Origin: Actinoallomurus spadix
GTDB taxonomy: Bacteria; Actinomycetota; Actinomycetes; Streptosporangiales; Streptosporangiaceae
Assembly: GCF_024055725.1 (NCBI RefSeq)
Contig: NZ_JAMXMX010000001.1
Location: forward strand, 186,001 to 250,000
Direction: 5' to 3'
Length of the DNA: 64,000 nt
Made by a program: the position numbers and the translations under genes. Position 1 is the first letter of the stretch. Each line of letters begins with the position of its first letter. Of this stretch, positions 1 through 64,000 are shown in pieces. The notes under the pieces are model-generated. The model saw only the letters and a list, made by a program, of their open reading frames with translations, did no database searches and was not told where the DNA came from.

Positions 1-274
1 CCCACGCGGCGGCGCGGGTGCCGGTCTCGAAGGTGTCGGCGGCGAACGTCCCGCCGAACGGCATCTCCATGTGCGTGTGCGCGTCCACGCCGCCCGGGAT
101 GACGTACCTGCCGGTGGCGTCGAGCACGCGGTCGGCGGACCCGGCCCAGGCACGCGCGACCTCGCTGTCGTGCGCGGCGAGCGCGGCGACCCGGCCCCCC
201 TCGATGAGAACGTCGGTGTTCGCCTCGTCGGCGGCGGTGATCACCAGGCCGCCGCGGATCACGGTGGTCCCCAT
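1..274 (-). CDS. Dihydropyrimidinase / D-hydantoinase, N-terminal part (runs off the window)
   Basis: Only the first ~91 residues are in the window; the rest lies to the left. They show the start of the amidohydrolase fold: a small beta-sandwich (MGTTVIRGGLVITAADE...) and then the metal-binding strand PGGVDAHTHMEMPFGG, whose HxH pair binds the zinc centre in hydantoinases. The ATG at 274 has an AGAGGAG ribosome site six bases upstream. The gene lies 12 bp after a carbamoyl-amide hydrolase (287-1129), and the pair makes sense as ring opening followed by hydrolysis of the N-carbamoyl product, as in reductive pyrimidine or hydantoin breakdown. Allantoinase or another cyclic amidase cannot be excluded without the C-terminus. 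Confidence 0.85.
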   Translation of the reverse strand, partial: MGTTVIRGGLVITAADEANTDVLIEGGRVAALAAHDSEVARAWAGSADRVLDATGRYVIPGGVDAHTHMEMPFGGTFAADTFETGTRAAAW

Positions 275-286
275 GGCCGGCTCCTC

Positions 287-1129
287 TCAGTCCTCGACGA
301 GCGGGCCGTAGGCGTCCGGGCGGCGGTCCCGGTAGAACGCCCACTGCCGCCGGACCTCATCGATCAGGCCGAAGTCGAGGTCGCGGACGACCAGCTCCTC
401 CTCCTTGCCGGAGGCCACGTCGCCGACGAACCGGCCGCGCGGGTCCACGAAGTAGCTGGTGCCGTAGAAGTCGTTGTCGCCGTACTCCTCCACGCCGACC
501 CGGTTGATCGCGGCGACGAAGTACTCGTTGGCGACGGCCGCGGCCGGCTGCTCCAGCTTCCACAGGTACGACGACAGGCCCCGGTGCGTGGCCGACGGGT
601 TGTAGACGAGCTGGGCGCCGGCCAGGCCGAGGGCGCGCCAGCCCTCCGGGAAGTGCCGGTCGTAGCAGATGTAGACGCCGACGCGGCCGACGGCCGTGTC
701 GAACACCGGCCAGCCGAGGTTGCCGGGCCGGAAGTAGAACTTCTCCCAGAACCCCTCGACCTGCGGGATGTGATGCTTGCGGTACCTGCCGAGGAAGGCG
801 CCGTCGGCGTCGATAACGGCGGCGGTGTTGTAGTAGACGCCCGGCTGCTCGATCTCGTAGACGGGGACGACCATCACCATGCCCAGCTCGCGGGCGAGGT
901 CCCGCATGCGCCGCACGGTCGGGCCGTCCGGCACCGGCTCGGCCCACCGGTAGTGCTCGGCGTCCTGCACCTGGCAGAAGTACGGAGCGTTGAAGACCTC
1001 CTGGAAACCGATGACCTTCGCCCCCTGCGCGGCGGCCGCGCGAGCGTGCTCCGCGTGTTTGGCGATCATCGTCTCGGTGTCACCCGTCCAGGTCGCCTGG
1101 ACCAGGGCCGCGCGCACGATCGGGCTCAT
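287..1129 (-). CDS. Nitrilase-superfamily amidohydrolase, probable beta-ureidopropionase / N-carbamoyl amino acid hydrolase
   Basis: A 280-residue carbon-nitrogen hydrolase with the complete Glu-Lys-Cys triad: E44 in FQEVF, K118 in YRKHHIP and C155 in ICYDRHFPEG. The cytosolic enzyme would hydrolyse an N-carbamoyl amide to amine, CO2 and ammonia. The ICYDRHFPEG and NPSATHRGLS stretches resemble beta-ureidopropionases more than aliphatic nitrilases. It sits just upstream of the hydantoinase gene on the same strand and is probably co-transcribed with it, which supports reductive pyrimidine catabolism. The substrate is inferred from context. N-carbamoyl-D-amino acid hydrolase is the main alternative. 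Confidence 0.88.
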   Translation of the reverse strand: MSPIVRAALVQATWTGDTETMIAKHAEHARAAAAQGAKVIGFQEVFNAPYFCQVQDAEHYRWAEPVPDGPTVRRMRDLARELGMVMVVPVYEIEQPGVYYNTAAVIDADGAFLGRYRKHHIPQVEGFWEKFYFRPGNLGWPVFDTAVGRVGVYICYDRHFPEGWRALGLAGAQLVYNPSATHRGLSSYLWKLEQPAAAVANEYFVAAINRVGVEEYGDNDFYGTSYFVDPRGRFVGDVASGKEEELVVRDLDFGLIDEVRRQWAFYRDRRPDAYGPLVED

Positions 1130-1342
1130 CGGATCGTCCTCTCGGCGGAAGCGTGAGCGGCGCAGGGGAGGAACGGACTCCCTGCCCTCATGTCGGCTGA
1201 CGCTACGAGCCGCCCGGCGCGTCGTACAGTGCCACCGTGTAACGGGATCCGGCGCCCCCGTTGCACCTCGTCACCTGCGCCGACGCCGGCTCACGGGGAT
1301 CGCGGTGGCGATGGGCGGACCCCGTGTCGGCGCCCGCGGACG

Positions 1343-1386
1343 CCGCGGGGCCGCCGCCACCCGAACGGGTGGCGACGGCCCCGCGG
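1343..1386 (-). terminator. Strong hairpin downstream of the MFS gene
   Basis: The strand folds into a near-perfect stem. Arms 1343-1353 and 1376-1386 (CCGCGGGGCCG with CGGCCCCGCGG) stack, across one C/A mismatch (1354/1375), on CGCCACCC/GGGTGGCG (1355-1362/1367-1374), with a GAAC loop. It lies just past the stop of the minus-strand MFS gene. It has no U tract, which is usual for actinobacterial terminators. The rest of 1130-1414 holds no supportable gene. Confidence 0.7.
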
Positions 1387-1414
1387 TCCGGCCCCGCCGG
1401 ACGTCCTCCGCCGG

Positions 1415-2998
1415 TCAGGCGGTGGCGGTGGCCTCCTGGGCCGGCGGCTGCTCGGCGACCTCCTCCCGCACTCCGCCCCGCAGGGCGACGAGGGCCAGCA
1501 CACAGGACACCAGCGCGGCCACCCCGCAGACGGCGAAGCCGATCGTGTAGCCGTGCCCGAGGGCGTCGAGCGCGAGGGGCGCCGCGCCGCCGGGCGGGGA
1601 GGAGGGCGGAACGGAGTTCACGGCGAGCGGCCCGCCCTCGGCGGCGACGTGCCCGGCGGCGGCCTTGACCGCCGGGCTGAGCGTCGAATGGGCCAGGTCC
1701 GCGGTGAACTGCGACGCGGCCCGGCTCAGCGCGACCGCGCCGATGACCGCGGGGCCCAGCGTGAACCCGAAGTCGCGCAGCAGGCTCGTCGCGGCGCTGG
1801 CCATGCCGGCGTAGTGGATCGGCACCGTGTTCACGGCGGTCGCGGTGATGGAGGAGACGGTCAGCGCGAAGCCGACACCCACCAGGCCCAGCGGCAGGAT
1901 CAGCGAGGTCAGCGCCCGGTCGGAGACGGGCAGGGTCGCGGCGATGAAGTCGCCGGCCGCCATGAGCGCCAGGCCGATCGTGAGGATCCAGCGGCCGGCC
2001 AGCCGGTCGAGCAGCCGGGAGGTGATGGGGAGCATCACGAGCGCCAGGCCGTTGAGGAGCAGGAAGGCCACGGAGGAGCGCATCGGGCTCTGGTGCTGGA
2101 TCGGGCCCAGCCGGATGCTCGCCGCGTACGCCGTGCCGAGGAAGCTGAACATGCCGACCACGGCCACGAACGACGCGATCGCGAACGCCCGGTTCGTGAA
2201 CAGGTCCAGCCGCAGCAGCGGAGAGCGGGCCCGGCGCTCGGCGACGATGAACAGCACCACGAAGACCGCCGCGATCACGAACGCCGTGACGACCGGGCCG
2301 GAGCCCCAGCCGTCGGTGGGGCCCTGGATGACCGCGTACAGCAGCGCGAACAGGCCGATGCCGATCGTGACCTGGCCGCCCAGGTCCAGGGAGCGGCCCG
2401 CGGGCGCGCTGGAGTTCGCGGCCAGCAGCAGGCTGACCAGGGTGCTGACGGCGGCGATGAGGGTCACGACGACGAAGGCCCACCGCCAGGACCCGTAGTT
2501 GCCGGTGATGCCGCCGAGCACCGGGGCGATGAAGCCGCCGGTGGACAGCGACGCCGCCCAGATGGCGATGGCGCGGGACCGCGCCTGGTGGGTGCGGGTC
2601 CCGGCGGCGACCATGGCGAGGGAGGTCGGGAAGAGCGCGGCGGCGCCGAGCCCGGCGATGGCCTGCCCGGCCCACAGCAGATGGACGCCGGAGCTCGCGG
2701 CGGCGACGATCTCACCGACGACGATCAAGAGCGAGCCGCCGACCAGCAGTTGCTTGCGGCCGAAGAGGTCGCCGAGGACGCCGAAGGTCAGCTCCAGCAC
2801 GGTGACGGGCAGCAGGAAGGCGTCGGAGATCCAGGTGAGCTGCGAGCCGATCGGGTGCAGGTCCTCCTGGAACAGGCCGTTGAGGGTGGCTGGGATGGCG
2901 AGGGCGATCTGGGCGAGGCAGACGGCGAGGCAGCCGGCGATGAGCGTGCCGAGGGGGAGCCGGGCCGGCCCCGGGTCCGCGGGTTCGCGATGCGACAT
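1415..2998 (-). CDS. MFS drug/metabolite exporter, DHA2 (EmrB/QacA) type, 14 TM
   Basis: A 527-residue polytopic membrane protein. It begins with a short basic N-terminus, then a first helix (GTLIAGCLAVCLAQIALAIP), motif A-like FGVLGDLFGRKQLL after TM2, and about 14 hydrophobic segments in all, ending in a charged cytoplasmic tail. Size and helix count fit the proton-driven DHA2 group that exports drugs, dyes or secondary metabolites. The ATG at 2998 is the only sensible start. The next gene upstream (3033-4397) encodes a secreted hydrolase on the same strand 34 bp away, so the two may be co-transcribed from the promoter at 4454-4483. The substrate cannot be read from sequence. Confidence 0.9.
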   Translation of the reverse strand: MSHREPADPGPARLPLGTLIAGCLAVCLAQIALAIPATLNGLFQEDLHPIGSQLTWISDAFLLPVTVLELTFGVLGDLFGRKQLLVGGSLLIVVGEIVAAASSGVHLLWAGQAIAGLGAAALFPTSLAMVAAGTRTHQARSRAIAIWAASLSTGGFIAPVLGGITGNYGSWRWAFVVVTLIAAVSTLVSLLLAANSSAPAGRSLDLGGQVTIGIGLFALLYAVIQGPTDGWGSGPVVTAFVIAAVFVVLFIVAERRARSPLLRLDLFTNRAFAIASFVAVVGMFSFLGTAYAASIRLGPIQHQSPMRSSVAFLLLNGLALVMLPITSRLLDRLAGRWILTIGLALMAAGDFIAATLPVSDRALTSLILPLGLVGVGFALTVSSITATAVNTVPIHYAGMASAATSLLRDFGFTLGPAVIGAVALSRAASQFTADLAHSTLSPAVKAAAGHVAAEGGPLAVNSVPPSSPPGGAAPLALDALGHGYTIGFAVCGVAALVSCVLALVALRGGVREEVAEQPPAQEATATA

Positions 2999-3032
2999 GG
3001 GTGTTCCCGGAAGTGTGAGGGAGGGACGGGGG

Positions 3033-4397
3033 TCAGGAGGCGCGGACGCCGGTGAGCAGGCCGGGCCGGTAGGTGACGAAGGCGGCGCCGCCGAGGTTCA
3101 GCGACTGCGCGGCCCGCTGCAGGGAGGCGGGTTCGGCGACCCGGTCCCAGCGGCCGGTCGCGACGCGGTGGTCGATCGCGTGGACGCCCGCGACCATCTC
3201 GGCGGCGGTGAACGCGCAGTGACCCTGCCGGGCGACGTACGCCTGCCGGAGCAGCGCGCCGTCACCGGCCGCCCGGACCCGGGCGGCGAACGCCGACTCC
3301 TGCTCGACGGGGACGAGCTGGTCGGAGGTGGTGTGCAGGTCCAGGAGCGGGACGGACAGGCCCTGTCCGGCCGTGGAGGTCCGCCGCAGCGTGCGGCGCG
3401 CCTTCGGATCGGCCGTCAGGTGCGCGCCCCTGGTCAGCGTGGTCAGGTCGGCGCGCAGGTCCAGGCCGGCCTCGCGGTAGAGGGCGCGGACCTCGGGAGC
3501 GTGCTCGGAGGCGCGCAGCAGCGCCGCGTAGTCGACGCCGGCGTTCCCGGAGGTGTTGCCGCCCGCCGACTGCTCGACGGACCAGCGGCCGTTTTCGATG
3601 AACCCGAGCACTCCCTGGCTCAGCCAGGCGTACTGCTGGGCCTCCTGCCCGTCGGCGTCGCCGGCGGCGGGCGGGTTCTGGCCGGGGGCCCAGTCGCTCT
3701 GGTTGAGGTACGCGGCGGCGAGCGCGATCCGGGCCCGCCCCTCGGGTGTGGCCTGGGCGGCGGTGACCGCGCCGGTCAGCCGCTGAGCCGTCGCCGCCGC
3801 CTCGTCCGCGCTGCCGAAGCCGGTGAGTTTCACGTCCTGGCCGGGCAGGAGGAGGGAGGCGATCGTGTACTCGGCGTCCAGCTGGTAGTCGTCCAGGTCG
3901 ACCCCGCCGGCCACCAGGCCGCAGAGGCCGAGGGCGCCGGCCACGCGGCCCTTCCCGTCGCGGGCGATCTGGGCGTTGACCAGTCCGCCCATGGACTCGC
4001 CGACGGAGAGGGTCCGGGCCGGCCGGGCGACCGCGTGCGTGAAGGCGTCGAGGGTGGCGAACTGGTCGCGTTCGGCGCTGTTCAGCGCCCACCAGGAGCC
4101 GTGCGGGTCGTACGACGAGCCGGCGAGCGCGTAGCCCTCGCCGAGCAGGGCGGTGCGCGCGTCGTCGGACGGGGCGTCCTGCGCCACGGTCGGCCCGTAC
4201 CCGTGGCTGAACAGCAGGAGCGTCCCGTTCCACCGGGCCGGCACGTCGGCGATCCAGGTGGCGCCGTCGGCGAGTGTGCCGGTCAGGTGGGACGGGGCGG
4301 GATCGGCCGCGGCGGAGGCGGCTCCGGACAGGGCGGTCGCGCCGGCGGTCACGGCGGCGGCGATGGCCGCGGAGAAGCGTAGGAGGCGTCGAGGCAC
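3033..4397 (-). CDS. Secreted alpha/beta hydrolase
   Basis: Start chosen as GTG at 4397, which has GGAG about nine bases upstream and gives a clean signal peptide (VPRRLLRFSAAIAAAVTAGATALSGAASA). The longer open frame to 4604 has no good ribosome site and crosses a promoter. The mature 425-residue protein has an alpha/beta-hydrolase nucleophile elbow GESMGG, a late acid region (LHTTSDQLVP) and a catalytic-His candidate (RQGHCAF). A long helical cap lies between elbow and acid. Probably an exported esterase, lipase-like or peptidase-like enzyme; the substrate is unknown. It has its own promoter and an operator-like palindrome in the 5' UTR. Confidence 0.85.
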   Translation of the reverse strand: MPRRLLRFSAAIAAAVTAGATALSGAASAAADPAPSHLTGTLADGATWIADVPARWNGTLLLFSHGYGPTVAQDAPSDDARTALLGEGYALAGSSYDPHGSWWALNSAERDQFATLDAFTHAVARPARTLSVGESMGGLVNAQIARDGKGRVAGALGLCGLVAGGVDLDDYQLDAEYTIASLLLPGQDVKLTGFGSADEAAATAQRLTGAVTAAQATPEGRARIALAAAYLNQSDWAPGQNPPAAGDADGQEAQQYAWLSQGVLGFIENGRWSVEQSAGGNTSGNAGVDYAALLRASEHAPEVRALYREAGLDLRADLTTLTRGAHLTADPKARRTLRRTSTAGQGLSVPLLDLHTTSDQLVPVEQESAFAARVRAAGDGALLRQAYVARQGHCAFTAAEMVAGVHAIDHRVATGRWDRVAEPASLQRAAQSLNLGGAAFVTYRPGLLTGVRAS

Positions 4398-4420
4398 GGA
4401 AGCGCTCCGTTCTCGGGGGA

Positions 4421-4440
4421 CGTGTGTTCTGGGACACACG
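4421..4440 (-). promoter_or_regulatory. Operator-like interrupted palindrome in the 5' UTR of the secreted hydrolase
   Basis: CGTGTGT (4421-4427) and ACACACG (4434-4440) are perfect 7-bp arms around a six-base spacer. The site lies just downstream of the predicted transcription start of the minus-strand gene, where a repressor would block elongation or open-complex escape. The regulator is unknown. Confidence 0.45.
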
Positions 4441-4453
4441 GGGGCACGGCTCG

Positions 4454-4483
4454 AATGTAGGGCTGTATTTTTTCGGTCGTCAA
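4454..4483 (-). promoter_or_regulatory. Sigma-A-type promoter of the secreted hydrolase (and perhaps the MFS gene)
   Basis: On the minus strand, TTGACG (4478-4483) is followed after 18 bp by TACATT (4454-4459). The spacer contains an A6 run that is unusual in this GC-rich DNA. The predicted start near 4447 leaves a UTR of about 50 bases to the GTG at 4397. Confidence 0.65.
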
Positions 4484-4598
4484 GAGTGTGCCGAATGTTC
4501 TCATGGCGTGTTCGCCCCGTTCGCCACGGTGCCGCCGGTCGGGAAGGGGGACCGCCGGAGGCGGGCGGCCGGCCGGTGACGCGCGCGTGCCACGGTAG

Positions 4599-4621
4599 CG
4601 TCACCGCATCGTGCGGTGACG
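4599..4621 (+). promoter_or_regulatory. 23-bp perfect hyphenated palindrome upstream of MFS gene 4637
   Basis: The arms CGTCACCGCA (4599-4608) and TGCGGTGACG (4612-4621) are perfect 10-bp complements around TCG. A possible -10, TAGCGT, at 4596-4601 overlaps the left arm, and the ribosome site (GGGAG) follows within a few bases of the right arm. This is best read as a repressor operator; an RNA hairpin that hinders translation is the alternative. Its core, GCA-TCG-TGC, recurs in the palindrome at 22602-22626. Confidence 0.5.
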
Positions 4622-4636
4622 TAGGGAGATGAGGCC

Positions 4637-5923
4637 GTGAGCGCCGGGCGCACCGACGGGCAGATCACCAGGGGACTGGTCCGGTACGTTCCGGCGGCCG
4701 TCCTCGCGCGGGGCGCGGACGGCGGGGCGGCGGTGGGTCTCGTCCTGCTCGCCATGGACCCGGGCCTCCGGCTGCCCGGGGCCGCCGCGACCGGCGGCCT
4801 CCTGGCGGGCGCGCTGAGCGCGCCGCACCTGCTCGGGCCCTGGACGGCCCGCCGGCTGGACCACGCCCGCGACGCCCGGTGGGTCCTCGCGGCGGCCTTC
4901 CTGGTCTACGCGGCGGCGCTGGCGGCCGGGTCGCTGCTGCTGGGCCGGGCCCCCGTCTGGACGGCGGTCGCGGCGGTGGCCGCCGCCGGCTGCTGCGGCC
5001 CGCTCCTCACCGGAGGGTTGAGCAGCCGGCTGCCCGGCACGTCCGGGGCCGACGGCAAGGCCCGGCGCCGCGCCCAGGGCTGGGACGCCCTGACGTACGG
5101 CATCGGCGGCACGGCCGGCCCGGCCGCGGTCGCCGGGCTGGCGGGGCTGTTCGGGCCCCTGACCGCGATGCTCGCGCTGAGCGGCGCGGCCGCCCTCGCC
5201 GCCGGGCTCGCGCCGACCCTGTCCTTGGAGCGCTCCAACAACGCGTCCGCGGACCCCGCGCCGGGCGTCCTCGCGGGCATCGGAGTGCTCGTCGGGGCCG
5301 CGCCTCTGCGGCGGGTGACCACACTGACCCTGCTGGGCGCGCTCGGCATGGGCGCGCTGCCGGTCATCGCCGCCGTGCTCGGCCCGCACCTGACCGGCCG
5401 GCCCGGCGCGGGCGCCACCCTGACCGTCGCGTACGGGCTCGGCAACCTCGGCGGCTCCCTGCTCGCCACGATCTTCCCGCTGCGCGGGGAGCCCGAACGG
5501 CTCGCGCTCCGCCTGTTCGCCGCCGTGGCCGTGACCTTCGTCCTCGGCGCGCTGGCGCCGGGGTTCGCCCTGACCCTCGTCGCCTTCGCGCTCGTCGGGG
5601 TCGCCAACGCGCTCTCCTTCACCGCGACGCTGACCGCCCGCACGGCGTACGCGCCGGTCACGGCCCGCGCGCAGGTGTTCGTGACCAGCGCCGGGCTGAA
5701 GGTCGCGGTGTCCTCGGCCGGATCCGCGGCGGCCGGCGCGATGGCCGGCCTGGGCGGCCGTACGCTGCTCCTGCTGTGCTCCGGAGTCGGTGTCGCCGCC
5801 CTCCTGTCCGCCGGCGCGGACCGCCTGGCCTGCGACCGGCGGCAGCGCGGGAACCCGGCAGCGCGGGACCCGGCGTGCGAGCCGGCGGACCCGCCGATCA
5901 GGGCGCGGCGCGCGTCGGGCTGA
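4637..5923 (+). CDS. MFS transporter, 12 TM, putative exporter
   Basis: A 428-residue membrane protein starting at GTG 4637 with GGGAGATGAGG upstream. Residues ~20-400 form about 12 hydrophobic segments in two halves; the halves are joined near residue 200 by a loop (LSLERSNNASADPAPG). The helices are rich in Gly and Ala. The short C-terminal tail is basic. Family resemblance is to small MFS exporters with no fixed substrate. It is divergent from the secreted hydrolase and has its own palindromic operator, so it looks like a separately regulated one-gene unit. It ends 3 bp from the convergent oxidoreductase gene with no obvious terminator between. Confidence 0.82.
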   Translation: MSAGRTDGQITRGLVRYVPAAVLARGADGGAAVGLVLLAMDPGLRLPGAAATGGLLAGALSAPHLLGPWTARRLDHARDARWVLAAAFLVYAAALAAGSLLLGRAPVWTAVAAVAAAGCCGPLLTGGLSSRLPGTSGADGKARRRAQGWDALTYGIGGTAGPAAVAGLAGLFGPLTAMLALSGAAALAAGLAPTLSLERSNNASADPAPGVLAGIGVLVGAAPLRRVTTLTLLGALGMGALPVIAAVLGPHLTGRPGAGATLTVAYGLGNLGGSLLATIFPLRGEPERLALRLFAAVAVTFVLGALAPGFALTLVAFALVGVANALSFTATLTARTAYAPVTARAQVFVTSAGLKVAVSSAGSAAAGAMAGLGGRTLLLLCSGVGVAALLSAGADRLACDRRQRGNPAARDPACEPADPPIRARRASG

Positions 5924-5926
5924 CCC

Positions 5927-6874
5927 TCACAGGTCGAGGACCAGGCGTGGACCGCGCGACCGGGACACACAGATCATCATCGTCTCGCCGCCCGCCCGCT
6001 CCTCGTCGGTGAGGACCGAGTCGCGGTGGTCGGGCTCGCCCTCCAGGACATCGGTCTCACACGTGCCGCATGTGCCCTCCGTGCAGGAGTAGAGCACCTC
6101 GACCCCGGCGGACCGGATCGCCTCCAGGACGCTGCCGCCGGCCGGCACGGTCAGAGCCCGCCCGGACCTTGCCAGCACCACCTCGAACGCCGCGTCCTCC
6201 GTCGTCCCGGTGGCCTCCCGGGGATGGAAGCGCTCGACCTGGAGGGCGCCCGCCGGCCACCCGGAACCGCAGCGCTCCTCGACCGCCGCCAGCAGGGGCT
6301 CCGGACCGCAGCAGTACACGAGGGTGCGGACGTCCGGTTCGGCCAGGAACGCGTCCAGGTCAAGGATCCCCGTCTCGTCCTGCGGCCGTACGCTCACCGC
6401 GTCGCCGTAGCCGGCGAGTTCGCCGAGGAAGGCCATTGACGCGCGGGTCCGGCCGCCGTACAGCAGCCGCCAGCGGGCGCCGGCCCGCTCGGCGGCGGCG
6501 ATCATCGGCAGCAGCGGCGTGATGCCGATGCCGCCCGCGATGAACAGGTAGCGTTCCGCGGGCCGGAGGGGGAAGTTGTTGCGCGGCCCGCGTACCCGCA
6601 GCCGCGTGCCCACGGTGAGCCGGTCGTGGACGTACGCCGAGCCTCCCCGGCCGTCCGGCTCGCGCAGGACGGCGATCCGCCAGGCCGTCCGCTCCCGCGG
6701 TGATCCGCACAGCGAGTACTGCCGGACGAGGCCGCCGTCGAGCAGCAGGTCGACGTGCGCGCCGGGCTCCCAGGCGGGCAGCGGCCCGCCGCCCGGGCGG
6801 CGCAGCGTCAGGCGGACCACGCCGTCGGCGGCCCGCTCCCGCCCGGCGACGACGACTTCGGTCTCGTCGTTCAC
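5927..6874 (-). CDS. Rieske oxygenase reductase (FMN/NAD(P)H-2Fe-2S, VanB/phthalate dioxygenase reductase type)
   Basis: A 315-residue electron-transfer protein read from GTG 6874 (AGAGAGG upstream). Domains run in order: a flavin-binding barrel with RQYSLCGSP, an NAD(P)H domain with FIAGGIGITPLLPM and YCCGPEPLL, and a C-terminal plant-type ferredoxin with SCTEGTCGTCETDV and a distal ICVS Cys, giving four 2Fe-2S ligands. It passes electrons from NAD(P)H to the Rieske protein two genes upstream. It is the last gene of the minus-strand block and ends against the convergent MFS gene. The order flavin-NAD-ferredoxin is that of class IA reductases of vanillate and phthalate oxygenases. Confidence 0.92.
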   Translation of the reverse strand: MNDETEVVVAGRERAADGVVRLTLRRPGGGPLPAWEPGAHVDLLLDGGLVRQYSLCGSPRERTAWRIAVLREPDGRGGSAYVHDRLTVGTRLRVRGPRNNFPLRPAERYLFIAGGIGITPLLPMIAAAERAGARWRLLYGGRTRASMAFLGELAGYGDAVSVRPQDETGILDLDAFLAEPDVRTLVYCCGPEPLLAAVEERCGSGWPAGALQVERFHPREATGTTEDAAFEVVLARSGRALTVPAGGSVLEAIRSAGVEVLYSCTEGTCGTCETDVLEGEPDHRDSVLTDEERAGGETMMICVSRSRGPRLVLDL

Positions 6875-6952
6875 GATCGGTGTCGCCTCTCTTCGGTGAA
6901 GGGGGGACGCCGCGATGACGGGCGGCGCCCCGGTACGTGCGGTCACGTGCGT

Positions 6953-7147
6953 TCAGACGGTGGCCGTGGCGAGCGGCGCGGTCCTCTCCTCCGGCGCCCG
7001 ATGGCCGGCCGGGTGGGCGAGCAGCCACTCCCACAGCGACACCGGGTCCTCGGCCGTCCGCTCGGCTCCGCAGTGGCAGGTGCCCAGGAGCGTGTCGGCG
7101 CCCGGCAGCCAGCGCACCCGGTAGACCGGCCTCTCCGAGGCGGTCAT
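6953..7147 (-). CDS. Small conserved-looking protein coupled to the Rieske oxygenase
   Basis: Encodes 64 residues. Its ATG overlaps the stop of the Rieske gene (ATGA), so it is probably translated by coupling. The sequence has a possible metal or redox site, TCHCGAE, followed by DPVSLWEWLLAHPAGH, whose Trp and His residues look selected. I do not recognise a named family, but its place between oxygenase and reductase suggests an accessory role, for example iron-sulfur or mononuclear iron insertion, or regulation of electron flow. That is inference. It is too short for any catalytic claim. Confidence 0.65.
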   Translation of the reverse strand: MTASERPVYRVRWLPGADTLLGTCHCGAERTAEDPVSLWEWLLAHPAGHRAPEERTAPLATATV

Positions 7148-8199
7148 CGGGCGTCGGCCCCGGCCCGGACCTGCTCGCCGGCGGCGAGGCGCGCCAGGAT
7201 GCGGCGGGCCGCCAGGCCGCCGGTGTCGATGTTGATGCTCAGCTCCTGGTAGCCGTCGGGCTCGGTGGCGATGACCTTCTCCAGGACGTTCAGCGCCTCG
7301 ACGTCCTGCATGATGACCGCGCGGTTCGAATCGTGCAGGAAGGAGCTGACGTCCTCGTCGTCGCGGGCGAAGTCCCGCGCGACGGCCCAGAAGTCGTACG
7401 TCGTGTTCTCCGTCGACGGGGTGATGGCGTAGACGATCTCGACGTGGAAGGCGCCGCCGTCATCGCCGTCCGGGCCGGGGGCCACGCCCTCGGGCGCGAT
7501 CCGGCTGTGCAGGAGGTACAGGCACGGCGCGTGGTACTCGATGTCCTGCCACCGGTCGATCCGTCCCTCGATGCCGGTGGACTTCGCGTAGAACGGCGGG
7601 CACTCGGCGCCGTGCATGTGACGGCTGACCCGGACGATCCCGGCCTCCTCGTCGGCCTCGGTGGTGATCGGCGTCTCGGCCACCTCCGGCGTGCCGATGT
7701 AGCCGCCGTGCAGGTACGTCTCGTGCGACAGGTCGAGGAGGTTGTCGACCAGCAGGCCGTAGCGGGCGTCCAGGGGCTCCATGCCGCTGACCGTCGTCCA
7801 CTCCGGATCGGCGAGCCAGGGCGCCCGGGGGATCGCCGCGGCGTCGGCGAGCCCCTGGTCGCCGATCCACACCCACACGAACGAATCCTGCTCGACGACG
7901 GGGTAGGAGGCGACCCTGGCGGTGCGCGGGATCCGCTGCTGGCCCGGGACGTACACGCAGCCGCCGTCCGGGGCGTAGGTGAAGCCGTGGTAGCCGCAGA
8001 CGATCCGGTCGCCGTCCAGGCGGCTCTCCGACAGCGGGAACCGCCGGTGCACGCACCGGTCGGCGAGCGCCACGACCTCGCCGGCCTCGGTGCGGTAGAG
8101 CACGAGCGGCTCGCCGAGCACCGTCCTGGCCAGCAGGTCACGGCCGACCTCCCGGCCGTACGCGGCGACGTACCACTGATTCCTCGCGAAAGACGTCAT
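7144..8199 (-). CDS. Rieske non-heme iron oxygenase, VanA/demethylase-like alpha subunit
   Basis: Start taken at ATG 8199 (GAGAGGG upstream), giving 351 residues that begin MTSFARNQWYVAAYG, the usual start of vanillate or dicamba demethylase-type oxygenases. The Rieske 2Fe-2S ligands are C49/H51 (CVHRRFP) and C68/H71 (CGYHG). The mononuclear iron site is in DNLLDLSHETYLHGG, with Asp and two His. No small beta subunit is nearby, as expected for this homotrimeric group. With its reductase at 5927 it would hydroxylate, or oxidatively O- or N-demethylate, an aromatic or alicyclic substrate. The CoA ligase and hydratase further upstream suggest a carboxylic acid product or substrate. Confidence 0.93.
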   Translation of the reverse strand: MTSFARNQWYVAAYGREVGRDLLARTVLGEPLVLYRTEAGEVVALADRCVHRRFPLSESRLDGDRIVCGYHGFTYAPDGGCVYVPGQQRIPRTARVASYPVVEQDSFVWVWIGDQGLADAAAIPRAPWLADPEWTTVSGMEPLDARYGLLVDNLLDLSHETYLHGGYIGTPEVAETPITTEADEEAGIVRVSRHMHGAECPPFYAKSTGIEGRIDRWQDIEYHAPCLYLLHSRIAPEGVAPGPDGDDGGAFHVEIVYAITPSTENTTYDFWAVARDFARDDEDVSSFLHDSNRAVIMQDVEALNVLEKVIATEPDGYQELSINIDTGGLAARRILARLAAGEQVRAGADAR

Positions 8200-8270
8200 C
8201 GGGCCCTCTCTTCCGTAGGCGCGGATGGCGTCAGGCTCGCGTTCCGGAAGACGTCGCCGCCACGTCCCTT

Positions 8271-9143
8271 TCACTCATTGGAAGCCGTACTCGGGAGAGA
8301 CCGGTTCCGGCCCGGCCGCCAGCCGAGCGCGCGGGAGATCCCGCCGGCGGCCACCTGGACGGTGGCCGTCAGCGCCGGAACGCGGGCGTCGCGCACGCCG
8401 ACGACGACGGACACGGCGGCGACCACGCCGCCGTTCGCGCCGCGTACGGGCGCCGCCAGGGAGATGGCGTCGTCGGTGATCTGCCGGTCGCTCACCGCGC
8501 AGCCCCGGCGCCGGACCTCGGCCAGCATCCGGCGCAGCACGGCCGGATCGGTGACGGTGTACGGGGTGAAGGCCCGCAGCGGCCGGGAGCACACCTCGGC
8601 CTGCAGGGCGGGATCGCCGTACGCCAGCAGCACGAGGCCCACCGCCGTGGCGTGCAGCGGCCAGCGCGCCCCGACGCGGCTGAGCACGGGGACCGCCGAG
8701 CGCGCCGAGATCCGCTCGACGTAGACGGCCTCCAGGCCGTCGCGGACCGCGAGGTGCACGTTCTCGTGGGTCGCCTCGTACAGGTCCTCGAGGTACGGCA
8801 GGGCGGTCCCGCGCAGGGCGAGGCCGCGCGGCGCCAGCGAGGCGACCTCCAGCAGCCGCAACCCGACGTGGTAGCAGCCGTCGGCGTCGCGCTCCAGGGC
8901 GCCCCAGGCGACGAGCCGGGCCACGAGCCGGTGCGCGGTGGGCAGCGGCAGGCCGGCCCGGCGGGCGATGTCGCTGAGCGACAGCGCCGGCCGGTCGGCC
9001 GTGAACGCGCCGAGGACGGCGAGCAGCCGGTCGGCGACCGACGTGCCCGGCCGGTCCGCGCTCGGGCCACCCGGCCGGCGGGCGCTCGGGTCATCCGGCC
9101 GGCCGGGATCCGTGGTGGCCGGCCGGCCGGGGTCCGGTTCCAC
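8271..9143 (-). CDS. IclR-family transcriptional regulator
   Basis: The 290 residues begin with a ~35-residue Pro/Gly/Arg-rich extension made of degenerate [11 protein letters not shown]-like units. A winged helix follows (residues ~36-95, SLSDIARRAGLPLPTAHRLVARL) and then the IclR effector domain with HLAVRDGLEAVYVERI, HATAVG and APVRGANGGVVAAVSV. IclR proteins bind small catabolic acids and control adjacent operons. It lies in the middle of the catabolic block on the same strand, 71 bp upstream of the Rieske gene, so it may control the oxygenase part separately from the PaaX regulator at 13179. The repetitive N-terminal extension may be dispensable or include a misplaced start. Confidence 0.9.
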   Translation of the reverse strand: MEPDPGRPATTDPGRPDDPSARRPGGPSADRPGTSVADRLLAVLGAFTADRPALSLSDIARRAGLPLPTAHRLVARLVAWGALERDADGCYHVGLRLLEVASLAPRGLALRGTALPYLEDLYEATHENVHLAVRDGLEAVYVERISARSAVPVLSRVGARWPLHATAVGLVLLAYGDPALQAEVCSRPLRAFTPYTVTDPAVLRRMLAEVRRRGCAVSDRQITDDAISLAAPVRGANGGVVAAVSVVVGVRDARVPALTATVQVAAGGISRALGWRPGRNRSLPSTASNE

Positions 9144-9156
9144 GCCGGGATCCGAG

Positions 9157-9615
9157 TCAGGCGTAGAAGCGGTAGACCGCCTGGGCGACGCAGGCGGGAC
9201 GGTCGACGCCGTCGATCTCGACCGTGAGGTCGACGACCACCTCGACGCCGTCGCCCTTCACCTCGGTGACCGAGGCGACCGCGCCGTGGGCCCGGATCTT
9301 CGAGCCGACGCGGACGGGGGAGGGGAAGCGCACCCGGTTAAGACCGAGGTTCACGGCCATCCGTACGCCGGTGACCTCGAGCAGTTCGCTCCACAGGGGG
9401 ATGAGCAGGGACAGCGTGAGGTAGCCGTGGGCGATCGTGCCGCCGAACGGGCCGTCCTTGGCGCGCTCCTCGTCGACGTGGATCCACTGGTGGTCGTCGG
9501 TCGCGTCGGCGAAGGTGTTCACCCGCTCCTGGGTGATCTCCATCCACCGGCTGTAACCCAGGTCGGCGCCGGCCTGGGCCTTGATCTCCTCCAGGCCGTT
9601 GACGGTGGTGCTCAC
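9157..9615 (-). CDS. MaoC-family hot-dog hydratase
   Basis: A 152-residue single hot-dog domain. The catalytic Asp/His region is clear: FADATDDHQWIHVD followed by GGTIAHGYLTLSL, the (R)-specific enoyl-CoA hydratase 2 signature. It would add water to a 2-enoyl-CoA (or dehydrate the 3-hydroxy form). Its 34-bp spacing from the upstream CoA ligase stop and 13 bp to the downstream IclR gene suggest one transcript. With the SDR at 12141 it could supply the hydratase and dehydrogenase steps of a beta-oxidation-like side-chain pathway. Confidence 0.92.
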   Translation of the reverse strand: MSTTVNGLEEIKAQAGADLGYSRWMEITQERVNTFADATDDHQWIHVDEERAKDGPFGGTIAHGYLTLSLLIPLWSELLEVTGVRMAVNLGLNRVRFPSPVRVGSKIRAHGAVASVTEVKGDGVEVVVDLTVEIDGVDRPACVAQAVYRFYA

Positions 9616-9649
9616 GTGGTCTCCTTCGCTGTCCGTGGGGATGGTGTCG

Positions 9650-11194
9650 TCATCGGCCGCCGTCCCGCTCGCCGGTGCTCCCGTGCGCGGAGCGGATGGC
9701 GGGCTTGAGCAGCTTGCCGCTGGGCGTGCGCGGCAGGCTGCCGGCGAACACGACCGACTTGGGGATCTTGTAGCGGGCGAGCCGGCCCTCCAGGTGGGCG
9801 AGCAGGTCCGCCTCGGCGGGGGCGGCGCCCGGCTCCGGTACGACGACGGCCCGGCCGACCTCGCCCCAGTGGGGGTCCGGCACGCCGATGACCGCGCAGT
9901 CCCGCACGGCGGGGTGCTCGAGCAGGGCGTCCTCGACCTCGGCGGGGTAGATGTTCTCCCCGCCGGAGATGATCACGTCCTTGAGCCGGTCGACGATCGT
10001 GACGTACCCGTCCTCGTCGGCCACGGCGACGTCGCCGGTGTGGAACCACCCGTCGCTGATCGACTCGGCGGTGGCCTGGGGCAGACCCCAGTACCCCGCC
10101 GTGACGTTGGGTCCCTGGACCAGCACTTCGCCGCGCCGGCCGGGCGGGACGTCGTCGCCGAGCGGGTCGACGAGGCGTACGTCGGTGAAGAAGTGCGGGA
10201 CGCCGGCGGAGCCCGCCTTGTCGAGGGAGTCGGCCCGGTCCAGCAGCAGCACGCCGGGGGACGCCTCGGTCATGCCGTACCCCTGGACGAAGGCGAGCCC
10301 CCGGTCGAGGTAGGTCCGGATGGTCCGGGCCGGCACCGGCGCGCCCCCGCACAGCAGCGACCGCACGCTGGACAGGTCCGCTCCGGTGAAGCCGGGATCG
10401 GCGGCGATCCGGTCGTACATCGCGGGCACCCCGAACAGGCACGTGACGTGGTACCGCGCGATCAGCTCCAGGGTCCGTGCCGGGTCGAACGCCTGCTCCA
10501 GGACCACCGTGCCGCCCTTGAGCAGGGTCGGCAGGCAGGTCATGTTCAGCGCGGCGGTGTGGAAGAGCGGCGCGCTGACCAGCATGACCTCGTCGCCGGA
10601 CAGGTCGACGTCGACGAGGACGTTGACGCTGTTCCAGGTGATGTTGCCGTGGGTGAGCACGGCGCCCTTGGGCCGGCCGGTCGTGCCCGAGGTGTACATG
10701 ATCAGGCATGGGTCGCCGGGCCCGACCTCCTCGTCGATCGGCTCGGCGGAGGCCGCCTCGATCAGCGCGTCGTACGGCAGGTCCGCCGGGTGGACGGGGT
10801 CGCCGACCGCGAGGGCCGCCCGGGGCGCGGCCCCGTCGTGGACGGCCTGGAGCGTCTCCGCGTCACGATCGGCGTGCACCAGGACCGCGCTGCCGGAGTC
10901 GCGGAGCTGGTAGACGAGTTCCGGGCCGGTCAGCCGGCTGTTCAGCGGGACGAACACCGCCCCGAGGACGCCCGTGGCGAACAGCGTCTCCAGGTAGGCC
11001 GGATGGTTGGGGCCCAGGTAGGCGACCCGGTCCCCGGGCCGTACGCCGCGGTCGCGCAGGACGTGGGCCAGGCGCGTGGCGCGGTCGTGCAGCGCCGCGT
11101 AGCTCAGGCGGTGGTCGCCGAAGACCAGGGCCGTGCGCTTCGGGGTCTTGCGGGCCCGGCGCGCGGTCCACGAGCCGATGCCTTGGTTGCGCAT
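9650..11194 (-). CDS. AMP-forming acyl-CoA synthetase
   Basis: A 514-residue ANL-superfamily ligase. The P-loop-like motif MYTSGTTGRPKGAVLTH, the QGYGMTEASPG motif, the GWFHTGDVA hinge region and a C-terminal catalytic Lys motif (RTPSGKLLK) are all present. It activates a carboxylic acid with ATP and CoA. Length and lack of a transit sequence fit bacterial medium-chain, aromatic or alicyclic acid CoA ligases, including cyclohexane carboxylate or FadD-like types. It is the central enzyme of the minus-strand block, committing a substrate to CoA-thioester metabolism by the MaoC and SDR proteins. Exact substrate unknown. Confidence 0.92.
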   Translation of the reverse strand: MRNQGIGSWTARRARKTPKRTALVFGDHRLSYAALHDRATRLAHVLRDRGVRPGDRVAYLGPNHPAYLETLFATGVLGAVFVPLNSRLTGPELVYQLRDSGSAVLVHADRDAETLQAVHDGAAPRAALAVGDPVHPADLPYDALIEAASAEPIDEEVGPGDPCLIMYTSGTTGRPKGAVLTHGNITWNSVNVLVDVDLSGDEVMLVSAPLFHTAALNMTCLPTLLKGGTVVLEQAFDPARTLELIARYHVTCLFGVPAMYDRIAADPGFTGADLSSVRSLLCGGAPVPARTIRTYLDRGLAFVQGYGMTEASPGVLLLDRADSLDKAGSAGVPHFFTDVRLVDPLGDDVPPGRRGEVLVQGPNVTAGYWGLPQATAESISDGWFHTGDVAVADEDGYVTIVDRLKDVIISGGENIYPAEVEDALLEHPAVRDCAVIGVPDPHWGEVGRAVVVPEPGAAPAEADLLAHLEGRLARYKIPKSVVFAGSLPRTPSGKLLKPAIRSAHGSTGERDGGR

Positions 11195-11250
11195 GGGAGG
11201 GCTCCTCTCGCCCGGCGGGTGCGCGGTGGAACGGGGAACGACCGGCCCGG

Positions 11251-12123
11251 TCAGTCCCGGGTGAGGCCGAGCAGCCGGGCGGCGTTCTCCTTGAGGATCT
11301 TCGGCCGGACCTCGTCCTTGATCGGCAGCTTGGCGAAGTCCGCGAGCCAGCGGTCCGGGCTGATCATCGGGTAGTCCGAGCCGAAGAGGACCTTGTCCTT
11401 CAGCAGCGAGTTGGCGTACTGCACGAGCTGCGGCGGGAAGTACTTCGGCGACCAGCCGGACAGGTCGATGTACACCTTCGGCTTGTGGGTGGCGACCGCC
11501 AGCGCCTCGTCCTGCCAGGGGAAGGACGGGTGCGCGAGGATGATGGTCAGGCCGGGGAAGTCGGCGGCGACGTCGTCCACGTCCATCGGGTTGGAGTACT
11601 TCAGCCGGATCCCACCGCCGCCGGGCGCGCCGGCGCCGATGCCGGTCTGGCCGGTGTGGAAGACCGCGGGCACGCCGAGTTCCTCCATCACCTCGTACAG
11701 GACGTACGCCCGCCGGTCGTTCGGGTGGAACGCCTGCACGTTGGGGTGGAACTTGAACCCCCGCACGCCGTGCTCCTCGACCAGCCGCCGTACCTGCCGC
11801 GCGCCGGCCTTGCCGCGGGCCGGGTCCACGCTGGCGAAGGGGATGAGGACGTCCGGGTTGGCGCGGGCCGCCTCGGCGACCTCCTCGTTCGGGACCGGCG
11901 GGTGGCCGGTGGCCGACTCCGCGTCGACGGTGAACACCACGGCGGCCATCCGCCGCTCGCGGTAGTACGCGGCGATCTGGGACAGCGTCGGGTGCCGGTG
12001 CTCGGTCTTGAAGTACGCCCCGGCGGCGGCGTCCAGCTCGGCGGACAGCGAGTGGTCGCCGCGCTCGGACACCTCCGCGTGGGTGTGCATGTCGATCGCG
12101 GTGACGGCGTCCAGGTCGATCAT
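11251..12123 (-). CDS. Amidohydrolase-2 family TIM-barrel hydrolase/decarboxylase
   Basis: Start at ATG 12123 gives 290 residues opening with AIDMHTHAEV, the HxH metal motif of Amidohydro_2 enzymes such as ACMSD and gamma-resorcylate decarboxylase. Further ligand candidates are FKFHPN (a His on a strand end), HTGQTG, LAHPSFPW and the late FGSDYPM Asp. These enzymes decarboxylate or hydrolyse C-C or lactone bonds of ring-cleavage products. It lies 17 bp after the SDR stop, in the same block. Its presence beside a CoA ligase and a Rieske enzyme is what makes the pathway hard to match to a textbook route. Confidence 0.88.
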   Translation of the reverse strand: MIDLDAVTAIDMHTHAEVSERGDHSLSAELDAAAGAYFKTEHRHPTLSQIAAYYRERRMAAVVFTVDAESATGHPPVPNEEVAEAARANPDVLIPFASVDPARGKAGARQVRRLVEEHGVRGFKFHPNVQAFHPNDRRAYVLYEVMEELGVPAVFHTGQTGIGAGAPGGGGIRLKYSNPMDVDDVAADFPGLTIILAHPSFPWQDEALAVATHKPKVYIDLSGWSPKYFPPQLVQYANSLLKDKVLFGSDYPMISPDRWLADFAKLPIKDEVRPKILKENAARLLGLTRD

Positions 12124-12140
12124 GGTCTCTTCCTTCCCGG

Positions 12141-13043
12141 TCACAGCTTCGGCGCCGGGATGCCGTACGTCTCCGGGTGCTGCCCGACCGACACCGGCCA
12201 GGCGGCGGCGATGGCGTCGCCGCTCCACCCGCCGTCGGTGTACGCGGCGCTGATCTCCTGCGGGTGGGACCACAGCGAGAGCTTGTCGCCGCCGATGCCG
12301 ACGCACTGGCCGGTGACGTCCTTGGCCGCGTCCGAGGCGAGGTAGACGACCAGCCCGGCGCAGTCCTCCGGCGTACCGAAGGCGTACCCCTTGCGCAGCG
12401 CGTCCGGCAGGGGCGTGCCGTCGTTCTCGTACGCCTCGACGTGGGGGGCGAACGCCGGGATGGTCCGGGTCATCGCGGTGGCGGCGTTCGGGATGACGGC
12501 GTTCGCGGTGATCCCGGCCCTGGCCAGCTCCATCGCCCAGGTGCGCACCATCGCGGCGATGCCGGCCTTGGCGGCGGCGTAGTTGGTCTGCCCGAAGTTG
12601 CCGCGCTGCCCGGCGGGGGAGCCCGCTACGATGATGCGGCCGCCCTCGCCCTGCTCCCGCATGCGGATCGCCGCCGCGCGGACGCAGGTGAAAGTCCCAC
12701 GCAGGTGTACCTGGATCACGGTGTCGAAGTCCTCGTCCGACATCTTCCACAGCACCCGGTCGCGCAGCACGCCGGCGTTGGTGACCATCGCGTCCAGGCG
12801 GCCGAACTCCTCCACCGCGCGGGCGACCAGCGCCTCGGCGGTCTCCGTGGTGCCGACCGGGCGTACCTCGGCGACCGCGCGGCCGCCGGCCTCGGTGATC
12901 TCCTTGACCGCCGCCTCGGCGGCCTCGCCGTCGACGTCGTTGACCACGACGGCCGCGCCGGCGGCGGCGAGGGCGGAGGCGTAGGCGAGGCCGAGGCCGC
13001 GGCCGGCGCCGGTGACGACGGCGACCTTGCCGGTGAGATCCAT
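12141..13043 (-). CDS. SDR-family oxidoreductase, 3-hydroxyacyl-CoA dehydrogenase-like
   Basis: A 300-residue classical short-chain dehydrogenase. It has NAD-binding TGAGRGLGLAYA at residues ~11-22, NAG near 90, the catalytic Ser in GSPAGQRG and the YxxxK pair in NYAAAKAG near 165. The start MDLTGKVAVVTGAGRGLGLAYA and length of 300 resemble the dehydrogenase part of type-2 multifunctional beta-oxidation enzymes, which pair with MaoC hydratases. It is the first gene of the minus-strand catabolic operon, about 36 bases after the predicted transcription start. Confidence 0.9.
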   Translation of the reverse strand: MDLTGKVAVVTGAGRGLGLAYASALAAAGAAVVVNDVDGEAAEAAVKEITEAGGRAVAEVRPVGTTETAEALVARAVEEFGRLDAMVTNAGVLRDRVLWKMSDEDFDTVIQVHLRGTFTCVRAAAIRMREQGEGGRIIVAGSPAGQRGNFGQTNYAAAKAGIAAMVRTWAMELARAGITANAVIPNAATAMTRTIPAFAPHVEAYENDGTPLPDALRKGYAFGTPEDCAGLVVYLASDAAKDVTGQCVGIGGDKLSLWSHPQEISAAYTDGGWSGDAIAAAWPVSVGQHPETYGIPAPKL

Positions 13044-13085
13044 GGGGTTCCTTTCCGCGCGGATCCAGGGTGTCTGGCAGAGCCA

Positions 13086-13114
13086 AAACTAGGCAGATAT
13101 TCGACTGTCGTCAA
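13086..13114 (-). promoter_or_regulatory. Strong promoter of the catabolic operon, with palindromic spacer
   Basis: On the minus strand, TTGACG (13109-13114) and TAGTTT (13086-13091) are separated by exactly 17 bp. The -35 and spacer contain an imperfect dyad (TATTGAC...GTCGAATA), and a 9-bp palindrome CAATGATTG lies upstream at 13124-13132. These are plausible binding sites for the divergent PaaX-type repressor. Confidence 0.7.
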
Positions 13115-13178
13115 TAACTTGCCCAATGATTGCTCGGAACGGCCCACTACCAGGGTGCCGAGCGCCTACGCTGTCCTG

Positions 13179-14057
13179 GTGACCCGAATCGATCAGGTCG
13201 AGCCCGACGCGTCCCCCACCGCCGCCCTCGACGGCGGCGACGCGGCGGAGAGCGCCCCCCGCCCCCAGTCGCTGATGCTGAGCTTCTTCGGCATCCACGT
13301 CCTGGACCGGCCGGTCGCGCTGTCGTCCGCCAGCATCATCCACGTCCTGGCACGCGTGGGGGTGGGGGAGGACGCCGTCCGCTCGACCCTCACCCGGATG
13401 GTCCGCCGCGACCTCCTTGAGCGTCACCGGCGCGGGCGCAAGATGTACTTCGGCCTCACGACCCGCGCCGTCGAGGTGCTGCGGGACGGGCACCGCCGCG
13501 TCTGGCAGACCGGTGCGGTCAACCGCGGATGGGACGGCACCTGGACCGTCGTCGGCTTCTCGCTGCCCGACTCCTGGCGGCGTGAGCGGCACGACCTGCG
13601 CTCCCGCCTGTTGTGGGGCGGGTTCGGGCCGCTGCAGAGCGGCATGTGGGCGGCGCCCGGCCGGATCGACGTCGCCGCGCTGGTCGACGGGCTCGGCCTC
13701 GGCGCGCACCTCAAGGCGTTCCAGGGCGTCGCCGTCGAGCCCACCGACGCCGCCCGGCTGATCGAGGCGGCCTTCGACGTGCCGGGCATCGCCCGCCGGT
13801 ACCAGGAGTTCCTGTCCCGCTGGGACGGGCCGGAACCCGCCGCCGAGAGCGACGTCCTCGCCCGGCAGTTGCTGCTGCACACCGACTGGCTCGACCTCGT
13901 ACGCCGCGACCCCCACCTGCCGGCCGAGCACCTGCCCGCCGACTGGCCCGCCGTCCGCGCCGAGCAGGTCTTCCACTCCCTCGCCCGCCGCTACGCCGAG
14001 CCGGCCCGCGCCCGCGCCGCCGAGATCCTCGACGGCATCGCGCCGTCCGACGGCTGA
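13179..14057 (+). CDS. PaaX-family transcriptional repressor
   Basis: Reads 292 residues from GTG 13179. It has a PaaX N-terminal winged helix (MLSFFGIHVLDRPVALSSASIIHVLARVGVGEDAVRSTLTRMVRRDLLERHRRGRK in pieces), a central Cas2-like domain (GTWTVVGFSLPDSWRRERHDLRSRLLWGGFGPLQSGMW) and a helical C-terminus. PaaX proteins repress phenylacetate-type catabolic operons and release DNA on binding an aryl-CoA ester. A divergent SDR/CoA-ligase operon fits that pattern. There is no ribosome site. TACGCT at 13167-13172 lies six bases before the GTG, so the message may be leaderless. GTG 13155 is the alternative start. Confidence 0.88.
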   Translation: MTRIDQVEPDASPTAALDGGDAAESAPRPQSLMLSFFGIHVLDRPVALSSASIIHVLARVGVGEDAVRSTLTRMVRRDLLERHRRGRKMYFGLTTRAVEVLRDGHRRVWQTGAVNRGWDGTWTVVGFSLPDSWRRERHDLRSRLLWGGFGPLQSGMWAAPGRIDVAALVDGLGLGAHLKAFQGVAVEPTDAARLIEAAFDVPGIARRYQEFLSRWDGPEPAAESDVLARQLLLHTDWLDLVRRDPHLPAEHLPADWPAVRAEQVFHSLARRYAEPARARAAEILDGIAPSDG

Positions 14058-14070
14058 GCAACCGGGAGCC

Positions 14071-15273
14071 TCAGCCCGCGGTGTCCTCGATCCGCGTGAT
14101 CGACGGCCGCTCGGTGGCGCGCAGGTCACGGGCCACCGCCTCGGCGTCGCGCAGCACGCGCAGGGCGTTCTGCCAGGTCAGCTTGGCGAGATCGGCCTCG
14201 CTCCAGCCACGGCCGAGCAGCTCGGCGATCAGGTTCGGGTAGCCGGACACGTCCTCCAGCCCGGCGGGCAGGAACGGGCAGCCGTCGTAGTCCCCGCCGA
14301 GGCCGAGGTGGTCGACCCCCGCCACCTCGCGCATGTGGTCCAGGTGGTCGGCCACCGTGGCGGCCGTCGCGACCGGCCGCGGGTGGGCGGCCTCGTACGC
14401 CTGCTGCGCCTCCTTGACCTCCGGCGTCGAGGCCAGCGGGTCGAGGCCCCGGGCGCGTACGAACGCGTCGGCCGCCTGCGTCCACGCGATGGCCTCGGGC
14501 AGCACGAACTTCGGCACGAACGTGGCCATCGCGACCCCGCCGTTGCCGGGGAGCCGCTCCAGGACGTCGTCGGGGATGTTGCGCGGGTGGTCGCACATCG
14601 CCCGCGAGGAGGAGTGCGAGAAGATCACCGGCGCGCGGCTCACCCGCAGCGCGTCCCGCATCGTGTCGGCGGCCACGTGGGACAGGTCGACCAGCATGCC
14701 GAGGCGGTTCATCTCCCGCACGACCTCCTCGCCGAAGGCGGTGAGACCGTGCGCGACCGGCTCGTCGGTGGCCGAGTCGGCCCACGGCACGTTGTCGTTG
14801 TGCGTCAGCGTCATGTACCGGACGCCGAGTTCGTACAGCGCGCGCAGCGTAGCCAGCGAGCACGCGATCGAGTGCCCGCCCTCCGCCCCGAGCAGCGAGG
14901 CGATGCGCCCATCGGCACGGGCGGCCTCCACCTCGTCGGCGGTACGGGCGAGCCGCAGCTGGTCGGGGTAGCGCTCGGCCAGCGCCCGTACGCAGTCGAT
15001 CTGCTCCAGCGTGGCGCTGACCGCCGCGTCGCCCGCCAGGCTCGGCGGCACGTACACGGACCAGAACTGCGCCCCGACCCCGCCGGCGCGCAGCCGCGGC
15101 AGGTCGGTGTGGAGGAACTCCGTCTGGTCGGCCGCGACGTCACGGCGGTCCAGGTCGTAGCCGACCTGCTCGCGCAGCGCCCACGGAAGGTCGTTGTGCC
15201 CGTCCACCACCGGGTGCTCGGCCAGCAGCGCGCGGGCGCGCTCCACCAGAGCCGGATCGGCGACATATCCCAT
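14071..15273 (-). CDS. Membrane dipeptidase-like zinc peptidase (M19)
   Basis: About 400 residues from ATG 15273. GTG 15291 and ATG 15351 are in-frame alternatives with no better ribosome site. M19 features are clear: [13 protein letters not shown] with the HxD zinc motif, a bridging Glu in [15 protein letters not shown], the [13 protein letters not shown] His, and [15 protein letters not shown]. The late LGLGGDYDG is the substrate-binding Asp region. No signal peptide, so it is cytoplasmic, as in most bacterial M19 enzymes that cleave dipeptides or D-amino acid-containing dipeptides. It converges on PaaX with only 13 bp between stops. Confidence 0.92.
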
Positions 15274-15375
15274 CGCTGCCTGCGTCCCCACTGTGCTCGG
15301 ATGATCGTCTCCTGCCGCTCCCCAGCCTAACGAGCACGCCTCGGGGGCCACGCCGCCCGGGTCGCGTGCGCGCCC

Positions 15376-15810
15376 TCAGCCGCCCGGGCAGTCGCATCCG
15401 CCACCACTGTGGCACGGGCAGCGGCCCGACGGCAGGGACGCGGGCTGGCGGAGCTGGATGCGGTGGACGTCGCGCGCGGCGCCCACGCCGACCGTGAGAC
15501 CGAAGACGATCCCCGGCACCACCCCGGCGACGAGGAGGACGACGGCCGCGACCCATCGCCGCGTCGCCGCGCAGAGGACGGCCGCCGCGAGCGGCAGCAC
15601 GATCGCGCAGCCGGCCGAGGCGATCAGGAGACGATCCGAGTGAAGGCTCTGCCGCTCGCTGATCCGGCAGTTGGCGAAGCAGAAGTACGGATCGTACGCG
15701 GCGAGGAGGAGTGCGATCGTGCCGCCGATCCACCCGAGGGTGAGCAGGAGCAGCACCACCCCGGTGACCGTCCGCGCCGTCGTGCCGGGTGTGACGCCTG
15801 TGCCGCTCAT
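15376..15810 (-). CDS. Small membrane protein with Cys-rich C-terminal tail
   Basis: A 144-residue protein with about three hydrophobic segments (roughly residues 16-38, 62-84 and 87-110), a short Cys-containing loop (YFCFANC) after the first, and a C-terminal tail ending CPCHSGGGCDCPGG with four closely spaced Cys and one His. I recognise no family. The tail could bind a metal or take part in thiol chemistry; which side of the membrane it faces is not clear. It stands alone between the dipeptidase and glycosyltransferase genes on the same strand, about 100 bp from each. Confidence 0.7.
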   Translation of the reverse strand: MSGTGVTPGTTARTVTGVVLLLLTLGWIGGTIALLLAAYDPYFCFANCRISERQSLHSDRLLIASAGCAIVLPLAAAVLCAATRRWVAAVVLLVAGVVPGIVFGLTVGVGAARDVHRIQLRQPASLPSGRCPCHSGGGCDCPGG

Positions 15811-15934
15811 GCGACCAGCCTCCCGGCGCCGCCGCCCGGGCGGGGAGAGTAGAAGTACTCAAGTCGGCCGCGCCGTGTACGCCCGGGGGACCGGCCGGCC
15901 GCCGGACCGCTTCCGGTGGCGTGCGGGGTGGCTC

Positions 15935-17515
15935 TCAGCCGGTCCGCCAGACGTGCAGCAGGTGGTCGTGGCTGGTGAAGACCGCGTGCCAGGCCGGCGG
16001 AACGGCGGGCAGAGCGGGCAGGGCGGCCTTCGCGGCGTCGCCGCAGCGCGGGCAGGCGTCGCTGCCGGCGCTGTAGGCCACGACGTAGTCGCCCGCCGCC
16101 GGCTGTCCCGCGTTCGCCAGCGGCCGCAGGTGGCCGCGCCACACGCGGTGGCCGGTCCGGGTCACGAAGTAGATCGGCAGGACGCGGTACAGCTTGGGGT
16201 CCGCCCAGACCGTACGGGCGCCCGAGCGGGCCAGCCAGGATCGGAACTCCGGCAGCGCGTCCGACGACACGCGCGGCGAGCCCGCCCAGCCGGGCGCGCC
16301 GGGACGGCCGAGCGCGGCGAGTCCCGTCGTGAGGAGCGCGACGCAGCAGACGAGTGCCGGAGCGGCCGCCCGCGCCCGTGGCCGTACCGCGCGGCCGAGC
16401 AGCCACAGGGCCGCGACGCCGCCCAGTGCGAAGGCCGGGAACACCGGGTACCAGTAGCGCAGGAGCTGCAGGCGCAGCTTCGGGTGGGCCGGGTTCAGGA
16501 CGCCGCCGAGCAGCGTGAGCGGCACCCACAGCAGCGCGATCCACAGCGCGAACACCCCGGCGCGCCGTATCGGCGGACCCGCCGGAGCGCCGCCGCGCCA
16601 CGCCCGCAGGAGACCGGCGGCGCAGACCGCGCCCGCGCCGAGCGTCAGGGCGAGGAGGAGCAGCAGCCCCGGGCCCTCGGGAAGACGTGCGAGCTGCTGC
16701 GGCAGCCGCCACAGGTACACCCACAACGGCAGGTCGTGGAAGGTCCGGGCGACCTCCGGGCGGGAGGGCAGGTCGCCCAGGCCGGATCCGGCGTGCAGGC
16801 GGGCCAGCGGGTCGTTGTAGAGCCAGGCGTTGAACACCGTCTCGCCGATGCCGGCCAGCGCCACCGGTGTCAGCGCCCACAGCGCGTCCCACCGGCCGAT
16901 CCGCCGCCACAACAGCACGGGGATCAGCGGCCAGACGAAGACGATGAACTCGCGGACCAGGTAGCTCCACCCGAGCAGCACGCCGATCACGGCGAGCCAG
17001 ACCCGGCGGTGGCGGAGCAGCCCCCGGCGGAGCGCGACGGCCAGCGCGGCCGCCGCGGTGAACAGGGCGGTGGCGGGCAGGTCGGGCAGCAGCTCGGTGC
17101 CGGCGACGACCACGATTCCGACGCAGCCGAGGACCACCGCCGACACGGCGCCGACGAACCGGCCGAACAGCAGGCGCCCGATCGCGTACACCGAGGCGAA
17201 CAGCAGCAGCGCCGCCGCGACCGGGAACGCGTGGTACGTCGCCTCGGAGTAGCCGAACACCTTCATCGCCAGCGCGGTCGGCGCGGTCAGCCCGATCCGC
17301 AGGTACTGGTGCTCGAAGATCGGGTCCGGTGGCCGGGACGGGAACGACCGCGCGGCGTCCATGTACCGGCTGTGGTCCACCGGCTGCGGTACCGACAGGT
17401 CGAGGAGCAGCAGCACGGTGTACGCCGCCAGCAGCGCGGCGGGCAGGAGCAGCTCGCCGCGGCGGCGGCGCGGGGCCGCCGCCGCGACGGACGGCTCGGA
17501 GGCGGTGTCGAGCAT
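15935..17515 (-). CDS. Polytopic GT39/ArnT-like glycosyltransferase
   Basis: A 526-residue protein from ATG 17515. The ATG overlaps the stop of the upstream fusion gene by one base (TGATG), so the two are translationally coupled. It has about 10-12 TM segments and an early lumenal loop (PQPVDHSRYMDAARSFPSRPPDPIFEHQYLRIGLT). The acidic catalytic pair expected in GT-C enzymes may be the Asp residues of this loop. A C-terminal soluble domain (~residues 430-526) has a CPRCG pair. GT-C enzymes use polyprenyl-phosphate sugars outside the membrane, so this may attach sugar to a lipid or protein made with the help of the fusion enzyme. Confidence 0.83.
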   Translation of the reverse strand: MLDTASEPSVAAAAPRRRRGELLLPAALLAAYTVLLLLDLSVPQPVDHSRYMDAARSFPSRPPDPIFEHQYLRIGLTAPTALAMKVFGYSEATYHAFPVAAALLLFASVYAIGRLLFGRFVGAVSAVVLGCVGIVVVAGTELLPDLPATALFTAAAALAVALRRGLLRHRRVWLAVIGVLLGWSYLVREFIVFVWPLIPVLLWRRIGRWDALWALTPVALAGIGETVFNAWLYNDPLARLHAGSGLGDLPSRPEVARTFHDLPLWVYLWRLPQQLARLPEGPGLLLLLALTLGAGAVCAAGLLRAWRGGAPAGPPIRRAGVFALWIALLWVPLTLLGGVLNPAHPKLRLQLLRYWYPVFPAFALGGVAALWLLGRAVRPRARAAAPALVCCVALLTTGLAALGRPGAPGWAGSPRVSSDALPEFRSWLARSGARTVWADPKLYRVLPIYFVTRTGHRVWRGHLRPLANAGQPAAGDYVVAYSAGSDACPRCGDAAKAALPALPAVPPAWHAVFTSHDHLLHVWRTG

Positions 17516-20175
17516 CAGAAGACGACGTGCTCCTCGGCGGGTCCGTGGAACGCGACCCGGCCGTGCCGCATCAGCTCCTCGTCGCTGACCTTCCACGTGT
17601 GCGCCTCACGGTCGCCGCGTACGGAGACGAAGTTGAAGCGGTCCGCGGAGTGGATCCCGACGCCCTCCGCCTGAGCGCGGCGCAGCAGGTCGCTGTCCAC
17701 GGCACGGGGCAGGTCGGAGAACCGCAGCCGCCGCAGGACGTCGCCGTCGGCGAGGATCGTGCCGCCCTGGATGAGCTCGGCCTCGGTGTGCTCCAGGTGC
17801 GGGAAGCGCAGCAGGGTGACCCCGTGCGTGCGCATCTCGCAGTAGTGCGCGCCCTTCCCGACGAGGCCGGCCGTCGTGTAGTCGAAGGCGTAGGCCAGGT
17901 CGCTCAGGTAGTGCGGCCCGTACAGGTTGTCGTCGTCCATCTTGGCGAGGTACGCGCCGTCGGCCGCGTCGATGCCGAGGTTCAGCACGGCGCCGAGCGT
18001 CAGGCCGGCGTCGGCGGACAGCACGACGACGTTCTCCAGTCCGGCGGCCCGCGCCTTGGCGGCGGCGCGGTCGGAGGTGAAGCCGTGCGTGACGAGGACG
18101 AGCTGCAGCGGCCGGTGGACCTGCCGGGCGACCTGCTCGATGGCGTGGTCGATCTGCTCGGGCCGGTTCGTCGGCAGGATCACCGAGATCGAGCGCTCCC
18201 GGCGGGGCGCGGACACGCCCGCCGCCGACAGGATCGTCTCCGCCCGGTGCCCGTACAGGTGCCTGCCGAACACCTCGCGCATGGCCAGGTGGCCGATCCG
18301 GTCCCGCAGGTCCTCGCTCTTCATCAGCTCGACCAGCGCCTCGGTGGTCTGCTGCGGCGTGGTCGAGAGGCGTACGAGGTCGCCGAAGACCTCCTCCAGG
18401 GCCCGCGAGTGCCCGGAGACGACCGGCGTGCCGCAGGCCGACAGCTCGAACACACGGCGTGCGCACATCGTCGGCGACTTCGTCACCGAGTTGACGTTGA
18501 GGAAGATCTTGTACGCCTTGTACGCGGCGAGCATCTTCTCGTACGGCAGCGACCCGACGATGTGGTCGGCGTACTCCGGCGGGAACCGGAAGTCCGGGTC
18601 GTCGGAGATGCGGCTGTAGATGTGCAGGTCGAACTCGCGGGCCGGCGCGAGGATCGTGTCCATCTGCGCCGCGCGCTCGGGGTACTTCTTGGAGTGGTAC
18701 GTCCCGGCGAACGCCACCTCGTACTTCCGACCGCCCGGCACGGCCACCGGGTTGTGGATGCGCGGCTGCGCGCCGAACGGCAGCAGCGCGACCCGGTCGT
18801 GGCCCAGCGCCTCGACGTAGCGCGGGATGCAGTCGGCGTCGACGGTGAAGACGTGGTCGAAGAGCTTCGCCGTCTCGATGAACCGGTCGAAGTTCGGCGG
18901 GTCCTCCTTGTTCCAGAACACCGTCGGGATGCCCTGGGCGCGGCACCAGGCGACGAGGTCGCGCACGGGCTGCTTCGGCGCGCCCGCCGCGCTCATCATC
19001 GTCGCCCAGCGGCCGTCGTTGCCGTGCCAGGCCGACTCGACGAACAGCAGCGCGGGCCGCTCGCGCTCCAGGACCTCGCGCCAGTCATCCGGCCCGAACC
19101 TGATCTGCTGCCACTCGTACCGGAACGCGGTCGCGGAGAACACGTCGAGGATCACCGCGACCTTCAGGTCCCGCGCGACCGGGCCGTCCGGGACGACGAC
19201 GTCCGGGATCGCGATCGCCGAGTAGTGGCCGGTCTGGTCCGGCGAGCCCGTCGTCGTGTCGGGCTTCGGCTCGGCCAGGCGCGGCGGCGTCTTCAGCGCG
19301 CTCGCGACGGTCTTGGGCAGCTTCAGCGCGTCGGCGGGCCGCTTGGCGCTCCACAGCGCCTCGCCCAGCCGCCACCACTTGCGGTTCTTGGCGGACTTGA
19401 GCTGCCAGGTGACGTACTCGGTGCGGTACGACTGGTGGGCCAGGCGCGCCTCGAGGTTCTTCATCCGGGCGTTGACCTGCTCGTAGCGGGCGATCGCGAT
19501 GTCGTAGCGCCGCATCCGCTCCTTCTCGTCCTGCATCGTCTCCTGGATCGCGACGAACGCGCGTTCCAGCATCGGCTGGGACTCGAGGATCAGCCGGTCC
19601 GGGTCGGCCATCGGCCCGGGATGCGCCCGGACGCGGAGGTACCGGTCGACGATGTCCAGGCTCTCGATCGACACGTACGGGGCGAGCAGCCGGACCAGGG
19701 AGTCCACGTAGAAGGTGGCGTAGTGGTCGTGGTGCCGGCTCAGGCCGAACGGCGTCGTCAGCGCGAGCACCCCGTCCGGGCGCAGCACCCGCGCGGCCTC
19801 CTTGAGGAACGGGGAGGCGTCCGGGATGTGCTCGACGATCTCGCCCATGATGACGGTGTCGAACGAGGCGTCGGGCAGGTCCAGGGCGCTCGCGTCCGCG
19901 AGCCGGAACTCCAGGCGCGCCCGCACCTCCTCCGGCTCGGCGTCGCGCTCTCTGTTCGCGTACTCGATACGGTCGGCCTGGACGTCCACACCGAGTACGG
20001 TCAGCCCGCGCCGCGCGCACAGGATCGAGGCGATGCCCTGCGAGCACCCGATGTCGAGCACGTCTCCGGTGGCCTGGCCGACGAGCCAGTGGATACGATC
20101 ACGTGCGACCCGCTGCGTGCTTTCGGCCCAGATCTCGCCTTTGTAGACCTCGGAGATGCGATCGGAATTAGCCAT
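17515..20175 (-). CDS. Methyltransferase-CgeB-like GT-GT2 fusion protein
   Basis: One unbroken 886-residue frame with three enzyme-like parts. Residues ~25-200 are a class I SAM methyltransferase (VLDIGCSQG at 39-47, VLGVDVQ, MGEIVEHIPD, RVLRPDGVLAL). Residues ~205-265 are charged and helical, perhaps a coiled coil. Residues ~330-640 resemble CgeB/DUF3880 plus a GT1-type C-terminal domain (FWNKEDPPNFDRF, VAFAGTYHSKKYPER, KIFLNVNSVTKSPTMCARRVFELSACGTPVVSG). Residues ~655-886 are a GT2 family transferase (SVILPTNRP, AKMDDDNLYGP with the DDD metal motif). No TM or signal sequence. It probably builds and methylates a glycan at the inner membrane face together with the coupled GT39 enzyme. Confidence 0.9.
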   Translation of the reverse strand: MANSDRISEVYKGEIWAESTQRVARDRIHWLVGQATGDVLDIGCSQGIASILCARRGLTVLGVDVQADRIEYANRERDAEPEEVRARLEFRLADASALDLPDASFDTVIMGEIVEHIPDASPFLKEAARVLRPDGVLALTTPFGLSRHHDHYATFYVDSLVRLLAPYVSIESLDIVDRYLRVRAHPGPMADPDRLILESQPMLERAFVAIQETMQDEKERMRRYDIAIARYEQVNARMKNLEARLAHQSYRTEYVTWQLKSAKNRKWWRLGEALWSAKRPADALKLPKTVASALKTPPRLAEPKPDTTTGSPDQTGHYSAIAIPDVVVPDGPVARDLKVAVILDVFSATAFRYEWQQIRFGPDDWREVLERERPALLFVESAWHGNDGRWATMMSAAGAPKQPVRDLVAWCRAQGIPTVFWNKEDPPNFDRFIETAKLFDHVFTVDADCIPRYVEALGHDRVALLPFGAQPRIHNPVAVPGGRKYEVAFAGTYHSKKYPERAAQMDTILAPAREFDLHIYSRISDDPDFRFPPEYADHIVGSLPYEKMLAAYKAYKIFLNVNSVTKSPTMCARRVFELSACGTPVVSGHSRALEEVFGDLVRLSTTPQQTTEALVELMKSEDLRDRIGHLAMREVFGRHLYGHRAETILSAAGVSAPRRERSISVILPTNRPEQIDHAIEQVARQVHRPLQLVLVTHGFTSDRAAAKARAAGLENVVVLSADAGLTLGAVLNLGIDAADGAYLAKMDDDNLYGPHYLSDLAYAFDYTTAGLVGKGAHYCEMRTHGVTLLRFPHLEHTEAELIQGGTILADGDVLRRLRFSDLPRAVDSDLLRRAQAEGVGIHSADRFNFVSVRGDREAHTWKVSDEELMRHGRVAFHGPAEEHVVF

Positions 20176-20311
20176 TGAGCCTCATGTCGTCGGAAGTGGC
20201 GCAGCGACGCTAGCCGCGCCCGGCGAACGGACGGTGTCGGGCAGGCGACACCGGGGTAATCGACGGGGAATTAAGGTGGTCACCGTGGCTCAGATCGGCT
20301 CCGCCCGCTAG

Positions 20312-21199
20312 ATGGCATCTCCGCATCCGCCGGAGACGGTCCTGGGGTGGGTCCGTGACGTCGTGGGCGGCCGGATCACCTCGATCCGCTCGATGGGGGT
20401 CGGCGCGACGACCCTGCACGCGATCGACGCCGGGACCGATCCGGTACGCCGTCTGGTGGTCCGCCGCTTCCACGACCTCGCGCGCCTGCGGGCCGATCCC
20501 TGGTACGTCCCCGCCGTCGAGGCGGCCGTCCTCGAACTCCTCGACGACACCGAGGTGCCGGCGCCGCGCCTGCTCGCCGCCGACCCGTACGGCCGGCTCT
20601 GTGACGTCCCCGCGCTGCTCGTGACACGAGTGCCCGGCCGGCCCGCGGCCCGGCCCTGGGACATGGACGCCTATCTGACCGGCATCGCCCAGGCCCTCGC
20701 GCGCATCCACGAGGTGCAACCGGAGGCGGACCTGCGCTCGTACGCGCCGTACCACGACCCCGCCGTCCACGGGGAGCGGCGCCCGCCCGTCTGGTCGGGC
20801 AGTCCCGAGCTGTGGCAGCGGGTGTTCGAGGTGATCTCCGGCCCCGCTCCGGAGACGCCCACCGGGTTCATCCACCGCGACTTCCACCTGGGACAGATCC
20901 TGTGGACCGGGGACCGGCCGACCGGGATCGTCGACTGGACCACCGGATGCGGGGGACCGTACGGCGTCGACCTGGCCCGGATGGGGATCAGCCTCGCCGT
21001 CGAGTACGGCGTCGAGGTCGCCGAGCGGTTCCTCACCGTCTACGAGCGGATCGCCGGACCGGGCGGCCGGCACCCCTACTGGGACCTCCTGGACGCGGCC
21101 GACATGATCCTGGACATGCCCGTTCCGGAGACCCAGGAGGCCGCCGACGGGTACTCCCGGTTCGAGCACTGGACGGCCATCGCGCTGGCGAGCGTATGA
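20312..21199 (+). CDS. APH-fold phosphotransferase
   Basis: A 295-residue aminoglycoside-phosphotransferase/choline-kinase-fold protein. The catalytic loop is HRDFHLGQILW, with the Asp base present but Gln where most relatives have the metal-binding Asn. The later metal Asp is in GIVDWTTG. N-terminal nucleotide-binding strands (MGVGATTLHAI, RLVVRRF) are visible. Members phosphorylate varied small molecules, so antibiotic resistance should not be assumed. The ATG at 20312 lacks a recognisable ribosome site and follows a TAG directly. It is divergent from the glycosyltransferase operon. Confidence 0.82.
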   Translation: MASPHPPETVLGWVRDVVGGRITSIRSMGVGATTLHAIDAGTDPVRRLVVRRFHDLARLRADPWYVPAVEAAVLELLDDTEVPAPRLLAADPYGRLCDVPALLVTRVPGRPAARPWDMDAYLTGIAQALARIHEVQPEADLRSYAPYHDPAVHGERRPPVWSGSPELWQRVFEVISGPAPETPTGFIHRDFHLGQILWTGDRPTGIVDWTTGCGGPYGVDLARMGISLAVEYGVEVAERFLTVYERIAGPGGRHPYWDLLDAADMILDMPVPETQEAADGYSRFEHWTAIALASV

Positions 21200-21588
21200 C
21201 GCGGGCCCGTGGCGGCGGCGTCCGTGATTCCCCGCTCCATCGAATCGGACATCTGTTGTCATTTTCTGTGAAGGTGGGGCGTCTTCCCCTGGGCTGACCT
21301 GCGGAGTTACCGTCGAAGTGTTCCGGTGACAGGCGGGTGTGCCGATCCTTAGTGGATCTTCCCAAATGAATCGCACCGCCCAGCCCGCCGTTCCCGGAGC
21401 CTGAGATGGAGAGGCACGTCGATCCGCCCCAGTAGATCCAGCCTCTCCGCAGCCCGGCCTCTCGCGCATCCGGGGCCGGTGACAAGGGCGCTGGACGCCG
21501 CGGGTGACGAGACCCGGCGTCCAGCGCCCCATCGGTTGCCCGGACCCGGTCGCGGGGCGTGGCGGAGCGGACCCGATAATGGCCTGTC
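21200..21588. other. Gene-free stretch between the APH-fold and aldo/keto reductase genes
   Basis: No reading frame here has the codon pattern of its neighbours. The stretch is lower in GC around 21240-21370, contains a small GATCC/GGATC dyad near 21345-21360, and ends with a strong terminator hairpin (21486-21529). I see nothing else supportable. Confidence 0.5.
21486..21529 (+). terminator. 15-bp perfect-stem terminator
   Basis: GGGCGCTGGACGCCG (21486-21500) pairs perfectly with CGGCGTCCAGCGCCC (21515-21529) around a 14-base loop that can add a few more pairs. There is no U tract. It separates the kinase gene from the aldo/keto reductase and could act in either direction. Confidence 0.65.
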
Positions 21589-22566
21589 ATGGAGGAACGT
21601 CGCATCGACAGGATCGGCCGGCACGCGTCGGTCATCGGGCTCGGCACCTGGCAGCTGGGGGCCGACTGGGGGCAGGTGGAGGAGAAGGACGCCGTCGCCG
21701 TCCTCGAGGCCGCGGTCGAGTCCGGGGTCACGTTCCTCGACACGGCCGACGTCTACGGCGACGGGCGGAGCGAGCAGATCATCGGCCGCTTCCTGCGCGA
21801 CCATCCCGGTCTGTTCGTCGCGACGAAGATGGGGCGCCGGGCCCCGCTCGACCCCGCCGAGTACACCCTGGAGAACTTCCGCGCGTGGACCGACCGGTCA
21901 CGCGCCAACCTCGGGGTCGACACCCTCGACCTCGTCCAGCTGCACTGCCCGCCGACGCCGGTCTACTCCAGCGACGCGGTGTTCGACGCCCTGGACACCC
22001 TCGTCGACGAGGGCAGGATCGCCGCGTACGGCGTCAGCGTCGAGACGTGCGACGAGGCGCTCACCGCGATCGCCCGGCCGGGCACGGCCAGCGTCCAGAT
22101 CATCCTGAACGCCTTCCGGCAGAAGCCCCTCGAACGGGTGCTGCCGGCCGCCGCCGAGGCGGGCGTCGGGATCATCGCGCGCGTGCCGCTGGCCTCGGGC
22201 CTGCTGTCGGGCCGCTACCGCCACGACACGGAGTTCGGTCCCGCGGACCACCGGACGTTCAACCGGCACGGCGAGGCGTTCGACGTCGGCGAGACGTTCT
22301 CGGGCGTGGACTACGACACCGGCGTCGAGGCGGCGGCGGAGTTCTCGGCACTGGCGGCGCCGGGAGCCACCGCCGCGCAGACGGCGCTCCGGTGGATCAC
22401 GCAGCAGCCCGGCGTCACCACGGTCATTCCGGGCGCGCGCAATCCCGAACAGGTCCGCGCCAACGCCGCCGCGGCCGACCTGGCGCCGCTTCCGGAGACG
22501 ACCCTCGACGCCGTGCGCGATCTCTACGATCGCCGGATCCGCCCGCAGGTGCACCACCGCTGGTAG
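21589..22566 (+). CDS. Aldo/keto reductase
   Basis: A 325-residue (beta/alpha)8 oxidoreductase with the full catalytic tetrad D51, Y56 (DTADVYG), K80 (ATKMG) and H119 (QLHCPP), and a late NADPH-binding segment ([14 protein letters not shown]). It reduces aldehydes or ketones with NADPH; the physiological substrate is unknown. The ATG lacks an upstream ribosome site, while GATAAT at 21575-21580 lies eight bases before it, so the transcript is probably leaderless. It stands alone between a terminator and a palindromic operator. Confidence 0.93.
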
Positions 22567-22601
22567 GGCATCCGCTCCGTCCGCCGATCCCGGTGACCTC
22601 A

Positions 22602-22635
22602 CGGCATGTGCATCGTGCACATGCCGGGTTATGAT
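22602..22635 (+). promoter_or_regulatory. 25-bp palindromic operator overlapping a TATGAT promoter
   Basis: CGGCATGTGCA (22602-22612) and TGCACATGCCG (22616-22626) are perfect 11-bp arms around TCG. Four bases downstream is a good -10, TATGAT (22630-22635). The -35 position (TGTGCA, 22607-22612, 17 bp upstream) falls inside the left arm, so a bound protein would compete with polymerase. The likely target is the DUF397-like gene at 22748. Confidence 0.6.
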
Positions 22636-22747
22636 GCGCCTACATCGGGCGCCGGTCGCGCACCCCTCAGACTCGAGCGGATCACTCCGCCGATCCACGG
22701 GCCGCCGAAGGCCGATCCGCGCGGGCGGCGTCGTGGAGGGGGTCACA

Positions 22748-22927
22748 GTGCTGCGGACAGGCCCGGGTGTTCCGTCGCCGGATCGAGGCTGGCGCAAGAG
22801 CAGGTACAGCAATCCCAGCGGCTGCTGTGTGGAGGTCGCGCGGGCGACGCCGCCCGCGGCCGCCGGCGCGGGCCGGCGCAGGGCCGAGCCGGAACGCCCG
22901 GAGGGCGAGACGACCGGCCGGGCCTGA
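22748..22927 (+). CDS. DUF397-like small protein with diverged C-terminal half
   Basis: GTG 22748 follows GGAGGGGGTCACA, a good ribosome site, and opens a 59-residue frame, the usual DUF397 length. The N-terminal half has the family core GWRKSRYSNPSGCCVEVA. The C-terminal half (RATPPAAAGAGRRR...) lacks the usual VRDSKD and F-x-EW-x-F segments, and the other two frames do not restore them. It may be a decaying or neofunctionalised copy. DUF397 proteins normally partner XRE-DUF5753 regulators as antitoxin-like or developmental modules. No intact partner is adjacent here, but a remnant lies at 46045. Confidence 0.55.
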   Translation: MLRTGPGVPSPDRGWRKSRYSNPSGCCVEVARATPPAAAGAGRRRAEPERPEGETTGRA

Positions 22928-23202
22928 CCGGAGGAGCAGCCGGGCGAAGCGGACGCGGCGTGGAATAAGCGGAATAACATGCCGTCCGGCTCCGGGCCAG
23001 CCCTCACCGGGCCGATGGCCGGACCCGGACGAGCGGGTCCGCGGGCCCCGGCGCGCCTGGTCGCGGGTGAATCCGCCGATCACGTGCCCGGCCCGCGCGG
23101 CACGTCGGAGGCGGCCGTGCGTCGCGTGCGCGGCCCGGCCACGGCACACGGCGGTACCGACAGGTAAGGTCATGACCAGCGTGGGGGAGCGGGAGGTGGG
23201 CG

Positions 23203-23796
23203 TTGAACGACCGTCTGTGGACGTGGCCTAACGTATTGAGTTTCGCCCGTCTGATCGGCGTTCCCGTCTTTCTGTGGCTGGTCCTCGTCAAGGAGGACTG
23301 GTGGGCGCTGGGCATCCTGGTGTTCGCGGGGCTGTCCGACTGGCTCGACGGCAAGCTCGCGCGGATGCTGGACCAGACAAGTGAGCTCGGCACGCTCCTC
23401 GACCCCGCGGCCGACCGGCTGTACATCTTCGCGACCCTCATCGGGCTCGTCGTCCGGGGCGTCGTCCCCCTCTGGATGGCACTGATCCTGGTCGCCCGCG
23501 AGGTGTACATGGCCGTGCCCCTCTCCGTGCTGCGGCGGCACGACTACGCCGCCCTTCCGGTGCACTTCGTCGGCAAGACGGCGACGCTCTGCCTGCTCTA
23601 TGCCTTCCCGTTGCTGTTCCTGGGGGTGCACTCGGGGACCTATGCGACCGTTGCGAAAGTGGTCGGCTGGGCGTTCGCGATCTGGGGAACGGGTCTGTAC
23701 TGGTGGGCCGCCGTCCTCTACACCGTCCAGGTCCGCCGGCTCGTGCTGGCCGACCGCGGCTCCGGCGAGCTGAAGGGAGCGGAACCCCTACCATGA
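23203..23796 (+). CDS. CDP-alcohol phosphatidyltransferase
   Basis: A 197-residue integral membrane enzyme from TTG 23203, chosen because GGGAGGTGGGCG precedes it at ideal distance. The family signature DG-x2-AR-x8-G-x3-D-x3-D is complete (D46, D49, G50, A53, R54, G63, D67, D71). About six TM helices. It transfers a phosphatidyl group from CDP-diacylglycerol to an alcohol, with glycerol-3-phosphate, inositol phosphate or another acceptor possible. It is immediately upstream of the ManC-like gene and probably in its operon. A TAAGGT -10-like sequence lies at 23165. The acceptor cannot be decided from sequence. Confidence 0.92.
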
Positions 23797-23824
23797 TCGG
23801 CGCATCCGCGAAGGAGTGGCTCCA

Positions 23825-26323
23825 GTGAAGGCCGTGGTGATGGCGGGCGGGGAGGGCACCCGCCTGCGTCCGATGACCGCCAACCAGCCGAAGCCGCTCC
23901 TACCGGTGGTCAACAAACCGATCATGGAGCACGTGCTGCGCCTGCTCAAGCGGCACGGGTTCACCGAGACGGTCGTCACCGTCCAGTTCCTCGCGGCGCT
24001 GGTCCGTAACTACTTCGGCGACGGTGAAGAGATCGGCATGGCGCTCAGCTACGCGACCGAGGAGATGCCCCTCGGCACCGCCGGCAGCGTCAAGAACGCC
24101 CAGGACGCGCTGCGCGACGACCGGTTCCTGGTCATCTCCGGCGACGCCCTCACCGACATCGACCTGACCGACATGGTGCGCTTCCACCGCGAGAACGGCG
24201 CGCTCGTCACCATCGGCCTCAAGCGGGTGCCGAACCCCCTGGAGTTCGGCATCATCATCGTGGACGACGACGGCCGCATCCAGCGGTTCCTGGAGAAGCC
24301 CACCTGGGGCCAGGTGTTCTCCGACACCGTCAACACCGGCATCTACGTGATGGAGCCGGAGGTGCTGGACCACGTCGCGGCGGGCGAGTCGGTCGACTGG
24401 TCCGGCGACGTCTTCCCCAAGCTGCTCGCCGAGGGCGCCCCGCTGTATGGCTACGTCGCCGAGGGGTACTGGGAGGACGTCGGCACCCACGAGAGCTACC
24501 TCAAGGCGCAGGCCGACATGCTGTCCGGCAAGATCCAGGCGGACCTGGACGGCTTCGAGATGTCGCCGGGCGTCTGGGTCGGCGAGGGCGCGGAGGTCGA
24601 TCCCGAGGCGATCCTCAAGGGCCCGCTCTACATCGGCGACTACGCCAAGGTCGAGTCCGGCGCGGAGCTGCGGGAGTTCACCGTGCTCGGCAGCAACGTC
24701 GTCGTCAAGGAGGGCGCGTTCCTGCACCGCGCCATCGTCCACGACAACGTCTTCGTCGGCCCGCTGACCAACCTGCGCGGCTGCGTCGTGGGCAAGAACA
24801 CCGACATCATGTCCGCCGCGCGCGTCGAAGAGGGCGCGATCATCGGCGACGAGTGCGTGATCGAGGCCGAGGCGTACATCTCCAGCGGCGTCAAGGTCTA
24901 CCCGTTCAAGACGATCGAGGCCGGGGCGGTCGTCAACACCAGCGTCATCTGGGAGTCCCGCGGCCAGCGCACCCTGTTCGGACCGCGCGGGGTGTCCGGC
25001 CTGGTCAACGTCGAGATCACCCCCGAGCTCGCGGTGCGGCTGGCCAGCGCGTACGCCACCACGCTGAAGAAGGGCGCGGGCGTGACCGCCTCCCGCGACG
25101 CCTCCCGGGCGGCCCGCACGCTCAAGCGCGCGGTGCAGAGCGCGCTCACCGCCAGCGCCATCAACGTCCGCGACCTGGAGGCCTGCCCGGTCCCGGTCGC
25201 GCGCTACGAGACCGCTCGGGAGGACTGCTCGGGCGGCATCGTCATCCGTACGACCCCGGGCGACCCGCAGGGCGTCGACATTCTGTTCCTCGACGAGAAC
25301 GGCGCCGACCTGTCCCAGGCGGCACAGCGGAAGCTGGAGCGGGTGTTCAGCCGGCAGGAGTACCGCCGGGCGTTCCCCGGCGAGATCGCCGAGCTGACCT
25401 ACCCGGCCCGCGTGTTCGAGAGTTACGCTCGCGACCTGGAGCGCCGCATCGACCTGCGCGGGGTCCGCGAGGCCGAGCTGAAGATCGTCATCGACTGCGC
25501 CGGCGGCACCGGCTCGCTGGTCCTGCCGCAGCTGCTCGGCCGCATCGGGGTCGAGGTCCTCACCGTCAACAACCGCCTCGACGAGGTGTCGCCGACCGAG
25601 ACGCTGGCCGAGCGCATGCGCGACCTGCAGCGGCTGAGCGACCTGGTGTCCTCCTCGCGGGCGGCGTTCGGCGTGCGCTTCGACACCGTCGCCGAGCGCA
25701 TCAGCCTCGTCAACGAGAACGGCGAGCTGATCAGCGACGACCGCGGCCTGCTCGTCGTCCTGGACCTCGTCGCCGCCGAGCGGCGCGGCGGCCGGGTCGC
25801 GCTGCCGGTCACCACCACGCGGGTGGCCGAGCAGGTCTGCCGGTTCCACGGCGTGCAGGTCGAGTGGACCTCCACCTCCCAGGACGTCCTGACCAAGGCG
25901 ACGACGGCCGACGACATCATCTTCGCCGGGGACGGCAGGGGCGGGTTCGTGATCCCCGAGTTCAGTCCCACGGTGGACGGGGTCGCGGCGTTCCTCCGGC
26001 TGCTCGGCCTGGTCGCGCGCACCCGCCTGACGCTCTCCCAGATCGACCAGCGGATCCCCGAGGCGCACCTGCTGAAACGCTCGGTGCCCACCCCGTGGGC
26101 GGCGAAGGGCAGCGTCATGCGGCACGTCGTCGAGGCGGCGGGCGACCACCCGATCGACACGACCGACGGCGTTCGCGTGATCGAGGACGACGCCAGCTGG
26201 GTGCTCATCCTCCCGGACCCGGCCGAGGCGGTCACCCACCTGTGGGCCGAGGGCACCGACCGGGACTCCGCGCAGGCGCTCCTGGAGACGTGGGCCGGCG
26301 TCGTGGAGGCCGCCGGTTCATGA
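23825..26323 (+). CDS. ManC-like mannose-1-phosphate guanylyltransferase fused to a degenerate phosphohexomutase
   Basis: GTG 23825 is preferred over GTG 23816 because GAAGGAG then has normal spacing. The N-terminal nucleotidyltransferase (residues ~1-235) has [17 protein letters not shown] and [11 protein letters not shown]. Left-handed beta-helix hexapeptides follow (~250-370), then a phosphoglucomutase/phosphomannomutase-like half (~380-832). In that half the phospho-Ser loop (normally TASHNP) reads RTTPGDP, and the metal and sugar loops are also altered ([16 protein letters not shown]), so mutase activity is doubtful. The product would be GDP-mannose or another NDP-sugar. I recall a similarly sized Streptomyces protein in the same gene order. 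Confidence 0.92.
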
Positions 26324-27348
26324 TCGACCAGCAGGACGGCGCGGCCCCGGACGGGCTGGAAGAAGCCGGAGACCTCTCCGCCGGACGGCCACGGCGGCCG
26401 TGGTGGCGGCGATGGGCGCGACGACTCGGCCTGACGGTGCTCGCCCTCGCCGCCGCGGCGACGCTCTTCTCCTTCCTCTACAACGCGGCCACGGCCGGCC
26501 GCGCCCGCGTGCCCGCCGGGCTCACCTACGTACGGACCGGCGACCTGCTGACCCGGTACCGCGCGTGGGGCGGCGGCGGCTCACCGATCGTCCTCGTCCA
26601 CGGCGCGGCCGAGTCGGCCGACACCTGGCAGCGGGTCGCCCAGGTCCTCGCCCGCGACCACCGGGTCTACGCCCTGGACCTCAACGGGGCCGGGTACACC
26701 TCGCGGCGCGCGCCGTACGACCTGGACCACCAGACCCGGCAGCTGCTCGCCTTCATCGACGCGCTCGGCCTGCGCCGGCCCGTGCTGGTCGGGCACTCCT
26801 CGGGCGCGGCGACCGTCGCGGACGCCGCGCTGCGCTCCCCGGACCGCGTCGGCGGCCTCATGTTCCTCGACGGCGACGCCCTCAGCACCGGGGCCGGACC
26901 GCCGCCCGCCGTCCGCCACCTGGTCATCCCGCCGTACCGGACGACGCTCCTGCGGCTGGCCGTGCGCTCCGACTGGGTCATCCGCACCATCTACTCCGCG
27001 CAGTGCGGCCCGGGCTGTCCCCGCCTGGACGCCGCCGGGATCGAGGAATGGCGACGGCCCTTCCAGGTGGCCGGCGCGGAGTCCGGAATCTGGGGCATGC
27101 TGCGGTACGGCGTACCCGGCCTGCCTCCCGACCGGCTGACCGGCCTCCGATCGGCCGGTGTGCCCAAGGCCGTGGTGTACGGCGCCGAGGACCACGTGTT
27201 CGCCAAGGACTCCGCGGCGCAGACCGCCCGCCGGATCGGCGCCCCGGACCCGACGCTGATCCCCGGGGCCCGTCATCTGACGCTGATCTCCGCGCCGCGG
27301 CAGGTCGCCCGCGCCGTCGAGGACCTCGCCGCCCGCCGTACGCCCTGA
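26320..27348 (+). CDS. Membrane-anchored or secreted alpha/beta hydrolase
   Basis: Its ATG overlaps the ManC stop (ATGA). The 342 residues start with a charged segment and a single TM anchor (residues ~37-57, [20 protein letters not shown]) and continue with an alpha/beta-hydrolase domain. That domain has oxyanion [11 protein letters not shown], nucleophile GHSSGA, a late acid in [10 protein letters not shown] and catalytic His in [10 protein letters not shown] short C-CPGCP-type insertion ([11 protein letters not shown]) sits in the cap. The outside-facing esterase or lipase role is inferred. The last six codons form the first unit of a 34-bp tandem repeat that continues past the stop. Confidence 0.87.
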
Positions 27349-27467
27349 CCTCGAGGACCGGCTCGCCCGCCGTACGCCCTGATGCCGAGGGGGAGGCCGC
27401 CCGCCGTACGCCCTGGTGGCCGGGGGCCGGGCCGCCCGCCGTACGCCCTGACACCGGGCCCGTGGCC
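27331..27467. repeat. 34-bp tandem repeat, four copies, starting at a stop codon
   Basis: The conserved 17-18 bp core GCCCGCCGTACGCCCTGA recurs at 27331, 27365, 27399 and 27434 (periods 34, 34 and 35 bp), each followed by a more variable GC-rich 16-17 bp. Copy one encodes the C-terminus and stop of the alpha/beta hydrolase; the rest are intergenic. A weak fifth unit may begin at 27468. Confidence 0.85.
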
Positions 27468-27508
27468 GCGCGCCGGAGCGCGTCCGGGGCCGGAGCGGCG
27501 GGCCTCGG

Positions 27509-27943
27509 TCAGCGGCCGCGCGAGCGGCGCAGCCGGCCGGAGACCAGCGCCGGCCCGGCGTGCACGGTGATGCCCGAGAACACCCCGGCGACCTCCGCCA
27601 CCCAGTACGTCCGCTCGATGATCACCGCGGGCACGCGGCTGACGACCGGAGTGCGGCCCGACCCCGTGAACTCCGCGGTCACCACGGACACTCCCGCGGG
27701 CAGTTGCCCCCACGCCAGCGCCCATCCGGCGGCCCCGCGCGGATTGCGCCAGGCGCCGCGCAGGACCGACAGCGAGACCGGGGTCGCCACGCAGACGTCG
27801 GCCAGCCGCAGGCCCTCGTACATTTCGAGCGCGGCGCGATCGGCGGCGGCGCGGCCGATCCGCACCGCCCACCCGCTGATCGGCAACCGCATGAGCGGCA
27901 CCGCGGCCGCCTGTTCCCCCGTCGCTCCCGCTGCCCTGCGCAT
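27509..27943 (-). CDS. Hypothetical protein, minus strand inside a plus-strand core region
   Basis: An open frame of 144 codons with no recognised domain. The middle (LEMYEGLRLADVCVATPVSLSVLRGAW, VSVVTAEFTGSGRTPVV, ERTYWVAEVAGVFSG) reads like a real alternating strand/helix protein and has no low-complexity skew. ATG 27892 (MRLPISGWAVRI) is an alternative start. Ribosome sites are weak for both. It converges with the alpha/beta hydrolase and is divergent from the DUF881 gene. It may be a lineage-specific insertion into the conserved cluster; a spurious frame is possible. Confidence 0.5.
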   Translation of the reverse strand: MRRAAGATGEQAAAVPLMRLPISGWAVRIGRAAADRAALEMYEGLRLADVCVATPVSLSVLRGAWRNPRGAAGWALAWGQLPAGVSVVTAEFTGSGRTPVVSRVPAVIIERTYWVAEVAGVFSGITVHAGPALVSGRLRRSRGR

Positions 27944-28069
27944 GAGGACCAGTTCACCGCCCGTTTCTGCGAGGGCTGTGCACGTTTCCTAAGAGTTCGC
28001 TGTGAAACGCCGTCGATCAGGCGCGATGCCCGGGTCCGGCCGCTGCCGCGCTCTTGGGAGAATGACCGG

Positions 28070-28912
28070 ATGACCGAACGGGGAGCGCGCTGGAACCGGC
28101 CGGACGCCTCGATGTCCCTGCTCGCCGACCTGCTGGCCGGCAAGGACCTCGATCCCGGCTACGAGGAGGCCGCGGCCCGCCGCGCCGCGACCGGTGCCCG
28201 GCCCCGCCGCTCCGCCCGATGGGCGCGCCTGCTCGCCGGCACCCTCATCATCGGCCTGCTCGGAGCCGTCGCCGTCGTGCAGGTACGCCGCGGTGAGCCG
28301 GTCGCCCAGCGTCAGCGCCGCGCCCTCCTCGGCCAGATCACGCAGCGGACGGAGGAGGACGACGGGCTGCAACGGCAGGCCGACCGGCTCCGCGCTCAGA
28401 CCGACGGCCTCCGCCGGGCCGCCCTGGCCCGCAGCGACGCCGGCCGCGCCGCGCGCCGTGACCTGGACCGGCTGGCCGCGGCCGCGGGGGCCGGTCCCGT
28501 CCACGGCGCCGGCCTGACCGTCGTCCTGGACGACTCGCGTACCCGCGGGGACCTGCGGAGCGGCAGGATCACGGACCAGGACATGCAACGGCTCGTCAAC
28601 GCGCTCTGGGCGGCCGGCGCGACCGCCGTCGCCGTGAACGGGCAGCGGATCGCCGCCACGACCGCGATCCGCTTCGCCGGCGACGCCATCCTCGTCGACT
28701 ACCGGCCGCTGTCCCGGCCGTACACCGTCACCGCCCTCGGCGACCCGGGCGGCCTGGACGGGGCGTTCGCCGGTTCCCCGGCCGCCCGATCGTTCCGTAC
28801 CCTCAAAGCCGCGTTCGGCATCCGCTTCGACATCCACCAGGAGGACAGCGTGCGACTCCCCGCCGCACCGGCCCCCACGCTCCGCTACGCGGGGGAGGTG
28901 GCGTCGAAGTGA
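28070..28912 (+). CDS. DUF881 membrane-anchored protein (first copy)
   Basis: A 280-residue protein with a cytoplasmic basic N-terminus, one TM helix (~47-67, LLAGTLIIGLLGAVAVVQV), a charged coiled coil (~75-135, QRTEEDDGLQRQADRLRAQ...) and an extracytoplasmic DUF881 domain (GAGLTVVLDD, LVNALWAAGATAVAVNGQRI, YTVTALGDP). DUF881 proteins are linked by gene order to division and the cell envelope in actinobacteria, and this one starts the DUF881-Sbp-DUF881 trio. Just before it, ATGACCGGATGA forms a three-codon frame whose stop overlaps the true ATG. The coiled coil is shorter than in DivIC-like proteins, which share the layout. Confidence 0.9.
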   Translation: MTERGARWNRPDASMSLLADLLAGKDLDPGYEEAAARRAATGARPRRSARWARLLAGTLIIGLLGAVAVVQVRRGEPVAQRQRRALLGQITQRTEEDDGLQRQADRLRAQTDGLRRAALARSDAGRAARRDLDRLAAAAGAGPVHGAGLTVVLDDSRTRGDLRSGRITDQDMQRLVNALWAAGATAVAVNGQRIAATTAIRFAGDAILVDYRPLSRPYTVTALGDPGGLDGAFAGSPAARSFRTLKAAFGIRFDIHQEDSVRLPAAPAPTLRYAGEVASK

Positions 28913-29241
28913 TCGCTCTGGTCGGCCTGGTCGCGGGGATCGCCCTCGGCCTGTTCTTCCACCCCGACGTGCCGCTGTGGCTGCAGCCGTACCTTCCCAT
29001 CGCGATCGTCGCGGCGCTGGACGCCATGTTCGGCGGCCTGCGCGCCCGCCTCGACGGCGTCTTCGACGAGAAGGTGTTCGTCGTCTCGTTCCTCAGTAAC
29101 ACCATCATCGCCGTGCTGATCGTCTTCTTCGGCGACCAGCTCGGCGTGGGGTCACAGCTGTCCACGGGGGTGGTCGTCGTCCTCGGCATCCGGATCTTCT
29201 CCAACGTCGCCGCCATCCGCCGCAAGCTCTTCCAGGCATGA
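28909..29241 (+). CDS. sbp: Small basic protein Sbp (DUF1290)
   Basis: A 110-residue integral membrane protein starting at GTG 28909, overlapping the DUF881 stop by four bases (GTGA). About three TM helices (IALVGLVAGIALGLFF; LQPYLPIAIVAALDAMFGG; LSNTIIAVLIVFFGDQLG) and a short basic C-terminus RRKLFQA. Sbp is conserved beside DUF881 genes and ylmC-type division genes in Gram-positives; its exact role is not established. Tight overlaps on both sides show the trio is co-translated. Confidence 0.93.
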   Translation: MIALVGLVAGIALGLFFHPDVPLWLQPYLPIAIVAALDAMFGGLRARLDGVFDEKVFVVSFLSNTIIAVLIVFFGDQLGVGSQLSTGVVVVLGIRIFSNVAAIRRKLFQA

Positions 29242-29936
29242 GCACGCCGGAGGGGAAGGGCGGCCGCGAGGCGCGCCGGGGGAGCGGGCGGCGTCGTCCG
29301 GGCGGGCGGCTCCTCATCGGGCTGCTGTGCGCGGTGCTCGGGTTCGCCGTCACCGCCGAGGTCCGGTCCAACGACCGGAGCACGAAGTTCGCGACCGCCC
29401 GGCAGGACGAACTGGTCGGCATCCTGGGCGACCTCTCGCAGCGGTCGGAGCGGCTGCGCGGTGACATCCGGGACCTGGAGAGCACCAAGGCCGGCCTCGA
29501 ACGCGACACCCAGGGCCAGACCGCGGTCGAGGACGCCCGCAGGCGCGCGGCGACGTACGGGATGCTCGCCGGAACCCTCCCGGCGGCCGGTCCCGGCATC
29601 CGGCTGACGATCGACGACCCGCGCGGCCGGCTGCGGGCGGAGGACCTCCTCGACGCGCTGGAGGAGCTGCGCGACGCGGGCGCCGAGGTGATCCAGGTCG
29701 GTGACGTGCGCGTCGGCGTCAGCACCTACTTCGCCGACGCGGCGTCCGGCGGAGCCGTCGCGGACGGGCGGCTCCTGACCCGGCCCTACGTCTTCCTCGT
29801 GATCGGCGATCCGCACACGCTCGCCACCGCGCTGAACATTCCGGGCGGCGTTCTGCAGACGCTGCGCAATGACGGTGCGCGGGGGAAGGTGGTTCAGGAA
29901 CAGAGGATCGTGATCCGTGCGATACGGTCGCCGTAG
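29238..29936 (+). CDS. DUF881 membrane-anchored protein (second copy)
   Basis: Starts with ATGA overlap on Sbp. The 232 residues comprise a basic N-terminus, one TM (~24-42, LLIGLLCAVLGFAVTAEV), a coiled coil (~48-95) and a DUF881 domain (GPGIRLTIDDPRG, LLDALEELRDAGAEVIQVGDVR, YVFLVIGDP). It is paralogous to 28070-28912, which has a longer N-terminus and less acidic coil. The two probably form a heteromer across Sbp, which is inference from order and paralogy. Confidence 0.92.
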   Translation: MSTPEGKGGREARRGSGRRRPGGRLLIGLLCAVLGFAVTAEVRSNDRSTKFATARQDELVGILGDLSQRSERLRGDIRDLESTKAGLERDTQGQTAVEDARRRAATYGMLAGTLPAAGPGIRLTIDDPRGRLRAEDLLDALEELRDAGAEVIQVGDVRVGVSTYFADAASGGAVADGRLLTRPYVFLVIGDPHTLATALNIPGGVLQTLRNDGARGKVVQEQRIVIRAIRSP

Positions 29937-30043
29937 ACCGTGGCGGCGGACCGTGCCGGCGCGTGCCGGAGCTTCACAGCGCGGCGGCGTGGACCGACGA
30001 TCACTGTCGAAGGTAGCTTGATGAGACAGAACTCTTGTCTTGG

Positions 30044-30079
30044 TTGACCCCTCGGTCATTGCCGCGTAAGTTGCGGCAA
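30044..30079 (+). promoter_or_regulatory. Promoter of the FHA gene, with -10 inside an inverted repeat
   Basis: TTGACC (30044-30049) and TAAGTT (30067-30072) are 17 bp apart. The -10 lies in the loop of a perfect dyad TTGCCGC (30059-30065) / GCGGCAA (30073-30079), an arrangement suited to repression. The UTR would be about 175 bases. A 46-codon frame (30115-30255) fills it and ends immediately before the FHA ATG, but its codons lack the G/C third-position bias of real genes here. Confidence 0.65.
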
Positions 30080-30255
30080 CCGCCGACGTGGCGGGCGAGG
30101 GGCGTGAAAGCGTCATGACCGGCGGTGCTTGGAGGGGGGTTCGTGTGCTGAGGCTGACCGGAGGTACGGTGCCGACGGTGCCATCAGTGCTCGACGTCCG
30201 TGCCGTACGGTGCCAGAGGCACACCGAGGCCATAGGTAGGAGGCCGAGCCGATAA

Positions 30256-30819
30256 ATGCCGAGCGTCTACTGCACGCAGTGTGGTCACGCCAATCCGGAG
30301 AACGCCAACTTCTGCTCGCAGTGCGGAACCCCGCTCTCCCGTAGCGCGGCGCCGCCGGTTCCGGGCGACCCGGGTGACGCGACGTCGACGTCGACGATCT
30401 CACTCGGCGCGATCCCGGACGTCGAACCGGGCGAGGAGCTGTCCCCGGACCAGATGGCGGTCGAGGCGCTGCCGCCCGACACGGCGCTGCTGGTGGTGAA
30501 GCGCGGGCCCAACGCCGGAAGCAGATTCCTGCTCGACAGCGACCGGACCACGGCGGGCCGTCACCCCGAGAGCGACATCTTCCTCGACGATGTCACCGTG
30601 TCCCGCCGCCACGCCGAGTTCTACCGCAGAGGCGCGCAGTTCTCCGTACGCGACGTCGGAAGCCTGAACGGCACCTACGTCAACCGGGAGCGGATCGACG
30701 AGGCCGGCCTGTCCGGCGGCGACGAGGTCCAGATCGGCAAGTTCCGGCTGGTGTTCCTCACCAACCCGCAGTACGCCGCCGAGGGAAGGGGCGACGGCCG
30801 GCCGGCGGGAGGGCCGTGA
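30256..30819 (+). CDS. garA: FHA-domain regulator of GarA type with N-terminal zinc ribbon
   Basis: 187 residues. A zinc ribbon uses C6, C9, C20 and C23 (CTQCG...CSQCG). A Ser/Thr-rich linker (ATSTSTISLGA) is the likely kinase target in place of the mycobacterial ETTS motif. The FHA domain (~75-175) has GRHPESDIFLDD, VSRRHAEF and GSLNGTYVNRERI, which bind phospho-Thr. GarA/OdhI proteins inhibit 2-oxoglutarate dehydrogenase and tune glutamate metabolism when unphosphorylated. The preceding GGTAGGAGG has rather long spacing (12 bases) to the ATG. It is followed by FtsR, as in other actinobacteria. Confidence 0.9.
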   Translation: MPSVYCTQCGHANPENANFCSQCGTPLSRSAAPPVPGDPGDATSTSTISLGAIPDVEPGEELSPDQMAVEALPPDTALLVVKRGPNAGSRFLLDSDRTTAGRHPESDIFLDDVTVSRRHAEFYRRGAQFSVRDVGSLNGTYVNRERIDEAGLSGGDEVQIGKFRLVFLTNPQYAAEGRGDGRPAGGP

Positions 30820-30923
30820 CGAAGCCGGAGACGCTGGGGCCGGGACGGGAAGGGCGCGCGGCGAGCGCGCCCGTGACCGCCGCGCGCGGCGGGCGCCGGG
30901 CGGGCGCCCGGCCGCCGGGCCCC

Positions 30924-31013
30924 ACCGTGAGGAACGAGTGCCGGAGGGATGTCCGGCCACCGGAGCACACCGTGGGTGACGAGTACCGGAGGGGCGCCCG
31001 GACGCCGGCCGAC
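30924..31013. repeat. Two-copy 45-bp direct repeat between garA and ftsR
   Basis: The units starting at 30924 and 30969 share ACCGTG, ACGAGT and CCGGAGGG at the same offsets and diverge toward their ends. A weaker related stretch lies upstream (30876 on). The sequence stays open in several frames, but no frame here looks coding. Confidence 0.6.
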
Positions 31014-31039
31014 GCCGCGCCGCCGGATCGGAGGTGGCG

Positions 31040-31750
31040 ATGAGCCCGTCCGCCGCCCGCGCGTACATGACGATCGGCGAGGTGCTCGGCCTGCTGTCCC
31101 CCGAGTTCCCGGACATCACGGTCTCCAAGATCCGGTTCCTCGAGGCGGAGGGGCTGATCGAGCCGGAGCGAACCCCGTCCGGGTACCGCAAGTTCGCCCC
31201 GGCGGATACCGAGCGGCTCAGGTTCATCCTGGCCGCCCAGCGCGATCACTACCTGCCGCTGCGGGTCATCAAGGAGTACCTCGACGCCGCTGATCGCGGG
31301 CTGGAGCCGCCTCCGCTGGCCGGACGCCGGCGGGCGCCGCGGGGCCTCGTCGCGGCCGACACCACGGCCGAGGAGAACGCCGAGGTACGCCTGACACGCC
31401 GCCAGCTGGCCGACGCGGCCGGCATCGACGCGGACGCGCTGACCGACCTGGAGGAGTTCGGTCTCATCCGCCGCACCGGCGGCCACTACGACCGGGACGC
31501 GCTCACGATCGCCCGTGCGGCGGCGGCGCTGCGGGCCTTCGGGTTCGAGGCCCGGCATCTGCGCGCGGTCAAGGCGGCGGCGGACCGCGAGGTCGGCCTG
31601 ATCGAGGCGGCGGTGGCGCCGGCCATGCGGCAGCGCAGCCCGGGCGCACGGGACCGGGCGGCCGAGACGGCGCGTGAGATCGCGGCCCTGTCGCTGAAGC
31701 TGCACGCCGCCCTGGTCTCGACCGGATTGCGGGAAGGACTCGATCCTTAG
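31040..31750 (+). CDS. ftsR: MerR-family regulator FtsR
   Basis: ATG 31040 is used because GGAGG lies six bases upstream; GTG 31034 is inside that site. The 236 residues start with a MerR winged helix (YMTIGEVLGLLSPEFPDITVSKIRFLEAEGLIEPERTPSGYRKF). A second helix-turn-helix-like segment follows (LTRRQLADAAGIDADALTDLEEFGLIRRTGGHYD), then a long helical tail. This double layout matches FtsR, which activates ftsZ in corynebacteria. It lies between garA and the bifunctional nuclease, the usual actinobacterial order. No effector Cys residues. Confidence 0.92.
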   Translation: MSPSAARAYMTIGEVLGLLSPEFPDITVSKIRFLEAEGLIEPERTPSGYRKFAPADTERLRFILAAQRDHYLPLRVIKEYLDAADRGLEPPPLAGRRRAPRGLVAADTTAEENAEVRLTRRQLADAAGIDADALTDLEEFGLIRRTGGHYDRDALTIARAAAALRAFGFEARHLRAVKAAADREVGLIEAAVAPAMRQRSPGARDRAAETAREIAALSLKLHAALVSTGLREGLDP

Positions 31751-31849
31751 AGATCACTCTCTGACCCGTCACCGCTCCCCGGCTCGGCGCGCCTGGGGTG
31801 TACGTTGGCTACAAGGGTTTCGGGTAGCCGTCTTCAGCAGGGAGCCGCT

Positions 31850-32320
31850 GTGAAGCAGATGGAGGTCGTCGGCGTACGGGTCGAGATGCCCTCCAACCAG
31901 CCCATCGTGCTGCTGAAGGAGACGGACGGCGACCGTTACCTGCCGATCTGGATCGGCGCGGTGGAGGCCACCGCGATCGCCTTCGCCCAGCAGGGGGTGC
32001 TGCCGGCCCGGCCGCTCACCCACGACCTGTTCCGTGACGTGCTGGAGGCGTTCGACGTCCAGTTGCGGACGGTGAACATCACCGCCCTCCGCGAGGGCAT
32101 CTTCTTCGCCGACCTGGTCTTCTCCAACGGCGCCGAGGTCAGCGCCCGTCCTTCGGACTCCATCGCCCTGGCGCTGCGCACCGGCGCGTCGATCTTCGCG
32201 AGTGAGGACGTCCTCGACGAGGCGGGGGTGGCGATCCCCGACGAGCAGGAGGACGAGGTCGAGAAGTTCCGCGAGTTCCTCGACACGATCTCGCCGGAGG
32301 ACTTCGGCCGCGCCACCTGA
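31850..32320 (+). CDS. Bifunctional nuclease family protein (DUF151)
   Basis: GTG 31850 with GGGAG six bases before gives 156 residues. The DUF151 core is intact: VEMPSNQPIVLLKE, YLPIWIGAVEATAIAFA, RPLTHDL and ARPSDSIALALRTGASIF, followed by an acidic UVR-like C-terminal tail (EEFREF type; here DEQEDEVEKFREFLDTISPEDF). Plant relatives have DNase and RNase activity; the bacterial role is uncertain. It follows ftsR by about 100 bp and is the expected next gene in this conserved cluster. Confidence 0.93.
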   Translation: MKQMEVVGVRVEMPSNQPIVLLKETDGDRYLPIWIGAVEATAIAFAQQGVLPARPLTHDLFRDVLEAFDVQLRTVNITALREGIFFADLVFSNGAEVSARPSDSIALALRTGASIFASEDVLDEAGVAIPDEQEDEVEKFREFLDTISPEDFGRAT

Positions 32321-32603
32321 GCGGCGGAGCCCCTCGCCCCTGAGACCGCTCCTCGCCGTGCCGAGGAGTCCTCTTGCGCCCCTCACGGGTGAGCCGTGCC
32401 CGTCTCCGCTCACTCTGCGTACGCACCGGCGGCTGCCGGTAGCAGGATCGTAATCCCGGGGGAAAAGTTCCGTACGGCTTGCGGGGAACCTTCACGGCGC
32501 GAAGAGCGTCACTACGTGGGTAGGTGCCGCCGATAGCGATGAATAAGGGGTTTAGACGACGTCGTAGCGTTTTGCGTTGGCTGCGACGCGCCGACCGCGA
32601 ACG
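32321..32603. other. Gene-free stretch upstream of the MerR promoter
   Basis: No credible reading frame. GC falls and stretches such as GATGAATAAGGGGTTTAG appear. A perfect 10-bp palindrome ACGACGTCGT lies at 32556-32565, about 40 bp upstream of the promoter at 32604, and may be a regulator site. Confidence 0.45.
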
Positions 32604-32632
32604 TTGACCCTGCAGGGGCCGCGACCTACCGT
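32604..32632 (+). promoter_or_regulatory. Promoter of the second MerR gene
   Basis: TTGACC (32604-32609) and TACCGT (32627-32632) are spaced by 17 bp. The predicted start near 32639 leaves about 70 bases to the GTG at 32711. Confidence 0.7.
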
Positions 32633-32710
32633 GCTGCTTGAACACCTGCGGCGTAATTCCGTCAAACCCCCTTGGTGGATCGCTGCGGGATGATAGAGCC
32701 GGAGGTCCGC

Positions 32711-33304
32711 GTGGCGGCAAGCAGCGGCGAGGGCAAGGCGGCCCGCGAAAGGCACGATGCGTCTCAACGCGCCGGGGAGCAAGGTCTCCTGTTCGGCGGG
32801 AGCGTGTCGCCCCTGCCCGACGACGTCGGGTTCCGCGGGCCAACGGCATGCGCCGCGGCGGGCATCAGCTACCGCCAGCTCGACTACTGGGCGCGCACGG
32901 AGCTGGTGGTGCCCAGTGTGCGCTCCGCCCATGGCTCGGGCTCCCAGCGTCTGTACAGCTTCCGTGACATCCTGGTGCTGAAGGTCGTGAAGCGGTTGCT
33001 GGACACCGGTGTCTCCCTGCAGCAGATACGCACCGCCGTGGAGCACCTGCGCGACCGCGGAGTGCACGACCTGGCGCAGATCACCTTGATGAGCGACGGC
33101 GTGAGCGTCTATGAGTGCACGTCTCCCGACGAGGTCGTCGATCTCGTGCAGGGCGGCCAGGGCGTGTTCGGGATCGCGCTGGGCCGGGTGTGGCAGGAGG
33201 TCGAGGGCAGCCTCGCGGAGATGCCGGCCGAACGCGCGCACCCGGGCGGTGACAGCCCCCACGACGAGCTGGCCCGCCGCCGGCGGGTGCGCAAGACCGG
33301 CTGA
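32711..33304 (+). CDS. MerR-family (MlrA/HspR-like) transcriptional regulator
   Basis: GTG 32711 is preferred because GGAGG stands five bases upstream; ATG 32690 and GTG 32672 are longer options. The 197 residues have a flexible N-terminus, a winged helix (GFRGPTACAAAGISYRQLDYWARTELVVPSVR, then SQRLYSFRDILVLKVVKRLLDTG), and a C-terminal helix set with VFGIALGRVWQEV. It lacks MerR metal-binding Cys. Gene order matches the second MerR following the bifunctional nuclease in actinobacteria. It has its own promoter. Confidence 0.9.
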   Translation: MAASSGEGKAARERHDASQRAGEQGLLFGGSVSPLPDDVGFRGPTACAAAGISYRQLDYWARTELVVPSVRSAHGSGSQRLYSFRDILVLKVVKRLLDTGVSLQQIRTAVEHLRDRGVHDLAQITLMSDGVSVYECTSPDEVVDLVQGGQGVFGIALGRVWQEVEGSLAEMPAERAHPGGDSPHDELARRRRVRKTG

Positions 33305-33363
33305 GATCTCCGGCCTCGTCGCGCCGGACCCTTTGATCCCCCGACTTCACGAGAGCGAGTGCG

Positions 33364-34365
33364 TTGAGCCCCATCCGGCAGCAGGACGACGAGGAGTTCA
33401 CCCGGTCGCCGAGCCACTTCACCGACCGCATCACCGCCGACGGCTCCTCGCCGTGGCCGGTGGAGCCCGGCCGGTACCGCCTGGTGGTCAGCCGCGCCTG
33501 CCCCTGGGCCAGCCGCGGGCTGATCGTCCGCCGGCTCCTGGGCCTGGAGGACGCGATCTCCGTCGGCATCGTCGACCCGATCCAGGACGAGCGCAGCTGG
33601 CGGTTCACGCTGGACCCCGGCGACCGTGACCCGGTGCTCGGCATCCGCTTCCTGTCCGAGGCGTACGAGAAGGCCGAGCCGGGCTACGACGGCGGCGTGA
33701 GCGTCCCGGCGATCGTCGACGTGCCCAGCGGGCGGCTCGTCACCAACGACTACCAGCGGATCACGCTGGACCTGTCCACCGAGTGGACCGCCCACCACCG
33801 GCCCGGCGCGCCGGACCTGTACCCCGAGCGCCTGCGGGACGAGATCGACGCCGTCAACGCCGAGGTCTTCCGGGACGTCAACAACGGCGTCTACATGGCC
33901 GGCTTCTCCCGGGACCAGGAGGGGTACGAGGGGCACGTCCGGCGGCTGTTCGAGCGGCTCGACGCCCTGTCCGAGCGGCTGGCGACCCGCCGTTACCTCG
34001 TCGGCGACACGATCACCGAGGCCGACATCCGGCTCTTCGTCACGCTGGTCCGCTTCGACGCCGTCTATCACGGCCACTTTAAGTGCAACCGCAGCAAGCT
34101 GACCGAGCTGCCGGTCCTGTGGGCGTACGCCCGTGACCTCTTCCAGACCCCGGGCTTCGGCGACACGGTGGACTTCGACCACATCAAGCGCCACTACTAC
34201 TACGTCCACCACGAGATCAACCCGACGAGGATCGTCGCGGTCGGCCCGGATCCGCGCGGCTGGCTGACGCCGCACGGCCGGGAGGAGCTGGGCGGCCGGC
34301 CCTTCGGCGACGGCACCCCGCCCGGCCCGGTGCCCGCCGCCGAACGCGTGCCCGGCCTGTCCTGA
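33364..34365 (+). CDS. GST-fold thiol reductase, glutathionyl-hydroquinone reductase (ECM4/YqjG) family
   Basis: A 333-residue protein starting at TTG 33364 (weak GAGAGCGAG upstream). It has a thioredoxin-like N-terminal domain with catalytic Cys in SRACPWASR and an all-helical GST C-domain (FVTLVRFDAVYHGHFKCNRSKLTELPVLWAYARDLFQTPG), the ECM4 signature. YqjG-type enzymes remove glutathione from quinone adducts. Actinobacteria normally make mycothiol instead of glutathione, so the natural substrate may be a mycothiol or ergothioneine adduct. That is inference. It follows the MerR gene by 60 bp. Confidence 0.88.
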   Translation: MSPIRQQDDEEFTRSPSHFTDRITADGSSPWPVEPGRYRLVVSRACPWASRGLIVRRLLGLEDAISVGIVDPIQDERSWRFTLDPGDRDPVLGIRFLSEAYEKAEPGYDGGVSVPAIVDVPSGRLVTNDYQRITLDLSTEWTAHHRPGAPDLYPERLRDEIDAVNAEVFRDVNNGVYMAGFSRDQEGYEGHVRRLFERLDALSERLATRRYLVGDTITEADIRLFVTLVRFDAVYHGHFKCNRSKLTELPVLWAYARDLFQTPGFGDTVDFDHIKRHYYYVHHEINPTRIVAVGPDPRGWLTPHGREELGGRPFGDGTPPGPVPAAERVPGLS

Positions 34366-34377
34366 CCCCCGCCCACT

Positions 34378-34414
34378 GCGCCGGCCGGCGCCTGCTTCGA
34401 GGACCGGCCGGCGC
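34378..34414. terminator. Bidirectional terminator between convergent genes
   Basis: GCGCCGGCCGG (34378-34388) pairs perfectly with CCGGCCGGCGC (34404-34414). Outer TGACCC/GGGTCA sequences, which include both genes' stop codons, can extend it. Confidence 0.65.
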
Positions 34415-34417
34415 GGG

Positions 34418-36988
34418 TCAGATCACGTCTTTGCGCTGCAGGTAGGACATCGACGCCCAGCCGGGCAGGACGGGCAGCCAGAAGGTGTGCAGCCGGAACA
34501 GCAGCACCGCCGAGGTCGCGGTCCCGGCCGGCAGCCCCGCGAGGGTCAGGCCCAGCGACAGCGCGCCCTCCACGGCGCCGAGGCCGCCCGGCGTGGGAGC
34601 GGCCGAGCCGAGGGCGTTGCCGGTCAGGAACACCACCGCGACGGTCGTCAGGCTCATCGAGCCGCCGAACGCCCGGATCGACGCGTCCAGGCAGGCGACG
34701 AACGCGGCCGTGAGCAGGAGTGTGCCGCCCATGCCGGTCGCGAGCTTCTTCGGCGACTGCAGCACGTCGAGCAGGCGGGGGAGCACCCCGGAGAACATCG
34801 AGCGCGTCCGCGCGGCGACGAGCCGCCGCAGCGGACCGACCGACAGCACGATGATCGCCAGCACGGCAGCCCCGAGCAGCGACACGATGATGATCCTCGA
34901 CGGCGGCAGCGACGGACCGTAGTTGCTGCCCGTGATGTAGCCGAAGAGCACCAGCATGAGGACGTGGGAGGCCATGCCCGTCAACTGGGAGGCGCCGACG
35001 CTCGCGGCCGCCTGGCCGGCCGGCACGCCCGCCCGCTGGAGGTAGCGCGTGTTCACCGCGATGCCGCCGACCGCGGCCGGCGCGACCAGCTTGATGAACG
35101 AGGCGACGAGCTGAACCAGGATCGTCCGGCCCAGCGGCAGCCGCTCCGGCACGAAGCCCATCAGCATCAGGGCCGCGGCCAGGTAGCTGGCCGCCGAGGC
35201 GAGCGCGCCGACGGCGAACCACCGCCAGTCGGCGTGGGCCACGAGGTGCGGAAGATTCACGTTGCCGAGCTGGGACAGCAGGAGGTACGCGCCGACCATC
35301 CCGGCGACCACGCTCACCAGCGTGCGCGGCCGGAACCGGTCCAGCCGCAGCGGCTGGGCCGCCGTCACCAGCTCCGGGCGCAGCACGCGGATCTGTTCCC
35401 GGATCCGGCTCAGCAGTTTCTTGTCCCGGCGCAGGGCGTTCCGCGTCGACCGGGCGAGGACGACCTTCTGCAGCAGCGGCACGGTCGCGCCGAGGGTGTC
35501 CGGGCCGAGCACGGCGGCGGCCGTGCGGACGGTCCGCTCGGCGCCGACGCGCAGCGCCAGTTCGGTCAGCAGCTGCGCCAGGTCGACACGAAGGACCAGA
35601 TCGCCGGCCGCGATCTCCCCACCGCGCAGGTCGATGAAGTGGGGCCGGCCGTCCTCGCCGACGAGGATGCTCTCGCTCACCAGGCGGCGGTGCGCGAGGC
35701 GCCGGTCCTGCAGGAGTTTCAGCTCGGTCCAGATGGCGCGGAGCAGCTCGTCGGTCAGTTCCTCGTCGGGCAGGTCGGCGAGGAGCCGGCCGGGCACGTG
35801 CTCGTAGGCGAGCAGGGCGGCCTCGCTGCCCACCTCCGACGTGGCCAGCAGCCGGGGGGTCGACGCGCCCGCCGCCGTCGTGGCGTAGGACATCAGCGAC
35901 TCCTGCTCCAGCGAGCGGCGCAGTGACCGGATCGTACGGCGCGGCATCTCGCCGCGCAGCCGCGCCCGCCGCCAGAGGCGGTACAGCAGGCCGGCCGTCT
36001 GCTGGTCGCGGTCCAGCACCGTGACGTCGACCGTCCGCCCGTCCGCCAGCGCCGCCGTGTAGCGGCGGGTGTCCTCGGGGCCGTCGGCGACGCGCACGGC
36101 ATGGACGGGCGCGAGCCCGACGCGCCGCAGCGCGGCGACGACGGCGTCCCCGGGCGGGCGGATGCTCGGCGCGCCGACCGCGTACAGCGTGCCGTAGCCG
36201 ACGGCGCGGCCGATGAGGTAGGTCGTCAGCACGGCCAGCGGCGTGATCGCGCCGGTCGTGAGCGACGCGATGGCGTCCAGGCCGATCACGCCCCAGGTGA
36301 CGAGCTGCCAGCGGGTCCGGCCGCCCAGGCCGACGGCGGTGACGTAGGCGATGACGGGGGTGAGGTCGATGTGGGCGGGGCCGGGGAACCACCCGCCGTG
36401 CCGCTTCCACGTCAGGTACCAGGCGAGGTCGCGCATGCCCGCCGCGGTCATCCACGAGTCCAGGCCGAGGGAGATGCCGAGCGCGGCCACCGCGGCGACG
36501 ACGCCGATGACCACCCGCAGTCCCTCGCGGCCGATGACGCGGGTCACCCCGAACGCGACCGGAACGGCCAGGACGCCGATGCCGGACGCCAGGTTGGCGA
36601 GGGTGAGGAGGAGGTGGGGTGCCCGCTCGGTGCCGCTGGCGATGTCGGAGGCCAGCCCGCTGGTCGTGTGCCGCGCGATGTGGGCCAGCACCAGGATGAG
36701 CCCGATCACGCCCACGGTCAGCAGGAAGCGGATGGCGTCGGACGGACGCCGGATCCGCCGCGGCAGCGACGGCTCCTCGACCCGCACCCCGCCGCCCGCG
36801 TCTCCACCGCCCGCGGCGGCGCCGGATGGGGCGGCGCCGGACGTGGCCTCCTCGGCCGGCCGGGTGCCGTCGGCGTCCTCCTGCGGCCGGGCCGCCGCGT
36901 CCACGGGCTCGGTCGCGGGGGACGGGGGCGACTCTCCGGGTGCCGTGTGGTCGGCGCCGGGGGATTCGTTCACGGACACGGAGTGCAT
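34418..36988 (-). CDS. Polytopic membrane protein: pseudokinase fused to LPG synthase-type flippase domain
   Basis: 856 residues. After an acidic Pro/Ala-rich N-terminus come about 6 TM (~85-290), then a soluble kinase-like region (~320-500) and a C-terminal UPF0104/LPG synthase TM domain (~555-850, with FIKLVAPAAVGGIAVNTRYLQRAG and SAAPTPGGLGAVEGAL). In the kinase-like part the catalytic loop reads HRRLVSESILV, lacking the Asp base and Asn, and the DFG place is FIDLRGG, so it is probably not an active kinase. There is no LPG synthase catalytic soluble domain, so lipid or polyprenyl transport is more likely than lysyl transfer. Confidence 0.88.
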   Translation of the reverse strand: MHSVSVNESPGADHTAPGESPPSPATEPVDAAARPQEDADGTRPAEEATSGAAPSGAAAGGGDAGGGVRVEEPSLPRRIRRPSDAIRFLLTVGVIGLILVLAHIARHTTSGLASDIASGTERAPHLLLTLANLASGIGVLAVPVAFGVTRVIGREGLRVVIGVVAAVAALGISLGLDSWMTAAGMRDLAWYLTWKRHGGWFPGPAHIDLTPVIAYVTAVGLGGRTRWQLVTWGVIGLDAIASLTTGAITPLAVLTTYLIGRAVGYGTLYAVGAPSIRPPGDAVVAALRRVGLAPVHAVRVADGPEDTRRYTAALADGRTVDVTVLDRDQQTAGLLYRLWRRARLRGEMPRRTIRSLRRSLEQESLMSYATTAAGASTPRLLATSEVGSEAALLAYEHVPGRLLADLPDEELTDELLRAIWTELKLLQDRRLAHRRLVSESILVGEDGRPHFIDLRGGEIAAGDLVLRVDLAQLLTELALRVGAERTVRTAAAVLGPDTLGATVPLLQKVVLARSTRNALRRDKKLLSRIREQIRVLRPELVTAAQPLRLDRFRPRTLVSVVAGMVGAYLLLSQLGNVNLPHLVAHADWRWFAVGALASAASYLAAALMLMGFVPERLPLGRTILVQLVASFIKLVAPAAVGGIAVNTRYLQRAGVPAGQAAASVGASQLTGMASHVLMLVLFGYITGSNYGPSLPPSRIIIVSLLGAAVLAIIVLSVGPLRRLVAARTRSMFSGVLPRLLDVLQSPKKLATGMGGTLLLTAAFVACLDASIRAFGGSMSLTTVAVVFLTGNALGSAAPTPGGLGAVEGALSLGLTLAGLPAGTATSAVLLFRLHTFWLPVLPGWASMSYLQRKDVI

Positions 36989-37054
36989 CCTCCCAGTTCA
37001 TCGGCTGGGACGCGCGGGAGGTGTCCGATGTGTCGCCCGATCGACACCCCCTGG

Positions 37055-37906
37055 CTAGGCGGGCGCGGCGGGCCGCGGCATGGCCATCGCGTTGGGGAAG
37101 GGGATGCCGCCGCCCTCGACGATCGCCTGGGCGAGCGGCCGGAGCAGGCCGGTCAGCCGGGCGGCGCCGTCCGGGCCGAGGGCGTCGAGGGGTGGGCGGG
37201 CGAGCCGGTCGGTGAGGTCCTCGATCGCCTTCCGTGCCGCGCGCCCCTCAGGGGCCGGGGCGCCGTCGTCGCCGAGGAGGCCGCGGGCGCGCAGCCGCCC
37301 GGCGGCGGCCGCCCACTCCTCCTCCGTCCAGCCCCGGTGATCGCGCTGCTCGGGCGGGGTGAGGCCGAGCGCGCCCGCCAGGACGTTCGCCTCGCAGCCG
37401 TCCACGCCCGCGGTGAGCAGGGCCGCGACGTGCCCATCCCCGCGGAACTCCCGGAGCGCGGTCACGGCGTGCCACAGCGCCAGGTGCGGCTCGGCCGGCA
37501 GGGGGAGCGCCGCGTGCGCCGCGAACAGGACGCGGCCCGCGACGGGTGACGCCTCGACCGCCCGTCCCGCCAGGGCGGCGGCCTCGGCGACGGCGGGCCC
37601 GTCTATCAGGTCGCCCGCCAGGCGGCGGAGGGCCCGGTCGGCGACGGCCGTCCGGGCGGCCAGGACCGCCTCGGGGGAGGACCGGCGCCAGACGTCCGGG
37701 AACGCGCGGGCCACCATGCGCGGCGCGAAGTTGTGGAACGCGGCGGTCACCACCTCGGCCGGGGCGGTGCCGAGGGCGGCGGCCCGGGAGGCGAAGTAGC
37801 CCCGCCAGAACCCGGTCAGGCCGGCCTCGGCGTAGGCGTCCCGCGTCTCGGGAACGAAGTAGACGAAGGCGTGACAACACTCGATCAGCCGCCAGGTCTC
37901 GTCCAT
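37055..37906 (-). CDS. SCO6745-family helical protein
   Basis: ATG 37906 (GGAGG seven bases upstream) gives 283 residues; the longer frame to 38053 would run through the riboswitch side. The protein is almost all helical and Ala-rich. Family marks I recall are the N-terminal FVYFVPETRDAYAEAGLTGFWRGYFASRAAALG, the AFHNFAP segment, LWHAVTALREFRGDGHVAAL, and GWTEEEWAAAAGRL. Function is unknown; the last part resembles a winged-helix MarR-like region. It lies upstream of, and on the same strand as, the flippase/pseudokinase gene. Confidence 0.85.
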   Translation of the reverse strand: MDETWRLIECCHAFVYFVPETRDAYAEAGLTGFWRGYFASRAAALGTAPAEVVTAAFHNFAPRMVARAFPDVWRRSSPEAVLAARTAVADRALRRLAGDLIDGPAVAEAAALAGRAVEASPVAGRVLFAAHAALPLPAEPHLALWHAVTALREFRGDGHVAALLTAGVDGCEANVLAGALGLTPPEQRDHRGWTEEEWAAAAGRLRARGLLGDDGAPAPEGRAARKAIEDLTDRLARPPLDALGPDGAARLTGLLRPLAQAIVEGGGIPFPNAMAMPRPAAPA

Positions 37907-38030
37907 CGGGTCTCCTCCGTGCGGGCCGGGCGGGCTCATCGTCGCATGGTGACCCGCGCGAGGGGGAAGTACGTGATCATGCTGGAACGCGGGGACTTGT
38001 CCTCCGGTAGGCTGGAATGGCCGTCGACCT

Positions 38031-38226
38031 CGTACGGGAGAGACCTCGCCCACCGTGGTGCGGGGCGCCGAAGGAGCAACCCTCCCCGGAACCTCTCAGG
38101 CACAAAGGACCGTACGAACGAGGCGCCTCTGGAAAGCAGGGCCGGCGCGCCACGCCGGACCTCACCGAAGGTGCAAACCGCGCCCCGGCGCGGTGAACCT
38201 CTCAGGTTCCTCTGACAGAGGGGGAG
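38031..38226 (+). promoter_or_regulatory. Tandem glycine riboswitch upstream of gcvP
   Basis: Two glycine aptamers in series. Aptamer 1 is closed by GTACGG (38032-38037) and CCGTAC (38110-38115) and contains GCCGAAGGAGCAA and ACCTCTCAGGC. Aptamer 2 is closed by CCTCTG (38126-38131) and CAGAGG (38216-38221) and contains CACCGAAGGTGCAAA and AACCTCTCAGG. These are the conserved glycine-binding elements. It ends about 60 bases before the gcvP ATG, leaving space for a switching helix at the GGAGG ribosome site. A TAGGCT -10-like sequence lies at 38008-38013. Confidence 0.95.
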
Positions 38227-38284
38227 ACCGGCCACCGGCCTGCCCGGTGGTGGCTGCGCACGCATCGCACCAGGAGGCTCCCCA

Positions 38285-41120
<2,836 letters not shown>

Positions 41121-41122
<2 letters not shown>

Positions 41123-41192
41123 GCCCGGTACGCCCCGGCTCTTCCGAGCCCGGCACGCCCCGGTGCGTGACCCGCGTCGCGCACCGGGGCGT
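41121..41192. terminator. Repeat-derived 13-bp hairpin terminator after gcvP
   Basis: ACGCCCCGGTGCG (41155-41167) and CGCACCGGGGCGT (41180-41192) form a perfect stem between convergent genes. The left side overlaps a 25-bp direct repeat (GAGCCCGGTACGCCCCGG at 41121 and GAGCCCGGCACGCCCCGG at 41146), whose first copy starts in the gcvP stop codon. Confidence 0.7.
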
Positions 41193-41200
41193 ACCTGTCG

Positions 41201-42277
41201 CTACGCGCCGAGGGTGCGGGCCACGGCGGCGTTGACCACGGCGGACAGGTCACGGGTCTCCTCGTACACCCGGCGCTGCAGCGCCGCGCCGTTGCCCCGC
41301 TCCAGCAGCCGCTCGGCCAGCTCGGTCACGGCACGCAGGTCGCCCGCGTCGACGAGGGCCGGGGCGACGTGCTCGATCAGCGCCCGCACGACCACGCCCG
41401 CCGGGGCCGGGCGCTGCGTCACCGGATGGATCAGGTCGCCGGAGAGCCCGGACCGGCTCGCCCGCCACGACGCGAGGCGCAGCAGCTCCGTGCGGACGGG
41501 CACCGGCGGCTGCCCGGACCGCCACTCCCGCGCGGCGGTCTCAACGAGCCCCCGTACGAGCGCGGCGAGCAGGACGGCGTCGTCCGCCAGCAGGCACACG
41601 TCCGCGACGCGGACCTCCACGGTCGGATAGTGCCGGGACAGCCGGGCGTCGAAGTAGATCATCCCCTCGTCCAGGAGCGTCCCGGACTCCACCATCGACC
41701 GTACGGTCTCGTGGTACACCTTGGGCGTGCCGAACGCCTCGGTTGGCCCGGCCGACGGCCAGCGCCCCCACACCTGGTACCGATAGCTGTCGTAGCCGCT
41801 GTCGCGCTCCTGCCAGAAGGGGGAGTTCCCGGTCATCGCCAGCAGCGGCGCCAGCCACGGGCGGAGGCGGTCCAGCACGCCCACGCCCTCGTCCTCCGAC
41901 TCGATGCTCACGTGGACGTGGCAGCCGCAGGTCAGCTGCTCCTGGGCGGTGAGGGCGTACTCCTCGGCCATCCGCAGGTAGCGCTCCGCCGGAGTGGTCG
42001 ACGGGGTGACGGCCCGCGGCGAGGTCGCCAGCGCGGCCACCTCCGAGCCGGCCCGCCGGGCGGCCTCGGACGCGGCGTCGCGGCGGTCCCGCAGCTGGCG
42101 CGACAGCTCGTCGAGCGTCGTGCACGGGTCGGTGCCCGTCTCGACCTGCTGCCGCTGCAGCTCACGCTCTGGCCCGTCGTCGTCCCCGCCCCGCGTGACG
42201 GACTCGGCGAGCGCGACCGGGATGCCGCTGCTCGGTGCGACCAGCAGCAGCTCCTCTTCCACTCCGAAACTTCGCAA
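41201..42277 (-). CDS. YbdK-like carboxylate-amine ligase (GCS2 family)
   Basis: Start assigned to TTG 42277, six bases after GAGGAGG, giving 358 residues beginning LRSFGVEEELLLV, the family N-terminus. Glutamate-cysteine ligase type 2 features are visible: GVEEE, a CGCHVHVSIESEDEGV metal and nucleotide region, GNSPFWQERDSGYDSYRYQVWGRWPSAGPTEAFG, and DARLSRHYPTVEVRVADV. Such enzymes join glutamate or another acid to an amine with ATP. In actinobacteria relatives include EgtA (ergothioneine) and weak GCS enzymes. No egtBCD genes are nearby, so the product is undetermined. Confidence 0.9.
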   Translation of the reverse strand: MRSFGVEEELLLVAPSSGIPVALAESVTRGGDDDGPERELQRQQVETGTDPCTTLDELSRQLRDRRDAASEAARRAGSEVAALATSPRAVTPSTTPAERYLRMAEEYALTAQEQLTCGCHVHVSIESEDEGVGVLDRLRPWLAPLLAMTGNSPFWQERDSGYDSYRYQVWGRWPSAGPTEAFGTPKVYHETVRSMVESGTLLDEGMIYFDARLSRHYPTVEVRVADVCLLADDAVLLAALVRGLVETAAREWRSGQPPVPVRTELLRLASWRASRSGLSGDLIHPVTQRPAPAGVVVRALIEHVAPALVDAGDLRAVTELAERLLERGNGAALQRRVYEETRDLSAVVNAAVARTLGA

Positions 42278-42491
42278 CCACGGCCTCCTCGTTAGCAGAG
42301 AACCCGTCTCTACCCCGCCAGGGGCGGAAGAACCGGGCACCCGGCGAGCCCCGCGGGCCCCATCGGTTCCGCGATTGCAACCCGCCGATGCGCGTGAACG
42401 ATGAGTTTTCGTCGTACCGGTGGTCTACCGTGAGCGGCCTGCGAACCCGCAGGTCGAGCAGCACATCACACCCCCCGACGGAGGAGGGCGC

Positions 42492-43607
42492 ATGAGTGGA
42501 GTGCGGGTACTGGTCGGGACGCGCAAGGGCGCGTTCGTCCTCGCCTCGGACGGCCACCGGGAGGAGTGGGACGTCAGCGGTCCCTTCTTCGGCGGCTGGG
42601 AGATCTACCATCTGGCCGGTTCCCCGGCCGACCCGTCCCGGCTGTACGCCGCCCAGTCCACGGGGTGGTTCGGCCAGCTGATCCAGCGGTCCGACGACGG
42701 CGGCCGGACCTGGGAGCCGGTCGGCAACCGGTTCGAGTATGACGGCGTCACCGGCACCCACCAGTGGTACGACGGGACGCCGCATCCCTGGGAGTTCGCG
42801 CGCGTCTGGCACCTGGAGCCCTCGCCGGCCGACCCGGACACCGTCTACGCCGGCGTCGAGGACGCCGCGCTGTTCCGGTCAACGGACGGCGGGGCGACCT
42901 GGGAGGAGCTGCCCGGGCTGCGCCGCCACGCCTCCGCCTCGTCCTGGCAGCCCGGAGCGGGCGGCATGTGCCTGCACACGATCCTCCTCGACCCGTCCGA
43001 CGCGCGGCGGATATACGTCGCGATCTCCGCCGCGGGCGCCTTCCGCACCGACGACGGCGGCGACACCTGGCGGCCCATCAACCGCGGTCTCCTCACCAAC
43101 GGCATCCCCGACCCCGACGCCGAGGTCGGCCACTGCGTCCACCGCCTCGCGATGCACCCGTCCCGCCCCCAGCGCCTCTACATGCAGAAGCACTGGGACG
43201 TCATGCGGACCGACGACGCCGGCGAGTCCTGGCACGAGGTCAGCGGCGACCTGCCCTCCGACTTCGGCTTCCCGATCGCGGTGCACGCCCACGAGCCGGA
43301 CACCGTCTACGTCGTGCCGATCAAGAGCGACTCCGAGCACTACCCGCCGGAGGGCCGGCTGCGCGTCTACCGCAGCCGGACGGGCGGGGACGAGTGGGAG
43401 CCGCTGACGAAGGGGCTGCCGCAGGAGCACTGCTACGTCAACGTGCTCCGCGACGCGATGGCGGTCGACTCGCTCGACTCCTGCGGCGTCTATTTCGGCA
43501 CGACCGGCGGGCAGGTGTACGCCTCGGCCGACGCGGGGGACACCTGGGCGCCGATCGTCCGGGATCTCCCGGCCGTCCTGTCCGTCGAAGTCCAGACGCT
43601 GCCGTGA
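42492..43607 (+). CDS. Asp-box (BNR/sialidase-like) beta-propeller protein
   Basis: ATG 42492 (GGAGGAGGG upstream) gives 371 residues. Five Asp-box motifs SxDxGxTW are seen: [36 protein letters not shown] and ASADAGDTW, at ~65-residue spacing, defining a propeller. There is no signal peptide and no sialidase Arg triad, so it is probably a cytoplasmic binding or glycosidase-like protein of unknown ligand. Its stop overlaps the start of a MoaD-like gene (GTGA), which implies a functional pair. TACCGT at 42426-42431 may be the -10. Confidence 0.88.
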
Positions 43608-43900
43608 TCCGGGTCGTCCTGCCCGCGCACCTGAAGGTCCTCGCCGGGGTCCACGGCGAGGTGGAGGTCGACGTCGCCGCACCGGCGACGCCCGGCTCCG
43701 TCCTCGACGCCCTGGAGGCCCGGTACCCCGTGCTGCGCGGCACCATCCGCGACCACGGCACCCTCCGCCGCCGGGCGTTCGTCCGCTACTACGCGTGCGA
43801 GCGGGACCTCTCCCACGACCCGCCGGACACCCCGCTGCCCGATCCGGTCACGACGGGCGCCGAGCCCTTCCTGATCGTCGGTGCCATGGCGGGCGGCTGA
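43604..43900 (+). CDS. MoaD/ThiS-like ubiquitin-fold protein
   Basis: A 98-residue beta-grasp protein ([24 protein letters not shown], then [33 protein letters not shown]). It ends GAMAGG, a C-terminal di-Gly that in MoaD, ThiS and Samp proteins is adenylated and thiocarboxylated or conjugated. The GTG start overlaps the Asp-box gene. No E1-like (MoeB) or molybdopterin gene is near, so molybdenum cofactor synthesis is not implied. A sulfur-donor or protein-tagging role for the propeller's pathway is inference. Confidence 0.87.
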
Positions 43901-43958
43901 CCCGCGCGACGGCCCGCGCCGCCTGACCTGGGGTCCGGCGACGCGGGCCGCGGGTCAG
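43897..43958. terminator. Two-tier hairpin between convergent genes
   Basis: CTGACCCGCG (43897-43906) pairs with CGCGGGTCAG (43949-43958). An inner stem GGCCCGCG/CGCGGGCC (43911-43918/43942-43949) can form as an alternative or stacked tier. Both convergent stop codons lie in it. Confidence 0.6.
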
Positions 43959-44782
43959 GCGCCGTCGAGGACCAGCAGCGTGGCCGCGGCCGACTCGTCC
44001 ACGAGGGCGACACGGATCTCTTCGGGCCGGTAGTGCCGCAGCGGCACCGCGAAGACCGCCGTGGCGAGCCGCCCCTCGTACTCCGCGGTGTAGCAGAGCA
44101 CGCGGACGTCCTCCTCGTCCCAGCTCTCCCTCAGCCCGGACCGCAGCAGCCCGCCGACCTGCCGGTACGCCGTGCTGCCGTGGAGCTGCTGGAGACTGGA
44201 CTCCAGCGGCATGTCGAACGACCGGTCGGCGAGCGGGTGCCGGAGGCGTACCCGCAGCCGCCGCAGGGGATACAGCCACCGCCGGTCCGCCTCCGGCGAG
44301 AACGCGACCAGCGCCGCGGCCTCACCGACGAGCAGCGTCCCGGCCGCCCAGGGGTGACCGGCCGCCGCGTCCCACCAGGGGCCCGCCCGCGTGCCGAGCA
44401 GCGCCGCGGCCAGGATCAGCCCGGCCCGGGCGAAGCCGCGCCAGGTCACCGGCGTGGGACGCGCGCTCATGCAGCCGCACGAGGAGCCCGGCGCGGCGAT
44501 CCGGGCGTACGCCAGGTACGCCAGGAACCCGGTGGCGAGCACGGCGGCCGCCACGGCCTCGCCCGCGTACACCGGCGGCGCCAGGAGGGCGGCCGCCAGC
44601 AGCAGTTCCACGGCGCCGGTCAGCCGGTAGACGGCAGGTGCCCGTTCCTCGCCGACCAGTGACCGCAACGCGGACCGCCGCGCGGCGCGGCCGGCTGACA
44701 AGCCGGCGCACTTGAGGCCGCCCGACCACAGCAGCGTCGCGCCGACGAACAACGGCTGTACCGACGCCGGCCACTCGGCCAT
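43955..44782 (-). CDS. MauE/DoxX-like membrane protein with C-terminal soluble domain
   Basis: 275 residues with ATG 44782 after GGAAGGAGG. Four TM segments (about residues 8-24, 55-75, 78-98 and 115-160) form the MauE/DoxX-type bundle, with a Cys cluster GSSCGCMS in a loop after TM3. MauE is needed for disulfide-rich methylamine dehydrogenase small subunit maturation, and DoxX relatives are quinone-linked thiol oxidoreductases. A soluble C-terminus (~175-275, FDMPLESSLQQLHGS...) is extra. It is third in a minus-strand operon with a Tat-exported protein and a 17-Cys protein, which suggests it oxidises them. Confidence 0.82.
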   Translation of the reverse strand: MAEWPASVQPLFVGATLLWSGGLKCAGLSAGRAARRSALRSLVGEERAPAVYRLTGAVELLLAAALLAPPVYAGEAVAAAVLATGFLAYLAYARIAAPGSSCGCMSARPTPVTWRGFARAGLILAAALLGTRAGPWWDAAAGHPWAAGTLLVGEAAALVAFSPEADRRWLYPLRRLRVRLRHPLADRSFDMPLESSLQQLHGSTAYRQVGGLLRSGLRESWDEEDVRVLCYTAEYEGRLATAVFAVPLRHYRPEEIRVALVDESAAATLLVLDGA

Positions 44783-44801
44783 GGGGATCGCCTCCTTCCG
44801 G

Positions 44802-45404
44802 TCACGCGCCCGAGTAGACGGTCGCGACGTCCACCTCGTTGGTGTCGGGACGCCAGGCCCCGATCACCTTGACGTGCCGGCCGACCTGCAGGCGGGTCAG
44901 GTCGGCGACCGCGGGCGCGGAGCCGTACACCGCGGCGGTCCTGCCGCCGACGACGTGGCCGATCACCCGCTTGCCGTTGTGGTCGAGGTGCAGGCGTGCG
45001 GCCTCGATGGCGGCGATCGACGCGTCCAGGTTGACGATGTTCACCCAGATTGCGTCCGCGGCCAGCGAGCCGTCCGGCAGGCGGACACCGCGGGCGTAGA
45101 ACCCGTCGCCGACCTTGATCTGGTCGAAGGTCGTCGGGTGCAGCTTCCAGATGCTGGTGCCGTCCGTGACGTGGACGCGGTGCAGGGTCCGGTCGGAGCC
45201 GGAGGCCCTGAGCAGGGAGCCGCTGATGCCGGTGATGCGGCCTTCGGCGAAGTTCGGGTCGAGGGCGCCCGGGTCGAGCTTGATCTTGGGAGGGGCGGCG
45301 AAGGCGGCCTCGGGGGCCAGCGACCCGAGGGCGGTCGCGCCGGCGACGGCGGAACCGCCGAGCACGGCGGAGGTGAGGAAACGACGGCGGTCTGGCTGGG
45401 GCAT
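44802..45404 (-). CDS. Tat-exported OB-fold-like protein
   Basis: 200 residues with a twin-Arg signal (PQPDRRRFLTSAVLGGSAVAGATALGSLAPEAAFA) cleaved after AFA, so it is exported folded. The mature part has repeated small beta units, e.g. RITGISGSLLRASG, HRVHVTDGTSIWKL, VGDGFYARGVRLPDGSLAADAIWVNIVNLDA and QVGRHVKVIGAW, resembling the DUF5666-like OB fold. No Cys in the mature part. It lies 14 bp after the Cys-rich gene and 20 bp before the MauE-like gene. Folded export would suit a protein that binds a cofactor or a disulfide-rich partner before export. Confidence 0.85.
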   Translation of the reverse strand: MPQPDRRRFLTSAVLGGSAVAGATALGSLAPEAAFAAPPKIKLDPGALDPNFAEGRITGISGSLLRASGSDRTLHRVHVTDGTSIWKLHPTTFDQIKVGDGFYARGVRLPDGSLAADAIWVNIVNLDASIAAIEAARLHLDHNGKRVIGHVVGGRTAAVYGSAPAVADLTRLQVGRHVKVIGAWRPDTNEVDVATVYSGA

Positions 45405-45418
45405 GGCGGGGCCTCCGG

Positions 45419-45844
45419 TCAGCTGTCGATACGGGCGGGGGACAGCCCGGTCGAGAGGTCGGCGATGGCGCTGTAGGCCGAGGGCGTCAGGTCGATGATC
45501 CGGTTGGTGTAACAGGTCGACCCGCAGCAGGAACGTTCGCCGCAGAAGGGGTTGGTGTCCGGGCCGCAGTCGGCGATCGACACGCTCACGCACTTGCCGC
45601 TGCAGACGCTCGTCACGTAGAAGACGTGGCCGCACGTGCGCCGAGCCAGGCCCTCGCCGCACTGGTCGGGATGGGTGATCCCGAAGCAGGCGTCGGACGT
45701 GTTCGGCCACGCGCACTGGTGCGAGCCGGAGTTGCAGGTGCCGCAGGCCCCGTGCCCGGCGCTTCCGCAGGGGCCCCAGGAGCTACCGCAGCAGAACCAG
45801 GACATCTCTCCGTACGCGGGAGAGCCGCTGTTGGAACAGCCCAT
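45419..45844 (-). CDS. Cysteine-rich (17 Cys) double-psi beta-barrel-like protein
   Basis: 141 residues from ATG 45844 (CGGAGACAGAG upstream). The N-terminal half is a dense Cys/Gly/Ser region (FCCGSSWGPCGSAGHGACGTC...) and lacks a hydrophobic signal. The C-terminal half looks like a barwin/RlpA-type DPBB: CGHVFYVTSVCSGKCVSVSIADCGP, then IIDLTPSAYSAIADLSTG, the usual DPBB ending. 17 Cys predict many disulfides. With no signal peptide, export could be by piggyback on the adjacent Tat protein. Whether it cuts glycan, binds it, or carries a modified Trp is unknown. Confidence 0.83.
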   Translation of the reverse strand: MGCSNSGSPAYGEMSWFCCGSSWGPCGSAGHGACGTCNSGSHQCAWPNTSDACFGITHPDQCGEGLARRTCGHVFYVTSVCSGKCVSVSIADCGPDTNPFCGERSCCGSTCYTNRIIDLTPSAYSAIADLSTGLSPARIDS

Positions 45845-45897
45845 TCTCTGTCTCCGTTCGTTCGTTCCGACGTGACGGGCCTGCCCGGGTGCCCCTG

Positions 45898-45947
45898 ATC
45901 GTGAAGAAGGAAACTTTCGCCGTCAACAGATCGCTAAAAGGAAACTT
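45898..45947 (-). promoter_or_regulatory. Promoter and paired AAGGAAACTT elements of the Cys-rich operon
   Basis: On the minus strand TTGACG (45921-45926) and CACGAT (45898-45903) are 17 bp apart. On the plus strand AAGGAAACTT occurs at 45907-45916 and 45938-45947, 31 bp (about three turns) apart. One copy falls in the promoter spacer and the other upstream, as expected for cooperative repression. The extended form, GGAAA-C-TTTC, is a partial palindrome. Confidence 0.5.
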
Positions 45948-46044
45948 CCTACAAGCCGCCCCCCGTGCGATTGGCAGAACCGTGCTTCTGCCCTTGTCGC
46001 GCGAACCGTCCGGTGTGCCGCCCATCACCCGCCCTGGCCACACC

Positions 46045-46167
46045 AGGCCACGCGACCTCCTCGACCTGTACGGCGTCACGGACGTGAAGGTCCGCGAGAC
46101 GCTCACCGGCCTCGCCCGCGACTCGCGGAAGAAGGGCTGGTGGCAGGGGTACGACGACGTCCTCTGA
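46045..46167 (+). pseudogene. Remnant of an XRE-DUF5753 regulator
   Basis: The 40 codons before TGA encode RPRDLLDLYGVTDVKVRETLTGLARDSRKKGWWQGYDDVL (in pieces), a close match to the junction between helix-turn-helix and DUF5753 in actinobacterial XRE proteins. The HTH upstream and the receptor domain downstream are missing in all frames; 45889-46044 stays open but is unrelated. A fragment left by deletion is the simplest reading. The rest of 45960-46478 holds no gene. Confidence 0.7.
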
Positions 46168-46478
46168 CGGCCCGGCGAGTCCCGGCCCGGCGCGGGGAAT
46201 GCGCCATGGACGGCCGGGCGGCCGCGGGGCGTCAGGCGCCCGCCCCGACGGTTACCGGGAAGCCCCGGGTGCGGCAGCCCGCCGTCGCCGTTGCCAGTAG
46301 GCCGTCGGTGTGACCGGGCCGGCGTCCGGAACGTCCGGTCTGGTCGGTCAAGGGCGACGGTGAGGTTTCGCGTTCTTCCTGGTCTCCGCCTCGTGGACGA
46401 CGGGGTAGGAGAGGTCGCGGCGGCGGGCACGTGATACATCTCCTTGCCGACGGGTGACACGCGGCAGGGAGTGGGCGG

Positions 46479-47936
46479 ATGACGGCGGTGGGGCAGCGGA
46501 CGGAGAGCGGCGGGGCGGTCGAGGAGGCCGACGCGCTGTTCCGCGCGCTGGTGGACGACGGTGACGCGCCAGGGCTCGCGTATGGGATCGTCGACCGCGC
46601 GGGCCTGGTCCACACGGCCGGGCACGGCGCCGCGCACCTCGACGGCCCTCGTCCGGACGCGGCGACGGCCTTCCGCATCGCGTCGATGACCAAGAGCTTC
46701 ACCGCCGCCTCCATCATGATCCTCGCCGACGAGGGAGCGGTGCGCCTCGACGACCCGGTCAGCCGGTACGTCCCCGCGTTCGGCGCGGTACGGCTGCCGA
46801 CGACCGACTCCCCGCAGGTGACCGTGGGGATGCTGCTGTCCATGTCGGGCGGCCTGCCCACCGACGACCCGTGGGCCGACCGCCAGGAGTCGATGAGCCG
46901 GGAGGAGTTCGCGCGCCTGCTCGCCGAAGGCGTCCGGTTCGTCGGCGTTCCGGGGACCGGGTTCGAGTACTCCAACCTGGGATACGCCGTCCTCGGCCAG
47001 GTGGTCGAGGCCGCCTCCGGCGCGTCGTACCAGGAGTTCGTGGAGCGGCGCCTGATCCGCCCGCTCGGCCTGACGGCGACCGGCTTCGACACGTCGGTCG
47101 CGGCCCGGAGCGGCGTCGCGACGGGGCACTCCCGCCTCGACGGACGCTGGCACCCGGAGGAGTTCTCCGGTCCCGGGGTCTTCTCCGCGATCGGCGGACT
47201 GTTCAGCACGGTCGAGGACCTCGCCCGGTGGATGCGCTGGCTCGCCGGTGCCTTCCCGGCGCGCGACGGCGCGGACGGCGGGCCGCTGCGCCGGGCGTCG
47301 CGTCGCGCCATGCAGCAGGTGCACCGGGCCGTGCCGCCCACCCGGCCCGCGGGGAACCCGGGCGACGGGGCGATGCCCGTCACCGTGGGCTACGGCTACG
47401 GCCTGATGATCCAAGAGGACCCGGTCTGGGGACCGGTCGTCGCCCACAGCGGCGGATATCCGGGGTTCGGATCGCACATGCGCTGGCATCCCCGTACGGG
47501 CCTGGGCGTCGTCGTGCTGACCAACGCGAGGTACGCCACGGGGCGGGTGGCGGCGGCGGCCGCCCTGCGCGCCGTCCTCGCGGACCGGGCCGACCCGCAG
47601 GATCCCGTGGCCCTGTGGCCGGAGACGGCCGAGGCACGGGCCGCCGTCGAGCGGCTCCTGCGCGAATGGGATCCGGCCGTGGCCGCCGCCTGGTTCGCCG
47701 GCAACGTCGACCTGGACCTCGGCCTCGGGCATCGCCGGGCCGCGATCGAGCGCCTGGCCGGCGAGGTGGGGCCGCTGCTCGATCCGGCCGCGCCGGAGGA
47801 GATCATCCGGTCGGACTCACCGGCCCACGCCGTCTGGGAGGTCCGTGGCGAGCGCGGGATGCTGCGCTGCGAGATCCGGCTGAACCCGCAGGACCCGCCG
47901 AGGATCCAGACGCTCACCGTGACGCGCGAGAGCTGA
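46479..47936 (+). CDS. Serine beta-lactamase-fold hydrolase (class C/EstB type)
   Basis: 485 residues from ATG 46479 (GCAGGGAG upstream). Catalytic motifs: S69-M-T-K72 (SxxK), Y-S-N in FEYSNLGYAV, and HSGG in VVAHSGGYPG. The N-terminus has no signal peptide, so a cytoplasmic esterase or D-aminopeptidase-like role is likelier than antibiotic hydrolysis. The last ~110 residues (ERLLREWDPAVAAAWFAGN...) form an additional domain resembling the lipocalin-like end of bacterial serine hydrolases. It stands alone. Confidence 0.9.
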   Translation: MTAVGQRTESGGAVEEADALFRALVDDGDAPGLAYGIVDRAGLVHTAGHGAAHLDGPRPDAATAFRIASMTKSFTAASIMILADEGAVRLDDPVSRYVPAFGAVRLPTTDSPQVTVGMLLSMSGGLPTDDPWADRQESMSREEFARLLAEGVRFVGVPGTGFEYSNLGYAVLGQVVEAASGASYQEFVERRLIRPLGLTATGFDTSVAARSGVATGHSRLDGRWHPEEFSGPGVFSAIGGLFSTVEDLARWMRWLAGAFPARDGADGGPLRRASRRAMQQVHRAVPPTRPAGNPGDGAMPVTVGYGYGLMIQEDPVWGPVVAHSGGYPGFGSHMRWHPRTGLGVVVLTNARYATGRVAAAAALRAVLADRADPQDPVALWPETAEARAAVERLLREWDPAVAAAWFAGNVDLDLGLGHRRAAIERLAGEVGPLLDPAAPEEIIRSDSPAHAVWEVRGERGMLRCEIRLNPQDPPRIQTLTVTRES

Positions 47937-48231
47937 CGCCGGAGCCCGGGCGGCGGCCGGGCCGCTCGGACGAAGGTCGATCCGGTGGGGGGCGCTAGGC
48001 GTTTTGTCCCGATCGTGCTCATGATCGCCGAGCGTTCCGTTCACCTTCCCGCCCGCCGCCGCCGGAGTGGCCGACACCGGCGGCGAGAGGGGACGGAGCG
48101 GCCTTCGCCCGGTTAGGCTCGTCCCCACAACACGGCCAGCGCCTACCCCCAAGGGCACGGAGAATGAGTGCGAGCGACGAGGCATCACCCCGGATTCCGG
48201 CCGACGGGCCGTCGTGCGATCGGGAGGGCCG

Positions 48232-49356
48232 ATGAGCACGACCCCCGATGAGGCGACGGCCGACCCGTCGACCTCCCTCGAAGAAGCCCGCAACCACGCC
48301 GAGCGCGGTGACCTGGACCGCGCCGCGGAGCTGTTCCGCCGGGTGCTGGAGACCGGTGACACGCCCGCGCGGGCGCAGGCGGCGCTGGGCCTGGCGGTGG
48401 TGCTGGAGGGACGCGGCGACGACGACGGCGCCCGGGAGGCCGACCGGCTCGCGATCGCCACCGGAGACCCCGAGTACGGCGCGCGCGCCGCGTACCACCT
48501 CGCGCTGTCCTGGCAGCGGGCCGGCGACCGCGACCAGGCTCGTGACGCCTGGCGTACCCTCGTCGACTTCGGTAACCGCGCCTACCTGCCGCCCGCGTAC
48601 CTCGCGCTCGCCCAGCTCGCCGACGAGGAGGGCGACGCCCGGCAGGCGAGCGAGTGGTGGGAGCAGGTCATCGCGACCGGCGACGAGGAGTACGCCCCGG
48701 TCGCCGCCCACGATCTGGCGTTGCGGCTGATCGACTGGGGCGAGCCCGCACGCGCCCAGCGCGTCCTCGCCGGCGCGCTGGACCTCGTCGACCGGGGCCG
48801 CGACCCGCAGGCGCACGCCCGGCTCGCGGTCAGCCTGGGCATCGCGCACCTGGAGCAGGCCATCCATGCCTTCGGCAGCGTGACGCCGGGCGAGGACGCC
48901 GACCCGGAGGTCGTCCCCCTCGCCATCGAGCTGCTGGCCCGGACGCTCCCCCTGCGCGGCCGGGACGACGCCGCCCAGGAGATCTGGCGGCGCGGCCTCG
49001 ACGACCCGGCGCTCGGCGAGCACGTACGGGCCCGCCTGCGCCGCACGTTCGCCGCCGGGGAGGACGCCTGGTGGGAGGACGAGGTGGAGGCCGCCGTACG
49101 CGCCGGCTCGCTGCCCCTGCTCACCGGCGAGGCGTTCGGGGCGCTCGACCACATGCACGCCGTGATCGCAGCCCGGTACGCCAAGGGCCCCGGAGGCATG
49201 CCCGCCGAGGTCTACGACGTGCTCGGGGAGGCCGTCCAGGTCCCCGGGGACTACGCGTGGGGCCGCGCCCTGCGGGACAGCTTCGCCGAACGGCTCCGCC
49301 AGGCCATGGGCTCCGACGTTCCCGTCCTGCCCCCGGACTGGCCCGACACCGACTGA
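48232..49356 (+). CDS. Tetratricopeptide-repeat protein
   Basis: 374 residues from ATG 48232 (GGGAGG upstream). Helical repeats follow from residue 15: EEARNHAERGDLDRAAELFRRVLETG, AQAALGLAVVLEGRGDDDGAREADRLAIATG, AYHLALSWQRAGDRDQARDAWRTL and LALAQLADEEGDARQASEWWEQV. Each has the W/L-G-Y-A-F pattern of TPRs. The second half (~220-374) is less regular and acidic. Probably a scaffold; partners unknown. A 23-codon frame at 48164-48235 ends with TGA overlapping this ATG. Confidence 0.88.
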   Translation: MSTTPDEATADPSTSLEEARNHAERGDLDRAAELFRRVLETGDTPARAQAALGLAVVLEGRGDDDGAREADRLAIATGDPEYGARAAYHLALSWQRAGDRDQARDAWRTLVDFGNRAYLPPAYLALAQLADEEGDARQASEWWEQVIATGDEEYAPVAAHDLALRLIDWGEPARAQRVLAGALDLVDRGRDPQAHARLAVSLGIAHLEQAIHAFGSVTPGEDADPEVVPLAIELLARTLPLRGRDDAAQEIWRRGLDDPALGEHVRARLRRTFAAGEDAWWEDEVEAAVRAGSLPLLTGEAFGALDHMHAVIAARYAKGPGGMPAEVYDVLGEAVQVPGDYAWGRALRDSFAERLRQAMGSDVPVLPPDWPDTD

Positions 49357-49412
49357 CCGGACGCCCCGGCCCGTCGCGACCGGTCCCGGCCTGCGGCCGC
49401 GCTTCGTGGAGG

Positions 49413-49841
49413 TCAGTCCGCGACGCCGCGCTGGGCGACGACCTTGGTGATCCGCACGCGGACGAGGAGCTCGCCGGGCACCGCGTTGCGGGCGCCGTAC
49501 TCCTCGGCGCGGTCCGCGCCCATGTACCGTCCGCCCAGCGCGGTCGCCCACCGGCGCAGTTCACCGAGATCGTCCGACAGGGACGCCTCACCCCACAGGG
49601 AGACGAAGGAGTACGGCGGGGTCTCCTCGTCGACGCAGAGTGAGACGCGGGGATCCCGGCGCAGGGCCTTGCCCTTGGTTCCGGACGCGGCCGTCGTGAA
49701 CACCAGGTCGTCCCCGTCGAGGAGGAACCAGATCGGTGTCACGTGCGGCGTGCCGTCGGTCCTGATGACGGCCGCCTTGCCGGTGCGGGTGCCGCTCAGC
49801 AGGAAGTCGCGCCACTCTTGTTCGCTCATGGTCTCAGCCAT
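49413..49841 (-). CDS. PPOX-class (F420-dependent type) oxidoreductase
   Basis: 142 residues forming a split beta-barrel: KAAVIRTDGTPHVTPIWFLLDGDDLVFTT, then KGKALRRDPRVSLCVDEETPPYSFVSLWGEA, and an end that reads GELLVRVRITKVVAQRG. These are the flavin/deazaflavin reductase B marks. In actinobacteria this family commonly uses F420H2 and reduces quinones or small electrophiles. ATG 49829 (MSEQEW) is an in-frame alternative start. It converges on the TPR gene. Confidence 0.9.
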   Translation of the reverse strand: MAETMSEQEWRDFLLSGTRTGKAAVIRTDGTPHVTPIWFLLDGDDLVFTTAASGTKGKALRRDPRVSLCVDEETPPYSFVSLWGEASLSDDLGELRRWATALGGRYMGADRAEEYGARNAVPGELLVRVRITKVVAQRGVAD

Positions 49842-49884
49842 GATCCGATTGTTTCCGGGTGGCGCGCCGCCACGCGCGCCGGGG

Positions 49885-51012
49885 TCAGGATACGGAGGTG
49901 CCGATCAAGTGCCCGACCAGGAACGTCACCCCGGCGGCGAGGCCGCCGACGACGACCTGGCGCAGGCCCGAGCGCACGGCCGGCCGTCCGTTCAGCACGC
50001 CGATGCCCGCCCCGACGCCGAACAGCGCGAGGACCGCGAGCGCGATCGCGGTCACCAGGGCGACGGCGCCACCGGTGATCAGGTACGGCAGGACCACGAC
50101 GAACGCGCCCAGCGCGAACGCCAGCAGGCTGGAGCCCGCGGCGCCCCACGGTGAGCCCAGCTCGTCCGGGTCCATGCCGAGCTCCTCCCGCGCGAGCGTG
50201 TCGAGCGCGACCTTCTTGTCGCTCATGATCTGGTCGGCGAGGCGCTCGGCGTCGGCCCGGTTCAGGCCCTTCGCGCGGTAGAGCAGGACCAGTTCGGCGT
50301 GCTCCTCCTCCGGGGTCTCCTCCAGCTCCTGTGCCTCCAGTGCGAGCTCCCGCTCGAACATCTCCCGCTGGCTGGACATGGAGACGTACTCCCCGGCCGC
50401 CATGGAGAACGCCCCGGCCAGCAGCCCGGCGGTCCCGGCGAGCAGGATCGCGCTCCGGGACGATCCGGACCCCGCGAAGCCCATGACCAGGGCGGTGTTG
50501 GACACGAGGCCGTCACTCACCCCGAAGACGCTCGCCCGCAGTGTCCCCGAGCGGTCCGTCCGGTGCCAGCCCTCCCGGCGTGAGATCTGCACCCGCGGGT
50601 CGGGCTTCCCGCCGTCGATGAGTTTGGCGAGCGTGCGCGCGTGACCGCGCTCGTCGTCGGCCATCCCCGGGGCGGCGTCCGGGTCGCGGTCGTAGAGCCC
50701 CGCGTCCGAGCGTTCGGCGCGCTCGATCATCGGCAGGACGGTGCGCGTGGAGAGCCGCCGCGCCGCCGTGGCGAGCAGCCGGGTCCGCATGCTGGGCGCT
50801 CCGGGCGGGGGCACCTCCGCCCCGGCCGCGCGCAGCTTGCCCTCCCAGTGGGCCGCGTGCCGCAGCTCGACGCTCGCCAGCTCCTCCAGGATCTCGCGTC
50901 GTTCCCCGTGCTCGGCGCGGGCGAGGCTGGAGTACAGGGCCGCGGCGTCCCGCTCGCTGGCGAGGAGGTCCTGCCAGCGTTTGACCTTCTGCCGATCGGC
51001 GGCTTTCCCCAT
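49885..51012 (-). CDS. Ferritin-like/VIT1 fusion iron or manganese exporter (MbfA-type)
   Basis: 375 residues. The N-terminal ~140 form a rubrerythrin-like diiron helical bundle (SERDAAALYSSLARAE, ELASVELRHAAHWE, DDERGHARTL) with ExxH-type ligands. The C-terminal VIT1/CCC1 domain has LRASVFGVSDGLVSNTALVMGFAGS, the EYVSMSSQREMFEREL metal arm, and four or five TM helices. MbfA relatives export Fe or Mn through the membrane after ferritin-like sensing or oxidation. It is divergent from the small hydrolase and 43 bp after the PPOX gene on the same strand. Confidence 0.93.
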   Translation of the reverse strand: MGKAADRQKVKRWQDLLASERDAAALYSSLARAEHGERREILEELASVELRHAAHWEGKLRAAGAEVPPPGAPSMRTRLLATAARRLSTRTVLPMIERAERSDAGLYDRDPDAAPGMADDERGHARTLAKLIDGGKPDPRVQISRREGWHRTDRSGTLRASVFGVSDGLVSNTALVMGFAGSGSSRSAILLAGTAGLLAGAFSMAAGEYVSMSSQREMFERELALEAQELEETPEEEHAELVLLYRAKGLNRADAERLADQIMSDKKVALDTLAREELGMDPDELGSPWGAAGSSLLAFALGAFVVVLPYLITGGAVALVTAIALAVLALFGVGAGIGVLNGRPAVRSGLRQVVVGGLAAGVTFLVGHLIGTSVS

Positions 51013-51165
51013 GACTCTCCTCTGAGACCGTCTTCCGTCCGTGACCGAATCCCTGCCGGAACCCTATGACGGACAACCAGCCGGGACCGAAAAGTCATCC
51101 CTCCGGCCGGTCGCCCGCCGCACCTCGGTGACGGTGAGTCGCCGGCCGCGGAGTACGGTTTCGGC

Positions 51166-51768
51166 ATGGACATCGCGACCCCGCAGGGGCCGGCCGAGGT
51201 GACCCTGGACGAGCCGGCGGATCCGGCCTTCCTCCTCGTGCTGACCCACGGGTCGAACGGCGGGGTCGACGCGCCGGATCTGCTCGCCGTCCGCGAGGAG
51301 GCGCTCGCGCTCGGCGGGGCCGTGGCGCGCGTGCTGCAGCCGTTCCGCCGCGCCGGGCGGCGCGCCCCCGGTTCGGCCGCGCGGCAGGACGAGGCCTGGC
51401 TGACGGTGGTCGCCGAGCTGCGGAAGGGATTCCCCGATGTGCCGCTGATTCAGTGCGGGCGGAGCAACGGGGCGCGCGTCGCCTGCCGTACGGCGCTGAA
51501 GGCCGGGGCACGTGGGGTGATCGCGCTGGCGTTTCCGCTGCACCCACCCGGGAGACCCGAACGTTCCCGCGCGGACGAGCTGAGAGCCGCGGGCGTGGAG
51601 GTCGTGGTCGTCAACGGCGACCGTGATCCGTTCGGTGTCCCGGACCCCGCGGACGCCACCTTCGTCCAGGTCATGCCGGGGGAACGGCACGATCTGGCGA
51701 GGAGGCCCGCCGAGGTGGGGGCGGTGGTGGGGGAGTGGCTGCGCCGGTGGAGCACCGGCCGGCCCTGA
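51166..51768 (+). CDS. Small cytosolic alpha/beta hydrolase (KANSL3/Tex30-like)
   Basis: 200 residues with oxyanion VLTHGSNGG, nucleophile in IQCGRSNGARVA (G-x-S-x-G), acid in VVNGDRDPFG and His in GERHDLA. The fold is minimal with no lid. The ATG lacks a ribosome site; TACGGT at 51154-51159 lies six bases before it, so a leaderless message is likely. Function unknown. Confidence 0.86.
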   Translation: MDIATPQGPAEVTLDEPADPAFLLVLTHGSNGGVDAPDLLAVREEALALGGAVARVLQPFRRAGRRAPGSAARQDEAWLTVVAELRKGFPDVPLIQCGRSNGARVACRTALKAGARGVIALAFPLHPPGRPERSRADELRAAGVEVVVVNGDRDPFGVPDPADATFVQVMPGERHDLARRPAEVGAVVGEWLRRWSTGRP

Positions 51769-51818
51769 GCACCCCCGGGTCGATGGTCATTTCGGACTGG
51801 TCCCCCGAAGAGAACGCG

Positions 51819-52022
51819 TCACGCCGCCGTGTGAGCCGGAACGTCGGTCGGGCGGTGCGGCGCGATGATCGCCCCGTCGGGGAGCAGCTCGCCGGTGTCC
51901 TCGAAGAGTACGACCCCGTTGCAGAGCAGACTCCATCCCTGCTCGGGGTGGCAGGTGACGGTGCGAGCGGCCTCACGGTCGGGTGCGGTCGCCGAGGGGC
52001 ATGGCGGCTCGTGCGGGCACAT
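51819..52022 (-). CDS. DUF5999 family small protein
   Basis: ATG 52022 is preceded by GGAGG at seven bases. The 67 residues match a conserved actinobacterial type: MCPHEPPCPSATAPDREAAR, then HPEQGWSLLCNGVVLFEDTGELLPDGAIIAPHRP. The N-terminal Cys/His cluster (CPHEPPC and later C) may bind a metal. No function is known. Confidence 0.9.
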   Translation of the reverse strand: MCPHEPPCPSATAPDREAARTVTCHPEQGWSLLCNGVVLFEDTGELLPDGAIIAPHRPTDVPAHTAA

Positions 52023-52073
52023 CTGCGTGCCTCCGGTCTCGACTACTCGTAGGTGCGGTTGCCTCATGTCACT

Positions 52074-52083
52074 AAGACGTCTT
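52074..52083. promoter_or_regulatory. 10-bp palindrome upstream of the DUF5999 gene
   Basis: AAGACGTCTT is a perfect palindrome about 50 bp upstream of the DUF5999 ATG, flanked by ACT and AGT. It may be an operator. The rest of 52084-52311 is of lower GC and shows no gene. Confidence 0.35.
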
Positions 52084-52311
52084 CGAGTGTGCTGCGGTTC
52101 GCCCGCACGCCGATATGGCCCGAGCGGGCGGTTTTCCGAAGGCCCCAGTGACTCCTCGTGACAGAGATCACTTTACGGCTTATCGGTCCGCACCCGCATC
52201 CAAATCGGCCAAAGAACAACTCTCAGTACAGACAACGATCTGTCGCCGTGACCGGGCAGCCGCGCCGCCGCCCGCGGACGGTGCGCCCGGGCGGTGCCCT
52301 CAGACGGTGCC

Positions 52312-53223
52312 TCAGGCGCTCCGCCGGCCGAGGTCGCCGGCCGGGTCCGGGCCGATGTCCCGCAGGGTGTAACCGTCGGGGTAGGACCGGGTGTAGGGCT
52401 TCTTCGGCCGGGAGGACGGTCGCGGCGGCAGCAGCCGTACGACGAGCGCCCGCGCCTTGAGGACACGGGGCGCGGCGGCCTCCAGGATCCGGGGCGCGCG
52501 CGGCAGGCCGAGGGCCTGGCGGAGCGGCGCGTCGGTCATCGCCAGCACGCCCTTGCGGGCGAGCGGGCGCAGGAATCGGGGGAACCAGCCCTCGAAGACG
52601 GCGATCGTGGCCTCCGCCACCCGGTGGTTCTCCGGGGAGTAGGCGTAGTTCTTGCGCTCGTATCCGTCGAGGAACTCCGCGAACTCCTCGTAGGTCTCCG
52701 GGATCTCCTTGAGCCCCATGAGGCGGCCGATGTGGCGGAAGGTGTTGACCGTGGCCCGCACCTCGTGCCTGCTGTACGGGCGCCAGCCGTACTCCGCCAT
52801 CCAGCGGACCGGGACCACCACGAACGTCGACAGGACGTAGAGGAAGTCGTCGTTGGAGATGGAGTACCGGCCGTGGATGCGGTTCATGCGGCGGAGCGCG
52901 GCGCGGCCGCGTTCGGAGTCCAGCCCGCCGTCCTGTGTCATCTCGTAGAGCAGGACGACGGTGTCGTCATAGCGTTTCTGACCGCGCCGCGCGAACTCCC
53001 CGGTCCGGTCGAGCAGGCCGCCGATCGACGGCACCGCGTACGTGCGGAAGAGCGCCAGTTCCAGGGACCGCTGGAGGTCCCACGGGAACTCGTACTCGGC
53101 GCTGATCCGGTAGATGTCCTGGTAGTCGCGCTCCGGGTCGAGGGCCTGGAGCTGCCGTAGACGGGTGTAGCGGGCCATCCCGAATCTCCGTATAAGGGGG
53201 TGATTACCGGATTCGGACCCCAT
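52312..53223 (-). CDS. MpaB/Lcp-family oxygenase-like protein (DUF2236)
   Basis: 303 residues. The DUF2236 core is present: LQALDPERDYQDIYRIS, EFPWDLQRSLELALFRTYAVPSIGGLLDRTGEF, KRYDDTVVLLYE, RMNRIHGRYSISNDDFLYVLSTFVVVP, and a conserved His/Arg helix HEVRATVNTFRHIGRLMG. Relatives bind heme b and cleave polyisoprene or oxidise meroterpenoids (MpaB). There is no signal peptide. ATG 53178 has the better ribosome site (GGAG) and is the alternative start. Confidence 0.86.
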   Translation of the reverse strand: MGSESGNHPLIRRFGMARYTRLRQLQALDPERDYQDIYRISAEYEFPWDLQRSLELALFRTYAVPSIGGLLDRTGEFARRGQKRYDDTVVLLYEMTQDGGLDSERGRAALRRMNRIHGRYSISNDDFLYVLSTFVVVPVRWMAEYGWRPYSRHEVRATVNTFRHIGRLMGLKEIPETYEEFAEFLDGYERKNYAYSPENHRVAEATIAVFEGWFPRFLRPLARKGVLAMTDAPLRQALGLPRAPRILEAAAPRVLKARALVVRLLPPRPSSRPKKPYTRSYPDGYTLRDIGPDPAGDLGRRSA

Positions 53224-53315
53224 GATCGTACGGGAGACGGCCGCGCGGCGGCAGTGGTGGTGTCAGGCGAGTGCCCGGAACGCCCGCCCGGGACGCCCGG
53301 CCGGGCGACGCCCCG

Positions 53316-53855
53316 TCAGGCGAGGCCGGTCAGGACGCGGTCGAGACCGGCGGTGAACCGCTGGTCCCAGTCGACCTCGTCGATGGTCGTTCCGGACGCC
53401 CGCTCGCGGGCCTCCAGGGCCACCGTGCCGAGCAGGTAGCCGAGAAGGACGTGCGCGCCGACGGACGCCTCCGCCTCCGGCAGGCCGGACTCGCGCAGCA
53501 GTTCCCGTACGGAGAGGGTCGTCGTCACGAGCGCCCCCGGGCTGCGGCGGGTGACGATGAGGGGCATCACGCCGACGTGCTCGAGCAGCCGGCTCCGGTA
53601 GGCGTGCGCCCAGGAGCGCAGCCGCTCGCGCGGCTCGCCGTCGCCGGGTGGCACCGGCAGCGCGGCGACGTGGGCGATCAGCTGCTCGAGGAGCTGCTCC
53701 TTGCCGTGCGGGAGGTGGTGGTAGATCGCCATCGCCTCGACCCGCAGCGAGTCGCCGAGGCGGCGCATGGTCAGCCGGCCGAGGCCCTGGCCATCGATGA
53801 GGTGGAGCGCGGTCTCGATGATGCGCTCACGCGTGAGCGGTTCCCGCTGCGACAT
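53316..53855 (-). CDS. TetR-family regulator
   Basis: 179 residues. The HTH (LTRERIIETALHLIDGQGLGRLTMRRLGDSLRVEAMAIYHHLPHGKEQLLEQL) is typical, and the C-terminus has the tetracycline-repressor-like TetR_C_1 fold (VTRRSPGALVTTTLSVRELLRESGL). The effector is unknown. It is divergent from the 53970 gene and could control it or the MpaB-like gene. Confidence 0.92.
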   Translation of the reverse strand: MSQREPLTRERIIETALHLIDGQGLGRLTMRRLGDSLRVEAMAIYHHLPHGKEQLLEQLIAHVAALPVPPGDGEPRERLRSWAHAYRSRLLEHVGVMPLIVTRRSPGALVTTTLSVRELLRESGLPEAEASVGAHVLLGYLLGTVALEARERASGTTIDEVDWDQRFTAGLDRVLTGLA

Positions 53856-53969
53856 GATCGCACCTTACTGCGTAAAGGCGGTCGCCGGAAGAGCGTCCCG
53901 GCTGCGTGTCACCTCGCCGTACCCTCTACCCTTGGCTCGGAGAGCATCGAGGAGAAAAGGGGAGCCGTC

Positions 53970-54380
53970 ATGGTCCTGGGTCGCAAGGTGAGCCCGGAGG
54001 TCGCTGAGCGCCACGCCGCGGACAAGGAGCTCGCCGCCGGGCTTCGCGACCGGCTCGCCGCCGCGCAGGACGCGGAGCGGGAGTTCCACGCCGCTCAGGT
54101 CGAGGGCCGTTCGCTCGACGAGCTGCGCCCGCTGGCGGTCGCCTACGATCGCGCCCTGTACGCCGCGCTGCTCGCCGCGGAGGCGGCCCAGCGGGTGGCG
54201 ATGGGCCCGAAGACGTACGAGCACGGCGACGCCAAGGAGCGCCGCGCCGCGCAGATCGCCGCGCGCAAGGCGCGGGCCAAGGCGAGCGTCCGTCCGTACA
54301 TCAACGAGGTCGACCGGCTGCGCACCATGCGGGAGGCGCACAAGCTGGCCGTGCGCACGACCCCGCCCGCCCACGTCTGA
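53970..54380 (+). CDS. Hypothetical all-helical Ala-rich protein
   Basis: ATG 53970 follows GGGGAG by five bases. The 136 residues are almost entirely Ala/Glu/Arg/Lys-rich helix (RHAADKELAAGLRDRLAAAQDAEREFHAAQ...) with little to suggest catalysis. No family recognised. It is probably a real gene given ribosome site, codon bias and the strong terminator following. It is divergent from a TetR gene. Confidence 0.7.
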   Translation: MVLGRKVSPEVAERHAADKELAAGLRDRLAAAQDAEREFHAAQVEGRSLDELRPLAVAYDRALYAALLAAEAAQRVAMGPKTYEHGDAKERRAAQIAARKARAKASVRPYINEVDRLRTMREAHKLAVRTTPPAHV

Positions 54381-54410
54381 GGCGTTCCACCACCACGCGG
54401 GACCGGCCGT

Positions 54411-54435
54411 GCGGCGCCCGGACACCGGGCGCCGC
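54411..54435 (+). terminator. 11-bp perfect-stem terminator
   Basis: GCGGCGCCCGG (54411-54421), loop ACA, CCGGGCGCCGC (54425-54435). It follows gene 53970-54380 by 30 bp. The remaining ~340 bp before 54774 has a few ATG-started frames with no ribosome site and shows no other gene. Confidence 0.7.
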
Positions 54436-54773
54436 CGCCGGACACCGCCGCGGGAGCGCCGACGGTCCGGGGCGGACCGGTCGCCGCGCGAAGACCCGCG
54501 ATCGCAGGGCACACCATGGTGACCCGGTCGAGAGGGGACCTTGACCCTCGGCGCGATTCGCTCGTGCCGTCGCCACTTGTCCATGAAATCGCCGCCGGAT
54601 TTCGTCTATCGGGGACAAGGCAGTGCCCCACCAGCGTGAACACGGCGCGGTCGGAGTGGCACGGGCCGATGAACTCTGAGACTCTACCGACTCAGGTGTC
54701 GTCGTGGGCAACAGCGGCCGTCCCGGCCACGGCGATGCGAGCCAGCAGGAAGTGCTCTGTCCGGGGGGATCAG

Positions 54774-55400
54774 TTGGAGCGCACGCCGCCTGATCGGCGA
54801 GACCTTCTCGGCGCATGCCGGGAAGGCGTCATCGCCATCTGCGAGCTCGCCGCGCACTTCTCCGACTGGTCCGTGCCGACGCCGTGCAGGGAGTGGGAGG
54901 CCATCGACCTGGCCGGCCACCTGCGTTGCGTCGCGGAGAACTTCCACGAGTACCTCAACGACGCTCCGAACAGCAGGCTGTCCCGGCTGTTCGCCCAGGA
55001 CGCCCCGGCCGCCCTCATGATGCGCCAGCTGTCGCGGCAGAACGCCGCCGAGCTCGCCGTGCTGCCGCCCGCCGAGGGCCGGGACCACATCGTCGCGTTC
55101 GCCGTCTCCGCCGAGGCCTACTCCGACCGGCTGCTCGACGTGTGGGACGAGCCGTACCTCTCCTACCGGGGCACGAAGCTGACCGCGGGGGACTACGCCG
55201 GGGCGGTGTGCGTCGAGTGGCACCTGCACGCCTGGGACCTGGCCCGCGCGCTCGACAAGGATCACCGGCCCCGCCGGCCCGACGTCATCGCCGCGGCCTG
55301 GCGCACCGGAGTGCCGCACCTGCCGGTGCCCGGCCCGGGCGACGAGTGGGAGGCGGTGCTGCGCGCGTCCGGGCGGTCGCCGGACTGGCATCCCGAGTGA
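54774..55400 (+). CDS. DinB/maleylpyruvate isomerase-like mycothiol-dependent family protein
   Basis: Taken from TTG 54774, which follows GGGGGGATCAG. ATG 54735 and ATG 54669 are longer in-frame options with no ribosome site. The 208 residues form the four-helix TIGR03083-like fold: CELAAHFSDWSVPTPCREWEAIDLAGHLRCVAENFHEYL and VEWHLHAWDLARAL supply the His residues of the metal site. Such proteins use mycothiol in isomerase or transferase reactions, which fits an actinobacterium. Substrate unknown. Confidence 0.83.
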   Translation: MERTPPDRRDLLGACREGVIAICELAAHFSDWSVPTPCREWEAIDLAGHLRCVAENFHEYLNDAPNSRLSRLFAQDAPAALMMRQLSRQNAAELAVLPPAEGRDHIVAFAVSAEAYSDRLLDVWDEPYLSYRGTKLTAGDYAGAVCVEWHLHAWDLARALDKDHRPRRPDVIAAAWRTGVPHLPVPGPGDEWEAVLRASGRSPDWHPE

Positions 55401-55538
55401 CGCGCCGAGCGCCCTGACCGTGTGCGTCAAGTGAGGGCGCGGTACAAGAACCGTGAACGGTTTCTTGTGACCCGTGGGCAACGACGGGCGGGGGCGGAGA
55501 CGCCAGACTGTCGGGCACTCGTCAGTGGAAGGGTGGCC

Positions 55539-56198
55539 GTGTTCTTCTCGCTCCTCAAGCACGTGTTGCTGGGACCCCTCCTGAGGATCGTGTTCCGGCC
55601 CAAGGCGACCGGCACGGTTCCGGACGGCGCCGCGATCCTCGCCTCCAACCACCTGTCGTTCTGTGACTCCCTGTTCCTGCCGCTGATGGCGCCGCGCAAG
55701 GTCGTCTTCATCGGCAAGGAGGAGTACTTCATCGGCGCCGGTCTCAAGGGACGGCTCATCGCGGCCTTCTTCCGGGGCGTCGGTACGATCCCGGTCGACC
55801 GCCGCGGCGGCTCGGACGCGGCCGACGCGCTCGACACGGCGCTGCGCGTGCTGGGGCAGGGCAGGCTCTTCGGCATCTACCCGGAGGGCACCCGGTCCCC
55901 GGACGGCCGGCTCTACCGGGGCAAGACCGGAGTGGCCCGGCTGGCCCTCGCCTCGGGCGCGCCGGTGGTGCCGTGCGCCCTCATCGGCACCGACAGGGTC
56001 CAGCCCATGGGCCACCGGATGCCCAAGAGGATCGCGCGGGTGGAGGTGCGCTTCGGCGAGCCGCTGCGGTTCGCCGAGGACGCCGACCCCAGGGCCGTCA
56101 CCGATGAGATCATCGCGGCGATCCAGAAGCTGTCCGGCCAGGAGTACGTCGACGTCTACGCCGCCTCCGTCAAGAACGGCGACCGCGCTCGCCCCTGA
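55539..56198 (+). CDS. 1-acylglycerol-3-phosphate acyltransferase-like protein (PlsC family)
   Basis: GTG 55539 after GGAAGGG gives 219 residues; GTG 55533 is an alternative. Acyltransferase blocks: NHLSFCDS (HxxxxD), GKEEYF, GTIPVDRRG, YPEGTRSPDGRLYRGKTG and PVVPCALIGTD. It transfers an acyl chain to lysophosphatidate or a related lysophospholipid at the inner membrane face. A -10-like and a run of lower GC lie upstream (55401-55538). Confidence 0.92.
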   Translation: MFFSLLKHVLLGPLLRIVFRPKATGTVPDGAAILASNHLSFCDSLFLPLMAPRKVVFIGKEEYFIGAGLKGRLIAAFFRGVGTIPVDRRGGSDAADALDTALRVLGQGRLFGIYPEGTRSPDGRLYRGKTGVARLALASGAPVVPCALIGTDRVQPMGHRMPKRIARVEVRFGEPLRFAEDADPRAVTDEIIAAIQKLSGQEYVDVYAASVKNGDRARP

Positions 56199-56287
56199 GC
56201 CGGGACGTCCGGGAGCCTCGCGACCCCGGGACCGCCGGGAACACCGGGAACAGATCCGTGCTCCCGGCGGTTGCAGGGGGTGGCGGG

Positions 56288-56935
56288 TCACAGAGGCTGG
56301 ACGAACCCCGACTCGTACGCCGCGATCACCGCCTGGGTGCGGTCCCGGGCCCCGAGCTTGGCCAGCACGTTCCCCACGTGGGTCTTCACGGTCTCCACGC
56401 TCACGACGAGGTCCGCGGCGATCTCCGCGTTCGACAGCCCCCGGGCCATCAGGGTGAGGACCTGCTCCTCGCGCTCGGTGAGCCGCGCCCGCCGCACCCG
56501 GTCGGCCTCGCGGCCCGCTGCGTGCCGGGCGGCCAGCCCCCGGATCGCCGCGGGGAACAGCAGGGAGTCGCTGAGCGCGACGGTGCGGATCGCCTGCAGG
56601 ATCTCCGGCGGGCGGGCCCGTTTGAGCAGGAACCCGCTCGCGCCGGCGCGCAGCGCCTCGTACACGTAGTCGTCGTTCTCGAACGTCGTGATGACCAGGA
56701 TCCGCGGCGGTTCGGGGACCGCGTCAAGGATCGTGCGGGTGGCCTGGATGCCATCGACGGCGGGCATGCGGACGTCCATCAGGACGATGTCGGGGCGCAC
56801 CGAGCGGACCATCGGCAGCACCTCGGCGCCGTCGGCGGCCTCGCCGGCGACCGTGAGGTCCGGTTCGGCGTCGATGATGGCGCGCAGGCCGGTGCGGATC
56901 AGCGGCTCGTCGTCCGCGATGAGGATGTCTGTCAC
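56288..56935 (-). CDS. NarL/FixJ-type response regulator
   Basis: GTG 56935 overlaps the kinase stop (GTGA). The 215 residues have a receiver ([14 protein letters not shown], phospho-Asp in VLMDVRMP, Thr in VITTFEN, Lys in LLKRARP) and a LuxR HTH ([48 protein letters not shown]). It is the output of the adjacent kinase. The target is unknown, but the divergent Rho paralogue is the nearest candidate. Confidence 0.95.
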
Positions 56936-58149
56936 TGTCTTTCCAGTTCGAGCAGGGGGACGACGGGGATCGTGACGTGTACTCGCCACCGTGTGCCGTC
57001 GAGGCCCGCGGTCGAGTGCCCGCCGAGGAGGGCGACGCGCTCCCGGACGCCGCGCAGGCCGCTGCCGCCGCCGGTCCGTGGCGTGGCGCCGGACCCGACC
57101 GGGTTCGTCACCTCGAGTTCGAGCCGGTCGGAGCGGACCTCGATCCGCACGTCGACGGAGACCTTGCCGGCGTGCCGGAGGACGTTCGTGAGCGCCTCCT
57201 GCAGGATGCGGTAGGCCTCCCGGGAGACCACGGCCGGGATGCCACCGGTCGCCCCGACCTCGGCGCGGACCTCGACGCCGGCGGCCCGGGTCTGTTCCAC
57301 CAGCGCGGCGACGTCGGCGAGCGTCCGCTGCGGGGTCCGGGCGCTCGGGTCCTCGCGCAGCAGGCCGAGCACGTGGTCGAGGTCGTCCAGGGCGGTCCGC
57401 CCGGTCTCCTCGATCGCCGACAGCGCGCGGCGGACGAACTCCGGGTCCGCGTCGAGGAGGCGGGCCGCGGCGCCGGCCTGAAGGGTGGTGACGGTCAGCG
57501 CGTGCCCGATGGAGTCGTGCAGCTCACGGGCCAGCCGGTTACGCTCGATCAGCTGCTCCGCGCGCCGTTCGAGCTGCACGAGCCGGTCCGCCGGGGACGG
57601 GCCGAGCAGCGCCGGCGCCAGCCGGGCCAGCAGCGCTCCGACGGCCGCTCCGAGGCAGATGATCAAAGGAAGGCCCAAGACGCCCAGGAGCAGGGCCCCG
57701 CCGGTGACCAGTGCCGCGGAGTGGCCGAACACCGCCCGCAGCAGGGTCGGGGCCACCGGCAGGGCGATCACGGCGGCCAGCCCGGTGCCGCCGCCCACGC
57801 CGATGTGCAGGGCCCACCAGACGGCGGTGCGCCGGCGTGATCGCCACGAGCGCATGCCCTCCGCGGTCTCCTCGGGCAGTCGTACGTCCAGCAGCGTCTC
57901 CGCGGCGGTCCGGGACAGGATCCGCACGGCGGGGATGAAGGCCACCGCGCTGGAGACGGCGATGTAGGCGAGCAGCATGACCGCCGACTGCAGCACCTGG
58001 TCGGCGGGCAGCCGCCCGGCGGTGCCCATGATCTGCAGCAGGCCGGCGTAGATCAGGAGGTACGGCACCAGGAGCGCCGTGCCGCCGAGGAGGAACGTCC
58101 AGAGGCGGTACGTCGTCATGCTGAAAAGCGGGCGGACCAGGAACTTCAC
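56932..58149 (-). CDS. Sensor histidine kinase, NarX-like (HisKA_3)
   Basis: 405 residues. About six TM helices (~15-190) form the sensor part with no large extracytoplasmic domain, suggesting detection within the membrane. HisKA_3 has the phospho-His in [16 protein letters not shown]. The HATPase has NVLRHAG and [11 protein letters not shown]. Together with the overlapping regulator it makes a two-component pair of the type that in actinobacteria often senses envelope stress or antibiotics. Confidence 0.94.
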
Positions 58150-58575
58150 GCCGAGATCCTCGCAGAACGGCGGCTCGCCCCGCCTCCCCCGCAGGAGCGA
58201 GGTTCCGGTGGCCCGGGAAGACGGCTGGTGCTCCGGGCACTCTGTGCTATATGTTGGGTGCGACGCCGGGATTCCCGCCCGATCGGGAAAGGCGTTCTCT
58301 CACTGAGGGGCACCGGCCCCACATTTCTTCACAGGGGCATCACCTCATCTTGTCTCTCAGAGACATCGCCCCATTCTTCGCCGCCTGAGTGTCCGGCGGG
58401 CATCTCGATTCTTTGAAAGACGCGAAGGCTCCGCGAAAAGCGGTCGTGTCCATCGCGCTCATCGCTTCCTCGCGTACCGCTTCGCCGTACGCGATTCCTC
58501 CGGCGGCCCGACGCGCCGCCTCGTAATTCCGCGTGCCGTTCTCGCGACGGCGCCGAATTCCCGAAGGGATCCTTC
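58150..58575 (+). promoter_or_regulatory. Long pyrimidine-rich 5' leader of the Rho paralogue
   Basis: A 426-bp gap between divergent genes. Near 58247 GCTATATGTTGGG looks like a -10. From about 58315 to 58575 the plus strand is unusually rich in C and U with few G runs (e.g. ACATTTCTTCACAGGGGCATCACCTCATCTTGTCTC), like a rut site. A perfect 13-base palindrome GTCTCT-C-AGAGAC is at 58352-58364. At the end GAAGG-GAT-CCTTC (58563-58575) folds the ribosome site against the start codon. Confidence 0.5.
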
Positions 58576-59751
58576 ATGACCACCACCCTCGAATCCATCA
58601 CCACCTCCCGCGTGCCGGCCGGGCGGGAGAATCCGGCGACGCCCGTCTCCGGTGTCCTGGACGTCGGCGACAAGCAGGCGTTCGTCCGGACGTCCGGCTA
58701 CCTGGCCGGCCCCTCCGACGTGTACGTGTCCCTCGCGCAGGTCCGGCGGTTCGGGCTGCGTCCCGGCGACCGGATCGACGGCGCGGCCCGCCGCCCGCGG
58801 CCAGGTGACGAACGGCAGAGGTTCCAGGCCCTCGTCCGGGTCGACGCCGTGAACGGGCTGCCGCCGGACGACGCCGCCGCGCGGCCCGAGTTCGCGAGTC
58901 TGACCCCGCTCCACCCCCGGGACCGCCTGCGCCTGGAGACGGGCGGGAAGGACCTGGCCGGCCGCGTCGTGGACCTGATCGCGCCGATCGGGAAGGGCCA
59001 GCGCGGGCTCATCGTCGCGCCGCCGAAGGCCGGCAAGACGATGATGCTGAAGTCCATCGCCACGGCCATCCGCCTCAACCATCCCGAATGCCACCTGATG
59101 GTCGTGCTCGTCGACGAGCGCCCCGAAGAGGTCACCGACCTGCGGCGGTCGGTCGACGCCGAGGTCGTCCACTCGACGTTCGACCGGCCCGCCGCCGAGC
59201 ACGTCGCCGTCGCCGAGCTCGCGATCGAGCGCGCCAAGCGGCTCGTCGAGCTCGGGCAGGACGTCGTCGTCATCCTCGACTCGATCACCCGGCTGGGACG
59301 GGCCTACAACCTCGGCGCGTCCGCCGGCAGCCGGATCCTCGCCGGCGGCGTGGCCACGACGGCGATCCACCCGCCGCGCCGGTTCCTCGGCGCCGCCCGC
59401 AACATCGAGGAGGGCGGCTCGCTGACCATCCTCGCGTCCGTCCTGGTCGAGACCGGCTCCCGCATGGACGACGTCTTCTTCGAGGAGTTCAAGGGGACCG
59501 GCAACATGGAACTGCGGCTGAGCCGTGAGCTCGCCGACAAGAGGATCTTCCCCGCCGTCGAGGTCACCGGGTCGAGCACCCGCCGTGACGACCTGCTGCT
59601 GTCGCCGGCGGAGCTGGAGGTCGCCACCCGGCTGCGCCGCGTCCTGCACGCGCTCGGCCCGCAGGAGGCTGCGGAACTCCTCATCGGGAGGCTCCGCGAC
59701 ACGGCGTCGAACGCCGAGCTGAGCAGGATCGTGCTGACCGCCGCCCGCTGA
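58576..59751 (+). CDS. rho: Short Rho-family transcription termination factor (probable second Rho)
   Basis: 391 residues starting at ATG 58576. It has a cold-shock-like RNA-binding part (~25-110) and a Rho ATPase core: Walker A APPKAGKT (K154), Walker B VVVILDSITRLGRAYN, Q-loop-like GSRILAGGVAT, and FEEFKGTGNMELRL with the R-loop. It is slightly shorter than E. coli Rho and lacks the long Arg/Asn-rich insertion of housekeeping actinobacterial Rho proteins (usually over 600 residues), so it is likely an extra copy. Its long leader suggests self-control. Confidence 0.92.
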   Translation: MTTTLESITTSRVPAGRENPATPVSGVLDVGDKQAFVRTSGYLAGPSDVYVSLAQVRRFGLRPGDRIDGAARRPRPGDERQRFQALVRVDAVNGLPPDDAAARPEFASLTPLHPRDRLRLETGGKDLAGRVVDLIAPIGKGQRGLIVAPPKAGKTMMLKSIATAIRLNHPECHLMVVLVDERPEEVTDLRRSVDAEVVHSTFDRPAAEHVAVAELAIERAKRLVELGQDVVVILDSITRLGRAYNLGASAGSRILAGGVATTAIHPPRRFLGAARNIEEGGSLTILASVLVETGSRMDDVFFEEFKGTGNMELRLSRELADKRIFPAVEVTGSSTRRDDLLLSPAELEVATRLRRVLHALGPQEAAELLIGRLRDTASNAELSRIVLTAAR

Positions 59752-59992
59752 GGACCGCGCGCGAACCCGACCGCCACGTCCAGGCGCGGGGAATGTTCGA
59801 TTGATCGGGTTTTGTTCGGCCCGGCAGCCGGCCCGTTGCGAGCGGTGGGTTCCCAGGTCAGCCTGAGGTCGCCGCCGTTCAGTGCACCCCCGGCGTCTCC
59901 GTCCCCAGGCGACGGCGCCGGCGCGGCGACCGCGCCGCCTTCACAGGGGCGGCGGCGCGGCGGGTGGCCTCCCCGACCCGGAAGGATCCTCC

Positions 59993-61240
59993 ATGGCGCG
60001 TGGACATCGATCGGCCGGTGCGGTCGCCGCCGCTCTGGCGGCACTGCCGGCGGGCTGCGCGACCGCCCTGTGCGGCCCGGGCGCGCAGCGGGCGGCGCTC
60101 GGCGTGACCTCCCACGCGGGCCTGCAGCGGTACGTCTCCCAGGCGACCGGCAGCGACTCCGCCGACGGGACCAGGAGACACCCGTGGGCGACGATGGGGC
60201 ACGCCACGGCGGTCCTGGACACGATGAGCCTGAGACGGGGCGGCGTCACCGTGCACGTGCTCGCCGGGACGTACCGGGAGCCGGTCGTGAACGACAAGGA
60301 CGGGCGGCCGGACGCGTACGTCACCTTCGTCGCCGACCCTCCCGGGAAGGTGCTGATCAAGCCGTCGAGCGGCAGGTTCGCCTTCCGCAACAACGGAGAC
60401 TACGTGCGCATCATCGGATTCGAGATCACGGACCCGACGGCGTCGGAAGGGATCTTCCTCGACGCCTCCCACGACGTGGTCCAGGGCAACCACGTGTACA
60501 GGGTCGCCACGATCGGCTGCCAGAACGACGACGGCGACGGCGGCCGGTCCGGGTACACGGCCACCGGCGACGGGATCGGCGACAACGGGGAGGAGGCCGG
60601 CAACGTCATCACCGGCAACCGGGTCGAGCGCATCGGCCCGTCGTCCCGCTGCGACTACAAGCACGGGATATACCCGTCCGCGGCCCGGGACCTGGTGCGG
60701 AACAACCTCACCTACGGCAATTCCGGGTCCGGGATCCGCTTCAACCACAACATCGTCGGAATCACCGTCTCCGGCAATCTGACCTTCCATAACCGGAATC
60801 ACGGAATCCACATCTCCGGCGACGACGACGCGGGCGGGGTTGCCCGCGGATTCGTGATAACGAACAACGTCATCGCGCGGAACGCGATGTACGGCGTCAA
60901 CGTAAACTCCAACGCCGACGATCCGGGGAACGAGTACGGGCACAACCTGTTCTTCCACAACGGCTACGGAACGTTCGGCAGGAACAACTCCAAGGACGAT
61001 CCGTGGACGCCCGGCAGGGCGGACGGTGAGGTCGTCGACCCGGCGGGGCTGGGCATGGTGGACTATCGCGACGACGGCACCGGCGACTACCACCTCCGGC
61101 CGGCCGCGCCGGAGGCCGACGCCGGCACGCCGCTGGGCGCGCCGGCCACCGACTACGACGGCGTCAGGCGGCCGCAGGGCCACGGCTACGACATCGGGCC
61201 GTTCGAACTCGCCTGCCCGCCCACCGGGCACGCCACCTGA
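59993..61240 (+). CDS. Secreted right-handed parallel beta-helix protein
   Basis: ATG 59993 follows GGAAGGATCCTCC. The signal peptide is MARGHRSAGAVAAALAALPAGCATALCG, with a marginal lipobox (LPAGC). A DUF1565-like entry (YVSQATGSDSADGTRRHPWATMGHATAV) and beta-helix rungs follow (NNGDYVRIIGFEIT, GIFLDASHDVVQGNHVYRV, GNVITGNRVERIG, GIRFNHNIVGITVSGNLTFHN, GFVITNNVIARN). 415 residues in all. Probably a polysaccharide lyase or binding protein; pectate-lyase Arg/Lys residues are not evident. GTG 59882 is a poorer start. Confidence 0.87.
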   Translation: MARGHRSAGAVAAALAALPAGCATALCGPGAQRAALGVTSHAGLQRYVSQATGSDSADGTRRHPWATMGHATAVLDTMSLRRGGVTVHVLAGTYREPVVNDKDGRPDAYVTFVADPPGKVLIKPSSGRFAFRNNGDYVRIIGFEITDPTASEGIFLDASHDVVQGNHVYRVATIGCQNDDGDGGRSGYTATGDGIGDNGEEAGNVITGNRVERIGPSSRCDYKHGIYPSAARDLVRNNLTYGNSGSGIRFNHNIVGITVSGNLTFHNRNHGIHISGDDDAGGVARGFVITNNVIARNAMYGVNVNSNADDPGNEYGHNLFFHNGYGTFGRNNSKDDPWTPGRADGEVVDPAGLGMVDYRDDGTGDYHLRPAAPEADAGTPLGAPATDYDGVRRPQGHGYDIGPFELACPPTGHAT

Positions 61241-61273
61241 CATCCCCACGGGCACGCGCCGCCGGCCGGCTCC

Positions 61274-61365
61274 GGCGCGGAGGGCGGCGCGTGGCGGGCG
61301 CGGAGGGCGGCGCGTGGCGGGCGCGGACGGCGGCGGGTCAAGGGTGCGGACGGCGGCGCGTCACG
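61274..61365. repeat. 23-bp tandem repeat, four copies, ending in the LysE stop codon
   Basis: Units start at 61274, 61297, 61320 and 61343. Copies 1 and 2 are identical (GGCGCGGAGGGCGGCGCGTGG plus CG, 23 bp); 3 and 4 differ at a few positions. The last contains the LysE stop codon (61361-61363). The arrangement parallels the 34-bp array at 27331. Confidence 0.85.
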
Positions 61366-61957
61366 GGCGCAGGGCCAGCCGGAGCGCGAACCCGAGGAAC
61401 GCCGTGCCGGCGACCCGGTCGAGCACATGTCCCACTCTCGGCCGCCGCAGCAGCGGCCCCAGCCGGTCCGCCAGGACGGCCAGCAGCGCGCACCAGAGCA
61501 CCCCTTCGGTGACGTGCACGCCCGCCAGCAGGAGGCTCCACGGCAGCATCGGCGCGCCCGGCGGCACGAACTGCGGTAGCAGCGACAGGTAGAAGACCCC
61601 GACCTTCGGGTTGAGGGCGTTGGTCAGCAGGCCCGTGAGGAACCGGTTCCGCCCGGAGGGGACGGTCGTCTCTCCCGCCGCCTCGCGGCGCAGCAGCAGC
61701 CGTACGCCCAGGTACAGCAGGTAGGCGGCCCCCACCCAGCGCAGCACCGCGTACAGCGTGTGGGAGGCCGCGAGCACCGCGGTCAGGCCCAGGCCGGCCG
61801 CGGCGCCCCACCACAGGCAGCCGGCCTGGACGCCGAGCGCGGCGACCAGCGCGGCGCGGCGGCCCTGGGCGATCGTGGTCCGCAGGACGAGGAGCGAGTC
61901 CGGGCCAGGGACCAGCGTGAGCAGCGCCGCGACCCCGGCGAACGCCAGCAGCGCCAT
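61361..61957 (-). CDS. LysE/RhtB-family amino acid exporter
   Basis: 198 residues with about six TM helices. ATG 61957 overlaps the GlmS stop by one base (TGATG). LysE features: an N-terminal PGPDSLLVLRTTIAQGRRAALVAALGVQAG segment and FLTGLLTNALNPKVGVFYLSLLPQFV. It exports amino acids or derivatives. Coupling to GlmS suggests relief of an amino-sugar or glutamate/glutamine imbalance, which is inference. No regulator is adjacent. Confidence 0.92.
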   Translation of the reverse strand: MALLAFAGVAALLTLVPGPDSLLVLRTTIAQGRRAALVAALGVQAGCLWWGAAAGLGLTAVLAASHTLYAVLRWVGAAYLLYLGVRLLLRREAAGETTVPSGRNRFLTGLLTNALNPKVGVFYLSLLPQFVPPGAPMLPWSLLLAGVHVTEGVLWCALLAVLADRLGPLLRRPRVGHVLDRVAGTAFLGFALRLALRP

Positions 61958-63759
61958 CACTCCACCGTCACGCTCTTGGCCAGGTTGCGGGGCTTGTCGA
62001 CGTCGTGGCCGAGCGCGACGGCCGCGTGGTAGGCCAGCAGCTGCAGCGGGATGGACAACAGGATCGGGTCGAGTTCGGGCTCGTTCTTCGGCACGACGAT
62101 CGCGTCGTCGCCGGTCTCCCGGTGCCCGACCGTCAGCACGCGGCCGCGCCGGGCGCGGATCTCCCCGATCGTCGACAGGTTCTTGTCCAGCAGCTCGTCG
62201 TCCGGAACGACGGCGACGGCGGGCAGCTCGGGGCTGACCAGGGCGAGCGGGCCGTGCTTCAGCTCGCTGGCCGGGTACGCCTCGGCGTGGACGTAGGAGA
62301 CCTCCTTGAGCTTCTGCGCGCCCTCCCGGGCGACCGGCCGGCCGCGGACCCGCCCGACGAACAGCATGCTGCGGTACGCCGCGTACTCCCGCGCGAGCTC
62401 GGCGATCCGGTCCTCCTGCTTCAGGATCTCCTCGATCTGCGCGGGCAGGGCCCGCAGCCCCTCGGCGATCCGGCGCCCGTCGGCGGGGGACAGGTCGTGG
62501 ATGCGCCCCAGGTGCAGCGCGAGCAGCGCGAACACCACGGCCGTGGAGGTGTACGCCTTGGTCGAGGCCACCGCGATCTCGGGGCCGGCGTGCAGGTAGA
62601 CGCCGCCGTCGCACTCGCGGGCGATCGCGCTGCCGACGGCGTTCACGACGCCCAGGACCCGGCCGCCCTTGCGCTTCAGCTCCTGCACGGCGGCGAGGGT
62701 GTCGTAGGTCTCACCGGACTGGCTGACCGCGACGTACAGGGTGTCCGCCTCGACGACCGGGTTGCGGTAGCGGAACTCCGAGGCGGGCTCGGCGTCGGCC
62801 GGGATCCGGGCGAGCTCCTCGATGAGCTGCGCCCCGACCTGCCCGGCGTAGTACGCCGAGCCGCAGCCGAGGATCTTCACCCGGCGGATCTCCCGGGCCT
62901 CGCGCGGGTCGAGGTTCAGGCCGCCGAGGTGGGCGGTGTGGAAGCGCAGGTCCAGTCGGCCGCGCAGCGCGCGTTCGACGGCGGCGGGCTGCTCGTGGAT
63001 CTCCTTGCGCATGAAGTGCGTGTAGCCCTCGGCGTCGTACGCGGCCTCCTCGGCCTCGATGAGGGACGGCTCCTTGCGGGTGGCGCGCCGGTCCAGCGTC
63101 GAGGTGCGGAACCCGTCGGCGCGTACGGTCGCCAGCTCGCCGTCGTCGAGGTGCACGACCTGCCGGGTGTAGCGCACGAGCGCGGCGACGTCGGAGGCGG
63201 CGAACATCTCCTTCTCACCGATGCCGAGCACGACCGGGCTGCCGTTGCGGGCGACGACCAGCACCCCGGGGTGGCGCGCGTCCACGACGGCGATGCCGTA
63301 CGTCCCGACGACCCGCGACAGCGCCTCCCGTACGGCGTCCTCCAGCTCCGCCTCCCCGGAACGGGCGATCAGGTGGGGGAGCACCTCACTGTCGGTCTCG
63401 GAGGACAGGACGACGCCGTCGGCGGCCAGCTCGGCGCGCAGCTCGTCGGCGTTCTCGATGATGCCGTTGTGGACCACGGCGATCGTCCCGGCGATGTGGG
63501 GGTGGGCGTTCAGGTCGCTGGGCTCGCCGTGGGTGGCCCAGCGGGTGTGCCCGATGCCCGGCGCGCCCTTGAAGCGGGCGGGCAGCCCGGCCGCCAGCTC
63601 GCCGACCCGTACCTTGGCCTTGCGCACGCGCAGGTCACCCGCGCGGCCGAGGACGGCCAGGCCCGCCGAGTCGTAGCCGCGGTACTCCAGGCGGGCCAGC
63701 CCCTCGGTCAGGATCGGGACGGCGTCCCGCGGGCCGACGTAGGCCACGATTCCGCACAT
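61957..63759 (-). CDS. glmS: Glutamine--fructose-6-phosphate aminotransferase (isomerizing)
   Basis: 600 residues. Catalytic C2 in MCGIVAYVG, glutaminase fold (GIGHTRWATHGEPS, HNGIIEN), SIS domains (VSQSGETYDT; ASTKAYTSTAVVFALLALHLG) and the C-terminal PRNLAKSVTVE Lys region. It makes glucosamine-6-phosphate for peptidoglycan. Complete. It is co-transcribed with lysE and follows a small gene that leaves the window. No glmS ribozyme is present in the 10 bp before it. Confidence 0.97.
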   Translation of the reverse strand: MCGIVAYVGPRDAVPILTEGLARLEYRGYDSAGLAVLGRAGDLRVRKAKVRVGELAAGLPARFKGAPGIGHTRWATHGEPSDLNAHPHIAGTIAVVHNGIIENADELRAELAADGVVLSSETDSEVLPHLIARSGEAELEDAVREALSRVVGTYGIAVVDARHPGVLVVARNGSPVVLGIGEKEMFAASDVAALVRYTRQVVHLDDGELATVRADGFRTSTLDRRATRKEPSLIEAEEAAYDAEGYTHFMRKEIHEQPAAVERALRGRLDLRFHTAHLGGLNLDPREAREIRRVKILGCGSAYYAGQVGAQLIEELARIPADAEPASEFRYRNPVVEADTLYVAVSQSGETYDTLAAVQELKRKGGRVLGVVNAVGSAIARECDGGVYLHAGPEIAVASTKAYTSTAVVFALLALHLGRIHDLSPADGRRIAEGLRALPAQIEEILKQEDRIAELAREYAAYRSMLFVGRVRGRPVAREGAQKLKEVSYVHAEAYPASELKHGPLALVSPELPAVAVVPDDELLDKNLSTIGEIRARRGRVLTVGHRETGDDAIVVPKNEPELDPILLSIPLQLLAYHAAVALGHDVDKPRNLAKSVTVE

Positions 63760-63769
63760 CAGGTCTCCT

Positions 63770-64000
63770 TCATCCGTAGACGATGCGGCGGAGCTGGCGC
63801 AGCGAGAGCTCCGGGGGAGCGACGCGCCGCGACGGCAGCTCGGCGGCGATGCGTTCGAAGATCCGGTCGTTGGTCAGTCCGCGCGCCTTCAGCTCGGCGT
63901 GCCGCCGGCGGACGAAGTCCTCGGCGGGCTCGGCGAAGTAGGCGAGCACGTCCGCGACGACGCGCGCCGCCTCGCCGGGGCTCAGCGCCGACGTACGGCT
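63770..64000 (-). CDS. Unknown helical protein, C-terminal 76 residues
   Basis: The stop is at 63770-63772 and the frame runs out of the window. The visible part is charged and helical: EAARVVADVLAYFAEPAEDFVRRRHAELKARGLTNDRIFERIAAELPSRRVAPPELSLRQLRRIVYG (in pieces). RRHAELKARG..NDRIFERIA has a helix-turn-helix-like pattern. I do not recognise the family. Ten bp before glmS on the same strand, probably the preceding gene of that operon. Confidence 0.75.
   Translation of the reverse strand, partial: SRTSALSPGEAARVVADVLAYFAEPAEDFVRRRHAELKARGLTNDRIFERIAAELPSRRVAPPELSLRQLRRIVYG

What the first reader, a model, noticed from the sequence alone, without database searches (positions are those of the whole stretch)
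43955..45947. Three-gene unit: 17-Cys DPBB-like protein, Tat-exported protein and MauE-like oxidase
One promoter drives three tightly spaced genes. The first encodes a 141-residue protein with 17 Cys and a barwin/RlpA-like end but no signal peptide. The second has a twin-Arg signal and no Cys in its mature part. The third is a MauE/DoxX-type membrane protein with a GSSCGCMS loop. The simplest model is that the Cys-rich protein folds with, and is carried out by, the Tat protein while the MauE-like protein forms its disulfides, by analogy with methylamine dehydrogenase maturation. I know no described system with this make-up.
Basis: partly seen in the sequence, partly recalled or inferred. Interest (0 to 1): 0.75.

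Follow-up and report, generated by a model that had tools for sequence, protein, structure and literature searches.

The report
Three-gene unit exporting a cysteine-rich protein
Scattered actinobacteria carry a fixed set of three adjacent genes that most likely builds, disulfide-bonds and exports a small cysteine-rich cell-wall-type protein on the back of a partner; the set is real and conserved, and nothing like it turned up in our literature searches.

Summary
The 17-Cys protein (CYS, 45419-45844), the Tat-signal protein (TAT, 44802-45404) and the MauE-like protein (MAU, 43955-44782) sit in this order in all 46 actinobacterial loci counted. In 150 genomes of the family, close CYS and close TAT matches fall in the same 10.

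A second, fused version in the host's family joins a TAT-like and a CYS-like half in one chain, again followed by a MauE with the same extra C-terminal domain. This is good evidence that TAT and CYS act as one complex. A joined AlphaFold model (pTM 0.43) gave no confident interface.

CYS models as a double-psi barrel nearest to PA4485, kiwellin, loosenin and expansin. It has 14 invariant Cys.

Oxidation, if that is the job, may precede Tat export.

The window's promoter carries two imperfect CsnR-type boxes. In two genomes of the genus, such boxes precede several chitin-degradation-type genes, which suggests a role on chitin or fungal walls; outside the genus this link is weak.

Disulfides, export and chitin binding remain untested.

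The parts
45419..45844 (-). CYS: 141-aa Cys-rich double-psi beta-barrel protein without signal peptide; 17 Cys, 14 of them invariant; invariant W16, W23, W46, D92, D118
44802..45404 (-). TAT: 200-aa protein with twin-Arg signal; mature part modelled as beta domains whose best matches are tandem OB-fold proteins, weak DUF5666 match
43955..44782 (-). MAU: 275-aa MauE-family membrane protein, CGC motif at residues 102-104, plus a conserved C-terminal domain (about residues 163-275) without a Pfam match
45908..45920 (-). CsnR-box-like palindrome GCGAAAGTTTCCT (2 mismatches to AGGAAANTTTCCT); the only such match in the 64-kb window (0.10 expected)
45921..45926 (-). TTGACG, possible -35 hexamer between the two palindromes (read by eye)
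45939..45950 (-). second palindrome AGGAAGTTTCCT (12-nt form, 1 mismatch; this shorter form is mine, not a published consensus)

Best explanation
The unit makes an exported two-protein complex. CYS, which has no signal, folds in the cytoplasm onto TAT, a Tat-targeted tandem-OB protein, and crosses the membrane as its passenger. MAU, a MauE-type membrane protein whose invariant CGC loop probably faces the cytoplasm, handles the Cys of CYS (most likely forming disulfides) before the folded complex is exported. Outside, CYS works as a kiwellin/loosenin/expansin-like wall protein. In Actinoallomurus its genes appear to belong to a ROK-repressed chitin/chitosan response. Shown by computation: conservation of the trio, no signal on CYS, Tat signal on TAT, the fused homologue, the barrel fold, the boxes. 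Inferred: complex formation, export, the redox role and side of MAU, and the substrate.
For: Trio present in 46 of 46 loci counted; the same 10 of 150 family genomes have close CYS and close TAT; no other gene was shared by all 37 loci compared. Fusion: TAT vs N-half of the fused protein hhalign score 43.3, E 1.8e-6; CYS vs C-half 45.8, E 3.4e-7; crossed controls 15.2 and 12.8; 20 column shuffles at most 23.7. The MAU C-domain is shared with the MauE next to the fused gene, E 3.7e-15. 14 Cys, CGC and RR are invariant in 46 of 46. Fold. CGC side. Boxes: published 13-nt form within 2 mismatches in 5 of 46 upstream regions (0.2 expected), or 14 of 46 (0.7 expected) when 12- and 14-nt forms are allowed; in two genomes of the genus such boxes stand by LPMO_10, GH18, GH20, CBM5/12 and ROK genes.
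Against: The joined model has pTM 0.43. The fused homologue has probably lost a usable signal and keeps a CGC...C..C..C pattern that could bind zinc in the cytoplasm; by my reading only 1 of 21 and 2 of 21 members keep Asp at the D92 and D118 places. The topology is from hydropathy and Lys/Arg counts only. The window box has 2 mismatches, and 53 such places exist genome-wide against 33 for the reversed pattern. One of five Actinoallomurus loci, L041, has no box within 3 mismatches. Outside the genus the 13-nt form is within 2 mismatches only in L053, and none of 30 exact boxes in five other trio genomes is at the trio.
Confidence: 0.42

Rival explanations
1. One reading: CYS rides out with TAT reduced or partly folded, and MAU forms its disulfides on the outer face, as proposed for MauE and the methylamine dehydrogenase beta-subunit.
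For: MauE family match; MauE 'speculated' to form disulfides (passage of PMC7794033); trio and fusion as above.
Against: Charge pattern puts the CGC loop inside in 45 of 46 and 18 of 19. No MauD/thioredoxin-like gene turned up among the genes shared across genera. Tat normally carries folded cargo (established knowledge).
Confidence: 0.25
2. CYS (and the fused homologue) is a cytoplasmic metal-binding protein with reduced Cys; TAT is exported alone and MAU acts in metal or thiol homeostasis.
For: No signal on CYS; the fused protein lacks a usable signal and has CGC...C..C..C; an ECF sigma-like gene (my reading) stands divergent to the fused gene in 19 of 19 loci, though other neighbours are shared in 18 of 19 too.
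Against: Best fold matches are mostly secreted, Cys-rich proteins such as kiwellin and loosenin. TAT with its signal accompanies CYS in 46 of 46 loci counted. The fusion implies a shared compartment for both halves.
Confidence: 0.18
3. CYS is the small subunit of an unknown exported oxidoreductase with a cofactor made from its invariant Trp and Cys, as in quinone-cofactor amine dehydrogenases; MAU helps to mature it.
For: Three invariant Trp and 14 invariant Cys; MauE link.
Against: No Pfam or NCBIfam match of CYS to any dehydrogenase; fold is an expansin-like barrel; no large subunit in the unit.
Confidence: 0.07

Closest known systems
Tat hitchhiker export (PaoABC in PMC4273604, start of abstract in the listing; hydrogenases and formate dehydrogenases in passages of PMC10924467)
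   Same: A subunit without signal is paired with one that carries a twin-Arg signal
   Different: No known cofactor enzyme; a dedicated MauE-type protein is part of the unit; co-export not shown
MauE/MauD maturation of methylamine dehydrogenase (recalled, and passage of PMC7794033)
   Same: MauE-family protein with CxC next to a Cys-rich partner
   Different: No dehydrogenase, no MauD seen; MAU has an extra C-terminal domain; CGC loop predicted inside
Kiwellin / barwin (PR-4) proteins of plants (PMC9813671, passages)
   Same: Double-psi barrel with a Cys-rich N-terminal stretch
   Different: Bacterial; no sequence-profile match. That paper detected no kiwellins in bacteria, archaea or viruses. 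Disulfide pattern of CYS unknown
Expansins and loosenins (PMC9888185, passages)
   Same: Barrel fold; D118 falls on the Asp of IDMTP in loosenin 9ce9 in a weak alignment; that it is the Asp82 of BsEXLX1, essential per the paper, is my inference
   Different: No CBM63 domain, no own signal peptide, more Cys
decRiPPter candidate clusters with a mauE homologue and a precursor of at least 8 Cys in Streptomyces (PMC7794033, passages)
   Same: MauE homologue beside a Cys-rich gene, the nearest printed hint
   Different: Read there as possible peptide natural products; no Tat partner mentioned in the passages seen; whether any is this trio could not be checked
CsnR regulon (PMC6097792, passages)
   Same: AGGAAANTTTCCT-type boxes at the promoter
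   Different: Imperfect boxes; binding not shown; CYS is not a chitosanase

Membership tests
Tat hitchhiker pair | Twin-Arg signal on one partner only | tested here: met
   RR in 46 of 46 TAT; CYS N-termini non-hydrophobic
Tat hitchhiker pair | The two proteins form a complex | tested here: inconclusive
   Natural fusion speaks for it; joined AlphaFold model pTM 0.43 gives no support
Tat hitchhiker pair | Export of the passenger depends on the partner | not testable with these tools
   needs fractionation
MauE family (PF07291) | Profile match over cut-off | tested here: met
   54 bits against 27
mau (methylamine dehydrogenase) maturation | MauD and dehydrogenase subunits nearby | tested here: not met
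   only the trio is found in all 37 loci compared; no such Pfam match among the six window proteins scanned
DPBB_1 / RlpA-type | Pfam DPBB_1 over cut-off | tested here: not met
   18.8, 19.6, 18.0 and 24.7 bits in four members against 28.8
Kiwellin / barwin | Double-psi barrel fold | tested here: met
   AlphaFold pLDDT 80.5, pTM 0.76; Foldseek kiwellin 4x9u E 1.3e-4, TM-score 0.49
Kiwellin / barwin | Disulfide-rich N-terminal extension (kissper type) | tested here: inconclusive
   Cys-rich in sequence, but residues 21-40 are modelled poorly (pLDDT 59-62)
Kiwellin / barwin | Family sequence profile | tested here: not met
   no Pfam match other than DPBB_1 at E up to 1
Expansin / loosenin | Conserved catalytic-line Asp | tested here: met
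   D118 in 46 of 46; its equivalence rests on a weak alignment to loosenin 9ce9 (stretch i-Evalue 11, whole E 0.021)
Expansin | Second domain (CBM63) | tested here: not met
   141 aa, single barrel
CsnR-type regulon | Box AGGAAANTTTCCT at promoter | tested here: inconclusive
   one 2-mismatch site and one 12-nt 1-mismatch site in the window; enriched over 46 loci, weak outside Actinoallomurus
CsnR-type regulon | Binding and induction by chitosan | not testable with these tools
   needs gel shift and expression

The most novel reading that the evidence does not exclude
A dedicated, cytoplasm-facing MauE-type oxidase forms up to seven disulfides in a signal-less kiwellin-like protein before Tat export, so that a disulfide-rich wall protein leaves the cell already oxidised as a passenger of an OB-fold carrier, and the set is switched on by chitin or chitosan as a weapon or tool against fungal walls.
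Probability: 0.2. Interest if true: 0.85.

Novelty: new variant of a known kind. Interest (0 to 1): 0.62.

Why it matters
Most disulfides of exported bacterial proteins are thought to form after export (general knowledge). A conserved three-gene set that pairs a signal-less, 14-Cys protein with a Tat carrier and its own MauE-type protein is a clean test case for whether a membrane oxidase can prepare disulfides before Tat transport. It also gives a setting in which to test the little-studied MauE family and DUF5666-like Tat proteins, and points to a bacterial look-alike of plant kiwellins that may act on chitin.

Tried and rejected
Methylamine dehydrogenase itself: no matching subunit. Plain RlpA transglycosylase: below the Pfam cut-off. 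A link to fungal CBM1 (4bmf, E 0.074) and a hevein-like CC...C pattern (recalled) were judged too weak to claim. Neighbour genes as clue to function: beside the trio the next gene shared under more than two genus labels reached 4 of 37 loci, apart from frames overlapping the trio; two further clusters reached 11 and 6 loci but only Kribbella and Catellatospora. Phylum search with the alignment found the own genome and two weak matches in 396 genomes, with at most 10 candidates scored per genome; neither weak match was resolved (for G338, one search printed other frames and one search found no fused relative; L079 was not examined). Plasmids: one match, 72 residues in the MAU C-terminal domain. 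The exact 12-nt box in five other trio genomes: one site, not at the trio. The exact 13-nt box there: 30 sites, none at the trio coordinates; their genes were not annotated. A topology control with a MauE of proven orientation was not made.

Rows dropped before counts: L003 (same locus as L008), L074 (several trio copies, one frame-broken) and L076 (partial match only) were left out of the 46. MAU of L053 is cut by the contig end. The 46 hold at least two pairs with equal identity values that are probably the same strain from two collections (L010/L040, L012/L051); these pairs also count twice among the boxes. An earlier count said that no TAT protein has Cys; one search corrects this to 35 of 46.

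Full report
Observation. The window holds three minus-strand genes as described: CYS 45419-45844, TAT 44802-45404, MAU 43955-44782. The window is part of contig C11 of an 8.0-Mb genome close to Actinoallomurus soli (CYS 96%, TAT 97%, MAU 90% identical in L039).

The trio is a real unit. The genome-contig scan gave 38 loci and a family sample of 150 genomes gave 10 close matches. After dropping L003, L074 and L076, 46 loci were counted: all have CYS, TAT, MAU in that order, with gaps of 1-22 and 1-187 nt; MAU of L053 is cut by the contig end. At least two pairs among the 46 are probably the same strain. Close TAT matches were found in the same 10 of 150 genomes as close CYS matches; two further genomes have weak TAT matches that were not examined. 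A comparison of 37 loci of 5.5-10.4 kb under 17 genus labels (two of them my own labels for an unnamed Micromonosporaceae MAG and for 'Streptomyces sp. SID13031') found the trio in all 37. Apart from frames overlapping the trio, the next gene shared under more than two labels reached 4 loci under 3 labels; frames under 90 aa or weaker than E 1e-15 would be missed. In a class sample 5 of 394 genomes have CYS at E<=1e-5, two of them in another family; both of those also have TAT and MAU. A phylum sample gave only the own genome and two weak, unresolved matches in 396. These searches score a limited number of candidates per genome. The unit is thus rare and patchy; the exceptions to completeness seen are L074 (frame breaks in a tandem copy) and L076 (fragments).

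Conserved features. In 46 CYS proteins 14 Cys, W16, W23, W46, D92 and D118 are invariant. TAT has RR in all and three invariant Trp. MAU has invariant C102-G-C104. Pairwise distances of the three proteins correlate (r 0.68, 0.71, 0.90), which shared descent alone could give. CYS N-termini are not hydrophobic (15-residue maximum 0.11-1.19, median 0.70) while TAT signals are (1.45-1.97, median 1.68).

The fused homologue. The weaker CYS matches that I read in the host's family (21) are one protein of 309-343 aa; a MauE follows it in 19 of 19 loci. Profile comparison joins its N-half to TAT (score 43.3, E 1.8e-6 for one comparison) and its C-half to CYS (45.8, E 3.4e-7). The crossed pairings score 15.2 and 12.8, and 20 column shuffles reach at most 23.7. 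The extra C-terminal domain of MAU matches that of its MauE neighbour (E 3.7e-15). The fused form is found in 40 of 394 class genomes, all in the host's family, including the host (L009/L097). Such a fusion is classical evidence for a TAT-CYS complex. Against a simple export story, its N-terminus has RR and then only a short hydrophobic run (30 of 30 by reading, several from the same genomes; the start was chosen by RR). The hydropathy maximum there is 0.08-1.69, median 0.57, so at least one member reaches the range of true signals. It is probably not exported. By reading, 1 of 21 members has Asp at the D92 place (L020) and 2 of 21 at the D118 place (L019, L029).

Folds. AlphaFold of CYS alone: pLDDT 80.5, pTM 0.76. 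Foldseek: PA4485 and kiwellin (E 1.3e-4 each), loosenin, expansins, Streptomyces papain inhibitor, then more weakly GH45, cerato-platanin and barwin; TM-scores over the query are about 0.4-0.5. D118 falls on the loosenin Asp in a weak alignment; the Asp82 of BsEXLX1 is essential (passage of PMC9888185), and that the two correspond is my inference. CYS and TAT read as one chain through the stop codon: the TAT part is confident and its best matches are OB-type proteins (S1, cold-shock, Mpa), though with low TM-scores; overall pTM is 0.43, so the interface is not predicted.

Topology of MAU. Hydropathy and Lys/Arg counting give mostly five helices (34 of 46) and the CGC loop inside in 45 of 46; for MauE beside the fused gene 18 of 19 inside. 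The method is crude, and no MauE of proven topology was run.

Regulation. Upstream of CYS lie two palindromes around a TTGACG. The 13-nt form is the CsnR box AGGAAANTTTCCT of chitosanase promoters (passages of PMC6097792; a CsnR site is quoted in PMC4856308). In the window the promoter site is the only match within 2 mismatches (0.10 expected). Over 46 loci the 13-nt form is within 2 mismatches in 5 (0.2 expected): four of five Actinoallomurus loci, two of which are probably one strain, and Micromonospora L053; L041, the fifth Actinoallomurus, has none within 3. With 12- and 14-nt forms of my own allowed, 14 of 46 (0.7 expected). In the own genome the five sites with at most one mismatch lie by an LPMO_10 gene, a CBM5/12 protein, a ROK regulator with a sugar-binding protein, an RpiR regulator with a BadF-type kinase, and an IMP-dehydrogenase-type gene with an AsnC-type regulator; Pfam describes LPMO_10 as cellulose-degrading, so chitin is my reading there. 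In G135 nine sites (reversed control 0) include GH18+CBM2, GH20, CBM5/12, ROK with binding protein, and a second ROK, that is 5 of 9; two lie by secreted-looking genes with no Pfam name, one by a carboxylesterase, and the gene at one site (L154) was not scanned. This makes a chitin/chitosan link plausible in Actinoallomurus only. In five other trio genomes none of 30 exact boxes is at the trio. Genome-wide, 2-mismatch sites are only 53 against 33 for the reversed pattern, so a single such site proves nothing; its place and repetition do the work.

Literature. Four searches aimed at the trio or its MauE listed no paper that describes it; I saw listings only, of an open-access library. The nearest hint is decRiPPter's Streptomyces clusters with a mauE homologue and a precursor of at least 8 Cys (passages of PMC7794033); its supplement was not read, so overlap is possible. 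The kiwellin survey reports none in bacteria (passages of PMC9813671).

Verdict. Real and conserved; the co-folding part of the first idea is supported by the fusion; the outside-facing oxidase part is doubtful; a chitin-related role is a new, testable proposal.

Noticed in passing
L097 (own genome C66:318000-334500): Fused TAT-CYS paralogue with its own MauE in the host genome; an ECF sigma-like gene (my reading) stands divergent to the fused gene in 19 of 19 loci, in a stretch where other neighbours are also shared.
   Followed up: partly
L007 (own genome C2:60554-60886): A MauE paralogue that runs into a glutaredoxin-like C-terminal part with CRYC, on the same predicted side as its CGC loop (read).
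   Followed up: no
L133 (own genome C11:177476, about 54 kb from the trio): A LPMO_10 gene behind a one-mismatch CsnR-type box on the same contig.
   Followed up: partly
L074 1-5521: Fodinicola feengrottensis has two trio copies and the start of a third in tandem, the first with apparent frame breaks in CYS and TAT.
   Followed up: no
L076 about 5001-5351: Actinomadura sp. DC4 has only a piece of CYS next to the end of MAU, perhaps a remnant.
   Followed up: no
46 trio loci, 220 bp upstream of CYS: CATTGACG and AAAGTTTC octamers (either strand) recur in 14 and 13 of 46 upstream regions; a fuller regulatory motif probably exists.
   Followed up: partly
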